This document shows positions 1 through 43,160 of a stretch of 43,160 nucleotides of DNA, piece after piece. The notes beneath the pieces are model-generated. The model ran no database searches and had not been told where the DNA came from. It saw only the letters and a list, made by a program, of their open reading frames with translations. Position 1 is the first letter of the stretch. Each line of letters starts with the position of its first letter. A program made the translations under genes and the position numbers. The DNA is from Bacilli bacterium (GTDB lineage Bacteria; Bacillota_I; Bacilli_A; RFN20; CAG-826), in assembly GCA_017447305.1 (NCBI GenBank), contig JAFSNY010000082.1, positions 1 to 43,160 of the forward strand. The letters run 5' to 3'.

Positions 1-121
1 CATGAATAAAAACACCATAGCCCACTACTTTTTTCTTGTGGACTAGCTTACGAACTTTAGGGCTTTCTAATATTCTTGTATCCACTGGAAACCAATCCAA
101 CTTTTGCTTTGGATTAGCCAT
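1..121 (-). CDS. Lin1244/Lin1753-like (DUF4373-type) phage replication protein, N-terminal fragment
   Basis: The gene is cut by the window edge; only the first 40 codons are present. The start ATG at 119-121 is preceded by a very strong ribosome site (AAGGAGGTGATT). The peptide begins MANPKQKLDWFPVDTRILES, and the LDWFPxD motif followed by a short basic helix matches the N-terminal domain of Lin1244/Lin1753-like proteins, which are common in Firmicutes phage and element replication modules. It lies downstream of the antirepressor arm on the same strand. The family assignment rests on this short stretch only. Confidence 0.6.
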   Translation of the reverse strand, partial: MANPKQKLDWFPVDTRILESPKVRKLVHKKKVVGYGVFIH

Positions 122-148
122 AAGAATCACCTCCTTTTTGCTTTGATG

Positions 149-170
149 GGAAATAACGTGAATTATTTCC
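149..170. repeat. Perfect 8-bp inverted repeat, 6-nt spacer
   Basis: GGAAATAA at 149-156 and TTATTTCC at 163-170 flank CGTGAA. It sits between the 137-aa gene (ending at 211) and the partial replication gene. It is followed at 183-194 by a second short palindrome (GGGAA-AA-TTCCC). Either could be an operator or a weak processing or attenuation hairpin; no T-run follows on the minus strand, so it is not a typical terminator. Confidence 0.4.
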
Positions 171-210
171 TATCCAAAGAGAGGGAAAATTCCCCCTTTT
201 AATGGTTAGG

Positions 211-624
211 CTATTCTCTCCAGTATTTCTTATAGAACTCATTCCAGAGATCATATATTTTTTTACAAGCAATTTTAACTTCATCTTCACTTTTATTGAC
301 TAGAAATGAAGTGTTAGCAAAACTGTATTTCATAACAAATCGAACATAGAAAATGATTTCAAGTTCTTTTGGAAGGAAAATCATCCATGCTGGAAGACTT
401 ATTTGAATGAATGTTCTAAGTTTTATTTGTTCATTAACATCTTCTAACATTTCTTTTTTGGTTTTCATTTCGTTTTGTTCCGCATAAGAAATTAAATCTT
501 TTTCATCTAGTTTTTGTAATTCATCGATTCTTTCTTCAAGATGATTTACCTCCATGGCCAAAACCTGTAGATGAATGTGATTTGTGCTTAAATAATTAGC
601 AAATTTGTTTAATGTGACTTTCAT
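211..624 (-). CDS. Small coiled-coil / HTH-like element protein of unknown function
   Basis: 137 residues, preceded by GAAAGGAAAC before the ATG. Residues about 25-70 are highly charged and heptad-like, suggesting a coiled coil. The C-terminal third begins LPKELEIIFYVRF and continues with a Tyr-Ser-Phe turn, a Lys-Ser-Glu-Asp-Glu-Val segment and a basic helix. This pattern resembles sigma-70 region 4 or ArpU/RinA-type late-gene activators of Gram-positive phages. That resemblance is an inference by eye. The gene lies in the leftward arm between the antirepressor and the replication gene. I do not recognise a specific family. Confidence 0.6.
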   Translation of the reverse strand: MKVTLNKFANYLSTNHIHLQVLAMEVNHLEERIDELQKLDEKDLISYAEQNEMKTKKEMLEDVNEQIKLRTFIQISLPAWMIFLPKELEIIFYVRFVMKYSFANTSFLVNKSEDEVKIACKKIYDLWNEFYKKYWRE

Positions 625-636
625 ATAGTTTCCTTT

Positions 637-1440
637 CTATTTTTTGCCTGCCCACTTTTCGATTAATCTTCTAATGCCGTTAATACCAGTTTTATAAACC
701 ATTGGAATGACATGGGTAACTGTAGTAGCGTTTTTATTTATATAAGAATGGGTATCTACTCTAAACCATCCTTTATCGATGTATTCTTGAGTTGGATTGT
801 TAGTTTCGTCTAAAACTCCATTACTCCTTAATAAGGAAAATAAGGATTGCTTATTGATACCTTTAATCTTTAATATCGCAGGGACGTCTTTTAGATTGCG
901 AAGAACACCACTATCGGTGGCTTGTCTAAAATATTCTCTGGTCTCAATAGATTCTTCGTTAATGGATTCAAGGATGTTGTTTCTAACCCTTAATTCGTTA
1001 TAAGAATCTAAAAAGGATAAAGCAACTTCAGGATTTGACGTGATTTGTCTAACGTCATATCGACCGAATTTGCGAATTGATGGGAGTACCACTTCTGTTA
1101 CCCAATCAGTGAATTGGACAGCTTCTTCTTTCCTAGATTGGAAGATTAAGCGATATAGATTTCCTTCGGTGATGTAAAGATAATTATTGAACTTGCCGTT
1201 TTCGACTTTAGCGATTCTAATAACGCCTTCCGCTCTTAGTCTTTTTCTTTGATCGCTTGGATTTTTAAGGCCTAAGATATTGCATGCATCTTTAAGGCAA
1301 ATGACCGGTCTACCATATTGGTCAAAGGTAGTTCTTAAACTTCCAAATGAATCAGAAGTGAACGTTTTAATTTCAATGGGATTTTCTTCATTTTGAGGCG
1401 AATTCCCTTCTAAAACCTCATTATTTTCTACATTATTCAT
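637..1440 (-). CDS. Phage antirepressor, BRO-N domain plus KilAC-type C-terminus
   Basis: 267 residues. Residues about 25-135 form a BRO-N domain: a Ser-Leu-Arg-Thr start, the core VICLKDACNILGLKNPS, and FTDWVTEVVLPSIRKFGRY at its end. The C-terminal part (about 175-265) resembles the KilAC/ANT domain, with an Ala-Ile-Leu-Lys helix, SLFSLLRSNGVL and QEYIDKGWF. Proteins of this type relieve repression or alter the lysis-lysogeny decision in phages and related elements. It overlaps the tyrosine-recombinase stop by 8 nt, so the two are probably translated from one mRNA. The ribosome site is AGAGGAAC. Confidence 0.88.
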   Translation of the reverse strand: MNNVENNEVLEGNSPQNEENPIEIKTFTSDSFGSLRTTFDQYGRPVICLKDACNILGLKNPSDQRKRLRAEGVIRIAKVENGKFNNYLYITEGNLYRLIFQSRKEEAVQFTDWVTEVVLPSIRKFGRYDVRQITSNPEVALSFLDSYNELRVRNNILESINEESIETREYFRQATDSGVLRNLKDVPAILKIKGINKQSLFSLLRSNGVLDETNNPTQEYIDKGWFRVDTHSYINKNATTVTHVIPMVYKTGINGIRRLIEKWAGKK

Positions 1441-2395
1441 TATTTTGTTCCTCTTTTTTTGCTTTAGTTAAGGCCTTATCAACTAGGTCTTGGCTTCGGT
1501 TATTTTCCCTATTCGTCACATGAAGATAAATCATTGTTGTTTGAATGTTTTTGTGTCTTAACAACTGCATGACTTCTTCTAATGTCGCACCATTGGCCAA
1601 GGCTAAAGTTGCACATGTATGACGTAGGGAATGTGCGGTTATTTCTCTACAATCGATATTGATTTCCCTTAAGGTCTTCTTGACGATTTGGCTTACCATT
1701 TTGGAGGTGATTCTATCACTACTTTTATGATGTCCATGATTAGTGAACATCGCTCCTTTTTCGCTTTTTCTTGCTTTCTTATAAGCGTCAATAACTTCTA
1801 AAGCAGAAGGAGTTAATCTAATCGAATCATCCTTATCGGTATGCCCTTTCCCTTGAACGTAAAGATAATGGTTATCGCCTTCTTTTCTAACATCTTCAAA
1901 GTTGGCTCTTGCCACCTCAATCGTTCTAAGTCCTAAATGAAGCAAAAGGTAAATTATTGTGTAATTACGAAGCTTCACGATATCTCCGCTAGAATGCTCT
2001 TTAGCGTAGTCCAACAATTTTTTAGCTTCATCTACGGTTAATGGCTGTCTTTTGAATGTTGGATCAATCTTCTCGGTTCTCAAATCGATTGATATGTCTG
2101 GGTAATAACCCATCCTATCTAACCACTTATAAAATCTTCTTATAGAAACAACATAAAGCTGTATGGTCGCTCCATGGTTTCCTTTTTCCCTAAGGTACCG
2201 CTTGAACTTCATCAAATCTGATTCTTTTGGTTTTAAGACATTTTTGTCTTCAAGATATTTGATGTATCGCCCAATTGTTCCCTTATAGGCTTTGCGAGTT
2301 TGCTCGCTTCTAAAATCTATCGCCTCGATGAATTCTTCGAATAATTCTCTATGTGGAGGCGAATCATCAATAATTTGTTGTCTGTTTGTTATCAT
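1433..2395 (-). CDS. Tyrosine recombinase (XerC/D-like integrase)
   Basis: 320 residues with the two usual domains: a SAM-like core-binding domain (about 15-95) and a catalytic domain (about 115-305). The catalytic set is complete: Arg157 (LGLRTIEV), Lys183 (QGKGHTDK), His255 and Arg258 (HSLRHT), His281 (LRHKN) and the nucleophile Tyr290 (MIYLHV). It would cut and rejoin DNA, either as element integrase or for dimer or inversion resolution. ATAGGAGTGG precedes the ATG. It lies between the XRE regulator and the antirepressor. Its presence alongside two serine recombinases is unusual (see findings). Confidence 0.93.
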   Translation of the reverse strand: MITNRQQIIDDSPPHRELFEEFIEAIDFRSEQTRKAYKGTIGRYIKYLEDKNVLKPKESDLMKFKRYLREKGNHGATIQLYVVSIRRFYKWLDRMGYYPDISIDLRTEKIDPTFKRQPLTVDEAKKLLDYAKEHSSGDIVKLRNYTIIYLLLHLGLRTIEVARANFEDVRKEGDNHYLYVQGKGHTDKDDSIRLTPSALEVIDAYKKARKSEKGAMFTNHGHHKSSDRITSKMVSQIVKKTLREINIDCREITAHSLRHTCATLALANGATLEEVMQLLRHKNIQTTMIYLHVTNRENNRSQDLVDKALTKAKKEEQNNE

Positions 2396-2442
2396 GTTCC
2401 ACTCCTATCATTGCTTTCTGCTCTTGCTAAACTTAAAAAACC

Positions 2443-2727
2443 CTAATCGATAGGAATGTAGCGATATGGACTTTCAACATTATTTAAATCATCGATGCTA
2501 TTTCGATATTCAGCTTCTTTTTTAAACAAAACGTAGGCATCAACTTCTAATACTTTTGCCAGTTTGAAATAAAAACGAATATCTCTATTAAATCCACGTA
2601 TACCGTTTTCAAATCGACAGTACAATTCAGGAGGCATATCTAACTTTCTAGCCATCTCATGCATCGAGTAATTTTTCGCCGCTCTTAATTCATAAAGATA
2701 CAGGCGAATTTCGTGTTTAAAAGACAT
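2443..2727 (-). CDS. XRE-family helix-turn-helix regulator
   Basis: 94 residues from the ATG at 2725-2727, which follows AAAGGAG at 8 nt; an in-frame ATG 11 codons upstream lacks a ribosome site and is rejected. Residues about 5-60 form a Cro/cI-type HTH: a YSMHEMARKLDMPPELYCRFENG helix pair followed by an Arg-Phe-Tyr-Phe-Lys-Leu-Ala-Lys segment. The rest is a short polar tail. It is the first gene of the leftward arm and faces two TGTCA-N3-TGACA sites, so it is the obvious candidate to control the divergent recombinase operon and itself. Confidence 0.85.
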   Translation of the reverse strand: MSFKHEIRLYLYELRAAKNYSMHEMARKLDMPPELYCRFENGIRGFNRDIRFYFKLAKVLEVDAYVLFKKEAEYRNSIDDLNNVESPYRYIPID

Positions 2728-2804
2728 GTACAAAACTCCTTTCCCCGGTATGTTTCTCACCAGTTATTGGAGTCATTGTATTAAGCAAAAAAGTCCCTGC
2801 ATAT

Positions 2805-2863
2805 TGTCAGACTGACACCATTTACTAGTTGCTCTTATAGAAGAATTTGATGTCACATTGACA
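2805..2863. promoter_or_regulatory. Two operator-like palindromes, TGTCA-N3-TGACA
   Basis: TGTCA-GAC-TGACA lies at 2805-2817 (perfect to 6+1+6) and TGTCA-CAT-TGACA at 2851-2863, 46 bp centre to centre. Both are in the divergent intergenic region between the XRE gene and the rightward recombinase arm. The right half of the second site includes TTGACA (2858-2863), a consensus -35 hexamer for the rightward direction, although a well-spaced -10 is not clear. Paired identical half-sites beside an XRE gene suggest cooperative repressor binding. The binding protein is inferred. Confidence 0.65.
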
Positions 2864-2940
2864 ATAGGCAAAGGCAGAAACTACCGAATATTATTTATGT
2901 GCTAAACGACAAACCCTCTTTCTGTTCTGGAAAGGGAACA

Positions 2941-3171
2941 ATGGAAAGAGAAACACTACATCCATTTAATGATTTAGACAAAATATCATTTAATAAGGAT
3001 CTAGAAACGCATTTTGATAAATACAAAGAAGTTGTCTTTGATTTATTTAATAAGAAAGTAATTACACAAAGCGAATATATCGCCATTTTAACTTTGATTA
3101 GAGAGGCTCTTGGTCTCCCATTTGTCGCATGTCATAAACGCGATAAATGTATTGATAATATCACTCTTTAG
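2941..3171 (+). CDS. Small SHOCT-like protein heading the serine-recombinase operon
   Basis: 76 residues from the ATG at 2941, which follows GGAAAGGG; an in-frame GTG at 2899 lacks a ribosome site. The central helix-turn-helix-like stretch (YKEVVFDLFNKKVITQSEYI, then a hydrophobic helix) resembles the SHOCT short C-terminal motif, in which a hydrophobic helix is followed by a Val-Ile-Thr/Ser-Glu turn. The C-terminus is basic and contains two Cys residues. It is 32 nt upstream of the first large serine recombinase and in the same direction, so a recombination accessory or directionality factor is possible. That role is inferred. Confidence 0.6.
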   Translation: MERETLHPFNDLDKISFNKDLETHFDKYKEVVFDLFNKKVITQSEYIAILTLIREALGLPFVACHKRDKCIDNITL

Positions 3172-3203
3172 AGTGATATATGTATGTAAGAAAGGAGACT
3201 AAA

Positions 3204-4913
3204 ATGGAAAATAGAGTCATTGAAATTCTTCCTGAGATAAAGCCGAATTTTGATGAAGATGGCAATATCACCATCAGGAAGAAAAGAGTCGCGGCTTATG
3301 CTAGAGTTTCAACCGATTTCGAGGATCAATTAAATTCCTTTGAAAACCAGAAGAAAACGTATATGGCCAAGATTAGTGAGAATGCCAGCTGGGAATTCGT
3401 GGATTTATATTCCGATGAGGGGATCACTGGTACTTCCCTGAAAAACAGAGAAGGCTTTAAAAATATGATTAAAGACGCTCTTGAAGGGAAGATTGATTTG
3501 ATTTTGGTCAAGTCAATATCTAGATTCGCTAGAAACACTGTCGACTGCATCAAAACAAAAAGAGAACTCCAGGAAAAAGGGGTAGAGATTTATTTTGAAA
3601 AAGAAAACATCTCCTCTTTAGATGGAGCAAGCGAAACGATGCTCACAATTTACGCATCATTCGCCCAAGAGGAAAGTAGGCAAATATCCACTAACGTTAC
3701 ATGGGGTATACGCTCTAGGATGAAAGAAGGAACCTATCGCTCCTATTCTAAGGGTGTGCTCGGTTACAAAGTTACCGATGATAACAAACTAGAAATAGAC
3801 CCAGTTGGAAAAGAAACTGTCAAATTAATATTTGAAATGTTCATGGACGGATTAAGTTATCGCGATATAGTTGCAAAGTTAAAAAATGAAGGCCACTTAA
3901 CAGTAACCGGCAAAACAAACTGGGATGTCGGCTTGATTAGCAGAATCTTAAGTAACGAGAAATATTGTGGCGACATCATTTACCAAAAGACATATTGTAA
4001 GAATTATCTCACTCACGAAAGGGAGATTAATGACAACAAAATCAGTCAGTTTTTTATTCCCGCGCATCATGAATCAATTATTTCAAAGGAAAAATTCATG
4101 TATGTTCAACTTCTTAGAAAAGAAAGGAATGAATCATACGTCTCTACTTTGGATAACGGTAGAGGAAAAGAATTAAGTGGCCTAGTTTATTGTGCTTGTT
4201 GTGGAAGAACGATGCACCGAGTGGAATATGCTAGAGGCACAAAAAGTCATCGTTATGTTTTATCCTGCAAAATGCAAAGTCGCAAGAAGATAAATTTCAT
4301 CCAATGCAAATGTAAAAACACAATAGATTATGATACTTTGAAAGCCTTATTAATTGAGCTAGTTAATAAAGAAACTAAAGAAATAGATGTAGGCTTGCTT
4401 GAAAGAGCAATAATTCAAGGAAAAGCAGAAACAGCTGCATTCGCTGAAATCGCAAAAGTTAAAGCAGATATAGATGTTTGGAACTCAAAACTTCACGACC
4501 TAGTTAAAGAATCCACAAACGCTAATATTTCGATTGCTGATTATAAAAGCGAATTCCAGAAAATTCAGAACAAGATTTTCAAGTTAAAAGAAAAGTTAGA
4601 GGAACTCAACAATACCTTTAAAGAAACTTGCAGAAACGAAATATTTAATAAGGAATTAATGGAGTTTTTGAAAGAAAATAAATCTATTTCTTCTAGAATT
4701 GTTCATTCGGTTTTCAAAAGGATTTACCGCCTAGAAGATAATTCGTTACTACTAATTAAATCAAAAAGAACGTTATCACCAGAAGAGTTAGAAAGCATTA
4801 GAAAAAATTCAACCGCTTTCATGGTTTTAGTAAGTAATGAATTTCAAAAAGATAAGCACAAGATTATTTATAGAATTTTAGATTTGGAGGACGAAGATGA
4901 AAACAGAGATTAG
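3204..4913 (+). CDS. Large serine recombinase 1
   Basis: 569 residues from the ATG at 3204, chosen because AAAGGAG lies 8 nt before it; an upstream ATG at 3180 has no such site. The resolvase domain (about 27-170) has the catalytic Ser36 in AAYARVST, Arg in SLKNREGF, and SISRFARN. A recombinase domain follows (about 190-300, with SNEKYCGDIIYQK). A zinc ribbon (CACCGRTMHR with later Cys residues in QCKC) and a coiled coil (about 410-490) complete the usual large-serine-recombinase plan. It would perform unidirectional integration or excision through a 5'-phosphoserine link. It overlaps the second recombinase by 17 nt and ends with TAG. Confidence 0.93.
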   Translation: MENRVIEILPEIKPNFDEDGNITIRKKRVAAYARVSTDFEDQLNSFENQKKTYMAKISENASWEFVDLYSDEGITGTSLKNREGFKNMIKDALEGKIDLILVKSISRFARNTVDCIKTKRELQEKGVEIYFEKENISSLDGASETMLTIYASFAQEESRQISTNVTWGIRSRMKEGTYRSYSKGVLGYKVTDDNKLEIDPVGKETVKLIFEMFMDGLSYRDIVAKLKNEGHLTVTGKTNWDVGLISRILSNEKYCGDIIYQKTYCKNYLTHEREINDNKISQFFIPAHHESIISKEKFMYVQLLRKERNESYVSTLDNGRGKELSGLVYCACCGRTMHRVEYARGTKSHRYVLSCKMQSRKKINFIQCKCKNTIDYDTLKALLIELVNKETKEIDVGLLERAIIQGKAETAAFAEIAKVKADIDVWNSKLHDLVKESTNANISIADYKSEFQKIQNKIFKLKEKLEELNNTFKETCRNEIFNKELMEFLKENKSISSRIVHSVFKRIYRLEDNSLLLIKSKRTLSPEELESIRKNSTAFMVLVSNEFQKDKHKIIYRILDLEDEDENRD

Positions 4914-6528
4914 ATACCTACACAACAAGGATCCATTGCAAAAGCTTAAAGTAGCGGCTTACGCTAGAGTTTCTAGGGATAAAGAAGAACTTGAAAACTC
5001 TCTAGAAAACCAAATAAGACATTACACTACTTTGATAAATAGTTATGAGGAATTTGAATTTGCTGGAATCTATGCCGATGATGGCATTTCTGGGGGAACT
5101 ATTAAAAAGAGAAACCAGTTCAAATATATGCTCCAAAAAGCGTTCGCTCATGAAATTGATATCATTCTTGTTAAATCGATATCTAGATTCGCTAGAAATG
5201 TCGTCGATTTATTATCCACCATTCAAGAGTTAAGAGATGAAGACGTTGAGGTTTATTTTGAAAAAGAAAATATTTCTACACTGGATACAAAAAGCGATAA
5301 TTACCTAACTTTATACTCTAAATTTGCCGAAGAAGAACTCAATTCGATGGGTGGAAATGTAAGATGGTCTATTCAACAAAAGCTAGAACGCGGTAATTAT
5401 AGAATCAACGCTGTTAATGTCTTTGGGTATTATTACGATGAAGATAGGAATTTTAAAATAAACGAAAAAGAAGCTAAATGGGTTAGGGTGATGTTTCAAA
5501 TGTATATTGAAGGAAATAACACCGCCTTAATTGCAGATTTTTTAGAAAGGAACAATGTTAAAACAGTAACAGGGCTTGAAAGATGGACTTCTTCCTCTAT
5601 AAGGCGAATTCTTAGAAATGAGAAATACTGTGGGGACGTCCTTATTCAGAAGAGTTATTCCGAGAATTCAGTAACAAAAAGAAGAATCATCAATCATGGT
5701 GAAAGACAAAAATATCTCTTTAGAGATGTGATTCCACCTATCGTTTCTAGATCCGATTGGCTAAAGGCTCAAGAAATAATGAATGAGCATAAAAAAATCT
5801 ATCACATTGGCCAGAAAAACTGCCATGCATTACAAACCCATTACACTGGCTTTGGCTATTGTCCTTATTGTGGTAGTAACTACTTTAGGAAATTTAATAG
5901 GAAGGTTGAAATGCTTTACTGCTCTAGCAATAAAGATAGATGTACCTGCAAGGAAAGCGAATCTGTTTATATTGAACACTTAGATAAAATTATCCCAATT
6001 CTTATAAAGAAGCTAAAAGTGAATGAACCAGAATTGAGAAAAAGATTGATGCAGGTGTTCTCAGACACTAATGTCGATAAATCGATTAAAGAGGAAATAG
6101 ACGAAATAAACGGTCAGATTGAGTTCTTAAATAAAAGACTTGATGATTTCTCTTCTCTGGCCGGAGATGGCATGGAATTAGTAAAAAACGAGATTAAAAA
6201 AGAAATTGCTAATCAAACAGATAAGAAACTGTTCTTAGAAAACGAAATCATCACTTCGATTAATCCGGCTGCAAGAACCGAAGAGATAATAAAAACACTT
6301 AGAACGTTTCCTGATGTTGATTCGATAGGGGATTTCAATTTCAGAGCACTATTTAAAAGACTAGTTATTGTTAATAGGGATAGATTGATATTCGTAGTCG
6401 GTGATGATGACTTAAATAAACTTCCAAATAACATTAATAAAATAGCATTAGAATTTATTGAAACATTTGATTATAGAGTTAGATCCACTACATCTAGATG
6501 CACCTTTGGAATCTATATCAACAAGTAA
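4897..6528 (+). CDS. Large serine recombinase 2
   Basis: 543 residues; the ATG at 4897 follows GGAGGACGAAG inside the end of recombinase 1. The catalytic Ser26 lies in AAYARVSR, and SISRFARNVVD is conserved. The recombinase domain has RNEKYCGDVLIQK; the zinc ribbon is CPYCGSNYF with CSSNKDRCTC, and a coiled coil follows at about 395-450. It is a clear paralogue of its neighbour, but the helix that usually reads Phe-Ala-Gln-Glu-Glu-Ser here reads KFAEEELNSMGGNVRW, so the two have diverged in the interface or long-helix region. The pair probably acts together or on different sites, like CcrA/CcrB. It is followed at once by a terminator. Confidence 0.92.
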   Translation: MKTEIRYLHNKDPLQKLKVAAYARVSRDKEELENSLENQIRHYTTLINSYEEFEFAGIYADDGISGGTIKKRNQFKYMLQKAFAHEIDIILVKSISRFARNVVDLLSTIQELRDEDVEVYFEKENISTLDTKSDNYLTLYSKFAEEELNSMGGNVRWSIQQKLERGNYRINAVNVFGYYYDEDRNFKINEKEAKWVRVMFQMYIEGNNTALIADFLERNNVKTVTGLERWTSSSIRRILRNEKYCGDVLIQKSYSENSVTKRRIINHGERQKYLFRDVIPPIVSRSDWLKAQEIMNEHKKIYHIGQKNCHALQTHYTGFGYCPYCGSNYFRKFNRKVEMLYCSSNKDRCTCKESESVYIEHLDKIIPILIKKLKVNEPELRKRLMQVFSDTNVDKSIKEEIDEINGQIEFLNKRLDDFSSLAGDGMELVKNEIKKEIANQTDKKLFLENEIITSINPAARTEEIIKTLRTFPDVDSIGDFNFRALFKRLVIVNRDRLIFVVGDDDLNKLPNNINKIALEFIETFDYRVRSTTSRCTFGIYINK

Positions 6529-6530
6529 AA

Positions 6531-6571
6531 AAGACCCGACCTAGATACTAGCTATATCCGAGTCGGGTTTT
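6531..6571 (+). terminator. Terminator of the serine-recombinase operon
   Basis: ACCCGAC at 6534-6540 pairs with GTCGGGT at 6562-6568, and the flanking A-run and T-run extend the stem. It begins 3 nt after the recombinase stop codon. Confidence 0.75.
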
Positions 6572-6582
6572 AATAAGCTTTT

Positions 6583-6637
6583 ATAGTTTGCACTAATCGC
6601 TGAAATACCAGTGTTCGAGATTGGGGGTGCAAACTAT
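6583..6637. repeat. Perfect 11-bp inverted repeat at the element's right edge
   Basis: ATAGTTTGCAC at 6583-6593 is the exact reverse complement of GTGCAAACTAT at 6627-6637, with a 33-nt spacer. A T-run (6636-6642) follows on the plus strand. The hairpin lies after the operon already ends in a terminator. It may be a second terminator, a recombinase binding site near the attachment site, or a structured RNA. The spacer carries GTTCGAG, which recalls a T-loop, but the whole is too short for a tRNA. Confidence 0.55.
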
Positions 6638-6650
6638 TTTTTCTTTCACT

Positions 6651-6674
6651 TTCTTAAAACTCACACTTTAAGAA
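6651..6674. repeat. Perfect 8-bp inverted repeat, 8-nt spacer
   Basis: TTCTTAAA at 6651-6658 pairs with TTTAAGAA at 6667-6674. It is the second inverted repeat in the 150-nt non-coding stretch between the recombinase operon and the tRNA-Gly terminator. I see no gene between 6572 and 6730. Confidence 0.4.
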
Positions 6675-6730
6675 CTTATTCAAATGTTCAATTTGGCTTA
6701 AAAAGCATAGAAAAGGGCTGAAAAAGTAAC

Positions 6731-6761
6731 AAAAACGACCTTCGGAGATACCATTGGTCGC
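6731..6761 (-). terminator. Terminator downstream of tRNA-Gly
   Basis: On the minus strand CGACC pairs with GGTCG (6756-6760 with 6736-6740), and the stem is followed by TTTTTG. It lies 13 nt after the encoded CCA of tRNA-Gly. Confidence 0.7.
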
Positions 6762-6773
6762 GTTGTTTAAGTA

Positions 6774-6847
6774 TGGAGCACGCGACGGGAATCGAACCCG
6801 CATATTCAGCTTGGGAAGCTAACGTTCTACCACTGAACTACGCATGC
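6774..6847 (-). tRNA. tRNA-Gly (anticodon CCC)
   Basis: The 74-nt cloverleaf has acceptor GCATGCG with CGCGTGC (one G-T pair), discriminator T and an encoded CCA. The D-arm stem is GTTC/GAAC. The anticodon stem TTAGC/GCTGA holds the loop TTCCCAA, so the anticodon is CCC, reading GGG. The T-arm is GCGGG-TTCGATT-CCCGT. The CCC isoacceptor is a minor one. This tRNA is the housekeeping gene nearest the element's right end. Confidence 0.93.
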
Positions 6848-6857
6848 ATACTCTTTT

Positions 6858-6886
6858 TTTATACTCGAAAGATGGCGGTTTTTCAA
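6858..6886 (-). promoter_or_regulatory. Promoter of tRNA-Gly
   Basis: On the minus strand TTGAAA (6881-6886) and TATAAA (6858-6863) are 17 bp apart. The -10 lies about 10 nt before the tRNA 5' end. Confidence 0.75.
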
Positions 6887-6908
6887 TAATTAACACTTCT
6901 ATGAAAAG

Positions 6909-6927
6909 AAAAAACTGGATTAACCAG
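6909..6927 (-). terminator. Weak terminator after tRNA-Val
   Basis: On the minus strand CTGG-TTAAT-CCAG is followed by TTTTTT. The stem has only 4 bp, but the position and T-run fit the end of the Thr-Val tRNA transcript. Confidence 0.4.
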
Positions 6928-6941
6928 CCTTATTTTCAGTT

Positions 6942-7017
6942 TGGTGGATGCTGAGAGACTCGAACTCCCGACCCCCACTACGTCAAAGTGGTGCTCTCCC
7001 AACTGAGCTAAGCATCC
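6942..7017 (-). tRNA. tRNA-Val (anticodon GAC)
   Basis: 76 nt with encoded CCA. The acceptor is GGATGCT/AGCATCC with discriminator A. The anticodon stem CCACT/AGTGG holds the loop TTGACGT, giving anticodon GAC. The arrangement matches the known bacterial tRNA-Val(GAC), except that position 37 is G instead of the usual A. The T-loop is TTCGAGT. It is 4 nt downstream of tRNA-Thr and cotranscribed with it. Confidence 0.92.
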
Positions 7018-7021
7018 ATGT

Positions 7022-7097
7022 TGGTGCCGACTACAGGAATTGAACCCGCAACCTACTGATTACGATTCAGTTGCTCTACCAATTGAGCTAAGTCGGC
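7022..7097 (-). tRNA. tRNA-Thr (anticodon CGT)
   Basis: 76 nt with encoded CCA. The acceptor is GCCGACT/AGTCGGC. The anticodon stem ACTGA/TCAGT holds the loop ATCGTAA, giving anticodon CGT, which reads ACG. The T-loop is TTCAATT. It is the first gene of the Thr-Val transcript. Confidence 0.93.
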
Positions 7098-7125
7098 AGG
7101 TTGCTTTCCTTAACGGCGCTTATGT

Positions 7126-7154
7126 ATCATAACTAAGATTAAATATTTTTTCAA
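7126..7154 (-). promoter_or_regulatory. Promoter of the tRNA-Thr/Val transcript
   Basis: On the minus strand TTGAAA (7149-7154) and TATGAT (7126-7131) are 17 bp apart, ending 28 nt before tRNA-Thr. Confidence 0.75.
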
Positions 7155-7180
7155 TATTTTATTTATTCTTTTTTAAAGTT

Positions 7181-8899
7181 TTACATCAAAGGTGCAACCA
7201 ATCTTAGGATGGTTTCAATTAAGGATAGGCGTTTCTTTTCTGCATGTCTTTGTGAGACATAACGACATTTTGGGAACATCGTTTCGAAATCCTTACGGAT
7301 ATCTTCTAAGCACTTATAGCCACTGAATAAGCATGCGTTCTCAAAATGATGGTATAAAGAACGGTAATCGAAGTTTATGGTTCCTACGACCGCCAAATGA
7401 TCATCAGCAATTATCATCTTGGAGTGGACAAAACCATATTTATATTCATAAATCTTTACTCCCGCTTTAGCGAGGTTCATATAGTATGACCTGGTCATCT
7501 TATAAACTAAACCTTTGTCAGGTATGCCTGGAGTAATAATTCTTACATCAATACCTCTTTGAGCGGCGTCGATAATTTCTCTTTCCATTTCATCAGTGAT
7601 AAGAAGATATGGAGTGGTGATATAAACATAATGCTCTGAATCTCTTAAGATGTTCATATAAGTAGTTTCTGCATAGTGATAATTATCAACTGGTCCATCC
7701 GCGTAAGGAATGATGACTCCATCTTTTTCTTTAGCTTTGAAATCGCTATGGTCGACGAGGTATTTTTTGATATCCTCTTCACTATCTGTATCTCTGATAC
7801 CATTCCAGTTTTCTAGGAAAATTAAAGTTAAAGAATTAACAGCTTCTCCTTCTAATTTAATACCGGTGTCTTTCCATTCTCCATATGGATGGGTGATATC
7901 GAAATATTCATCCGCCATATTGTAGCCACCAGTGAAACCGACTTTTCCATCAATAACAGTAATCTTACGATGGTCACGGTTATTCATGAAGAAAATCATT
8001 AATGGTTTTAAGGGGTTAAAGACACGGCACTTAACTCCGTGAATAAGCATTTCTCTTCTGAATTTATGATTAATAAAACCAATTGAACCCATATCATCAT
8101 AGAAGACACGAACTTCCACGCCTTCCGCGGCTTTTTGGAATAAAACCTTTTTAATTCTTTCAAAAGCTTCTTGATTTTCAATCGCGTGATATTCGAAAAG
8201 AATGAATTTTTCAGCTTTCTTTAATTCTTCAATTTGAGCTTCTAAACCATCTTTCCCTTCGGAATAATATGTGACATCTGTGTTTTTATAAGCAGAATAA
8301 CGAGCTTGATGATGGAGATAATATAATTGGTGATATAGTTCTGGATCTTTTTCTCTATATTGTTCAAGCAATTCTGGGTCTTGCTCATAGAGAGGGAATA
8401 ACTTTTCCCAAATCTTCTGATATCTACGTTTGGTTCTTCCTCCAACAGTCCCGCGTCTGCCTAACATGATATAGATAAGCATTCCGACAACAGGAGAAAC
8501 GGAAATAAAGATAATCCAAGGGAGTTTAAAAGCGGAGTTCCATACACGTCCAAATAGACCGAGTGTCACAAAGACTGCAGCAATTCTTAGACCAACATAA
8601 AGCACAAGGGATAAGGCTTGAAGCAATAAATATAGGAAAATGACAAAATCTGACGTTTCGTTGGCATCGATAGTGATAATAGAGCCACCTAATTCTTGCA
8701 AGAAATAGGCAACAACGATGACGATCGCGAGGTGGATTAAGATGACAATGCCAACGATGATAAACCTTAAAATAGATGTTGAATTCGCTCCACGGCTTTC
8801 AACACGATTTCTTGCTTCCTTCGCGTGGTTTTTCTTGGCCTCTCGTCTTAATCGTTTTTCTTCGAGGTCCATTTCAAGATAGATGCTTTTCTTATTCAT
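7181..8899 (-). CDS. cls: Cardiolipin synthase (phospholipase D family)
   Basis: 572 residues. The N-terminal third has a highly basic cytoplasmic start and three hydrophobic membrane segments (about 42-72, 83-115 and 127-146). Two phospholipase D HKD motifs follow: HRKITVIDG near residue 310, with GFTGGYN, and HSKMIIADD near 490, with VVGTINFD. Bacterial Cls joins two phosphatidylglycerol molecules to form cardiolipin and glycerol at the membrane. AAGAGGAG precedes the ATG. It stands near the FakAB/PlsX lipid genes, which fits a membrane-lipid neighbourhood. It is slightly longer than the usual 480-510 residues because of its N-terminal region. Confidence 0.92.
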   Translation of the reverse strand: MNKKSIYLEMDLEEKRLRREAKKNHAKEARNRVESRGANSTSILRFIIVGIVILIHLAIVIVVAYFLQELGGSIITIDANETSDFVIFLYLLLQALSLVLYVGLRIAAVFVTLGLFGRVWNSAFKLPWIIFISVSPVVGMLIYIMLGRRGTVGGRTKRRYQKIWEKLFPLYEQDPELLEQYREKDPELYHQLYYLHHQARYSAYKNTDVTYYSEGKDGLEAQIEELKKAEKFILFEYHAIENQEAFERIKKVLFQKAAEGVEVRVFYDDMGSIGFINHKFRREMLIHGVKCRVFNPLKPLMIFFMNNRDHRKITVIDGKVGFTGGYNMADEYFDITHPYGEWKDTGIKLEGEAVNSLTLIFLENWNGIRDTDSEEDIKKYLVDHSDFKAKEKDGVIIPYADGPVDNYHYAETTYMNILRDSEHYVYITTPYLLITDEMEREIIDAAQRGIDVRIITPGIPDKGLVYKMTRSYYMNLAKAGVKIYEYKYGFVHSKMIIADDHLAVVGTINFDYRSLYHHFENACLFSGYKCLEDIRKDFETMFPKCRYVSQRHAEKKRLSLIETILRLVAPLM

Positions 8900-8921
8900 C
8901 TTTCAACTCCTCTTAAAAGAT

Positions 8922-8943
8922 AAAAGTATACGATATCTCCATT
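8922..8943. repeat. 22-nt intergenic motif, copy A
   Basis: The segment, read on the plus strand, ends GATATCTCCATT and matches 20 of 22 bases of copy B at 25833-25854 (read there on the minus strand). It lies between cls and degV. On the minus strand it contains TATACT, which could be the cls -10. Confidence 0.5.
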
Positions 8944-8956
8944 GGTTTGATATTTT

Positions 8957-9898
8957 TTATTTATTTTTGCCGGTAATCTCGTTCATGATTTTTAACTCTT
9001 CGACATTACCTTCAGAGATAGGTTTTCCATAGTAGAAACACGCGGCGAGCCCTGGACCGACATTGATGCCAGATGTTGGGCCACATGTGACGATGATAAT
9101 TTCTTTAGGTTTGATAGCTTCTTGTAAAGCATCCCTAATTAACATCGCATTTTTCATACGATCTGTTTCAGCGATGAAGATGATTTGTTCTTCTGGCTTT
9201 TCAATTGTTCTTTGGACATATTTCACTAAAACATCGACGGCTTTTTTCATTCCCACGACTTTTGTTAAGACATTAGTGAAACCATTACGTCCGAAGTCAC
9301 CCATTGGTTTAATTCCGACCATCGTTCCCATGAATGCAGCTCCAAAGGAGACACGACCTTTTCTAGAAAGGTAGAATAAATCATCCATTGGTCCCATTTC
9401 ATGGAGGCGATGTTTGTTTTCTTCAAGCCAAGCGATGGTTTCATCAAACGACTTTCCTTCCTCTCTTAAACGGCAGGCATCGATTGTTAATAAGCCGACC
9501 GCTAAAGAATAACGGAGGGTATCAACGATTTCGATTCTGCGTTTTGGGAATTCTTCTAATAAATCCTTTTTAGCCATTAAAGCAAAGTTGTATGTTCCAC
9601 TTAAAGCTGATGATAAGGCTAAGTAGATAATATCTTTGCCATTTTCTAAATGTTTTCTAAATACCTCTTTAAATTCTTCAACACTCGCAGGTGCGGTGGA
9701 CATGGTATTTTTCTTATCTCTGAGTAATTTGTAGAAGTCTTCTGGGGACTTAAAAAGTTCCCAGTCATTGTCACTAAGATGGTCCACTCCATCATTTGTG
9801 ACTAAGTGAGCTCTAACAACTTCATCAACTTTAAATCTTTCGCGAAGTTCTTTCTTAAGCTCGCAGTTGGTATCAGTAATAACGACAAAACTATTCAT
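8957..9898 (-). CDS. DegV-family fatty-acid-binding protein (FakB-like)
   Basis: 313 residues, the usual DegV length. Family marks are FVVITDTNCEL at the start, TMSTAPASVEEF near residue 90, ALSSALSGTYN near 115 and DLFYLSRKGRVSFG near 205. FakB proteins bind a free fatty acid and present its carboxylate to FakA for phosphorylation. A fakA gene and plsX are in the operon at 14397-17023, which supports this role rather than an unknown DegV. The start follows AAAAAGGATTTTATT. It appears to be a separate transcription unit between cls and the divergent hydrolase. Confidence 0.88.
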   Translation of the reverse strand: MNSFVVITDTNCELKKELRERFKVDEVVRAHLVTNDGVDHLSDNDWELFKSPEDFYKLLRDKKNTMSTAPASVEEFKEVFRKHLENGKDIIYLALSSALSGTYNFALMAKKDLLEEFPKRRIEIVDTLRYSLAVGLLTIDACRLREEGKSFDETIAWLEENKHRLHEMGPMDDLFYLSRKGRVSFGAAFMGTMVGIKPMGDFGRNGFTNVLTKVVGMKKAVDVLVKYVQRTIEKPEEQIIFIAETDRMKNAMLIRDALQEAIKPKEIIIVTCGPTSGINVGPGLAACFYYGKPISEGNVEELKIMNEITGKNK

Positions 9899-9972
9899 AA
9901 TAAAATCCTTTTTCTATAATGCCTTAACAATTATAAACTATTTTTTTCGTTTTATAAATAAAACAAAATCAG

Positions 9973-9978
9973 TATAAT
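9973..9978 (+). promoter_or_regulatory. Possible -10 of the hydrolase at 10000
   Basis: TATAAT lies 21 nt before the ATG at 10000. The -35 (TTTATA, about 16-17 bp upstream) is poor, so this is a tentative call in the divergent degV/hydrolase region. Confidence 0.4.
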
Positions 9979-9999
9979 TATTTAGGTCAGGTAAAAATC

Positions 10000-10968
10000 A
10001 TGGAAACATTACTATTAGTCTTAACAATTATCTCCGTCTCTCTCTTATTTTTATTCGAAGTAGTCAAACCAATTGTTGTTGGATATATCGTTGGAAGAAT
10101 CCTTTATCGTAATCACTTAGTAAGAAAAGAACCAACCGATTGGGGAAGAGATAGATGCAGTGATCCAACCAATTATGAACAAGTATTAATGTGGAAAGCT
10201 GGTCTTAAATGGGGAGAAGAAAACAAAGATTATTGCACTCCTGTTGATATCATGAGTGAAGGATTCCATCTTTTTGGAGAATTCTATGATTTTAAGAAAG
10301 ACAAAACTGTTATTATCGTTCCAGGAAGAACTGAAACGCTTCAATATAGTTATTATTTTGCAATTCCTTACAAGGAATTAGGATTTAATATCTTAGTTAT
10401 AGACAAGCGCGCGCATGGTTGGAGTGATGGCAAATATGAAGATGCCGGTCAATTCTCTCATGTCGATTTATTACGTTGGTCGGAATTTATTCATGAGAAA
10501 TTTGGGGTTAACGATATTACGCTTCACGGTATTTGTATCGGTGGTTCAACATGTTCATTCGCGTTTGCAAGTAAAGATCGTCCTGAATATTTAAAGAGAT
10601 TTGTCGCCGATGGATTATTTGCGACATTCTATGAAACATTTAAGAATCATATGATCGATCAGCATCGTCCAGTTTTCCCATATTGTCACACGACAATGTT
10701 TTGGGCGAAGGTCTACACCAAAGCAAACCTCACTCATAATGGTCCAAGATATCAAGTAGGAAAGATGGGAGGAGCAGTATTATTCCTCTATAGTAAAGAA
10801 GATATCTTCTCCACTCCTGAACAAGCGCATGAATTATATGAAAAGTGCTCTGCAAAGAAAAAAGAGTTAGTGTTCTTTGACAAAGGATGTCATAGTCACA
10901 TACTCATTAATAACCCTGAAAAATATCGAGAAACAATTAGAAAATTCATTGAGGAGACTTCTGATTAA
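10000..10968 (+). CDS. Membrane-anchored alpha/beta hydrolase with a Cys nucleophile
   Basis: 322 residues. Residues 3-35 form a hydrophobic N-terminal anchor. The hydrolase core includes VIIVPGR (oxyanion loop, about 104-110), LVIDKRAHGWSDG, and the nucleophile elbow HGICIGG with Cys179 where most relatives have Ser (Gly-x-Ser-x-Gly). The acid is likely in LYSKEDIFSTPEQ and the base His in DKGCHSHIL. Substrate is unknown; a lysophospholipid, acyl-ester or thioester role is plausible from the lipid neighbourhood. It is the only plus-strand gene in the lipid block and ends in its own terminator, convergent with the acyl carrier protein gene. Confidence 0.82.
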   Translation: METLLLVLTIISVSLLFLFEVVKPIVVGYIVGRILYRNHLVRKEPTDWGRDRCSDPTNYEQVLMWKAGLKWGEENKDYCTPVDIMSEGFHLFGEFYDFKKDKTVIIVPGRTETLQYSYYFAIPYKELGFNILVIDKRAHGWSDGKYEDAGQFSHVDLLRWSEFIHEKFGVNDITLHGICIGGSTCSFAFASKDRPEYLKRFVADGLFATFYETFKNHMIDQHRPVFPYCHTTMFWAKVYTKANLTHNGPRYQVGKMGGAVLFLYSKEDIFSTPEQAHELYEKCSAKKKELVFFDKGCHSHILINNPEKYRETIRKFIEETSD

Positions 10969-10983
10969 GAGGTCTCTTTTTTA
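10954..10983 (+). terminator. Terminator after the 10000 hydrolase
   Basis: GAGAC at 10954-10958 pairs with GTCTC at 10972-10976, followed by a T-run. The stem begins inside the last codons of the hydrolase, whose stop is at 10966-10968. It separates the convergent hydrolase and carrier-protein genes. Confidence 0.75.
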
Positions 10984-11232
10984 TTATTTCATCCGCGATT
11001 TAATATAGTTTACCCAATCTCTAACAGTGAGATTATGCTTAACATCATCGTTGTTGATGGTGACGTTAAAGGTATCCTGAATCCCCATAGCGATATAGAT
11101 CATCGCGATGGAATTCATTCCGATATCAGTAAAGATGTTTGTATCTAACGTAACGCTTTCTTTTAAGGTAGGATCCTCAAGTGATTCTGAAACAATTTCT
11201 ACAAGCTTATCGAAAATCTCTTCATCAGTCAT
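10984..11232 (-). CDS. Acyl carrier protein
   Basis: 82 residues, acidic and helical, with the phosphopantetheine-attachment Ser41 in DIGMNSIAMIY (the usual Asp-Ser-Leu reads Asn-Ser-Ile). It would carry acyl groups as thioesters. It is the last gene of the lipid operon and overlaps the tandem acyltransferase by 8 nt. The Asn in place of Asp before the Ser is seen in specialised carrier proteins, so it is probably not the general AcpP; it more likely serves the acyl-activating enzyme and acyltransferase of this operon. Confidence 0.85.
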   Translation of the reverse strand: MTDEEIFDKLVEIVSESLEDPTLKESVTLDTNIFTDIGMNSIAMIYIAMGIQDTFNVTINNDDVKHNLTVRDWVNYIKSRMK

Positions 11233-12481
11233 AACATCTTTTCTCCTTAATCGCTAGTTGATGTAATTCTTCAATTCTTTCTTCTAACATTTTAGACGTT
11301 TCATTTAAAGATTTCATTGATAATGTTGGTGGATCTAAGAGTTCACCAGTGTAGATATGTCTTGTTGAATACCAATGCTTTGCTCTGCAAATATAAATAG
11401 GTAAGATTGGCGATTTGCTTCTAGAAGCAATCATCATCGCTCCACTTTTGAAAGCATTAGATTCATCTTGAGCGATATGTCCACTTGGGAAAACGAGTAA
11501 TGTTCTTCCCCTATTTAAGACATCAACACATTTAGATATTGCTTCAATATCAAAAATATCACGGTCAATCATAATTGCCCCTATTCCTTTTAAAAGAGCA
11601 CTTCTAAGTTTATGATTTGCAAACACTTCTTTCGCGGCAAGAAAATGCACACGGCGACGATTAAACGCGCATAAAAGCACTAATGGATCGGAAAAGCCAT
11701 GATGGTTACTGGCAAATAAAACTGGTCCATCAAGTTTATGGTAATGATATTTCTTCCCTTGGTCATGAATATGTACACGAAAAATTGGGCTGAAATGGGT
11801 ATAAGCCCAAACTCTTCCTAAATCCATAAAGATGTTTTTAAAACTGAAGGTCGGATTTTTCTTCCTAACATTCATTTTTCTATGTAATTCCTCGATGTTT
11901 TTAACAAAGATGGTGTTAATGTCATCGTATTTTTCTTTGGTTAATTCACCATCAACCATGTCTCTAACATAGAAGCGAGAACCCACCATGACGTGATTTC
12001 TTTTAAAGAATCCATATCTTCCATCCGTGTAGATAGGAACAATAGGAACATCAGCTTCGTGAGCAATTCTAATATAGGATGGATTAAATGGTAATAATTC
12101 ATCAGTCAAGGCAAAATGACCTTCTGGAAAAACCACTACTTTCTTACCCTTTTTAAGCAGCGCAACAGCTTCATCGATATATCTAACATCTAATTGGTCT
12201 GTTCCCACCACTATCGCGTTGACACAGTTAAGGCAGAATTTTAATACAGGATTTCTATTGTAAATGAAATGAGAAACGATTGGGCGAATCTTATATCTAA
12301 AGAATAAGAAGAATAAAGTTATATAATCCCAGAAAGATTTATGGTTAGAAACAAATAAAGCACCTCCCTTTATCTTTCTTTTTTGATTTGAGCGATTTTC
12401 AAAATATGTTTTCCGTTTGAAAAAGATCCACGCGAGTGGAAAACCAGTAATCTTCATCATGAGGAAAACAAACGTATGCAT
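11225..12481 (-). CDS. Tandem (two-domain) PlsC-like acyltransferase
   Basis: 418 residues made of two lysophosphatidate-acyltransferase-type domains. Domain 1 has SNHKSFWDY (His47-x4-Asp52) and VVFPEGHF (about 117-123). Domain 2 has SNHHGFSDP (His260-x4-Asp265) and LVFPSGHIA (330-337), where the usual Glu of the FPEG motif is Ser. Both have a Pro-Ile-x-Pro-Ile-Tyr strand. A bacterial PlsC normally has one such domain in about 240 residues. The fusion could acylate two positions of glycerol 3-phosphate or a lysolipid in turn. It overlaps its neighbours by 1 and 8 nt and ends with TGA. Confidence 0.87.
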   Translation of the reverse strand: MHTFVFLMMKITGFPLAWIFFKRKTYFENRSNQKRKIKGGALFVSNHKSFWDYITLFFLFFRYKIRPIVSHFIYNRNPVLKFCLNCVNAIVVGTDQLDVRYIDEAVALLKKGKKVVVFPEGHFALTDELLPFNPSYIRIAHEADVPIVPIYTDGRYGFFKRNHVMVGSRFYVRDMVDGELTKEKYDDINTIFVKNIEELHRKMNVRKKNPTFSFKNIFMDLGRVWAYTHFSPIFRVHIHDQGKKYHYHKLDGPVLFASNHHGFSDPLVLLCAFNRRRVHFLAAKEVFANHKLRSALLKGIGAIMIDRDIFDIEAISKCVDVLNRGRTLLVFPSGHIAQDESNAFKSGAMMIASRSKSPILPIYICRAKHWYSTRHIYTGELLDPPTLSMKSLNETSKMLEERIEELHQLAIKEKRCYD

Positions 12482-14397
12482 TATTTCATATGCTCCGTGA
12501 GATATCTTTCAAAATCTTGGACGGTCGCTAATGGATCGTTAGGATCAAAGGAGATGTTAGTGTTGAAACGAGCGTTAACTAAAGACAATAAAGCAAAATA
12601 GTCTAAACTCGTACCATTTAAGTCATAAAGGAAATGCGATGTAGGAGTAATTAAACTGCGATCGACGTTTAATGCTTCCTGGAATAAATCGATAAGGATT
12701 TCTGTTAATGATGTGCTTTCATACTCTTCATTTTTGATGGCTTTATCAAAAGATAAGAGATGAATCTTATTTTCTTCAATTCCTTTTCTTAAGTATGTGC
12801 GGCTAACCTTAATCGCATTTCTATTTTGAATATCATCATAAGAAAGGAACAAGGATTTAATTTTATGAGAGAATGGCAATGTCTCATTAACAGAATCAAT
12901 GTATTTTTTGATTTCTTCAATCTCACTAGTCTGAAGCTTTTTGTTTGGTTGGATGATTAAAGAAATGTCATCTCTTTTTTCACCTAATCCGATAACAGAG
13001 AAATAAAGAACTGGAAATGATGAGAAATTGAAATTCTTTTCTATTTCATCAGGATTAACGTTTTCACCATTTTCAGTGATGATTAAATCCGTTTTTCTTC
13101 CATCTATATAATAGCGACCAGTTTCATCAACGTGAGCGATATCTAAAGTATCAAACCATTCATCGGTATGAATCTCTTTTCCTTCAATAATGATAGAGTG
13201 ACATGTCGATTGACCTTTTACCCTTAAAGTTCCATCCACGATTTGATAGGAAACAGATGGAAATGGTTTGCCGATTGAGTTAAGCAAACGATGTTTTGGT
13301 TTTTTAGATAACTCAAAGGAAGTAATTCCAATTTCACTAGCGCCATAGCCGTTATAAAGCGGGTAGCCAATTCCAGACATCAGTTTGAGAGTTGAGTCAT
13401 TAAGGTACGATCCACCGGAAATACAAAACTTAACTGAATCACCAAACAAAGCGTTTCTAACCTCTTTTAAATGACGTCTTGCCATAGAAATACCTAAGGC
13501 GTAATTGATGTTTTGTAGGTTGTTAATCTTAGCGATTCCTTTGTTGAATTTTTCCTCAAGTGCTTCACCTTTTTTATGAACTTCTCTTCTTACTTCATCT
13601 TCGATTGTTCTCCATAAAAGCGGGACGGCAAAAATATGGGTAACCTCGTGTTTTCTCACGGTATGAAGAATTGTTTGAGGAGAATAATCTTTTAAGAAAA
13701 CGAGAGTATATCCAAAATAGGTAAACCAGAAGTAAACTGCAATTAATCCAAAAATATGATAGAGAGGCAAAAACGCTAAAAGCTTAATTGTCTTTTTATA
13801 CATTCTTTTGGATTCTCTGCATTTAGAGAGGATGTATTCTGTGTTAGATAATTGGGCCAAAATTTCTTTTCCGCTATAGATGCAGATCTTCTCATTCATT
13901 GTGGTTCCACTAGTAGAAAGAGCTATCTCATTAGCGAAATTAAACTGGTGATTTGCTTCAATTTCGTAAAAAATATCTGAGATTTGCAGATTTTTTAAGC
14001 CAAAATCCTCATTTTCTCCATCACTAAGCAAATATTTGACCTTTAAAGTCTCTAATATAGATTTTGTTAAGTTTTTAGGATGTCTTAAGTTGATCAAATA
14101 TGGTTTATTTCCAGACATCAAAATAGCCCAAAAACCAATAACCCAATTAGGCGAGCTATCAATATTCAAACCAATAAAAATATTCTTTTCGGGAATTAAT
14201 TCTTCTAATCCTCTCGCTACTTCTCTGATCCTTTGTTTTGCTTCAGGATAGGAGATTTTAATCGTTTCTCCGTTTTCATCGTACTCAAAGATTGGAAAGT
14301 CTGTGTGAGAGAAATTTATTTCAAAAATATTCTCGAAAGTTGGCTTACTTTCGCGTAGATGACGCGTGTATACTCTTTGCAGCGTTCTTTGGTTCAT
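12481..14397 (-). CDS. Acyl-CoA/acyl-ACP synthetase (ANL family) with C-terminal carrier domain
   Basis: 638 residues. The adenylation domain has the phosphate loop ALSTSGTTMNEK (159-170), NGYGASEIG, and the YIDGRKTDLIITENGENVNP hinge. The catalytic Lys is in NAIKVSRTYLRKG. A carrier domain occupies about 560-638, with Ser597 in DLNGTSLDYFALL as the phosphopantetheine site. The protein would activate a fatty acid as acyl-AMP and load it onto its own or a separate carrier. This resembles Aas or fatty-acyl-AMP ligases. It is joined by 1-nt overlaps to plsX upstream and the tandem acyltransferase downstream. Substrate chain length cannot be read. Confidence 0.87.
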   Translation of the reverse strand: MNQRTLQRVYTRHLRESKPTFENIFEINFSHTDFPIFEYDENGETIKISYPEAKQRIREVARGLEELIPEKNIFIGLNIDSSPNWVIGFWAILMSGNKPYLINLRHPKNLTKSILETLKVKYLLSDGENEDFGLKNLQISDIFYEIEANHQFNFANEIALSTSGTTMNEKICIYSGKEILAQLSNTEYILSKCRESKRMYKKTIKLLAFLPLYHIFGLIAVYFWFTYFGYTLVFLKDYSPQTILHTVRKHEVTHIFAVPLLWRTIEDEVRREVHKKGEALEEKFNKGIAKINNLQNINYALGISMARRHLKEVRNALFGDSVKFCISGGSYLNDSTLKLMSGIGYPLYNGYGASEIGITSFELSKKPKHRLLNSIGKPFPSVSYQIVDGTLRVKGQSTCHSIIIEGKEIHTDEWFDTLDIAHVDETGRYYIDGRKTDLIITENGENVNPDEIEKNFNFSSFPVLYFSVIGLGEKRDDISLIIQPNKKLQTSEIEEIKKYIDSVNETLPFSHKIKSLFLSYDDIQNRNAIKVSRTYLRKGIEENKIHLLSFDKAIKNEEYESTSLTEILIDLFQEALNVDRSLITPTSHFLYDLNGTSLDYFALLSLVNARFNTNISFDPNDPLATVQDFERYLTEHMK

Positions 14398-15371
14398 TAA
14401 GCATGAAGCTCCTTAGCAATATTCTCAATAAAGTTACCTTCATGTAGTGTAACAGCGAACCTGACTGCAGAGAGGATTGTGTTCGCACTTGCATGTCCGT
14501 GCGCTTTTAAGCAAATCTTCTTTGGACCTAAGAAAATAGCGGCGCCTTCTTCGTTATAGTTGAAGTTTTTATGAATGTATTTTGTCGCAGCGATAATGTT
14601 TGGATCTTCTTTTCCGAAATTCAAAACGATTTTTTCAAGAACCATCGATAATGCTTCCGCGCCTTTTAGGAAGACGTTTCCGACAAAGCCATCACAGGCA
14701 ATAACATCAGCTTTGTCTAAATAAATTTCATGACCTTCAATATTGCCAACGAAATTCAAATTGCTTTCTTTTAGTAAACTAAATGCTTCTTTAGTCATCG
14801 CATTTCCTTTTGTTTCTTCTTTTCCAACATTTAATAATCCAACGCGTGGATTTTCAATGCTGCCAAAAGCAGATTTCATTAAGGCACTTCCCATTTTAGC
14901 GAATTTAACTAGTGTTTTGGCATCAATATCAAGGTTGGCACCACAATCTAAAAGAGCAAACCATTTTTCATGGATGTTAATCATTGGTGAAGCAAGTGCA
15001 GGGAATTTGATTCCTTCGAATAATCCTAATCTAAAGATTGATCCAACTAGGAATCCACCAGTGCTTCCAGCACTAATCATGGCGACACACTCATCATCGC
15101 CTTTTAAAGTATCGAGACTCTTCGCTAAAGATGTTTCTCCTCTTCCCTTAATTAAATCAAGTGGGGAATCGGTATTGAGAAATGTTTCTTTGGCGTCGAT
15201 TATTTCATAATGTTTTAAACCAACACGATTGATTGATTCTTGAAGCTTTTCTTTATCGCCAACTAAAACATATGTGTAATCTTTATATGCCTCTTCTGCT
15301 AAAAAAGCGCCTTCAACAAAGACATCAATTCCTTTGTCAGCGCCTAAAGTGTCAATTAAAATTTTTTTCAT
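14397..15371 (-). CDS. plsX: Phosphate acyltransferase PlsX
   Basis: 324 residues, the normal length. It begins KKILIDTLGADKGIDVFVEG; usual PlsX proteins start with a similar Asp-x-Gly-Gly-Asp segment. Other marks are SAGSTGGFLVGS, RVGLLNVGKEETKGN, and IACDGFVGNVFLKG near the C-terminus. PlsX interconverts acyl-ACP and acyl-phosphate at the membrane. Its start overlaps the fakA stop as ATGA. With FakA upstream, it would move acyl-phosphate to acyl-ACP, or feed acyl-phosphate to an acyltransferase. No plsY is present in the window. Confidence 0.93.
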   Translation of the reverse strand: MKKILIDTLGADKGIDVFVEGAFLAEEAYKDYTYVLVGDKEKLQESINRVGLKHYEIIDAKETFLNTDSPLDLIKGRGETSLAKSLDTLKGDDECVAMISAGSTGGFLVGSIFRLGLFEGIKFPALASPMINIHEKWFALLDCGANLDIDAKTLVKFAKMGSALMKSAFGSIENPRVGLLNVGKEETKGNAMTKEAFSLLKESNLNFVGNIEGHEIYLDKADVIACDGFVGNVFLKGAEALSMVLEKIVLNFGKEDPNIIAATKYIHKNFNYNEEGAAIFLGPKKICLKAHGHASANTILSAVRFAVTLHEGNFIENIAKELHA

Positions 15372-17023
15372 GCGTTAATAACTCCAATCAATAAATCGTA
15401 AATTGGTTGTTTACCTTCAATTATTCCAATTTCCAAATATGGGTATTTTTCTTCAATCATTTCTTTGATGGTGTTGATTTCATCAACATTTACATCTTCA
15501 CCATAGAAAATGAACATTATTTCTTTTTCGTCGATTTCATCAATGTTATCAATTAAATCCATAGCGGTTTTAACTAATGAATCAGAGCCCGCAATAATAT
15601 CTTTTTTGATGTATCCGATATATTGTCCAGCGTGACCAATTTTATCTTTAATCTTATAATCTTTGTTTGCTTTAGCAACAAATGCGGAAGTAACCATGTC
15701 TTTTCCACTTAAGATACCATCTAATAATACTTCTGGATCAGTTTCTGAACCCATCATTAAAGAAAGACCATAATATCCTTCTTGAACTGTTTCGGTTTCA
15801 GCAATGTAGATATTTGTATCATTACATAATTCTTTAGCTTGACGGCAAGCAAGTAAGATATTGGAATTATTTGGAAGAAGAATAACATTATTCGCGTTTG
15901 CTTCTTTAATCGCGGACAAGATTTCTTCGGTTGAGGTATTCATGGTTTGACCACCATTAATGACAATGGTTGAGCCTAGTTCTTTGAAGGTTCTAATAAT
16001 ACCTTCACCCATAGCGATAGAAATAATTGCTGTTTCACATTTCTTACTTTTTAAGATTTCATTATGTTGTAAGGCCATGTTCTCAATCTTAATCTTTAAG
16101 AATTCACCATATTGCTGCGCGAACGTTAAAACATTTGATGGTGTCTTAGTGTGAATATGAACTTTAACAATTGTTCCATCGACAGTGACAACTAAAGAAT
16201 CTCCAAGGAGAGAAATGTCTTTAATAAACTTGTTCACATCAAAAGATGGAATATCAATTTTACTATTCAGTAATTGAAGCAAGAATTCAGTGCAATAACC
16301 ATAATCTAAAGTACTATTTTCATTGAAGGCTGAATAATCGACAATGGCGTTATCCATTTCACGATGATCTTCTTCGTTAAAAGCCATTTCAATGACGGTC
16401 TTAGTTTCTTTTCCGGTCGCGAAATTAACAAAGCCGGCAAAGATGGACAAGAGGCCACGGCCTCCACTATCAACAACACCAGATTCTTTTAGAATAGCTA
16501 AAAGATTTGGAGTGTTTTCTAAAGAGATAAGCATTGCTTCATATGTCTTAGAAAGAAGTGAGGCAAAGTCCATTCTTTCATTAACTTGATTTTTGATGTT
16601 TTCAATACCTTCACGGGCGACAGTTAAAATTGTTCCTTCGACAGGATTAATCGCACATTTATAAGCAAGTTTATAACCATCAACAAGAGCTTCGGCAAAT
16701 TCAACCGCGGTGATTTTATCTTTATCAACAAGATAATTGGACATTCCTTTGAAGTATTGAGAAAGCAAAACTCCCGAATTACCTCTCGCACCAAAAAGAC
16801 AACCTTTTGCAAAAGCTGCTGCAATCTTGTTTAATGCTGTTTCATCTTTTATCGCTAAAAGGCCATTATAATAAGTGATTTTCATGTTCGTGCCTGTATC
16901 GCCATCTGGAACAGGGAAAACATTTAAATCGTTAATTAATTTATAATCACTCTCCAGGGTTTCATAACCACTGATGAGCATCTTCTTAAATGTAACGCCG
17001 TCTAATAGGTAAATCTTTTCCAT
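15368..17023 (-). CDS. fakA: Fatty acid kinase catalytic subunit FakA
   Basis: 551 residues. The N-terminal DhaL-type kinase domain (about 1-200) has NVFPVPDGDTGTNM, with the metal-binding Asp40/Asp42 region. The middle and C-terminal domains resemble the DegV-fold-containing half of YloV/FakA. FakA phosphorylates fatty acids bound to FakB to make acyl-phosphate. The start matches the family position, but there is no ribosome site: a consensus promoter ends 14 nt before the ATG, so translation may be near-leaderless. It is the first gene of the operon and ends with TGA, overlapping plsX by 4 nt. Confidence 0.93.
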   Translation of the reverse strand: MEKIYLLDGVTFKKMLISGYETLESDYKLINDLNVFPVPDGDTGTNMKITYYNGLLAIKDETALNKIAAAFAKGCLFGARGNSGVLLSQYFKGMSNYLVDKDKITAVEFAEALVDGYKLAYKCAINPVEGTILTVAREGIENIKNQVNERMDFASLLSKTYEAMLISLENTPNLLAILKESGVVDSGGRGLLSIFAGFVNFATGKETKTVIEMAFNEEDHREMDNAIVDYSAFNENSTLDYGYCTEFLLQLLNSKIDIPSFDVNKFIKDISLLGDSLVVTVDGTIVKVHIHTKTPSNVLTFAQQYGEFLKIKIENMALQHNEILKSKKCETAIISIAMGEGIIRTFKELGSTIVINGGQTMNTSTEEILSAIKEANANNVILLPNNSNILLACRQAKELCNDTNIYIAETETVQEGYYGLSLMMGSETDPEVLLDGILSGKDMVTSAFVAKANKDYKIKDKIGHAGQYIGYIKKDIIAGSDSLVKTAMDLIDNIDEIDEKEIMFIFYGEDVNVDEINTIKEMIEEKYPYLEIGIIEGKQPIYDLLIGVINA

Positions 17024-17037
17024 ATGAAATCACGAAT

Positions 17038-17066
17038 ATTATAATAACCCAGACATATCTTTTCAA
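17038..17066 (-). promoter_or_regulatory. Promoter of the fakA-plsX lipid operon
   Basis: On the minus strand TTGAAA (17061-17066) and TATAAT (17038-17043) are 17 bp apart. Transcription would start about 6-9 nt before the fakA ATG, leaving no room for a ribosome site. Confidence 0.78.
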
Positions 17067-17117
17067 ATATTTAATAATTATTTGAACAATACTAGAGTTT
17101 CGAAAGTAAATGATTTC

Positions 17118-18221
17118 CTAATCATTTGCGATACTTTGAGTGAATAAATTATTGATGTCATCGAGCAAGGTAAGATTAAGCTCGCTGCTCTTGTCTTTAT
17201 CGACACTAGCGATGAAGTTAGAATAAATATCATCAGGAATATTCTTGTTGTATTGCTTATACAAAGCATCTAATTCATTCTTTTTAATTTCGTAATATGC
17301 ATTAGCCGCTTCGCTTCTCCATATTCCCGAGTGTTTGTAATTAGAAAGCGATAAAGTTTTGACATTATTTAGATTTATGTTTACCACCTTGGAATATTGA
17401 GAGTATCCTTTGAACGGAACGATATCGTCTTTTTCTCCGTGGATAATGTAATAAGAAATATCTTCATGCTTTTTGATTTCGGAACTAGCTTTGAAAAAAG
17501 CCTTATTTCCATCAAGAATCGATAAGGCAAAATCAAGACCTGGTTTTCCAATGATAAGACCATCCCAATACTTAATTCTCGCCACTCCAACCATCATCTC
17601 ATTAGGGGCGTTATAACCAGAAATAGCGGCGATAGCATGTATTTTTTCATCAATTTCACTAGCTGTAACCGCTCCATAAGCGCCCCAACTATGACCAACT
17701 AAACAAAGGGGTAGATTTTTAATTTTATCAATGGATTTGACATATCTAATTGCTGATTCAACAGCGAATCTACTTTCATATAAGCCATACATCTTATCCC
17801 CCTCACTTCTTCCGCATCCAGGCATATCAAACGAGAAGACATCCCATCCTTTTGTGAGGAAGTAATTTTGATACTCGGCGTGATCACTATCAGCGAAGGA
17901 AGATACACCATGACAGCTGATAATCAATCCTAAAGGATTGTCACATTCATATAAATACCCTTGAAGATTATATTTTCCATGTTTGAAAGTTGGTTCTTCT
18001 CTTGAACTTAATAATGGGTAATCATCTCTAGTTTTTAATAATTGATAATATCTTTGAGGGTCTTTTAACACAGTTTCAATATCTGGTTCACGACTTCCAA
18101 ACAGATAATTGCATATTATCGAGGTCGCAATAACACTTCCTCCAAAATATAGTAAAACTAGGCCGAGTAAGACGGATGAAATAACGATGATAGCGACTTT
18201 AGTTTTTTTATGCTTTTTCAT
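17118..18221 (-). CDS. Membrane-anchored alpha/beta hydrolase (lysophospholipase-like)
   Basis: 367 residues with an N-terminal basic patch and a hydrophobic segment (about 8-35). The core has LIISCHGVSSFADSD (oxyanion loop), FDMPGCGRSEG, and the nucleophile elbow LVGHSWGAYG with Ser178. The acid is in IIHGEKDDIVPFKG and the base in LSNYKHSG. This pattern is close to monoacylglycerol lipase or lysophospholipase-type enzymes anchored to the outer face of the membrane. Substrate is not readable. It has no clear ribosome site; its start is 29 nt after the MATE stop, in a gap that holds copy C of the 22-nt motif. Confidence 0.83.
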   Translation of the reverse strand: MKKHKKTKVAIIVISSVLLGLVLLYFGGSVIATSIICNYLFGSREPDIETVLKDPQRYYQLLKTRDDYPLLSSREEPTFKHGKYNLQGYLYECDNPLGLIISCHGVSSFADSDHAEYQNYFLTKGWDVFSFDMPGCGRSEGDKMYGLYESRFAVESAIRYVKSIDKIKNLPLCLVGHSWGAYGAVTASEIDEKIHAIAAISGYNAPNEMMVGVARIKYWDGLIIGKPGLDFALSILDGNKAFFKASSEIKKHEDISYYIIHGEKDDIVPFKGYSQYSKVVNINLNNVKTLSLSNYKHSGIWRSEAANAYYEIKKNELDALYKQYNKNIPDDIYSNFIASVDKDKSSELNLTLLDDINNLFTQSIAND

Positions 18222-18227
18222 AAATCT

Positions 18228-18249
18228 AATGGAGATACATATTAGTTTT
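18228..18249. repeat. 22-nt intergenic motif, copy C
   Basis: On the plus strand the segment begins AATGGAGATA and ends TTAGTTTT, followed by CTTA. It matches copy B at 25833 once a one-base shift is allowed. It fills most of the 29-nt gap between the MATE gene and the hydrolase. Confidence 0.45.
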
Positions 18250-18250
18250 C

Positions 18251-19594
18251 TTAATAATTGTACTTTTTCTTAAAAGCGAGAAGAAAGATAATTGATGTTA
18301 TTGTTGCGGATAGTTCTGCAAAGACTATTCCCCACCAAATTCCATCATTTCCTAAGATGATTGGAGTGACAAAAATGAAGAGAATTTGATAAAGGAGTGT
18401 TCTAAAGAGAGAAATAGTTCCAGAGATCACTCCGTTGTTAAGTGCTGTAAAGAATGACGAAAGGTAAATTGAAACACCCATCGTTAGATAGCAGAAGGAA
18501 TAGATTCTAATTGCTTTCATTGTGATATTAACAAGAGTCTCATCATTAACAATAAATATATAAGTAAGAGGACGTGTAAGTGCAAGCGATAAAACAAGCA
18601 TGGTTACGCCCGTGCTTAAAACGATAATCAAACTCTTAATTAGGATATTTCTCTGCTCTTTATAGTTTTTCGCACCATAGTGATAACTTAATGGAGGAGC
18701 CATTCCTGTTGAATAGCCAAAATAAATCGCGATAAAGATATATTGAATATACATGATGACTCCATAAGCAAAGACTCCACTTTGTCCAACATATCTTAAT
18801 GACTGAGCGTTTATTAATAAAGAAACGATTGATCCTGATATATTTGTAATTAATTCACTTAAACCATTGAAACATGCACGCATGATTGGTTCGCGTCTTA
18901 ATCTTGTTTTTGTTATATGGATGATTCCATCTTTTTTAACAATAAAATAGATAAGCGCGCCGAAACCACCAACAGTTTGACCCATGATTGTCGCTACTGC
19001 AGCTCCGATTACTCCCCATTTGAATAATCCAACAAAGAGCAAATCAAAGACGATATTAGTAATGCCTGCAGATAATGTGAATAAGAATCCGATTTTTATT
19101 CTTTCAGCGATAACAAAGAATGATTGAAAAGCAAACTGGAGAATAAAAGTAAACTGTGCGAGCATGATGATTCTTCCATATATTATTGCCGCATCAATCA
19201 TTTCTTGAGTAATATCGTCCCTGATGCTAGCAAATAATTGAACGATTGGATTAACTAGGAAGAATCCAATTATAGAAAGAGCGATTCCAACAATTAAAGC
19301 GAAGATAATAATCATAGAGAAGACTTTATTCGCTTCTTCTTTTTTATTTTCGCCTAATAGTTTTCCAACAAGCGCACTTCCTCCACTACCAAACATAAAA
19401 GCAAGTCCTCCAACAATCATTGTCGCAGGATAGATGAGATTTAGACCTGAAAAAGCATCATCTCCAGCAAAGTTAGAGACACATATTCCATCCACCACTC
19501 CATAAATTGAGCCGAATACGCACATCAAAATAGGGATAATTGTGATGCGAAATATCTTTTTAAATGTGAAATGTTCAGAAATGCTTACTTCCAT
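18251..19594 (-). CDS. MATE-family multidrug/solute efflux transporter
   Basis: 447 residues from the ATG at 19592-19594; an in-frame ATG 8 codons upstream is less likely because family members begin as here (a few polar residues, then FTFKKIFRITIIP). About 12 membrane segments fall in two related halves. Marks are SIYGVVDGICVSNFAG in the first helices and FMFGSGGSALVGKLLG. MATE proteins export drugs or metabolites with Na+ or H+ entry. There is no ribosome site, and an extended -10 (TGATATACT) lies 7 nt before the ATG, so the mRNA may be leaderless. Substrate is unknown. Confidence 0.88.
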   Translation of the reverse strand: MEVSISEHFTFKKIFRITIIPILMCVFGSIYGVVDGICVSNFAGDDAFSGLNLIYPATMIVGGLAFMFGSGGSALVGKLLGENKKEEANKVFSMIIIFALIVGIALSIIGFFLVNPIVQLFASIRDDITQEMIDAAIIYGRIIMLAQFTFILQFAFQSFFVIAERIKIGFLFTLSAGITNIVFDLLFVGLFKWGVIGAAVATIMGQTVGGFGALIYFIVKKDGIIHITKTRLRREPIMRACFNGLSELITNISGSIVSLLINAQSLRYVGQSGVFAYGVIMYIQYIFIAIYFGYSTGMAPPLSYHYGAKNYKEQRNILIKSLIIVLSTGVTMLVLSLALTRPLTYIFIVNDETLVNITMKAIRIYSFCYLTMGVSIYLSSFFTALNNGVISGTISLFRTLLYQILFIFVTPIILGNDGIWWGIVFAELSATITSIIFLLAFKKKYNY

Positions 19595-19601
19595 GATAGA
19601 G

Positions 19602-19610
19602 AGTATATCA
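19602..19610 (-). promoter_or_regulatory. Extended -10 promoter element of the MATE gene
   Basis: TGATATACT on the minus strand has the TG-N-TATACT form. It is 7 nt from the ATG; no good -35 is visible at 17-18 bp. Confidence 0.45.
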
Positions 19611-19690
19611 CACCTCATTGTTTAATAATATCGCGTGACATCAATAATTATTTTTCTTAAAATTGAAATAGATAAAGGGAGGCAATACTT

Positions 19691-20158
19691 ATGAGTAAGT
19701 TATACGAAATTAGTGTTAAAGATCGTCAAGGCAACGATGTTTTATTAGAGCAATACAAAGGAAAGGTATTATTAATCGTTAATACCGCGACCGGATGTGG
19801 ATTCACTCCACAATATGAAGCTTTAGAAAAAATGTATGAGAAATATAGAGATCAAGGTTTTGAAATCCTTGATTTCCCATGCAATCAATTCTTTGGTCAA
19901 GCACCTGGAAGTGATGAAGAAATTCATAGTTTCTGCACGCTTAAATACAATACCCAATTCCCGCGCTTCCATAAGATTGATGTAAACGGGAAAAATGAAG
20001 ATCCTCTTTATACTTTCTTAAAGAGTCAAATCAAAGGAAGAATTAAATGGAATTTCACCAAATTCCTAGTTAATAGAGATGGTGAAGTTGTTGATCGCTT
20101 TGGCCCAGCGGATAAACCAGAAAAATTTGAAAACAAAATCGCTGCATTATTAAAGTAA
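19691..20158 (+). CDS. Glutathione peroxidase-family thiol peroxidase
   Basis: 155 residues, the usual length. The catalytic Cys is in NTATGCGFTPQY, the Gln in FPCNQFFGQAPGS, and the Trp-Asn pair in IKWNFTKFLVNRDG. Bacterial members with Cys reduce peroxides and lipid hydroperoxides, usually with thioredoxin as donor. AAAGGGAGGC precedes the ATG. It is followed 19 nt later by a hydrolase on the same strand. In an anaerobe using pyruvate:ferredoxin oxidoreductase, it would protect oxygen-sensitive enzymes and lipids. Confidence 0.92.
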   Translation: MSKLYEISVKDRQGNDVLLEQYKGKVLLIVNTATGCGFTPQYEALEKMYEKYRDQGFEILDFPCNQFFGQAPGSDEEIHSFCTLKYNTQFPRFHKIDVNGKNEDPLYTFLKSQIKGRIKWNFTKFLVNRDGEVVDRFGPADKPEKFENKIAALLK

Positions 20159-20177
20159 TGTTATTCGAAGAGGCATA

Positions 20178-21122
20178 ATGCTCGCTCTATACATTTCTTT
20201 AGGAATAATTGGAGGATTAATCATCCTCTATTTATTCATATCTTTCAATGTTTATTGGGTGATATTTCACTCTCCAAATAAACAACAAAAGAAGTATGGA
20301 GATTTCCCAAATGATCCAAGTCTATCTCAATCATATGACTTATATATCGATTTGGTGAAAAAGTTGCAGAGTGAGAGATATGAAAATGTCTATATTACTT
20401 CTTACGATAAATTAAAACTAAGGGGCAGATATTATCACTCAAATGATAACGCGCCTATTGCGTTATGTTTTCACGGCTTTAGAGGCACTCCTATAAGAGA
20501 TTTCTGCGGCGGCTATCAAATACTTAAGGAAAGAGGTTTTAACGTCCTCTTAGTGGATGAACGCGCGCATATTAGTAGCAAGGGACATACGATCACTTTT
20601 GGAGTTAAAGAAAGTAGGGACGCTACTTCATGGATTAATTACTTAATTAATCGATTTGGGAAAGACACAAAAATTTTACTTGTGGGCATCTCGATGGGTG
20701 GATACATCGTCGCTAACACGATTATCAACGAAGATATTCCAAATAATGTTTTTGGAGCGATTCTAGATTGTCCTTATCATTCGCCAGTTGAGATACTACG
20801 ACATTCTTGTGTGAATAAACTTCATATCCCATGGTGGCTAGGTGGAACACTTCTTAGAAGTGCAGCCTTTATATTTGGTCACTTTTCCTTTTATAAAGAA
20901 AAATACCAGCTTACAAATAAGCTGGCTAAAGTTAATTTCATCGTTATTCATGGAGATAATGATTCTATCGTTCCATGTCAGTTCAGCGATAATTTATTAC
21001 TCGCCAATAAAGAAGCAAAGAAATATGTCTTTAAAGGCGCGGAGCATGGGGTTTCTTATCTTGTAGATAAAGAATTATATAAGAAGTGCGTTAACGACTT
21101 TATTAATGAGAATCTGAAATAA
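20178..21122 (+). CDS. Membrane-anchored alpha/beta hydrolase
   Basis: 314 residues. Residues 3-28 form a hydrophobic anchor. The core has ALCFHGFRGTPIRD (oxyanion loop), LVDERAHISSKG, and the elbow LVGISMGGYI with Ser172. The acid is in VIHGDNDSIVP and the base in GAEHGVSYL. The LVDERAH strand resembles LVIDKRAHGWSDG of the hydrolase at 10000, so the two are probably paralogues with different nucleophiles. The start at 20178 follows AAGAGG. Its 3' end overlaps the convergent kinase gene by 20 nt. Confidence 0.83.
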   Translation: MLALYISLGIIGGLIILYLFISFNVYWVIFHSPNKQQKKYGDFPNDPSLSQSYDLYIDLVKKLQSERYENVYITSYDKLKLRGRYYHSNDNAPIALCFHGFRGTPIRDFCGGYQILKERGFNVLLVDERAHISSKGHTITFGVKESRDATSWINYLINRFGKDTKILLVGISMGGYIVANTIINEDIPNNVFGAILDCPYHSPVEILRHSCVNKLHIPWWLGGTLLRSAAFIFGHFSFYKEKYQLTNKLAKVNFIVIHGDNDSIVPCQFSDNLLLANKEAKKYVFKGAEHGVSYLVDKELYKKCVNDFINENLK

Positions 21123-21612
21123 TATCGGTGATAATACGATCTATTTCTGCGTTATGAATGACGTAGACGTGGCTAAATAACGATTTCTCTTCATCATCAG
21201 GAAGTTCAAATTCATTAAAGAAAGAATCTAAAACATAATCTGGAACGGGGTATTCTCGTTCTTTATTTTGTCTAGAGGCAATATCCTTAGGAAGATAGAA
21301 AGAGATGAGATCTATTTCATCAAAATAACCCTTCAAATCATTTCTAACTCTTAAGCGAAGTTCTTTTTTAATATGGGTTGCATCAAGGATAACCAAACAT
21401 TCATCATCTAAAGAATATATCTTAGGAAGGTTATAAAATATATCCCACACGACATTTTCTTTAGATAGATTTCTTTGTGAACCAAGCATATCCTTTCTAA
21501 TCGCATCAGAGGAAATAATATAGACATGATTGCATTTTATTTCCTTTACGCATTTAGAGAAATATGATTTTCCACTGCCAGGAATTCCTGATAAGATGAT
21601 GAGTTTTTTCAT
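21103..21612 (-). CDS. P-loop kinase / AAA_33-type ATPase
   Basis: 169 residues. The Walker A loop is LSGIPGSGKSYFSK (residues 6-19), and LVILDATHIKKELR resembles the Asp-Ala-Thr region of polynucleotide-kinase-like and zeta-toxin-like small kinases. Substrate is unknown; RNA, nucleoside or sugar kinases all have this plan. There is no ribosome site, and a possible promoter (TTTATA and TATCAT) ends 9 nt before the ATG. Its end overlaps the convergent hydrolase by 20 nt. A zeta-type toxin would need an epsilon partner, and none is seen next to it. Confidence 0.75.
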   Translation of the reverse strand: MKKLIILSGIPGSGKSYFSKCVKEIKCNHVYIISSDAIRKDMLGSQRNLSKENVVWDIFYNLPKIYSLDDECLVILDATHIKKELRLRVRNDLKGYFDEIDLISFYLPKDIASRQNKEREYPVPDYVLDSFFNEFELPDDEEKSLFSHVYVIHNAEIDRIITDIISDSH

Positions 21613-21621
21613 AACGATTTG

Positions 21622-21650
21622 ATGATACCAAATATTCTATTCTTTATAAA
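21622..21650 (-). promoter_or_regulatory. Possible promoter of the P-loop kinase gene
   Basis: On the minus strand TTTATA (21645-21650) and TATCAT (21622-21627) are 17 bp apart. The -10 ends 9 nt before the ATG, so the transcript would be nearly leaderless. Confidence 0.45.
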
Positions 21651-21657
21651 GCATAAT

Positions 21658-21677
21658 AAAAAAGTGGTTTCCCACTT
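21658..21677 (-). terminator. Terminator after the 113-aa gene
   Basis: On the minus strand AAGTGG-GAAA-CCACTT is followed by TTTTTT. It lies 20 nt after the stop codon. Confidence 0.8.
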
Positions 21678-21696
21678 CTTTATTAATTTTATTTAA

Positions 21697-22038
21697 TTAT
21701 TCTTTATTTTCGTCTAATGAATCAATTTCTTCTTTTGTGTATCCCGCTTTGAGAAGAGATTTTTCAATTTTCTTTAAGTCCTTTTTAAGGATTTTCACTA
21801 ATTCTTCATATTCCTTACGGATGACGATTTGTTGTTTTGTGGAATTTAAAAGAGCATCGTTGACGTATGTAGAAAGAACTTGGTTGCCTTCTCTCCATTG
21901 TAAATAGTGATAAGTATGACCAGAAATGACCTTGGTAGAGATGTATCCTCTTGGTAAAGAAAGAATAGCTTCTTCGGCATTTCTTAAATCTCTTAATAAT
22001 TCAATGTAGACATCGGCGTTTTTACTTGTTTTAGACAT
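21697..22038 (-). CDS. Small basic protein of unknown function (DUF6788-like)
   Basis: 113 residues. The N-terminus is a short helix. The middle reads LPRGYISTKVISGHTYHYLQ, followed by a Glu-Gly-Asn-Gln turn and a Ser-Thr-Tyr segment. This beta-rich pattern is reminiscent of small proteins with a Gly-x-Leu/Ile-Ser-x-Lys-x-Ile-x-Gly-Lys-x-Tyr-Tyr-Leu-Gln-Tyr-Arg motif, often associated with DNA or mobile elements (DUF6788-type). A charged C-terminal helix (about 75-105) follows. AAAGGAG precedes the ATG. It is a single-gene transcript with its own terminator. Function is unknown. Confidence 0.7.
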   Translation of the reverse strand: MSKTSKNADVYIELLRDLRNAEEAILSLPRGYISTKVISGHTYHYLQWREGNQVLSTYVNDALLNSTKQQIVIRKEYEELVKILKKDLKKIEKSLLKAGYTKEEIDSLDENKE

Positions 22039-22099
22039 AATAACTTATCTCCTTTAACCTACTGCAATTATTATACTTTTATAAAAAGTAGTAAGCAAG

Positions 22100-22125
22100 A
22101 AAAAACAGGAAGAAATTTCTTCCTG
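22100..22125 (-). terminator. Terminator of pyruvate:ferredoxin oxidoreductase
   Basis: CAGGAAGAAATTTCTTCCTG (22106-22125) is a perfect palindrome, followed on the minus strand by TTTTTT. It lies 28 nt after the stop codon. Confidence 0.85.
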
Positions 22126-22152
22126 CCTTCTCTAATGAAGTCTATATCTAAA

Positions 22153-25100
22153 TTACAAACCGAATTTTTTGATTCTCTCGAATCTATCTTTAGCGTATTT
22201 TTCAGCTTTTGTGAGGAGTTCTTCAGCATGGGCTGGGTTGACGCGTGGAAGTTGTGAGAATCTGGTTTCTGTCATGACGAAGTCTCTGAATTTAGTGTAG
22301 TCAGGTTCTTTCATATCGATGGTAAGTCCTGGTTCACCAGCTTCGACTTTACGTGGGTCATAACGGAAGATTGGGAAGTATCCACATTCAACAGCGAGTT
22401 TCTCTTGTCTCATGGAGTTAGTGAGTCCACCTTTAATACCGTGGTTAGCACATGGGGCGTAGCAGATGATTAAGGATGGTCCATTATAGGATTCAGCTTC
22501 TTTTAAGGCTTTGATAGCCGCCATTGGGTTCGCTCCTAAAGCGATTTGAGCAACATAGACTTTGCCATAACTCATCGCGATAAGAGCAAGGTTCTTCTTC
22601 GCGGTTGTTTTACCAGAAGCGGTAAATTTCGCGATGGAACCAGTTTGTGAAGATTTAGAAGATTGACCACCAGTGTTGGAATAGACTTCGGTATCAAGGA
22701 CTAAAACGTTGACATCTTCATCGTTGGCTAAGACGTGATCTAAACCGCCGTAACCGATATCATAGGCCCAGCCATCACCACCGACGATCCAGACTGATTT
22801 ATCTAAGAAGTCTCTTTCATAGACAAGAGCATCTTTGACTGCTTTATCTTTACTCGCTCTGATGAGGTCGAGAAGTTTAGTAACGATTGGTCTAACTTCT
22901 TTACGGTTTCTAATATTTTCGAAGTAAAGGTCGATTTGAGCTTTGAGTTCTTTTTCAACACTTCTACGTTCTTTAGCTGCGCTTAGGATAGCGATGATTT
23001 GAGCGATCTTAGCGTTGGTGGCAATTCTCATACCATAACCATATTCGGCGTTATCTTCGAATAAGGAGTTGGCCCAAGCAATACCTTCTCCGTCCTTATC
23101 TGTGCAGAATGGAGTAAGCGGGGTACTACCTGAATAGATGGATGAACATCCGGTTGCGTTAGCAACGAGCATGTCTTTTCCAAATAATTGAGAAACGAGA
23201 CGGTAATATGGAGTTTCACCACATCCCGCACAAGCACCAGAGATTTCCATATAAGGCATTAAGAATCCAGCGCCTTTAACGGTATCAGTGGAGAATTTGT
23301 CTGCTTTATAAGTGACGTGTTTATAGAGGTAATCAGCAGCTTCTTCTTGTGGGAATTGTGATTTGGCTTCGACCATTTCGAGGGCGAATTTACCAGTGCC
23401 AAGTTTCTTCGCATTGTTGTTAGCTAAACATTCACTAACACATAAGCCACATCCGACACAGTTTCTTGGGGAAACTTGGATACGATATTTAAGACCTTTA
23501 ACGGTTGGTCCCATCGCATCGAGGACGCCTTCTTTAACCATAGCAGGGGCTTTATCCATTTCAGCATCATCGAGAAGGAACGCTCTGATGGTAGCGTGTG
23601 GACAGACGAAGACACATTGGTTACATTGTAAACAGTTTTCTTTATGCCAAAGTGGGACTCTATCAGCAATGGAACGTTTCTCACGGAAGGTGATATTGTT
23701 TTGCATCGTGCCATCTAAGAGTTCGAATTCTTGGAACTTACTGACTGGGATATTATCTCCGTCTAAGTTGCCCATGATAGCAACATAGGAATCGAAGTAA
23801 TCATCACCGGTAAGTTTGACTTCTTTCTTAGGTGAGAGTTCAGCCCATTTTGGATCAACTTTAATTTCTCTTAAGCCTTCAGTACCAGCATCGATAGCTC
23901 TCCAGTTGAGTTCAACAACATCTTGGCCTTTCTTTGCATAGCTCTTTTCGGCAAATTTCTTCATCCATTTGTTTGCTTCTTCATATGGCATAATGCCTGG
24001 GTTTAAGTAGAAGAATGAGGCTTGAAGAATGGTATTGGTGTGTCTTCCCATACCGATTTCACTAGCAATCTTGTTAGCGTCGATAACATAGAATTTCGCA
24101 CCTTTGGTAGCTAATTGATATTTAACACGGTTTGGCATGGTCTTGACGAGTTCTTCATCGCTCATGTCAGTGTTAAGTAAGAATGTTCCACCTTTCTTTA
24201 AATTCTTAATCATATCGAACTTATAAAGATAAGTGTCGAGTGAACAAGAAACAAAGTCAGCATTTTGGACATAGTATGTGGAGCGGATTGGTTGTTTACC
24301 GAATCTTAAGTGAGAACGGGTAACACCACCAGCTTTTCTACTATCGTAAGCAAAGTATGCTTGAGCATATTGATGAGTTGCATCACCAATGATTTTAATC
24401 GATGATTTATTCGCGGAGACGGTACCATCACTACCTAAACCATAGAATAAGCAGGATGTATAATCAGCGTGAACATGGAATTCATCATCAACAGGGATGG
24501 ATAAATGGGTGACATCATCGTTGATACCAACAGTGAATCCGTGCCATGCATCATCTCTCTTAAGGAAATCAAAGACCGCTTTGACATCCTTTGGTTGTGT
24601 ATCTTTTGAAGAAAGACCATAACGTCCACCGATGACTTCGATCTTTCTCTTGCTTGCTTTGATAACAGCAGCGACATCTAAGTATAATGGTTCTCCAACT
24701 GCGCCTGTTTCTTTAGTTCTATCTAAGACAGCGATCTTCTTCACTGAACGTGGTAAAACTTTGAGTAAGTGTTTAGCGGAGAATGGACGATATAAGTGAA
24801 CTTTGACTAAACCAATCTTTTCATCTTTGAGTTCATCGATGACTTCTTTAGCGGTTTCAGTCACACTACCCATCGCCACGATAACGCGGTCAGCATCCTT
24901 AGCACCATAATATGTGAATGGGGCGTATGGTCTACCGGTTAATTTAGTTGCAGCTTTGAAGTATTTTTCTGCATATTCAATGACTTTTTCAAAGTGTTCG
25001 TTTTGAGCTTCTCTACCTTGGAAGTAGATATCATCATTTTCCGCACCACCACGGGTTACTGGGTGAGTGTGTGGGTTGAGGGCTCTTGCTCTAAATTTTT

Positions 25101-25710
25101 CCACTTTGTCCATTGGGAGAAGTTTCTTCCAATAGGAATCGTCAACAAATTCGACATTTTGAATTTCATGAGATGTTCTAAATCCATCGAAGAAATGGCA
25201 AACAGGTGTTTCACTATCGATAGCGATTAAGTGAGCAACGCTTGTTAAGTCAGCGATTTCTTGTACGGAGTGAGAGCAAATCATTGTAATACCAGTTTGT
25301 CTAATCGCATAGATATCCTGGTGATCACCAAAAATGGATAAGGAACGTGTCGCTAAGCTTCTGGCCGAGACATGTAAAACGGCTGGAAGGAGTTCACCGA
25401 CCCATTTATAAATGTTAGGAATCATTAAAAGTAATCCTTGGCTAGCGGTGTAAGTTGATGCGAGAGCACCACCTTGAAGAGCACCATGAACAGTGCCTGA
25501 TGCACCGGCTTCAGATTGCATTTCAATAACCTTTACGACAGAACCATAAAAGTTTTTTCTGCCTTGGCTAGCATAAACATCAATATTTTCCGCCATTGGT
25601 GAAGATGGGGTGATGGGGTAAATGCCAGCAACTTCGATAAAGTTATACGATTCAATAGCAGCCGCGGTATTTCCGTCAACTGAAAGCATCGTCTTTTTAA
25701 CTTCACTCAT
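22153..25710 (-). CDS. nifJ: Pyruvate:ferredoxin (flavodoxin) oxidoreductase
   Basis: 1185 residues from the ATG at 25708-25710, chosen because GGAGG lies 11 nt before it; an in-frame ATG 9 codons upstream lacks such a site. This is the full single-chain enzyme. The order is N-terminal pyrimidine-binding and gamma/alpha-like domains, a two-cluster ferredoxin domain (CLQCNQCVFVCP near residue 690 and CVGCGLCVSEC near 755), CAGCGETPYY near 835, and the TPP domain (GDGWAYDIGYGGLDH near 975, with NTGGQSSKSSQTGS). It turns pyruvate and CoA into acetyl-CoA and CO2, reducing ferredoxin. Promoter and terminator frame it as a single-gene unit. Confidence 0.96.
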   Translation of the reverse strand: MSEVKKTMLSVDGNTAAAIESYNFIEVAGIYPITPSSPMAENIDVYASQGRKNFYGSVVKVIEMQSEAGASGTVHGALQGGALASTYTASQGLLLMIPNIYKWVGELLPAVLHVSARSLATRSLSIFGDHQDIYAIRQTGITMICSHSVQEIADLTSVAHLIAIDSETPVCHFFDGFRTSHEIQNVEFVDDSYWKKLLPMDKVEKFRARALNPHTHPVTRGGAENDDIYFQGREAQNEHFEKVIEYAEKYFKAATKLTGRPYAPFTYYGAKDADRVIVAMGSVTETAKEVIDELKDEKIGLVKVHLYRPFSAKHLLKVLPRSVKKIAVLDRTKETGAVGEPLYLDVAAVIKASKRKIEVIGGRYGLSSKDTQPKDVKAVFDFLKRDDAWHGFTVGINDDVTHLSIPVDDEFHVHADYTSCLFYGLGSDGTVSANKSSIKIIGDATHQYAQAYFAYDSRKAGGVTRSHLRFGKQPIRSTYYVQNADFVSCSLDTYLYKFDMIKNLKKGGTFLLNTDMSDEELVKTMPNRVKYQLATKGAKFYVIDANKIASEIGMGRHTNTILQASFFYLNPGIMPYEEANKWMKKFAEKSYAKKGQDVVELNWRAIDAGTEGLREIKVDPKWAELSPKKEVKLTGDDYFDSYVAIMGNLDGDNIPVSKFQEFELLDGTMQNNITFREKRSIADRVPLWHKENCLQCNQCVFVCPHATIRAFLLDDAEMDKAPAMVKEGVLDAMGPTVKGLKYRIQVSPRNCVGCGLCVSECLANNNAKKLGTGKFALEMVEAKSQFPQEEAADYLYKHVTYKADKFSTDTVKGAGFLMPYMEISGACAGCGETPYYRLVSQLFGKDMLVANATGCSSIYSGSTPLTPFCTDKDGEGIAWANSLFEDNAEYGYGMRIATNAKIAQIIAILSAAKERRSVEKELKAQIDLYFENIRNRKEVRPIVTKLLDLIRASKDKAVKDALVYERDFLDKSVWIVGGDGWAYDIGYGGLDHVLANDEDVNVLVLDTEVYSNTGGQSSKSSQTGSIAKFTASGKTTAKKNLALIAMSYGKVYVAQIALGANPMAAIKALKEAESYNGPSLIICYAPCANHGIKGGLTNSMRQEKLAVECGYFPIFRYDPRKVEAGEPGLTIDMKEPDYTKFRDFVMTETRFSQLPRVNPAHAEELLTKAEKYAKDRFERIKKFGL

Positions 25711-25741
25711 TTTTTTATGTACCTCCATAAATACCAATATA

Positions 25742-25770
25742 AGTATAAAAATACTTAATCTCTTTTACAA
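25742..25770 (-). promoter_or_regulatory. Promoter of pyruvate:ferredoxin oxidoreductase
   Basis: On the minus strand TTGTAA (25765-25770) and TATACT (25742-25747) are 17 bp apart, 31 nt before the ATG. A GGAGGT ribosome site lies between. Confidence 0.78.
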
Positions 25771-25776
25771 GATAAT

Positions 25777-25804
25777 AAAAAAGGTCATATATTAATTGAC
25801 CTTT
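25777..25804 (-). terminator. Terminator of the galU transcript
   Basis: AAAGGTCA (25780-25787) pairs with TGACCTTT (25797-25804), with T-runs on both strands, so it may work in both directions. It ends the galU transcript before the nifJ promoter. Confidence 0.8.
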
Positions 25805-25832
25805 CTTTTTTACCCCCATTTTTTTGGAAAAT

Positions 25833-25854
25833 AATGGAGATATCATATAGTTTT
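25833..25854. repeat. 22-nt intergenic motif, copy B
   Basis: On the plus strand the segment begins AATGGAGATATCATATAG and ends TTTT. It differs from copy A (8922, opposite orientation) at 2 of 22 positions. It lies 21 nt past the galU stop. Confidence 0.5.
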
Positions 25855-25874
25855 CTTATTTTTGAACGACGTTA

Positions 25875-26744
25875 TTAGTCTTCAATTTTTTTGTTCTTAA
25901 TGTATTCCTTAAGAGCGTCCTTCATGTCATCGCGATGGAGGGCAATATCGATAACTGCTTCTAAATATCCAACACGAGTTCCGACATCATATCTCTTACC
26001 AACAAAGTTATAAGCGACGAGATTCTTTTGACGACGGAGAGCGTCAGTTAGTTGAATTTCACCATCGAGTCCAGGGATTGTTGTCTTTAACAAATTAAAG
26101 ATATCTGGAGTAATGACATAACGACCAAGAGCAGCGTATCTACTAGGAGCGTCTTTAACAGGTTTTTCCACCATACTTCTGACTTTGATATAACGACCTT
26201 GGGATTTTTGTGGTTCGATAATTCCGTATTTTGAAACTTCGTTTTCGCTAACTTCTTGAACACCAATGATTGGAGCGTTAAGTTTCTCATAGGCTTTAAT
26301 CACTTGGAGTGAGGCAGGATCTCCACCTTCATTCATGATAATATCATCACCTAAAATGATGAGGAATGGTTCATCTCCAACCGCATCCTTTACTTGTAAA
26401 ATCGCATGGCCCAAACCTCTTTGTTCGCTTTGATAAACAAAGGTGTATTTTGCAAGAGTGGTGATTTTTCTTATCTCTGAAGCAACATTAGGAAGTTTCT
26501 TTGAAATGAGATAATTCTCATACATTGGTTCCCTTTCAAAGAATTTTTCAATAGCTTCTCTACCTTTGTTGACGACAATAATCACTTCTTCGATTCCAGA
26601 GGCCACTGCTTCTTCCACTTGGTATAAAAGAAGAGGCTTATCAATGATTGGCATCATCCCCTTTGGAATGCCTTTGGTTACAGGAAGAAATTCGATAGCC
26701 GCACCGGCAACTGGAATAACGGCTTTTCTAACTTTTTGACTCAT
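25875..26744 (-). CDS. galU: GalU-like UTP-glucose-1-phosphate uridylyltransferase, divergent loop
   Basis: 289 residues, the usual length. Conserved parts include VEEAVASGIEEVIIVV, QRGLGHAIL, LIILGDDII, VEKP, GRYVITPDIF, GEIQLTDAL and GKRYDVGTRVGYLEA. However, the signature nucleotide loop, usually Gly-Leu-Gly-Thr-Arg-Phe-Leu-Pro, reads AGAAIEFLP: the Arg is replaced by Glu and the Gly-Thr are lost. The Lys of TKGIPKGMMP is kept. GalU makes UDP-glucose for glycolipids and polysaccharides. With this loop, activity or nucleotide choice is uncertain. It shares a TAATG stop-start with the upstream regulator-like gene. Confidence 0.85.
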   Translation of the reverse strand: MSQKVRKAVIPVAGAAIEFLPVTKGIPKGMMPIIDKPLLLYQVEEAVASGIEEVIIVVNKGREAIEKFFEREPMYENYLISKKLPNVASEIRKITTLAKYTFVYQSEQRGLGHAILQVKDAVGDEPFLIILGDDIIMNEGGDPASLQVIKAYEKLNAPIIGVQEVSENEVSKYGIIEPQKSQGRYIKVRSMVEKPVKDAPSRYAALGRYVITPDIFNLLKTTIPGLDGEIQLTDALRRQKNLVAYNFVGKRYDVGTRVGYLEAVIDIALHRDDMKDALKEYIKNKKIED

Positions 26745-27169
26745 TATTTCTTTTTTCTCCTATCCTGCTCTTCTTGAATAAGGCGTTTTAACGCTCTTAA
26801 ATCAGCGTCGCTAAGTTCAACATTTGGATTAACTAATCCAGAACCTGGAATAGTCATCTTTTTATAAACGAAGTCGACGACGGAGTCGTATTGGGCTAAT
26901 TGTTTTTTGGTCACGACGTCTTTGACTACTCTTTGATTCTTTTTGTTTTCGTCATTTAAGACATATTCTCTCATTTGAGGAACCAAATCTAAAAGATTAT
27001 AAGTGTAATCAATGTTCACCATCGGATCAAAATAAGATAAATCTTCATTAATCTTCTCTGGATAAACACCGACAATACGGGCAAGTCTCTCACTAGTCAT
27101 GTACTTAACTTTTTTCTTAGTTAAGGCTACGAGATACTTCTTAATTGTCGTGACACTTGGTTTAGCCAT
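26744..27169 (-). CDS. Rex-N-like winged-helix protein without a Rossmann domain
   Basis: 141 residues from the ATG at 27167-27169, which follows AAAGGAG at 8 nt; an in-frame start 6 codons upstream is rejected. Residues 5-65 match the DNA-binding domain of the redox repressor Rex: a Lys-Lys-Tyr-Leu helix, MTSERLARIVGVYPEKI, and NEDLSYFDPMVNIDYTYNLL. In Rex a NADH-binding Rossmann domain follows; here only about 75 charged residues remain, ending in a basic coil. So it may bind DNA without sensing NADH. It is coupled to galU, which it precedes. The Rex link is inferred from pattern. Confidence 0.75.
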   Translation of the reverse strand: MAKPSVTTIKKYLVALTKKKVKYMTSERLARIVGVYPEKINEDLSYFDPMVNIDYTYNLLDLVPQMREYVLNDENKKNQRVVKDVVTKKQLAQYDSVVDFVYKKMTIPGSGLVNPNVELSDADLRALKRLIQEEQDRRKKK

Positions 27170-27199
27170 AACAAAAACTCCTTTCAAGAAATTACTTAT

Positions 27200-27226
27200 A
27201 TTTTATCACAGATAGAAAGTATGCAA
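27200..27226 (-). promoter_or_regulatory. Possible promoter of the Rex-like/galU unit
   Basis: On the minus strand TGATAAAAT is an extended -10 (27200-27208). TTGCAT (27221-27226) is a -35 candidate but only 15 bp away. Confidence 0.35.
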
Positions 27227-27243
27227 GATTAAGTTTTTGTTTT

Positions 27244-28191
27244 TTATATTTTAAGCATATCAGCGATCTTTTGATAATACGCTTTGATTTGAGATGGCTG
27301 TTTATTAAAAATATTATCTAATTTATCAAAGATGGGTTTGCAGTATCCATTACTTTCCATCTCATTAACAAGGTTCTTCGCATATGAATAATTTGATTCA
27401 ACAGATAACGCTCCATTATTATCGATGACAAGTTTAACAACACCTTCATGAGGAATAAACTCTACGGAAGCATCCTTTTTACACGCTTTTATAGCCTCTC
27501 GAGAGTATTTCGCAGCGTTAGTTAATTCATCTGTATTAAACATTCCTTCATGGTCTAAAATCGCGATATATGAAAGAGATATCATAATTCCCACTCCATA
27601 TTTTCTACTACTACCATCGCGGTTTAAATATCCAATGTTAACAAGGAGAGGCGAACTACTAATTTCAATCACGACTTGACGGTTATCGTTATATAACTTA
27701 CTGAAGATTTTAATATTTTTAACTTTTGGGTTATAGACACACATCGGATGATGGATGAATTGACGGTGATTATAAAGTTGGACACCCGCTTTTGAAACAC
27801 TATCGATAAATCCGTTTGGATTGATAGCTTTTCTTGAAAGAGAAGATAAGAAAGATAAAGAAGCATAATCTCCGGCATCCATACAATATTTTCTCAGCCA
27901 ATACATATCCTTATTTTGGTAATAGATAATAAAGAAGATAACTCCCATGATAAGGAAAATACTTCCAACAACGGTTAATAATATCGAGGTTGATAGATTA
28001 AGACCTGGATTACTTAATAAAATGTCATGGAAAAACTTCGTATTGCTATTTTCGTTAGCGATAATAAAGAACGCTCCCCCGAGGCCTAATACAAGTCCGA
28101 AGAAAGTGAAGATGAAACGAATAATACGAATGATTCCCATAAATACCTTATCATTATAATATTTTTCAAAAGAAAAGCGATGAGTTCTCAT
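27244..28191 (-). CDS. Two-TM membrane protein of unknown function
   Basis: 315 residues if the ATG at 28191 is used; the ATG at 28140 (residue 18) has AAGG at 5 nt and is a good alternative, and it would start directly before the first membrane helix. Two hydrophobic segments lie at about 20-45 and 67-90. The rest is a soluble C-terminal domain with mixed strands and helices and no motif I recognise. The order of signals suggests a cytoplasmic tail, two helices and a cytoplasmic or outer domain. It is the first gene after the ribosomal terminator and its control is unclear. Confidence 0.7.
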   Translation of the reverse strand: MRTHRFSFEKYYNDKVFMGIIRIIRFIFTFFGLVLGLGGAFFIIANENSNTKFFHDILLSNPGLNLSTSILLTVVGSIFLIMGVIFFIIYYQNKDMYWLRKYCMDAGDYASLSFLSSLSRKAINPNGFIDSVSKAGVQLYNHRQFIHHPMCVYNPKVKNIKIFSKLYNDNRQVVIEISSSPLLVNIGYLNRDGSSRKYGVGIMISLSYIAILDHEGMFNTDELTNAAKYSREAIKACKKDASVEFIPHEGVVKLVIDNNGALSVESNYSYAKNLVNEMESNGYCKPIFDKLDNIFNKQPSQIKAYYQKIADMLKI

Positions 28192-28198
28192 AAGATAT

Positions 28199-28225
28199 AA
28201 AAAAATCCATACCTTTCGATATGGA
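28199..28225 (-). terminator. Terminator of the S10-spc-alpha ribosomal operon
   Basis: TCCATA (28206-28211) pairs with TATGGA (28220-28225), and on the minus strand the stem is followed by a run of seven T. It lies 24 nt after the rplQ stop. Confidence 0.85.
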
Positions 28226-28248
28226 CTTTTATTTAACTTAATACTTGA

Positions 28249-28650
28249 TTAATCAACCCAAGCGACCATGACGATTGGAGCGTCATCTCCACGTCTATTT
28301 TCTAAACGGAGAGTGCGGGTGTAACCACCTTGACGATCTTTCATCTTTGGACCAATTTCGTTGAATAATTTATCTAAAGCACTGACGCCTTTTTCATCTT
28401 TGACATTTCTTAAGAAGGCAGCAGCGCTACGCTTGGCATTCATCACATCTTCTTTTTTGGTTAATGTGACGAGTCTAGCAGCTTCCTTAGTAACATCGGT
28501 AGATGTGGCTTTGGTGACTTTAACATGTCCGTGTAAGACTAAGTCGGTGACGACATTACGGAGCATGTTTTCGTATTTGGATTTGGTATAGGCAGCTTTA
28601 AATCTTACGCCTGTTTTACCATGAACATTTTTACGACCTTGTGCTGGCAT
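28249..28650 (-). CDS. rplQ: 50S ribosomal protein L17
   Basis: 133 residues, somewhat longer than the 116-128 usual. The start KTGVRFKAAYTKSKYENML is less conserved than the typical Arg-Thr-Arg-x-Arg-Arg start, but VTDLVLHGHVKVTKATST, EAARLVTL and GGYTRTLRLENRRGDDAPIV are clear. L17 binds near the 50S exit side. It is the last gene of the operon, 14 nt after rpoA, and ends in a terminator. Confidence 0.95.
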   Translation of the reverse strand: MPAQGRKNVHGKTGVRFKAAYTKSKYENMLRNVVTDLVLHGHVKVTKATSTDVTKEAARLVTLTKKEDVMNAKRSAAAFLRNVKDEKGVSALDKLFNEIGPKMKDRQGGYTRTLRLENRRGDDAPIVMVAWVD

Positions 28651-28664
28651 AATTAGTTTCCTCC

Positions 28665-29633
28665 TTATTCAAAGTCTTTGAAGGAGAGACCGATGGCGGC
28701 AAGTTTGTCCTTGATTTCCTTGAGGGATTTCTTACCAAGGTTTTTGACTTTCATCATATCTTCTTCGGTTTTTTCAGTTAATTCTAAAACTGTTTGGATT
28801 CCTGCTCTCTTAAGACAGTTATAGGAACGAACGCTGAGATCGAGTTCATCAATCATGATGTTTTCGTATTTGTTTTCTTCAACAACGGCGACATCTTTTT
28901 CGATGTTGATATCTCTGGTCATTTCAACGAGTCCTAAGAATTTCTCGAAGTGAGCGATGAGGATTTGTGCGGATGTTGCAACCGCTTCTTGTGGTTTGAT
29001 TGAACCATCTGTCCAAACTTCTAATGTGAGTTTATCGAAATGGGAATCATGACCAACACGGGTTGGTTCACTGCTATAGTTGGCTTTTCTAACTGGAGAA
29101 TAGTTACTATCAACAGAGATAACACCACGTGGGAGAGTTGGACGGAGAGCCTTGTTTTGTTCTCCAGTCACATAACCACGACCGTTTCTAGCGTGAAGGA
29201 TGGCGTGTAAGGAACCACCTTCGGCGACGTGGCAGATTGGAAGTTCAGGATTGATAACTTTCACACCAGTTGGGCATTCGATGTCCGCGGCGGTGACGGT
29301 TTTTGGTCCTTCAACATTGATTTCTAATTTTTTATTGGAATCATCTTCTAGATCAATTGAAAGAATTAAATCTTTAAGATTGAGGATAATGCTTGTGACA
29401 TCTTCTTCAACACCTTCAATCGCGCTGAATTCGTGTCTTGCACCCTCGATTTCGATCGCATAGATGGAAGCACCTGGTAAGGATGATAATAGGACTCTTC
29501 TTAAGGCATTACCTAAAGTTAAGCCAAAACCTCTTTCTAATGGTTCGATTACGAAACGGCCATAATTTTCAGTTCCGTCATAATCGGCTTGGGTAACTCC
29601 AAACCTTTCAAATGGGTTAGCAATCTTACTCAT
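28665..29633 (-). CDS. rpoA: RNA polymerase alpha subunit
   Basis: 322 residues, with the assembly domain (LGNALRRVLLSSLPGASIYA near residue 37 and GYVTGEQNK near 147) and a C-terminal DNA-binding domain (LSVRSYNCLKRAGIQTVLEL and KNLGKKSLKEIK). It forms the dimer on which RNA polymerase assembles and contacts upstream promoter DNA and regulators. The start follows AAAGGAGAATT. In the normal place between rpsK and rplQ. Confidence 0.97.
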   Translation of the reverse strand: MSKIANPFERFGVTQADYDGTENYGRFVIEPLERGFGLTLGNALRRVLLSSLPGASIYAIEIEGARHEFSAIEGVEEDVTSIILNLKDLILSIDLEDDSNKKLEINVEGPKTVTAADIECPTGVKVINPELPICHVAEGGSLHAILHARNGRGYVTGEQNKALRPTLPRGVISVDSNYSPVRKANYSSEPTRVGHDSHFDKLTLEVWTDGSIKPQEAVATSAQILIAHFEKFLGLVEMTRDINIEKDVAVVEENKYENIMIDELDLSVRSYNCLKRAGIQTVLELTEKTEEDMMKVKNLGKKSLKEIKDKLAAIGLSFKDFE

Positions 29634-29652
29634 ATATTAATTCTCCTTTCAA

Positions 29653-30042
29653 TTATCCGCGTGGGCGTTTTGGTGGACGGCAGCCGTTATGTGGGATTGG
29701 GGTATTATCGGTAATGGATAACACTTGTAATCCGGCAACTGCGAGGGAGCGAATCGCGCCTTCACGACCTGGACCTGGACCTTTAACGTTGACATCAACG
29801 AAGCGGAGTCCTTGATCATATGCAACTTTAGCAGCGGCTTCTGCAGCTTGCGCGGCGGCGAATGGAGTGGATTTTTTAGCTCCTTTGAATCCCATGTGAC
29901 CAGCGCTTGACCAAGCGATGACATTTCCAGCTTCGTCAGAGATGGTAACGATGGTATTGTTGTAGGTAGCGTGAATGTGCGCTACGCCACGAGTATATGA
30001 ACGTTTAATTTTCTTTTTACGAGCATTGGTTTTAGTAGCCAT
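29653..30042 (-). CDS. rpsK: 30S ribosomal protein S11
   Basis: 129 residues. [52 protein letters not shown] and [13 protein letters not shown] are diagnostic. S11 sits on the 30S platform near the mRNA exit. AAAGGAG precedes the start; it is 18 nt after rpsM. Confidence 0.97.
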
Positions 30043-30060
30043 AAATCATTTCTCCTTTCA

Positions 30061-30438
30061 CTAACCTTTTGGAGCGGCCTTCTTGTTCGCAATCGTCTTT
30101 TTTGGTCCTTTACGAGTGCGAGCATTGGTCTTTGTTCTTTGACCGCGGACAGGGAGACCTTTTCTATGTCTTAAACCTCTATAACATCCGATTTCAGTTA
30201 ATCTTTTGATGTTAAGAGCGACTTCTCTACGAAGGTCACCTTCGACCTTGTAGCCTGATAAAACATTTCTGATAGCACCTAATTGATCATCGGTTAAATC
30301 TTTAACTCTGATTGTGCTTTCAACTTTTGCTTCTTCGCAAATTTTAAGCGCAGTGGTTCTGCCAATACCATAGATATAGGTAAGAGCGATATAAACTGGC
30401 TTGTCGTTTGGAATATCAACACCAACAATACGTGCCAT
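30061..30438 (-). CDS. rpsM: 30S ribosomal protein S13
   Basis: 125 residues. [34 protein letters not shown], and the basic tail [20 protein letters not shown] identify it. It contacts 5S rRNA/L5 and tRNA in the P site at the 30S head. It follows rpmJ by 17 nt. Confidence 0.97.
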
Positions 30439-30455
30439 ATTCTATTCCTCCTTAA

Positions 30456-30569
30456 TTAACCTTGTCTCTGCTTGTGTTTTGGGTCACTACAAATAACCAT
30501 GACTTTGCCATTTCTTTTGATGACTCTACACTTGTTGCAGATAGGTTTTACTGAAGGTCTGACTTTCAT
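30456..30569 (-). CDS. rpmJ: 50S ribosomal protein L36
   Basis: 37 residues: [20 protein letters not shown], then a Gly-Lys-Val core and Cys-Ser-Asp-Pro-Lys-His. The Cys-x2-Cys with the later Cys and His form the zinc site, so this is the zinc-containing form. It is too short for common length cut-offs, so it is easily missed. AGGAGGAAAATAC precedes the ATG. It lies in its normal place between infA and rpsM. Confidence 0.96.
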
Positions 30570-30592
30570 AAGTATTTTCCTCCTAAATGATT

Positions 30593-30811
30593 CTATTTGA
30601 ATCTAAATGTGATTCGGCCCCGTGTTAAATCATAAGGCGAAATTTCTACTGTAACTCTATCTCCCGGAAGGATGCGAATATAATTCATTCGGATTTTTCC
30701 AGAAACGGTGGCCGTGATTACAACTCCGTTTTCAAGTCTTACCTTAAACATCGCGTTTGGTAAGGCTTCAACGACGATCGCCTGTACCTCGATGACGTCT
30801 TGTTTTGACAT
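30593..30811 (-). CDS. infA: Translation initiation factor IF-1
   Basis: 72 residues, a single OB-fold: [20 protein letters not shown], then [20 protein letters not shown] and [15 protein letters not shown]-1 covers the 30S A site during initiation. It follows map by 5 nt. Confidence 0.97.
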
Positions 30812-30816
30812 AATTT

Positions 30817-31578
30817 CTATTTCTCTCCTTCGTACATGGTTATAATTTCATATCCATCTTCCGTGACAATCACAGTGTTTTCGTAGTGGCAAGTTAATTT
30901 GCCATCTTTGCTTTTCACTGTCCATCCATCGCCAAGCACCCTCGTATCCTTTTTCCCTTCGAGAACCATCGGTTCGATGCAAAGGGCCATATGAGGAATG
31001 ATTCTTGGTCCACTTCCCGCTATTCCATAATTTGGAATCGCTGGATCTTCGTGCATGTTTTTACCGATACCATGACCGGTATAATCACGGGAGACATTAT
31101 AACCATAACTTTCGACATATTTTTGGATCGCTTCTGAGATATCACCAATGTGGTTATCCACTTTCACTTGCTTTAATCCTTCGAAGAAAGCTTGTTTGGT
31201 TACATCGAGAAGCTTCTGGGCTCTCTCACTGATGGTGCCGACCTTAAAGGTACGACACGCATCAGCCATATAGCCCTGATACTTCGCTACAACATCTACA
31301 CTGACGATATCACCTTCTCTTAAGACAATCTTTTTTGAAGGGATGCCATGAATCATCGTATCGTTCACACTAACGCAGGCATAGGCTGGGAAATCGTAAT
31401 ATCCTTTTTCCGCAGACGTGCATCCATTTTCTCTAAAGATTCTTTCAACGATAGAATCAATCTCTAAAGTGGACATTCCTGGTTTGATGTTTTCTTCAAG
31501 ATATTTGAAGAGTAGACCGATGGCTTTTCCCGCTTCTTTCATCAAAGCGATTTCACGTGGAGATTTTGCAATGATCAT
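30817..31578 (-). CDS. map: Type I methionine aminopeptidase
   Basis: 253 residues. Metal and catalytic residues are visible: [16 protein letters not shown] (His), [20 protein letters not shown] (two Asp), [12 protein letters not shown] (His), MALCIEPMV (Glu) and [13 protein letters not shown] (Glu). It removes the starting Met from new proteins. It lies 6 nt after adk, the usual order secY-adk-map-infA. Confidence 0.96.
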
Positions 31579-31584
31579 ATTCTT

Positions 31585-32235
31585 TTATTTTTCCAAAAAT
31601 TTAGAAATTTCATCGAGTAATACGTTAGAATCCACTAAGGAATTGAAGGAACTTAGGAGTTTGCGGTCTCTATAGAAGTCCAACAATGGTTTAGTGCTCT
31701 TCACGTAATGGTCTAGACGTACTTTGAGAGCTTCCTCGTTGTCATCCGCTCTTTGCATGAGAGGACCACCGCACACATCGCAAACACCTTCAACTTTTGG
31801 TCTCATGGTGTCAACGTGATATGGGGCGCCACAGCTCTTACAAACGCGACGACCGGAAATACGTCTAATTAATTCTTTCTCATCACAGTCTAAGTTAATA
31901 ACGCTATCGATTGGACGAGATACTTCCTTAGCGATAATTTCTAACGCTTCCGCTTGAGGGATAGTGCGTGGAAATCCATCGAGAAGGAATCCTTTATCAA
32001 GATCATTTTTGGAGAGGCGTTCTCTGACAATGCCGATTGTGACTTCATCAGGAACTAAATCTCCATGATCGATATATGACTTAGCTAATAAGCCAAGTTC
32101 TGTGCCCTCTTTCATTGCTTCTCTAAACATATCGCCAGTTGAGATATGGGCAAAGCCATATTTCGCGACAAGTTTTTTCGCAAGGGTGCCTTTACCCGCA
32201 CCTGGTGGACCCATTAAGATAATATTTTTCTTCAT
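31585..32235 (-). CDS. adk: Adenylate kinase, zinc-LID type
   Basis: 216 residues. The P-loop is MGPPGAGKGTLAKKL; the AMP-binding ISTGDMFREA and LLDGFPRT follow. The LID has Cys-x2-Cys (CKSCGAPYH) and a second Cys-x2-Cys (CDVCGGPL), giving a zinc-binding LID as in Gram-positives. It makes two ADP from ATP and AMP. It is 2 nt after secY. Confidence 0.97.
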   Translation of the reverse strand: MKKNIILMGPPGAGKGTLAKKLVAKYGFAHISTGDMFREAMKEGTELGLLAKSYIDHGDLVPDEVTIGIVRERLSKNDLDKGFLLDGFPRTIPQAEALEIIAKEVSRPIDSVINLDCDEKELIRRISGRRVCKSCGAPYHVDTMRPKVEGVCDVCGGPLMQRADDNEEALKVRLDHYVKSTKPLLDFYRDRKLLSSFNSLVDSNVLLDEISKFLEK

Positions 32236-32237
32236 GA

Positions 32238-33590
32238 TTAACGACCTCCAGAAGCGACGACCTCATCGAATGACTTACCCGCAAGTAAACCATCGATTTG
32301 GCTATTAAGTTCGAGGGCAACACCCACAATAATGATTAAACCTGTTCCACCGAGGGCTAAGGAAGTGTTATTTCCAAAGACACCACTCATCGTTAAGATT
32401 GGAGGTAGCGCGGCGACAAAGGCCAAGGCTAACGCACCAATACAGGTGACACGATTAAGAACTTTTTTGACGTAACGTTCAGTTTCATTACCTGGACGAA
32501 TACCTGGAATGTATGAACCATTCTTTTGGAAGTTTTCCGCAAGTTCTTGTGGATTAATTTGAATGTTGGCGTAGAAGAATGAGAAGGCGATGATTAATGC
32601 GATATAAATCAGGAGCCCCCATGGCATTTTCCATCCACCCATATCGAATAAGGTTGATGAATTAAAGATTCCTAGCCAAGTTGCATTACTATTTTCAGGA
32701 GAGATGAAGGCGGTGACCACGCTTGGTGCCATCATAATCGAACTCGCGAAGATGACAGGAATGACACCAGCGGAGTTGACTTTGATAGGTAAGAAGGAGG
32801 CTTTCGCCATGGACTGAACTTGTCCACCTTTTCCTGAATGTTGAACCGGTATTTTTCTCTTTGATAATTCGATGAATGTAACAAAGGAAATAATCAGTAA
32901 GTAAGCGAGTATGTAGAGGAGGAATTGGAACACCCCTGTTAATTCATGTCCAGTTCCTAAGCTGGTTCCAATCCATTGACTGAAAGCAGACATAATTTGA
33001 TTTGGTAAGGAGCAGACGATACCTGCAAAGATGATCATAGAGATACCATTTCCAATACCTTTAACAGAGATTTGGTCACCAAGCCACATGACAAGCATTG
33101 AGCCCGCCATCATGATGACAATGATATAAATGTAAGTGAGCCATTCATATTTTCCAGCGTTGAAGCTAATGTATGAAGCATCCGCACTTCTAAGGGTTTG
33201 GATGATACCATACGCTTGGACAGCACCTAACATTAATGTTAAGTAACGAGTGGCCATTTCCATTTTCTTCCTTCCGTATTGGCCTTGTCTTTTAAGTTCC
33301 GTAAGTGCAGGAAGGACATCAGTCGCTAGCAAAGACGTAATGATTTGAGCGGTGATGTATGGTGAGACACCTAAGGCGAAGATGGAGAATGTTTGAAGGG
33401 TTCCACCACCTAAGATGTTCATCAAGGCGAGAGCGTTGTTACTGGATAGATAATTTTGTAAGTCACTCTCTATTTTTACACCTGGAACGGTAATCTGAGC
33501 GCCAATCCGGAAGACAAAGAGAATGAGGATCGTAAACATGATACGACCCATGATTTCTTTGTTTCTAAGGATTTGCCCGATTTTTTTCAT
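32238..33590 (-). CDS. secY: Preprotein translocase subunit SecY
   Basis: 450 residues from the ATG at 33588-33590, with GAGGT at 8 nt; an in-frame ATG 8 codons upstream would overlap rplO. Ten membrane segments are recognisable, with ITVPGVKI in the first loop, QYGRKKMEMATRYLT in the second, and SGKGGQVQSMAK and GIRPGNETERY in later cytoplasmic loops. It forms the SecYEG channel. It begins 1 nt after the rplO stop. Confidence 0.97.
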   Translation of the reverse strand: MKKIGQILRNKEIMGRIMFTILILFVFRIGAQITVPGVKIESDLQNYLSSNNALALMNILGGGTLQTFSIFALGVSPYITAQIITSLLATDVLPALTELKRQGQYGRKKMEMATRYLTLMLGAVQAYGIIQTLRSADASYISFNAGKYEWLTYIYIIVIMMAGSMLVMWLGDQISVKGIGNGISMIIFAGIVCSLPNQIMSAFSQWIGTSLGTGHELTGVFQFLLYILAYLLIISFVTFIELSKRKIPVQHSGKGGQVQSMAKASFLPIKVNSAGVIPVIFASSIMMAPSVVTAFISPENSNATWLGIFNSSTLFDMGGWKMPWGLLIYIALIIAFSFFYANIQINPQELAENFQKNGSYIPGIRPGNETERYVKKVLNRVTCIGALALAFVAALPPILTMSGVFGNNTSLALGGTGLIIIVGVALELNSQIDGLLAGKSFDEVVASGGR

Positions 33591-33591
33591 A

Positions 33592-34032
33592 TTAGAGGAC
33601 CTCGGCTTTTCCACCAGCTTTTACAATGGCTTCTTCTGCGGATTTGGAGAATTTATGTGCTTGGACAGTTAAACTCTTATCAAGTTTACCATTACCGAGA
33701 ACCTTAATTCCACAATATTCTTTCTTTACGAGACCATTTTCAATGAGTAATGCTGGGGTAACAACTGTTCCGCTTTCATATCTATTTAAATCGGATAAGT
33801 TAACGACTGCATAGCTAACATGGTTAACGTTTTTGAATCCACGTTTTGGTAAACGTCTCCATAATGGCATTTGTCCACCTTCGAAACCGAGACGGACTCC
33901 GCCACCACTTCTGGAGTTTTGACCTTTGTGTCCAGATCCAGCAGTTTTGCCGTTTCCAGAACCAAGACCACGACCTTTGCGGTAGTGTCTTTCACGTGAA
34001 CCATCGGTATGTTGAAGTTCATGCAATTTCAT
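33592..34032 (-). CDS. rplO: 50S ribosomal protein L15
   Basis: 146 residues: [20 protein letters not shown], then a long Gly-rich basic stretch and [20 protein letters not shown]. The C-terminal domain reads [20 protein letters not shown]. It is only 42 nt after rpsE, so the gene rpmD (L30), normally between them, is absent here. Confidence 0.96.
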
Positions 34033-34074
34033 GTATTTACCTCCTATAATTTCTTTCTAATAAGCAATAACTTA

Positions 34075-34704
34075 TTATTCTTTGCCACGAAGGGCTTTCA
34101 TTTCTTTATAGCTCTTGAGGTTATCTAAACCTTGAGAGGTCGCTCTGATGACATTGATAGGAGCACGGCTACCATAAACTTTGGAGCAAACGTTTTGAAC
34201 GCCTGCGAGTTCAAGGATAGCTCTGACTGGACCACCAGCGATAACTCCAGTACCTTCAGGAGCGGGTTTTAGATAAACATTACATGCACCATATTGACCA
34301 ACGATTTCGTGGGAAAGGGTGTTACCTTTAACGAGTTTGATGTTATGAATGTTCTTTTTTGCAGCTTCGCCGGCTTTTTTGATAGCATCTGGGACTTCTT
34401 GGGCTTTCGCTAATGCGAATCCATATCTACCTTTTCTATCGCCAATAACGACGAGGGCTGTAAATTTCATACGGCGTCCACCTTTAACGGTTTTGGATAC
34501 TCTGTTGATAAAGACCACTCTTTCTTCAAATTCTTTAGGTTGATCTTTACGGTCATCACGTCTTCCACCGCGGCGATCGTTATTTCTGCGATCTCCACGT
34601 GGACGTCTGTTATCTCTAGGAGCTCTTTCTGCATCTTTAGGAGCTTCTTCGGTTGCTTTAACTTCTTCTGCAACTGCTTCAGTAGCTTTGACTTCTTCTG
34701 ACAT
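34075..34704 (-). CDS. rpsE: 30S ribosomal protein S5 with an acidic/basic N-terminal extension
   Basis: 209 residues. The usual S5 core begins near residue 58 ([18 protein letters not shown]), followed by [20 protein letters not shown] and [20 protein letters not shown]. The first 57 residues are an extra low-complexity segment: an acidic, Ala-Glu-rich part (1-25), then an Arg-Asp-Asn-Gly-rich part. S5 normally is about 165 residues. This extension is shared in style with L22 and S17 of this operon. Confidence 0.96.
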
Positions 34705-34716
34705 GCTTATTTCCTC

Positions 34717-35073
34717 CTAGAATTTTAAGCCAGCTTCACGTGCAGCATCGGCAAGGGCTTTAACACGGCCGTGGTAGATATAACCAGAACGGTCAAAGAC
34801 GACTTTTTCGATTTTTGCAGCGAGGGCTTTCTTAGCGATATCGGCACCGACTTTTTTCGCGGCTTCGATGTTGCTTCCATTTTCAAGTTTGAGAACCATT
34901 GAAGATGAGCTGACTAAGGTCATACCTTTGGTATCATCAATGATTTGTGCCTCAATGTTCTTGTTAGAACGGTAAAGGCAAAGTCTTGGACATTCTGCAG
35001 TTCCAGAAATTTTGCTTCTGACTCTAGCATGACGTCTGACACGTGAGACATTTTTACTTTCTTTAGTGATCAT
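34717..35073 (-). CDS. rplR: 50S ribosomal protein L18
   Basis: 118 residues. [37 protein letters not shown], and [20 protein letters not shown] identify it. It binds 5S rRNA in the central protuberance with L5. The start is 13 nt after rpsE in transcription order toward rpsE, i.e. it precedes rpsE. Confidence 0.96.
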
Positions 35074-35093
35074 AACTTGCTTCTACCTTTCTA

Positions 35094-35648
35094 TTATTTT
35101 TTACCGCCAGCGGCAGCACGTTTACCTTCTTTGGTTGGGACATATTCACCTTTGTAGCGAATTCCTTTACCAAGGTATGGCTCTGGTGGTCTAACTTCTC
35201 TAATTCTTGCGGCGGTTTGACCGACGGCTTGTTTGTTGATACCTTCGACGACGATTTCGGTTGGTTGAGCACCGATGGAGATGGTGACGCCTTCTTCAGG
35301 GACGATGGTAATCGTGTGTGAATAACCAGCGCTTAAGACGACGTTTTTACCTTCCATTTGGGCTTTATAACCAATACCTCTCATCTCTAAAACTTTTTTA
35401 TAGCCTTCGGAGACACCAACGACAGCGTTATGGAAGTTGGCTCTCACTGTGCCGTGGTTTTGTTTGGTTTGTTTTAATTCGTTTTCTCTTGTGAAGACGA
35501 CTTCGTTTCCTTTAAGTTCCGCTTTGATACCTTTATTGATGCAAACGACTAATGTGCCTTTTGGACCTTTAACGGTAGCTTGAGCGTCATTTAATTCAAC
35601 GGTGACGCCTGCTGGTAATACGACAGGTTTATTTCCAATACGTGACAT
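35094..35648 (-). CDS. rplF: 50S ribosomal protein L6
   Basis: 184 residues. MSRIGNKPVVLPAGVTVELN, VKGPKGTL, and the C-terminal RPPEPYLGKGIRYKGEYV are diagnostic. L6 lies at the base of the L7/L12 stalk. It stands between rpsH and rplR in the standard order. Confidence 0.97.
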   Translation of the reverse strand: MSRIGNKPVVLPAGVTVELNDAQATVKGPKGTLVVCINKGIKAELKGNEVVFTRENELKQTKQNHGTVRANFHNAVVGVSEGYKKVLEMRGIGYKAQMEGKNVVLSAGYSHTITIVPEEGVTISIGAQPTEIVVEGINKQAVGQTAARIREVRPPEPYLGKGIRYKGEYVPTKEGKRAAAGGKK

Positions 35649-35666
35649 ATCTTCAATACCTCCTTA

Positions 35667-36059
35667 TTACCAAACCCAAGCGATAACTTCACCACCGATA
35701 CCTAAGGTTCTGGCTTGATTATCAGTCATAACGCCTTGGGAGGTGGAAATGATCGCGATACCTAAACCTTTGAGAACGCGTGGGAGCTTTTCACAGCTGA
35801 CAGTCACACGAAGACCTGGTTTAGAGATTTTTCTAAGTCCGGAGATGACTCTGGTGCCATCTTCTGCGTACTTAAGGGTTAATGTTAATTCTTTCTTAAC
35901 TTCACCTTTGACTTTATAGTCAGCGATGAAGCCTTCTTCTTTTAAGATTCTGGCAATTTCCACTTTCATCTTGCTGCTAGGGATCTTGACAGTTTCATAT
36001 CTTAATGCATTCGCGTTACGGATTCTGGTAAGCATATCCGCAATTGGATCAGTCATCAT
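35667..36059 (-). CDS. rpsH: 30S ribosomal protein S8
   Basis: 130 residues from the ATG at 36059, followed by the usual [15 protein letters not shown]; an in-frame TTG at 36068 is too close to the [26 protein letters not shown] and [18 protein letters not shown] identify it. S8 binds 16S helix 21 and in many bacteria represses the spc operon; no test of that is possible here. Confidence 0.96.
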
Positions 36060-36080
36060 AACTTTCAATATCTCCTTTCA

Positions 36081-36266
36081 TTACCAAGATGATTTTTTCA
36101 TGCCTGGGATTTCGCCTTTGTAAGCGAGTTCTCTTAAACAGATACGGCATAAATGGAATTTGGAATAGACAGAGTGAGGACGTCCACAACGTTCACATCT
36201 GGTGTATTCACGGACTTTAAATTTTTGAGGTCTAGCTTGACGGACCTTTTGACTTGTTTTAGCCAT
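36081..36266 (-). CDS. rpsN: 30S ribosomal protein S14, zinc type
   Basis: 61 residues with [18 protein letters not shown]: a Cys-x2-Cys pair (CERC) and a second (CRIC) bind zinc, so this is the short zinc-ribbon form found in Firmicutes and Mollicutes. It lies between rplE and rpsH. Confidence 0.97.
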
Positions 36267-36287
36267 AAATTATTGCGGACTCCTTTC

Positions 36288-36875
36288 TTATTTTTGGAAT
36301 GGCATACCTAACTTTTCAAGTAAGGCATACGCTTCTTTATCGGTGTTAGCGGTGGTAACGACAACGATATCCATACCTCTAACTTTGACAACCTTGTCAT
36401 ATTCGATTTCAGGGAAGATTAATTGTTCCTTGATACCAAGGGTGTAGTTTCCACGACCATCGAAGGCGTTTCTTGATACACCACGGAAGTCTCTAACACG
36501 TGGGAGAGAGATGCTGAGCAACTTATCTAAGAATTCATACATTCTGTTGCCACGGAGAGTGACTTTACATCCGATTTCTTGACCTTCTCTAAGTTTGAAG
36601 GCAGCGATGGATTTTTTCGCTTTGGTAATCACTGGTTTTTGTCCAGAGATTAAGGTGAGTTCGTTGACCGCAGCTTCGAGTCTCTTGCTATCGCTTAAGG
36701 CATCTCCAACACCGATGTTGATGACGACTTTGGCTAATGCTGGGACTTGCATGACGGATTTATATTTGAACTCTTCGAAGAGGGCTGGTTTGACTTCGTT
36801 TAAGTATTTAGCTTTTAAACGGTTCATCGCGACTTTTTCAGCCTTTGGAGCTTCTTTGACTTTCTTTTCTGCCAT
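36288..36875 (-). CDS. rplE: 50S ribosomal protein L5
   Basis: 195 residues from the ATG at 36875; an ATG two codons upstream is 4 nt from AAGGAGG and less likely. The usual start ([20 protein letters not shown]) appears after about 17 charged extra residues. [35 protein letters not shown], and [16 protein letters not shown] are diagnostic. L5 binds 5S rRNA. Confidence 0.96.
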
Positions 36876-36889
36876 TTTCATTTTCCTCC

Positions 36890-37195
36890 TTATAAGACTG
36901 TGCCGCTCTTCTTCGCGACTCTAACTTTTTTACCCTTAACGATCTTATGACCAATTCTGGTTGGAGTTTTGGTCTTTGGGTCGACTAACATGACGTTAGA
37001 GGCATCGATTGGGGCATAGACTTCAACAATGCTTCCTTCGGAATTTTGTTGAGTTGGTTTTTTGTGTTTTTTGCGGACGTTGACATTTTCGACAACGACT
37101 TTATTAAGTTTTGGATAAACCTTTTGGATGGTTCCAGTCTTACCTTTGTCGTTTCCGGCAATGACAATGACTTTATCGCCTACTTTTAAGTTCAT
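36890..37195 (-). CDS. rplX: 50S ribosomal protein L24
   Basis: 101 residues from the ATG at 37195, which has AGGAGG at 9 nt; a TTG two codons upstream is too close. The KOW motif is [19 protein letters not shown], followed by [20 protein letters not shown]24 starts 50S assembly. It lies 8 nt after rplN. Confidence 0.96.
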
Positions 37196-37209
37196 AGTCA
37201 ATATCCTCC

Positions 37210-37584
37210 TTATAACACTTCTGGGGCGAGGGAGACGATTTTCATGAATCCTTCACCTTTATCTCTTAATTCACGGGCCACAGGTCCGAAGACACGGGTA
37301 CCGATTGGGGAGCCATCTTCGTTAATGATAACAACGGCGTTATCATCGAAGGCGATGGTTGAGCCATTCGCTCTGTTGATGGCATGTTTGGTACGGACGA
37401 TAACGCATCTGACGATATCACCCTTTTTAACTTTACCACCAGGTGTGGCATCCTTGACTGCGCAGAGGATGATGTCACCGATGGAAGATGATTTGCGGTG
37501 GCTACCACCGAATAAGCGGAATGCTCTAACGGATTTAGCACCGGAGTTGTCAGCGACGACAAGATTCGTTTCTGTTTGAATCAT
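37210..37584 (-). CDS. rplN: 50S ribosomal protein L14
   Basis: 124 residues. [20 protein letters not shown] is a little unlike the usual Lys-Val-Leu-Gly-Gly, but [32 protein letters not shown] and [10 protein letters not shown] are clear. It sits at the subunit interface. Two nt separate it from rpsQ. Confidence 0.97.
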
Positions 37585-37586
37585 AA

Positions 37587-37961
37587 TTACAACGTGACCT
37601 CCTCTTCTTTTGCAGTTTCTTCTTCAGCTTTAGATTCGACAGCTTCCGCTGCTTCTTCAGCTAATTCTTCTTCTACTTCAGCTTTGGCTTCTTTGAGATC
37701 TTCATCACCTTTCTTATCGATAGAGACGAGTCTGAAACGCTTTGTGGCTGAGAGTGGACGGGTTTCCATGATGGTGACAGTGTCGCCAACTTTGGCTTCA
37801 TTGTTTTCATCATGCGCGTAATACTTCTTAGAATATTTCACGCGTTTTCCATACTTAGTATGTCTTTTGTGAGTTTCAACGAGGACAACAATGGTCTTAT
37901 CGTTTTTATCACTGACGACGACGCCTTGAATGGCACGACGACTTGTTACTTTTCTTTCCAT
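37587..37961 (-). CDS. rpsQ: 30S ribosomal protein S17 with an acidic C-terminal tail
   Basis: 124 residues. The normal S17 (about 85) ends near residue 85: [41 protein letters not shown] further 38 residues are Glu/Ala-rich ([20 protein letters not shown] and onward). Acidic tails on S17 are unusual. The upstream spacing to rpmC is 14 nt. Confidence 0.96.
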
Positions 37962-37975
37962 TTAAGTTATCCTCC

Positions 37976-38173
37976 TTATTTAGCCTGGAGTTCTCTTTCT
38001 CTGAGAACCATTAAGACTCTTGCGATGTCTTTTCTAACTCTGGCGACTTCTTCACCATGTTCAAGCGCGCCAACGGCTTTCTTTCTACGGAGCTCAAAGA
38101 GTTGTTCTCTGAGGGAGTAGAGTTTTTCATTAAGTTCTTCAGTGGTTAAATCTCTGACTTCATTAATTTTCAT
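37976..38173 (-). CDS. rpmC: 50S ribosomal protein L29
   Basis: 65 residues, helical hairpin: MKINEVRDLTTEELNEKLYS, then FELRRKKAVGALEHGEEVAR and VLMVLRERELQAK. L29 lies beside the exit tunnel. It is 4 nt after rplP. Confidence 0.96.
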   Translation of the reverse strand: MKINEVRDLTTEELNEKLYSLREQLFELRRKKAVGALEHGEEVARVRKDIARVLMVLRERELQAK

Positions 38174-38177
38174 CTAC

Positions 38178-38588
38178 TTATTCTCCTTTCTTAATAACAC
38201 GGCATTTAAGTGGAAGCTTGTAAGCGGCTAAGCGGAGAGCTTCTCTTGCGACGTCTGGATCGACGCCACCGATTTCAAACATGACGCGACCTTCGCGGAC
38301 GACTGCCACCCATTCTTCTGGTGAACCTTTACCGGAACCCATACGAACTTCAGCAGGCTTTTTGGTTTTGGCGAGATGTGGGAAGATTCTGATGTAGACA
38401 TTACCACTTCTCTTGGTATAACGGGAGAGAACCATACGAGCAGACTCGATTTGACGAGCGCTGACCCAGTTTCCTTCGCAGGCTTGTAAGCCATATTCAC
38501 CGAAGTCAACTTTGTTTCCACCCTTGGAGTGACCTTCATATTTAATAATATGAGGACGTCTGAATTTTACTCTTTTTGGTTGTAACAT
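38178..38588 (-). CDS. rplP: 50S ribosomal protein L16
   Basis: 136 residues. [40 protein letters not shown] and [20 protein letters not shown] are diagnostic. L16 helps tRNA placement in the A site. Three nt separate it from rpsC. Confidence 0.97.
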
Positions 38589-38591
38589 GGT

Positions 38592-39263
38592 TTATTCTCC
38601 TTTCTTCTCTTTGCGAGTTGGGCGAATTTCACCACGGCAGATCCAGACTTTGACACCTAAGCGGCCATATTGAGTAGCAGCTTCAGTGCAAGCATAGTCG
38701 ATATCACTTCTTAAGGTATGAAGAGGAATGATTCCTTCTTTATAACCTTCGCTTCTAGCGATATCTGCACCGCCAAGACGACCGGAGACTAAGGTTCTAC
38801 AACCTTTAGCGCCAGCTTTTCTAACTCTTTGAATGGCTTTTTTTTGAGCAGTTCTGAAGGAAGCTCTTTCTTCGAGTTGTCTAGCAATGCTTTCTGCAAC
38901 GATGGTGGCATCTAAGTCAGGATTTTTGACTTCGACGACTTCAACGCGCACATAGTCACCTTTATTTAATAATTTGACTAAATCCTTTTTAATAGTATTG
39001 ATGTTCTTTCCATCTTGTCCGATGACGACCGCTGGGCGGGCCACGAAGATGGAGACAGTCACGCTATATCCTTTATCGGTTTTGGTTCTTTCGATTTCAA
39101 CGTGTGAAAGGGAAGCATCCTTGACCTTTTTAACGAGATATTTACGAATCTTGATATCTTGGTTTAAGAAGACGTGGAAGTCTTTATCGTTAGCGTACCA
39201 ACGAGAATTCCAATCGCGGTTAACACCAATTCTCATTCCAACTGGATTAACTTTTTGACCCAT
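38592..39263 (-). CDS. rpsC: 30S ribosomal protein S3
   Basis: 223 residues. [20 protein letters not shown], the KH domain ([20 protein letters not shown]) and [17 protein letters not shown] identify it. S3 forms part of the mRNA entry channel. It is 16 nt after rplV. Confidence 0.97.
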
Positions 39264-39279
39264 AGTTTTCCGATTCCTC

Positions 39280-39744
39280 CTATCTCATTTTGACCACAAC
39301 TGTGATGTGGCTGTTTCTCTTGACGAGTCCTGAAGCGCTGCCCTTCGCTCTTGGAAGGTAACGTTTCATTCTAAGTCCATCATTAGCATAAATGCTAGCG
39401 ACGTATAATTTGTCTTCGTCCATGCCGAAGTTGTTAGTGGCATTGGCGATAGCGCTCTTTAATACTTTGAGGACTGGAGCGCTAGCAGCGCGGTTGGTGT
39501 TTTCCAAGATCGCGATTGCTTCTTTGACATCTTTTCCTCTGATGAGGTCGATGACGAGACGTGCTTTACGAGGAGTGATTCTAACGTTGAGAGCGGTGGC
39601 CTTTGCTTCAGTTGGCATTGGTTTCTTTTCTTCGACTTTAGCTTCTTTTTTGGTTTCTTTTACAGCTTTAGAAGCACGTTTTTTCTTAGGAGTTTCTTCG
39701 ACGACTTCTTCGATAGCGGTTTCTTCAACTTTTTTCTTAGCCAT
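39280..39744 (-). CDS. rplV: 50S ribosomal protein L22 with a Lys/Glu-rich N-terminal extension
   Basis: 154 residues. The usual L22 begins near residue 46 ([20 protein letters not shown]) and ends with [20 protein letters not shown]. The first 45 residues are charged and of low complexity ([20 protein letters not shown]). Usual L22 has about 110 residues. It lies between rpsS and rpsC. Confidence 0.96.
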
Positions 39745-39760
39745 TGATCTTACCTCCTAA

Positions 39761-40054
39761 TTATTTGCTGGCCGCAGCAGCTTTATCTTCTGCGGTGTGA
39801 CCGGTATGACCGGTGTATTTTCTTGTTGGTGAAAATTCACCAAGTTTATGACCAACCATATCTTCTGTAACGTAGACAGTGATATGTTCTTTACCATTGT
39901 AGACTGCGAAGGTGTGACCAACGAAATCTGGGTAGATGGTGGATCTACGGGACCATGTTTTGATGATCTCTTTTTTGTTTGCAGCATTTAATGCTTGGAC
40001 TTTCTTCATTAAATATTCATCAACGAAGGCGCCTTTTTTCAAACTTCTTGCCAT
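39761..40054 (-). CDS. rpsS: 30S ribosomal protein S19
   Basis: 97 residues. [40 protein letters not shown] and [18 protein letters not shown] are diagnostic. S19 is in the 30S head. It is 19 nt after rplB. Confidence 0.97.
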
Positions 40055-40073
40055 ATTTCATTATCTCCTTTCA

Positions 40074-40901
40074 CTATTTACGACGACGGACAATTAAGCG
40101 TCCGCTGGCTTTCTTTGCTTTTCTGGTCTTAACACCAAGGGCACGTTTTCCCCATGGAGTACGTGGAGCGTCACGTCCGACTGGACACTTACCTTCACCA
40201 CCACCATGTGGGTGATCGTTTGGGTTCATGACCGAACCTCTAACGGTTGGTCTTGTTCCCTTCCAACGGGTTTTACCAGCCTTACCAAGGTTGATAAGGT
40301 TTTGATCTTCATTTCCGACGATACCGATGGTCGCACGGCATGTGCCTAAGACTTTTCTAACTTCACCTGAGGTGAGTCTTAAGATGATGTATTTTCCTTC
40401 TGAACCGAGGACTTGTGCATAGGCACCAGCCGCTCTACAGAGTTGTCCACCACGACCTGGTTTTAATTCGATGTTGTGAATTAAGGTACCTTCTGGAATG
40501 TTTCTAAGCTCAAGAGCATTTCCAACGATGATGTCGGTTTGTGGGCCGGAGACGATTTTATCTCCAACTTTGAGATCTTTAGGTGCTAAGATGTATCTCT
40601 TTTCACCATCAGCATAGCTGACTAAGCAGATTCTTGCGTTTCTGTTTGGATCATATTCGACAGTTTTGACAATCGCTGGGATATTATCCTTATTACGTTT
40701 GAAGTCAATAATACGATATTTGCGTTTATTGCCTCCTCCAATGTGGCGGCAGGTGATGACACCTTGGTTATTTCTTCCACCACTTTTGGATAATGACACT
40801 AATAAGCTTTTCTCAGGAGTATTTGTCGTAACTTCGTCAAATGTCGAATTGGTCATTTTTCTACGGCTAGGTGTCGTAGGTTTGTAAGTTCTGATTGACA
40901 T
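40074..40901 (-). CDS. rplB: 50S ribosomal protein L2
   Basis: 275 residues. [40 protein letters not shown] and the C-terminal [20 protein letters not shown] identify it. L2 supports the peptidyl transferase centre. It follows rplW by 44 nt, the longest spacing inside this operon. Confidence 0.97.
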
Positions 40902-40945
40902 TTTCTTTCCTCCTATAATTTGGAACTAATAGCTTGTCGTTTCTA

Positions 40946-41284
40946 TTATTCCTTGAAGAGGTCAATGGCTTCACCTTCTGCGATGGTGACCACGGCCTTC
41001 TTATAGCCAGCAAGTGTACCCTTATAACGTGTACCTCTGGTTAATTCTTTAGCGCGTACATTTGAGACTTTAACGTCGGTAACCTTAACTTGGAAGATTC
41101 TTTCGAATGCAAGTTTGATTTCGACTTTATTCGCGCTCTTAAGAACCTTGACGGTGACTTTGTTTTCATTTTGCATCAAACTCATGGTCTTCTCAGTGAT
41201 GACTGGTTCGAGGATGACTTCAAAGTCTCTCATCGTGGCTTTTGGGAAGCGCTTGGCTTCTTCGGTTTTCTTTTTTCTTGCCAT
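40946..41284 (-). CDS. rplW: 50S ribosomal protein L23
   Basis: 112 residues, about 12-15 longer than usual at the basic N-terminus (MARKKKTEEAKRFPKATMRD). EVILEPVITEKTMSLMQNEN and VEIKLAFERIFQVKVTDVKV are typical. L23 is at the tunnel exit and docks trigger factor and SRP. It is 2 nt after rplD. Confidence 0.95.
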   Translation of the reverse strand: MARKKKTEEAKRFPKATMRDFEVILEPVITEKTMSLMQNENKVTVKVLKSANKVEIKLAFERIFQVKVTDVKVSNVRAKELTRGTRYKGTLAGYKKAVVTIAEGEAIDLFKE

Positions 41285-41286
41285 AA

Positions 41287-41928
41287 TTAATCAAGTGCCT
41301 CCTCAATTTTCTTTAATGCATCTTGGGAAGCGACTAAGGTATCGACATGTAAGAGATCGAGAACTGAGACGTTATCCCAAGTGACGGTGTGTGCCCATGC
41401 GACGTTACGTGCGGAATAGACGATATTTTCATCTAATTCATCAACGACGACGAGGACTTTACCTTCGGCCTTGACTGCGTTAAGGAATTTAACATAGTCA
41501 GCGGTCTTTTTGCCTTTGCAGGCGATTTTATCAATAACTCTAAGTTGGCTGTCGCTCACTTTGAGGGTGAGGGCGCTCTTGAGAGCTAATTGATGTTCTT
41601 TCTTGTTTTGGGAGAGCTTGTAGCTTTGTCTACCATCTGGGCCCCAAACGGTTCCACCACCAACCCAGACTGGGGATCTTGTGGAACCAGCTCTGGCTCT
41701 ACCTGTTCCCTTTTGTCTAAATGGTTTCTTGCCACCACCAGAGACTTCAGCTCTCTTTTTGGTTTTTGCTGTAGCTTGTCTTTGGTTAGCTTGATCGACC
41801 ACGACTGCGTCAAACATAACTTGTTCGTTAACTTCAACGCCGAAGACGGATGATTTGAGTTTTGCACTGCCGACTTCTTCACCAGCCATGTTTAGAACTT
41901 TGACTGTAAGTGTTTTCTTTTCTGCCAT
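41287..41928 (-). CDS. rplD: 50S ribosomal protein L4
   Basis: 213 residues from the ATG at 41928, with AAAGGAG at 8 nt; a TTG two codons upstream has the wrong spacing. The typical basic loop has KKPFRQKGTGRARAGSTRSP and GTVWGPDGRQSY. L4 lines the exit tunnel, and in E. coli it represses the S10 operon through its leader; whether this occurs here is unknown. Confidence 0.96.
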   Translation of the reverse strand: MAEKKTLTVKVLNMAGEEVGSAKLKSSVFGVEVNEQVMFDAVVVDQANQRQATAKTKKRAEVSGGGKKPFRQKGTGRARAGSTRSPVWVGGGTVWGPDGRQSYKLSQNKKEHQLALKSALTLKVSDSQLRVIDKIACKGKKTADYVKFLNAVKAEGKVLVVVDELDENIVYSARNVAWAHTVTWDNVSVLDLLHVDTLVASQDALKKIEEALD

Positions 41929-41949
41929 GTTCAATTCTCCTTTCCGTCA

Positions 41950-42639
41950 TTACTCAGCAGCATCAGTTTTGGTGCGGTCGATTAATGGTTTAACGACTGG
42001 CGCACCCTTTTGGGCTTTAACAGCGCTTCTGATGACAACGAGTGATTTCTTTGCACCTGGAAGGCCACCTCTAATTAAGATAGCGTTTCTTTCAGTATCC
42101 ACTGCGACGACAGTGAGGTTGAGGAGTGTTGCTGATTTGTTTCCGTGGTGTCCGGACATGTGTTTTCCTGGCATAACACCATGGTTGTAACGACCTTGGT
42201 TAGCGAAGGAACCTTGTCCTCTGTGGTAACCGGAACCATGACCTTTTGGACCGATGTGCATGTGCCATCTCTTAATGGTACCAGTGTATCCTTTACCTTT
42301 GCTTGTTCCGATGACATCGACAACATCGCCAGCTTTGAACATATCGACTGTGATGGTGTCTCCGAGGTTATAACCTGCCATCTCATCACCGCGTAATTCT
42401 CTTAAGTGGTAGAAAGGTGTAGTACCAGCTTTCTTAGCGTGACCTTTTTCAGGTTTGTTTGCGCGGCTTTCTTTCTTTTCGTCAAGACCGACTTGGACGG
42501 CGACATAACCATCATGTTCCACAGTCTTAACTTGGGTAACGACGTTTGGAACGACTTCAACGACTGTGACGGCGTACATGGTTCCATCTTCAGCGAAGAC
42601 TTCTGTCATGCCCATCTTACGACCTAAAATTGCTTTCAT
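41950..42639 (-). CDS. rplC: 50S ribosomal protein L3
   Basis: 229 residues. MKAILGRKMGMTEVFAEDGT, GTSKGKGYTGTIKRWHMHIG, and GSFANQGRYNHGVMPGKHMS identify it. L3 organises the peptidyl transferase region. It follows rpsJ by 14 nt. Confidence 0.97.
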   Translation of the reverse strand: MKAILGRKMGMTEVFAEDGTMYAVTVVEVVPNVVTQVKTVEHDGYVAVQVGLDEKKESRANKPEKGHAKKAGTTPFYHLRELRGDEMAGYNLGDTITVDMFKAGDVVDVIGTSKGKGYTGTIKRWHMHIGPKGHGSGYHRGQGSFANQGRYNHGVMPGKHMSGHHGNKSATLLNLTVVAVDTERNAILIRGGLPGAKKSLVVIRSAVKAQKGAPVVKPLIDRTKTDAAE

Positions 42640-42653
42640 TACGTCTTACCTCC

Positions 42654-42965
42654 TTATAGTTTGATTTCGATATCAACTCCAGCAGGAAGATCGAGGTTCT
42701 TGAGGCTATCAAGAGTTTCTTTCTTAGTATTGGTAATATCGATGATACGTTTATGTGTTCTGATTTCGAATTGTTCACGGGAATCTTTGTATTTGTGAAC
42801 CGCTCTTAAGATGGTGAACACTTGCTTTTCCGTTGGGAGTGGAATTGGGCCAACAACTTTGGCACCAGTGTTTTTCGCTGCGGCGATAATCTTTTCAGCA
42901 CTAGCATCTAAGCTAACGTGATCGAACGCCTTTAAGCGAACCCTAATTTTGGTTGCTTTTGCCAT
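42654..42965 (-). CDS. rpsJ: 30S ribosomal protein S10
   Basis: 103 residues. [40 protein letters not shown] and [11 protein letters not shown] are diagnostic. Besides its place in the 30S head, S10 is NusE in antitermination. It is the first gene of the operon; AAGGAGG lies 7 nt before the ATG. Confidence 0.97.
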
Positions 42966-43013
42966 GAAATTTCCTCCTTATATCACTTCAGGCTTTGACT
43001 TTCTCCCTCTCAA

Positions 43014-43072
43014 TGCGAATTACCGAATTACACCTTCATGACAACGCCTGTGGGTGTATCCGCAACCTCGCA
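43014..43072 (-). promoter_or_regulatory. Structured leader of the S10 operon
   Basis: About 125 nt separate the promoter from the rpsJ ATG. Two nested stems are visible on the minus strand: TGCGA (43068-43072) with TCGCA (43014-43018), and inside it TACACC (43053-43058 on the opposite strand) with GGTGTA (43029-43034). GTAATTC is repeated in tandem near the 3' side. This recalls ribosomal-protein autoregulatory leaders of Firmicutes S10 operons. The ligand protein is not identified. Confidence 0.5.
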
Positions 43073-43098
43073 CATCACTGTGGGCAGTCAACGTTCTA

Positions 43099-43127
43099 AA
43101 TATACTCTATACGTATGTGTGTGTCAA
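43099..43127 (-). promoter_or_regulatory. Promoter of the S10-spc-alpha operon
   Basis: On the minus strand TTGACA (43122-43127) and TATATT (43099-43104) are exactly 17 bp apart. The sequence upstream to the window edge (43128-43160) is almost pure A/T, like an UP element for strong growth-related promoters. Confidence 0.85.
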
Positions 43128-43160
43128 TAATTATTTAATAAATTTTTAAAATATATTTTA

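Follow-up and report, generated by a model that had tools for sequence, protein, structure and literature searches.

A second conserved set of fatty-acid activation and acyltransfer genes in an uncultured gut Bacilli bacterium

The literature search turned up the FakAB-PlsX route, the LplT-Aas system, a Chlamydia enzyme pair and streptococcal GPC work as described systems to compare with the operon presented here. FakA and DegV/FakB of Staphylococcus and Enterococcus produce acyl-phosphate, and PlsX exchanges the acyl group between phosphate and ACP; in Enterococcus faecalis, AcpB, whose gene is co-transcribed with plsX, is reportedly a better acceptor of acyl groups from acyl-phosphate than AcpA (PMC6509188). 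LplT-Aas of E. coli combines an MFS transporter, an acyl-ACP synthetase and a lysophospholipid acyltransferase, where Aas is a single fused protein with one acyltransferase domain that uses the general ACP and was reported from Gram-negatives only (PMC11416262). The acyl-ACP synthase AasC and the LPLAT of Chlamydia (CT776/CT775, adjacent-numbered) use scavenged fatty acid jointly (PMC5693948). The mitis streptococci, Gram-positive bacteria reported with PlsY and PlsC as their only acyltransferases, acylate a scavenged head-grouped glycerophospho-compound twice in the GPC pathway through enzymes that were not identified (PMC6805115). Fatty-acid auxotrophy is known in uncultured gut Bacilli (RF39; PMC6784871), and membrane building in these auxotrophs has so far been inferred from FakAB-PlsX only.

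Together with the neighbouring DegV/FakB gene, the operon resembles the FakA/FakB-PlsX-PlsY route in its FakA and PlsX gene content. However, its FakA and PlsX form a second, separately branching pair that lies beside an ANL-carrier protein, a tandem acyltransferase and an ACP of its own, with plsY located outside. A divergent auxiliary ACP accompanies plsX as in E. faecalis, but AcpB belongs to a FASII organism and acts there together with FabT regulation, and plsX-acpB comes without an ANL or a tandem acyltransferase. Compared to LplT-Aas, the operon has separate genes, two carriers and two acyltransferase domains in addition to FakA/PlsX, and MFS genes were present in the clusters of relatives but not beside this operon. 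The Chlamydia pair differs in having one acyltransferase and no dedicated carrier, FakA or PlsX. The GPC pathway resembles the proposed route in the double acylation of a head-grouped compound, and no gene evidence ties the two together. No description of an operon of this makeup was found in the literature searched, which covered papers outside subscription.

Layout of the operon and its neighbourhood

The following features were identified in the window, the whole stretch of 43,160 nucleotides that was analysed:

8957-9898, minus strand: DegV/FakB-type fatty-acid binding protein (PF02645/TIGR00762)
10000-10968, plus strand: membrane-anchored alpha/beta hydrolase ABH1 with a Cys nucleophile (G-I-C-I-G; C179-D268-H298), recurring beside the operon
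10984-11232, minus strand: dedicated ACP, 82 aa, attachment motif N-S-I with Ser41 (PF00550)
11225-12481, minus strand: tandem PlsC-type acyltransferase, 418 aa, two PF01553 stretches (AT1 and AT2)
12481-14397, minus strand: ANL adenylating enzyme with C-terminal carrier domain, 638 aa (PF00501 and PF00550)
14397-15371, minus strand: PlsX2, acyl-ACP:phosphate acyltransferase paralogue, 324 aa (PF02504, TIGR00182)
15368-17023, minus strand: FakA-type fatty-acid kinase, operon copy, 551 aa, first gene (Dak2, FakA-like_M and FakA-like_C)
17038-17066, minus strand: candidate promoter TTGAAA-17-TATAAT upstream of fakA, matching 11 of 12 consensus positions

The order of the five genes at 10984-17023 was FakA, PlsX, ANL-carrier, tandem acyltransferase and ACP, and the ORF listing gave the same coordinates and the same overlaps as originally predicted for these minus-strand genes, namely 4 (15368-15371), 1 (14397), 1 (12481) and 8 nt (11225-11232). 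Comparison with relatives supported the claim that the five genes form a single conserved functional unit. The positions of DegV and cls close by were as claimed, and plsY was indeed absent from the window and was found elsewhere in the genome. The upstream region of fakA had fewer promoter-like sites than shuffles of the same region, so the candidate promoter is weak evidence.

DegV and the adjoining ABH1 recurred with the operon in relatives, with DegV also adjoining the operon in G007, G187, G178, G170, G164 and G038. The DegV protein scored above the domain cut-off and below the FakB1 equivalog cut-off, and it is the probable partner of the operon FakA.

Operon enzymes and carriers

The operon FakA passed the YloV subfamily cut-off but reached 444 of the 975 bits set for the NCBIfam FakA equivalog, fell outside the housekeeping FakA clade in the tree and is a second copy relative to C24 of the same genome. 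PlsX2 passed the TIGR00182 PlsX equivalog cut-off (247.5 vs 243.4 bits) and retained 17 of 19 columns that are nearly invariant in housekeeping PlsX, these columns having been flagged by the comparison of either group. It belongs to a cluster-specific PlsX branch (SH-aLRT 99) of 48 cluster rows plus one from Bacilli and Clostridia, separate from housekeeping PlsX. Label changes between cluster and housekeeping PlsX on the tree numbered 2, compared to 28.3 after shuffling.

The PF00550 match of the ANL-carrier protein was weak yet over the cut-off (22.9 vs 20.8 bits). Its S597, D592, L593 and R533 were invariant, the A10-type Lys530 nearly so, and the predicted phosphopantetheine site Ser597 was present in 12/12 homologues. 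The enzyme carries an LPLYHIFG motif, which we take to resemble that of FadD-like fatty-acid ligases. For the ACP, Ser41 was invariant in 25/25 cluster ACPs and the predicted attachment motif N-S-I was the family consensus, so degeneration of the ACP was rejected. The invariance of both serines indicates that neither is a chance motif. Overall, the results agreed with the original prediction that the ACP is dedicated to the operon and that FakA/PlsX and the ANL each look like an arm supplying acyl groups. No other stand-alone ACP was found in the genome (92% complete), which raised the idea of the fused carrier as the only ACP of the cell; this was dropped because most relatives, including the single-contig G103, had a separate ACP-length match.

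The tandem acyltransferase had the two PlsC-type active sites expected, with the motifs NHKSFWD...FPEGH in AT1 and NHHGFSD...FPSGH in AT2 and HX4D motif I conserved in both. Its AF2 model had a pLDDT of 85, and the best PDB folds by Foldseek were TmPlsC, human GPAT1, squash GPAT and PatA. Its nearest NCBIfam matches were Aas-type models, with scores below the PRK08633/PRK08043 cut-offs. The HX4D motif and the PF01553 fold are shared with PlsC 1-acyl-G3P acyltransferases, but the FPEGTR motif III, present in the PlsC of the same genome (L002) and in the solved LPA acyltransferase 5kym, is not; motif III of the cluster acyltransferases was FPEG(H/K/R).

Genome context and distribution

The same genome also encodes PlsY, the FPEGTR-type PlsC, a second PlsX, a second FakA and a second ANL-carrier protein. 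Because these genes are separate, the operon is a dedicated set parallel to the housekeeping route and not its replacement; the original prediction of a self-contained route was not borne out, and the operon as the sole such route was rejected. Of the findings named beforehand as refuting it, the separate PlsY/PlsC set was present, while neither scattering of the operon in relatives nor a FASII set was found. The proposed whole-genome search for a fabH/fabF-type ketosynthase (PF02801) gave none in this genome or in 23 relatives (24 genomes), by which a FASII-linked operon was rejected, and the host, an uncultured gut bacterium, apparently cannot make fatty acids. A ketosynthase was present in 8/20 wider genomes carrying the system, and a strict tie of the operon to auxotrophy was rejected.

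The 18-row alignment of the tandem acyltransferase was too divergent for genome scans, so loci were found with the ANL alignment, which detected relatives of the ANL-carrier protein in Bacilli and Clostridia, 471 loci in all. Co-occurrence was counted on six-frame ORFs in 77 loci (from the best 80 of 471). Of the 66 loci with AT2, 58 had the ACP, and none of the 11 lacking AT2 did. PlsX or a second ligase (ANL2) accompanied the ACP at 50 of these 58 loci and occurred at none of the 19 ACP-negative ones. Loci with AT1 only kept the ANL-carrier, and ACP, PlsX and ANL2 were all absent. In some relatives the cluster also included a PPTase. PlsX (38 loci) and ANL2 (12 loci) never occurred together, and with this mutual exclusion they look like alternative loaders of the ACP. 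Phylogenetically independent pairs of ACP and loader were 5:0 (sign test p 0.0625), in tests designed after the data were seen, on related loci with only five independent pairs. These patterns suggest the donor wiring of the cluster. The operons of G170 and G164 had both AT domains and the ACP without the ANL; each of these genomes encodes an ANL-carrier protein separately, and this protein might or might not supply AT1.

Proposed route and alternatives

What was observed directly is which genes are present, which of them have paralogues, which occur together, and that the carrier serines and acyltransferase motifs are conserved; from this we infer the reactions, donor pairing and acceptor as follows. 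FakB (DegV) would present scavenged fatty acid for phosphorylation by the operon FakA, and PlsX2 would shift the acyl group from phosphate to the N-S-I ACP as donor for AT2. In parallel, the ANL would adenylate fatty acid and load its own carrier at Ser597 as donor for AT1. The tandem enzyme would then put two acyl groups, one per carrier, onto a single acceptor, most likely not glycerol 3-phosphate but a lysophospholipid or glycerophosphodiester that is scavenged or derived from turnover. We tentatively prefer this reading, a second acyl-activation and double-acylation unit parallel to PlsX-PlsY-PlsC with a head-grouped glycerophospho-compound as acceptor, and put it slightly short of an even chance; the FPSG instead of FPEG in AT2 of the window counts against it. 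The stronger version, a new Firmicute system in which acyl-phosphate- and acyl-adenylate-loaded carriers each feed half of the tandem acyltransferase to give a diacyl phospholipid as a Gram-positive counterpart of LplT-Aas, is somewhat unlikely.

In the original prediction, glycerol 3-phosphate would be converted to a diacylated glycerolipid; AT1 would perform the GPAT step and AT2 the LPA acyltransferase step, in a carrier-dependent alternative to PlsY/PlsC. The two PlsC-type domains in one protein, the Foldseek matches to human and squash GPATs and the auxotrophy are in line with direct phosphatidate synthesis. However, the genome already has PlsY and an ordinary PlsC, single-AT1 clusters would yield LPA only, motif III lacks Thr-Arg, and the recurrent partners point more to a (lyso)lipid, which makes this reading unlikely. 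O-acylation of a glycolipid or saccharide, whose core would come from a glycosyltransferase and deacetylase and its two acyl chains from the tandem enzyme, was considered quite unlikely: GT2 (25 loci) and polysaccharide-deacetylase (13 loci) families occurred near the cluster and PatA is a mannoside acyltransferase, but these genes were mostly 5-8 genes off on either strand and none was found near the operon within the window.

Duplication of FakA, PlsX, ANL-carrier and ACP could also mean that one lineage has a backup of the exogenous fatty-acid route that makes no product of its own. This is improbable, as the PlsX of the cluster branched off long ago and has been retained with the same partners across Bacilli and Clostridia, also in the eight wider genomes with a ketosynthase mentioned above, and the genome has no housekeeping PlsC of which the tandem acyltransferase would be a duplicate. 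A small lipopeptide or polyketide-like product, with the ANL-carrier as one-module NRPS-type loader, would fit the ANL-carrier fusion, the separate ACP and the Sfp-type PPTase added to the cluster in some relatives. It is nevertheless highly improbable since no ketosynthase was found in the genome, the domain search found no ketosynthase or condensation domain in the five operon proteins, both PlsX2 and FakA belong strictly to acyl-phosphate chemistry and the ANL motif is FadD-like.

For the preferred double-acylation unit, motif III, together with the recurring neighbours of the LRAT, MFS and hydrolase types, would argue for a (lyso)glycerophospholipid as acceptor rather than glycerol 3-phosphate. 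An LRAT/PLAAT-like NCEHF protein, MFS transporters and the membrane alpha/beta hydrolase recurred with the core in relatives, while no LRAT or recognised lipid transporter was found beside the operon of the window. The cluster LRAT proteins matched human PLAAT3 in the profile search and share the invariant His and NCEHF with PLAAT/LRAT phospholipase-acyltransferases (PDB 4dot, 7zom), but they are bacterial, short and encoded with ANL, acyltransferase and ACP genes. The MFS2 profile matched no solved transporter structure, and its assignment as an MFSD2A-type lysolipid transporter was unsupported.

The cluster supplies candidate bacterial PLAAT-like enzymes and candidate genes for acylating lysolipids or glycerophosphodiesters in Gram-positives, which the mitis-streptococcus work did not identify (PMC6805115). 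Seen through the ANL-carrier in gut Bacilli and Clostridia, this second conserved lipid-acylation unit is open to enzyme-by-enzyme study, and the exchange of PlsX for ANL2 is a natural experiment with an acyl-ACP ligase in place of PlsX. Finally, C179, D268 and H298 of ABH1 were invariant in 25/25 sequences, and its AF2 model (pLDDT 95) was nearest by Foldseek to the Pf2001 esterase and monoglyceride lipases, with PlaF lower in the list.

Organization and distribution of the operon

The five overlapping minus-strand ORFs of the original prediction were confirmed, with overlaps of 8, 1, 1 and 4 nt from the ACP to FakA and with domain assignments upheld by Pfam and NCBIfam. An alpha/beta hydrolase (ABH1) and a DegV (FakB-type fatty-acid binding) protein are kept with the operon in relatives.

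8957-9898, DegV protein, beyond the hydrolase
10000-10968, plus strand, ABH1, divergent from the operon
10984-11232, minus strand, ACP
11225-12481, minus strand, tandem acyltransferase (domains AT1 and AT2)
12481-14397, minus strand, ANL ligase with fused carrier (ANL-carrier)
14397-15371, minus strand, PlsX
15368-17023, minus strand, FakA

A candidate TTGAAA-17-TATAAT promoter lies directly upstream of fakA; such sites are fewer in this region than in its own shuffles, so the case for this promoter is weak. At the left end of the window, two successive large recombinase-like ORFs (3180-6528, plus strand; N termini resolvase-like by eye) adjoin three tRNA genes (6774-7097), which suggests an integrated element.

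The FakA-PlsX-ANL-acyltransferase-ACP layout was found in three genomes of the same family (G007, G187 and G178). Variants included an inserted phosphopantetheinyl transferase (G152, G158), loss of the ANL (G170, G164), reduction to FakA-acyltransferase (G038), ANL-acyltransferase-ACP with LRAT, MFS and a second, stand-alone ligase, ANL2 (G039, G090, G021), and both acyltransferases as two neighbouring ORFs (G102, G145, G109, G179, G028). When GTDB genomes were scanned with the ANL-carrier alignment, 471 loci were obtained, of which the best 80 came from Bacilli and Clostridia (Lachnospiraceae and Oscillospiraceae by record titles), many of them from ruminants; the same parts recurred in their neighbourhoods. 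Of 66 loci, 22 have the two acyltransferase domains fused and 44 have them split; mapped on the ANL tree, this state changed at least 6 times. The serines of the fused carrier (12/12, and likewise in the second paralogue) and of the ACP (25/25) were invariant, as were the HX4D aspartates and most acyltransferase residues.

On the PlsX tree, a branch with SH-aLRT 99 separated 48 cluster-linked PlsX and one copy from a cluster-bearing genome from 37 unlinked PlsX, mostly housekeeping copies of those genomes; the cluster/unlinked label changed 2 times vs 28.3 in shuffles. Where housekeeping PlsX is invariant, cluster PlsX almost always has the same residue. The family's housekeeping FakA copies formed their own clade (100), and the cluster copies fell outside it, not as one clade (4 label changes). 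The operon FakA of G178 (L042:5621-7069) has diverged strongly, with a score of 109 bits and a very long tree branch, and is possibly decaying or repurposed. Three genomes whose cluster has ANL2 and not PlsX (G102, G145 and G109; loci L097, L098 and L099) carry a further unlinked FakA-PlsX pair, with PlsX of yet another branch; in G109 an ACP-length match adjoins it.

Co-occurrence of putative loaders, carriers and acyltransferase domains

Co-occurrence was counted on six-frame ORFs in 77 non-redundant loci. The ACP was present in 58/66 loci with AT2 and 0/11 without it, and PlsX or ANL2 in 50/58 ACP-positive and 0/19 ACP-negative loci. PlsX (38 loci) and ANL2 (12 loci) never occurred together. 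The pattern held in the 42 loci that extend 8 kb to either side (ACP with vs without AT2, 33/35 vs 0/7; PlsX/ANL2 in ACP-positive vs ACP-negative loci, 31/33 vs 0/9; PlsX in 27, ANL2 in 4, none with both). Among the 77, AT1-only loci had no ACP, PlsX or ANL2 ORF; they kept the ANL-carrier and usually FakA, DegV, MFS and the hydrolase. Given this pattern, the simplest reading would be that the ACP is loaded by either the operon PlsX or ANL2 and serves AT2 as donor, with the fused carrier as the donor for AT1. These tests are exploratory and the loci are related to one another; phylogenetically independent pairs agreed in 5/5 for ACP vs loader (p 0.0625) and in about 2.5/3 for AT2 vs ACP.

Parallel lipid genes in the genome

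The window (contig C80) belongs to a 1.59 Mb assembly (92% complete), which also encodes PlsY (C73), six more PlsC-type ORFs, one of them (L002) with the classical FPEGTR motif, a second PlsX (C52; 298 bits vs 236 for the operon copy) and a second FakA (C24; 276 bits vs 186). A second ANL-carrier protein (C25:14328-16223; L226:8278-10263), 31% identical and with its carrier serine intact, is flanked by fmt-like and rpsT-like genes, named by sequence resemblance. It stands alone, and its position is kept in five relatives (G170, G038, G164, G033, G103), two of which have no operon match. Neither this genome nor any of 23 others of the same family yielded a ketosynthase C-terminal domain (control genomes positive, 10/14). 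From this gene content and the missing ketosynthase, the organism is therefore very probably a fatty-acid auxotroph with an ordinary PlsX-PlsY-PlsC route plus the operon. Such an auxotrophy fits PMC6784871, which reports that uncultured gut Bacilli of order RF39, to which this genome may or may not belong, have lost fatty-acid synthesis. FASII loss alone does not explain the system, because 8/20 genomes of the wider set have a ketosynthase. Overall, the original interpretation is partly supported: the acylation operon is real, conserved and dedicated, but it runs parallel to the ordinary pathway and is not self-contained. In addition, a 998-aa frame on C56 (L234) has an adenylation-type start, a PF00550 carrier and, by eye, a C-terminal part resembling a condensation domain; it is possibly a small NRPS-like protein.

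Acceptor and comparison with known systems

The AlphaFold2 model of the tandem protein was good (pLDDT 85), and Foldseek placed it in the PlsC/GPAT/PatA fold. Motif III was FPEG-H/K/R in nearly all cluster proteins and FPSGH in AT2 of the window; FPEGTR, present in the genome's own PlsC and in the solved LPA acyltransferase 5kym, was never found in the cluster acyltransferases examined. Recurrent partners were an LRAT protein (His/NCEHF signature; its profile finds human PLAAT3), MFS transporters and ABH1. ABH1 has an N-terminal helix, a GxCxG elbow (HGICIG) and a Cys179-Asp268-His298 triad in which Cys replaces the usual nucleophile Ser, all three invariant in 25/25 aligned homologues. Among solved folds, an archaeal esterase and monoglyceride lipases were nearest to it, and the membrane phospholipase PlaF (6i8w) ranked lower. 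A Cys elbow occurs in acyl-transferring enzymes such as PHA synthases.

Because of motif III and these three partners, work on (lyso)glycerophospholipids is favoured, and the acceptor is probably not glycerol 3-phosphate. A glycolipid acceptor is a possible alternative in view of the GT2 glycosyltransferase (25 loci) and polysaccharide deacetylase (13 loci) genes that recur near the cluster in the best 80 of 471 loci; small zinc-ribbon/membrane proteins recurred in 24. If the cluster works on (lyso)glycerophospholipids, it would be comparable to LplT-Aas (PMC11416262), Chlamydia CT775/CT776 (PMC5693948) and the glycerophosphocholine pathway (PMC6805115). The operon would work like parts of FakAB-PlsX and of Aas. 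However, its ligase and acyltransferase are unfused, and its acyltransferase scores below the Aas equivalog cut-offs and differs from PlsC in having no FPEGTR, so it counts as a variant of known systems.

Finally, full-length tandem PlsC proteins of a different branch are encoded in other genera directly upstream of their S10 ribosomal operon (L051, L052, L054, L057, L058, L074 and others). This genome may have one inside an assembly gap, because the contig stops directly past its S10 gene.
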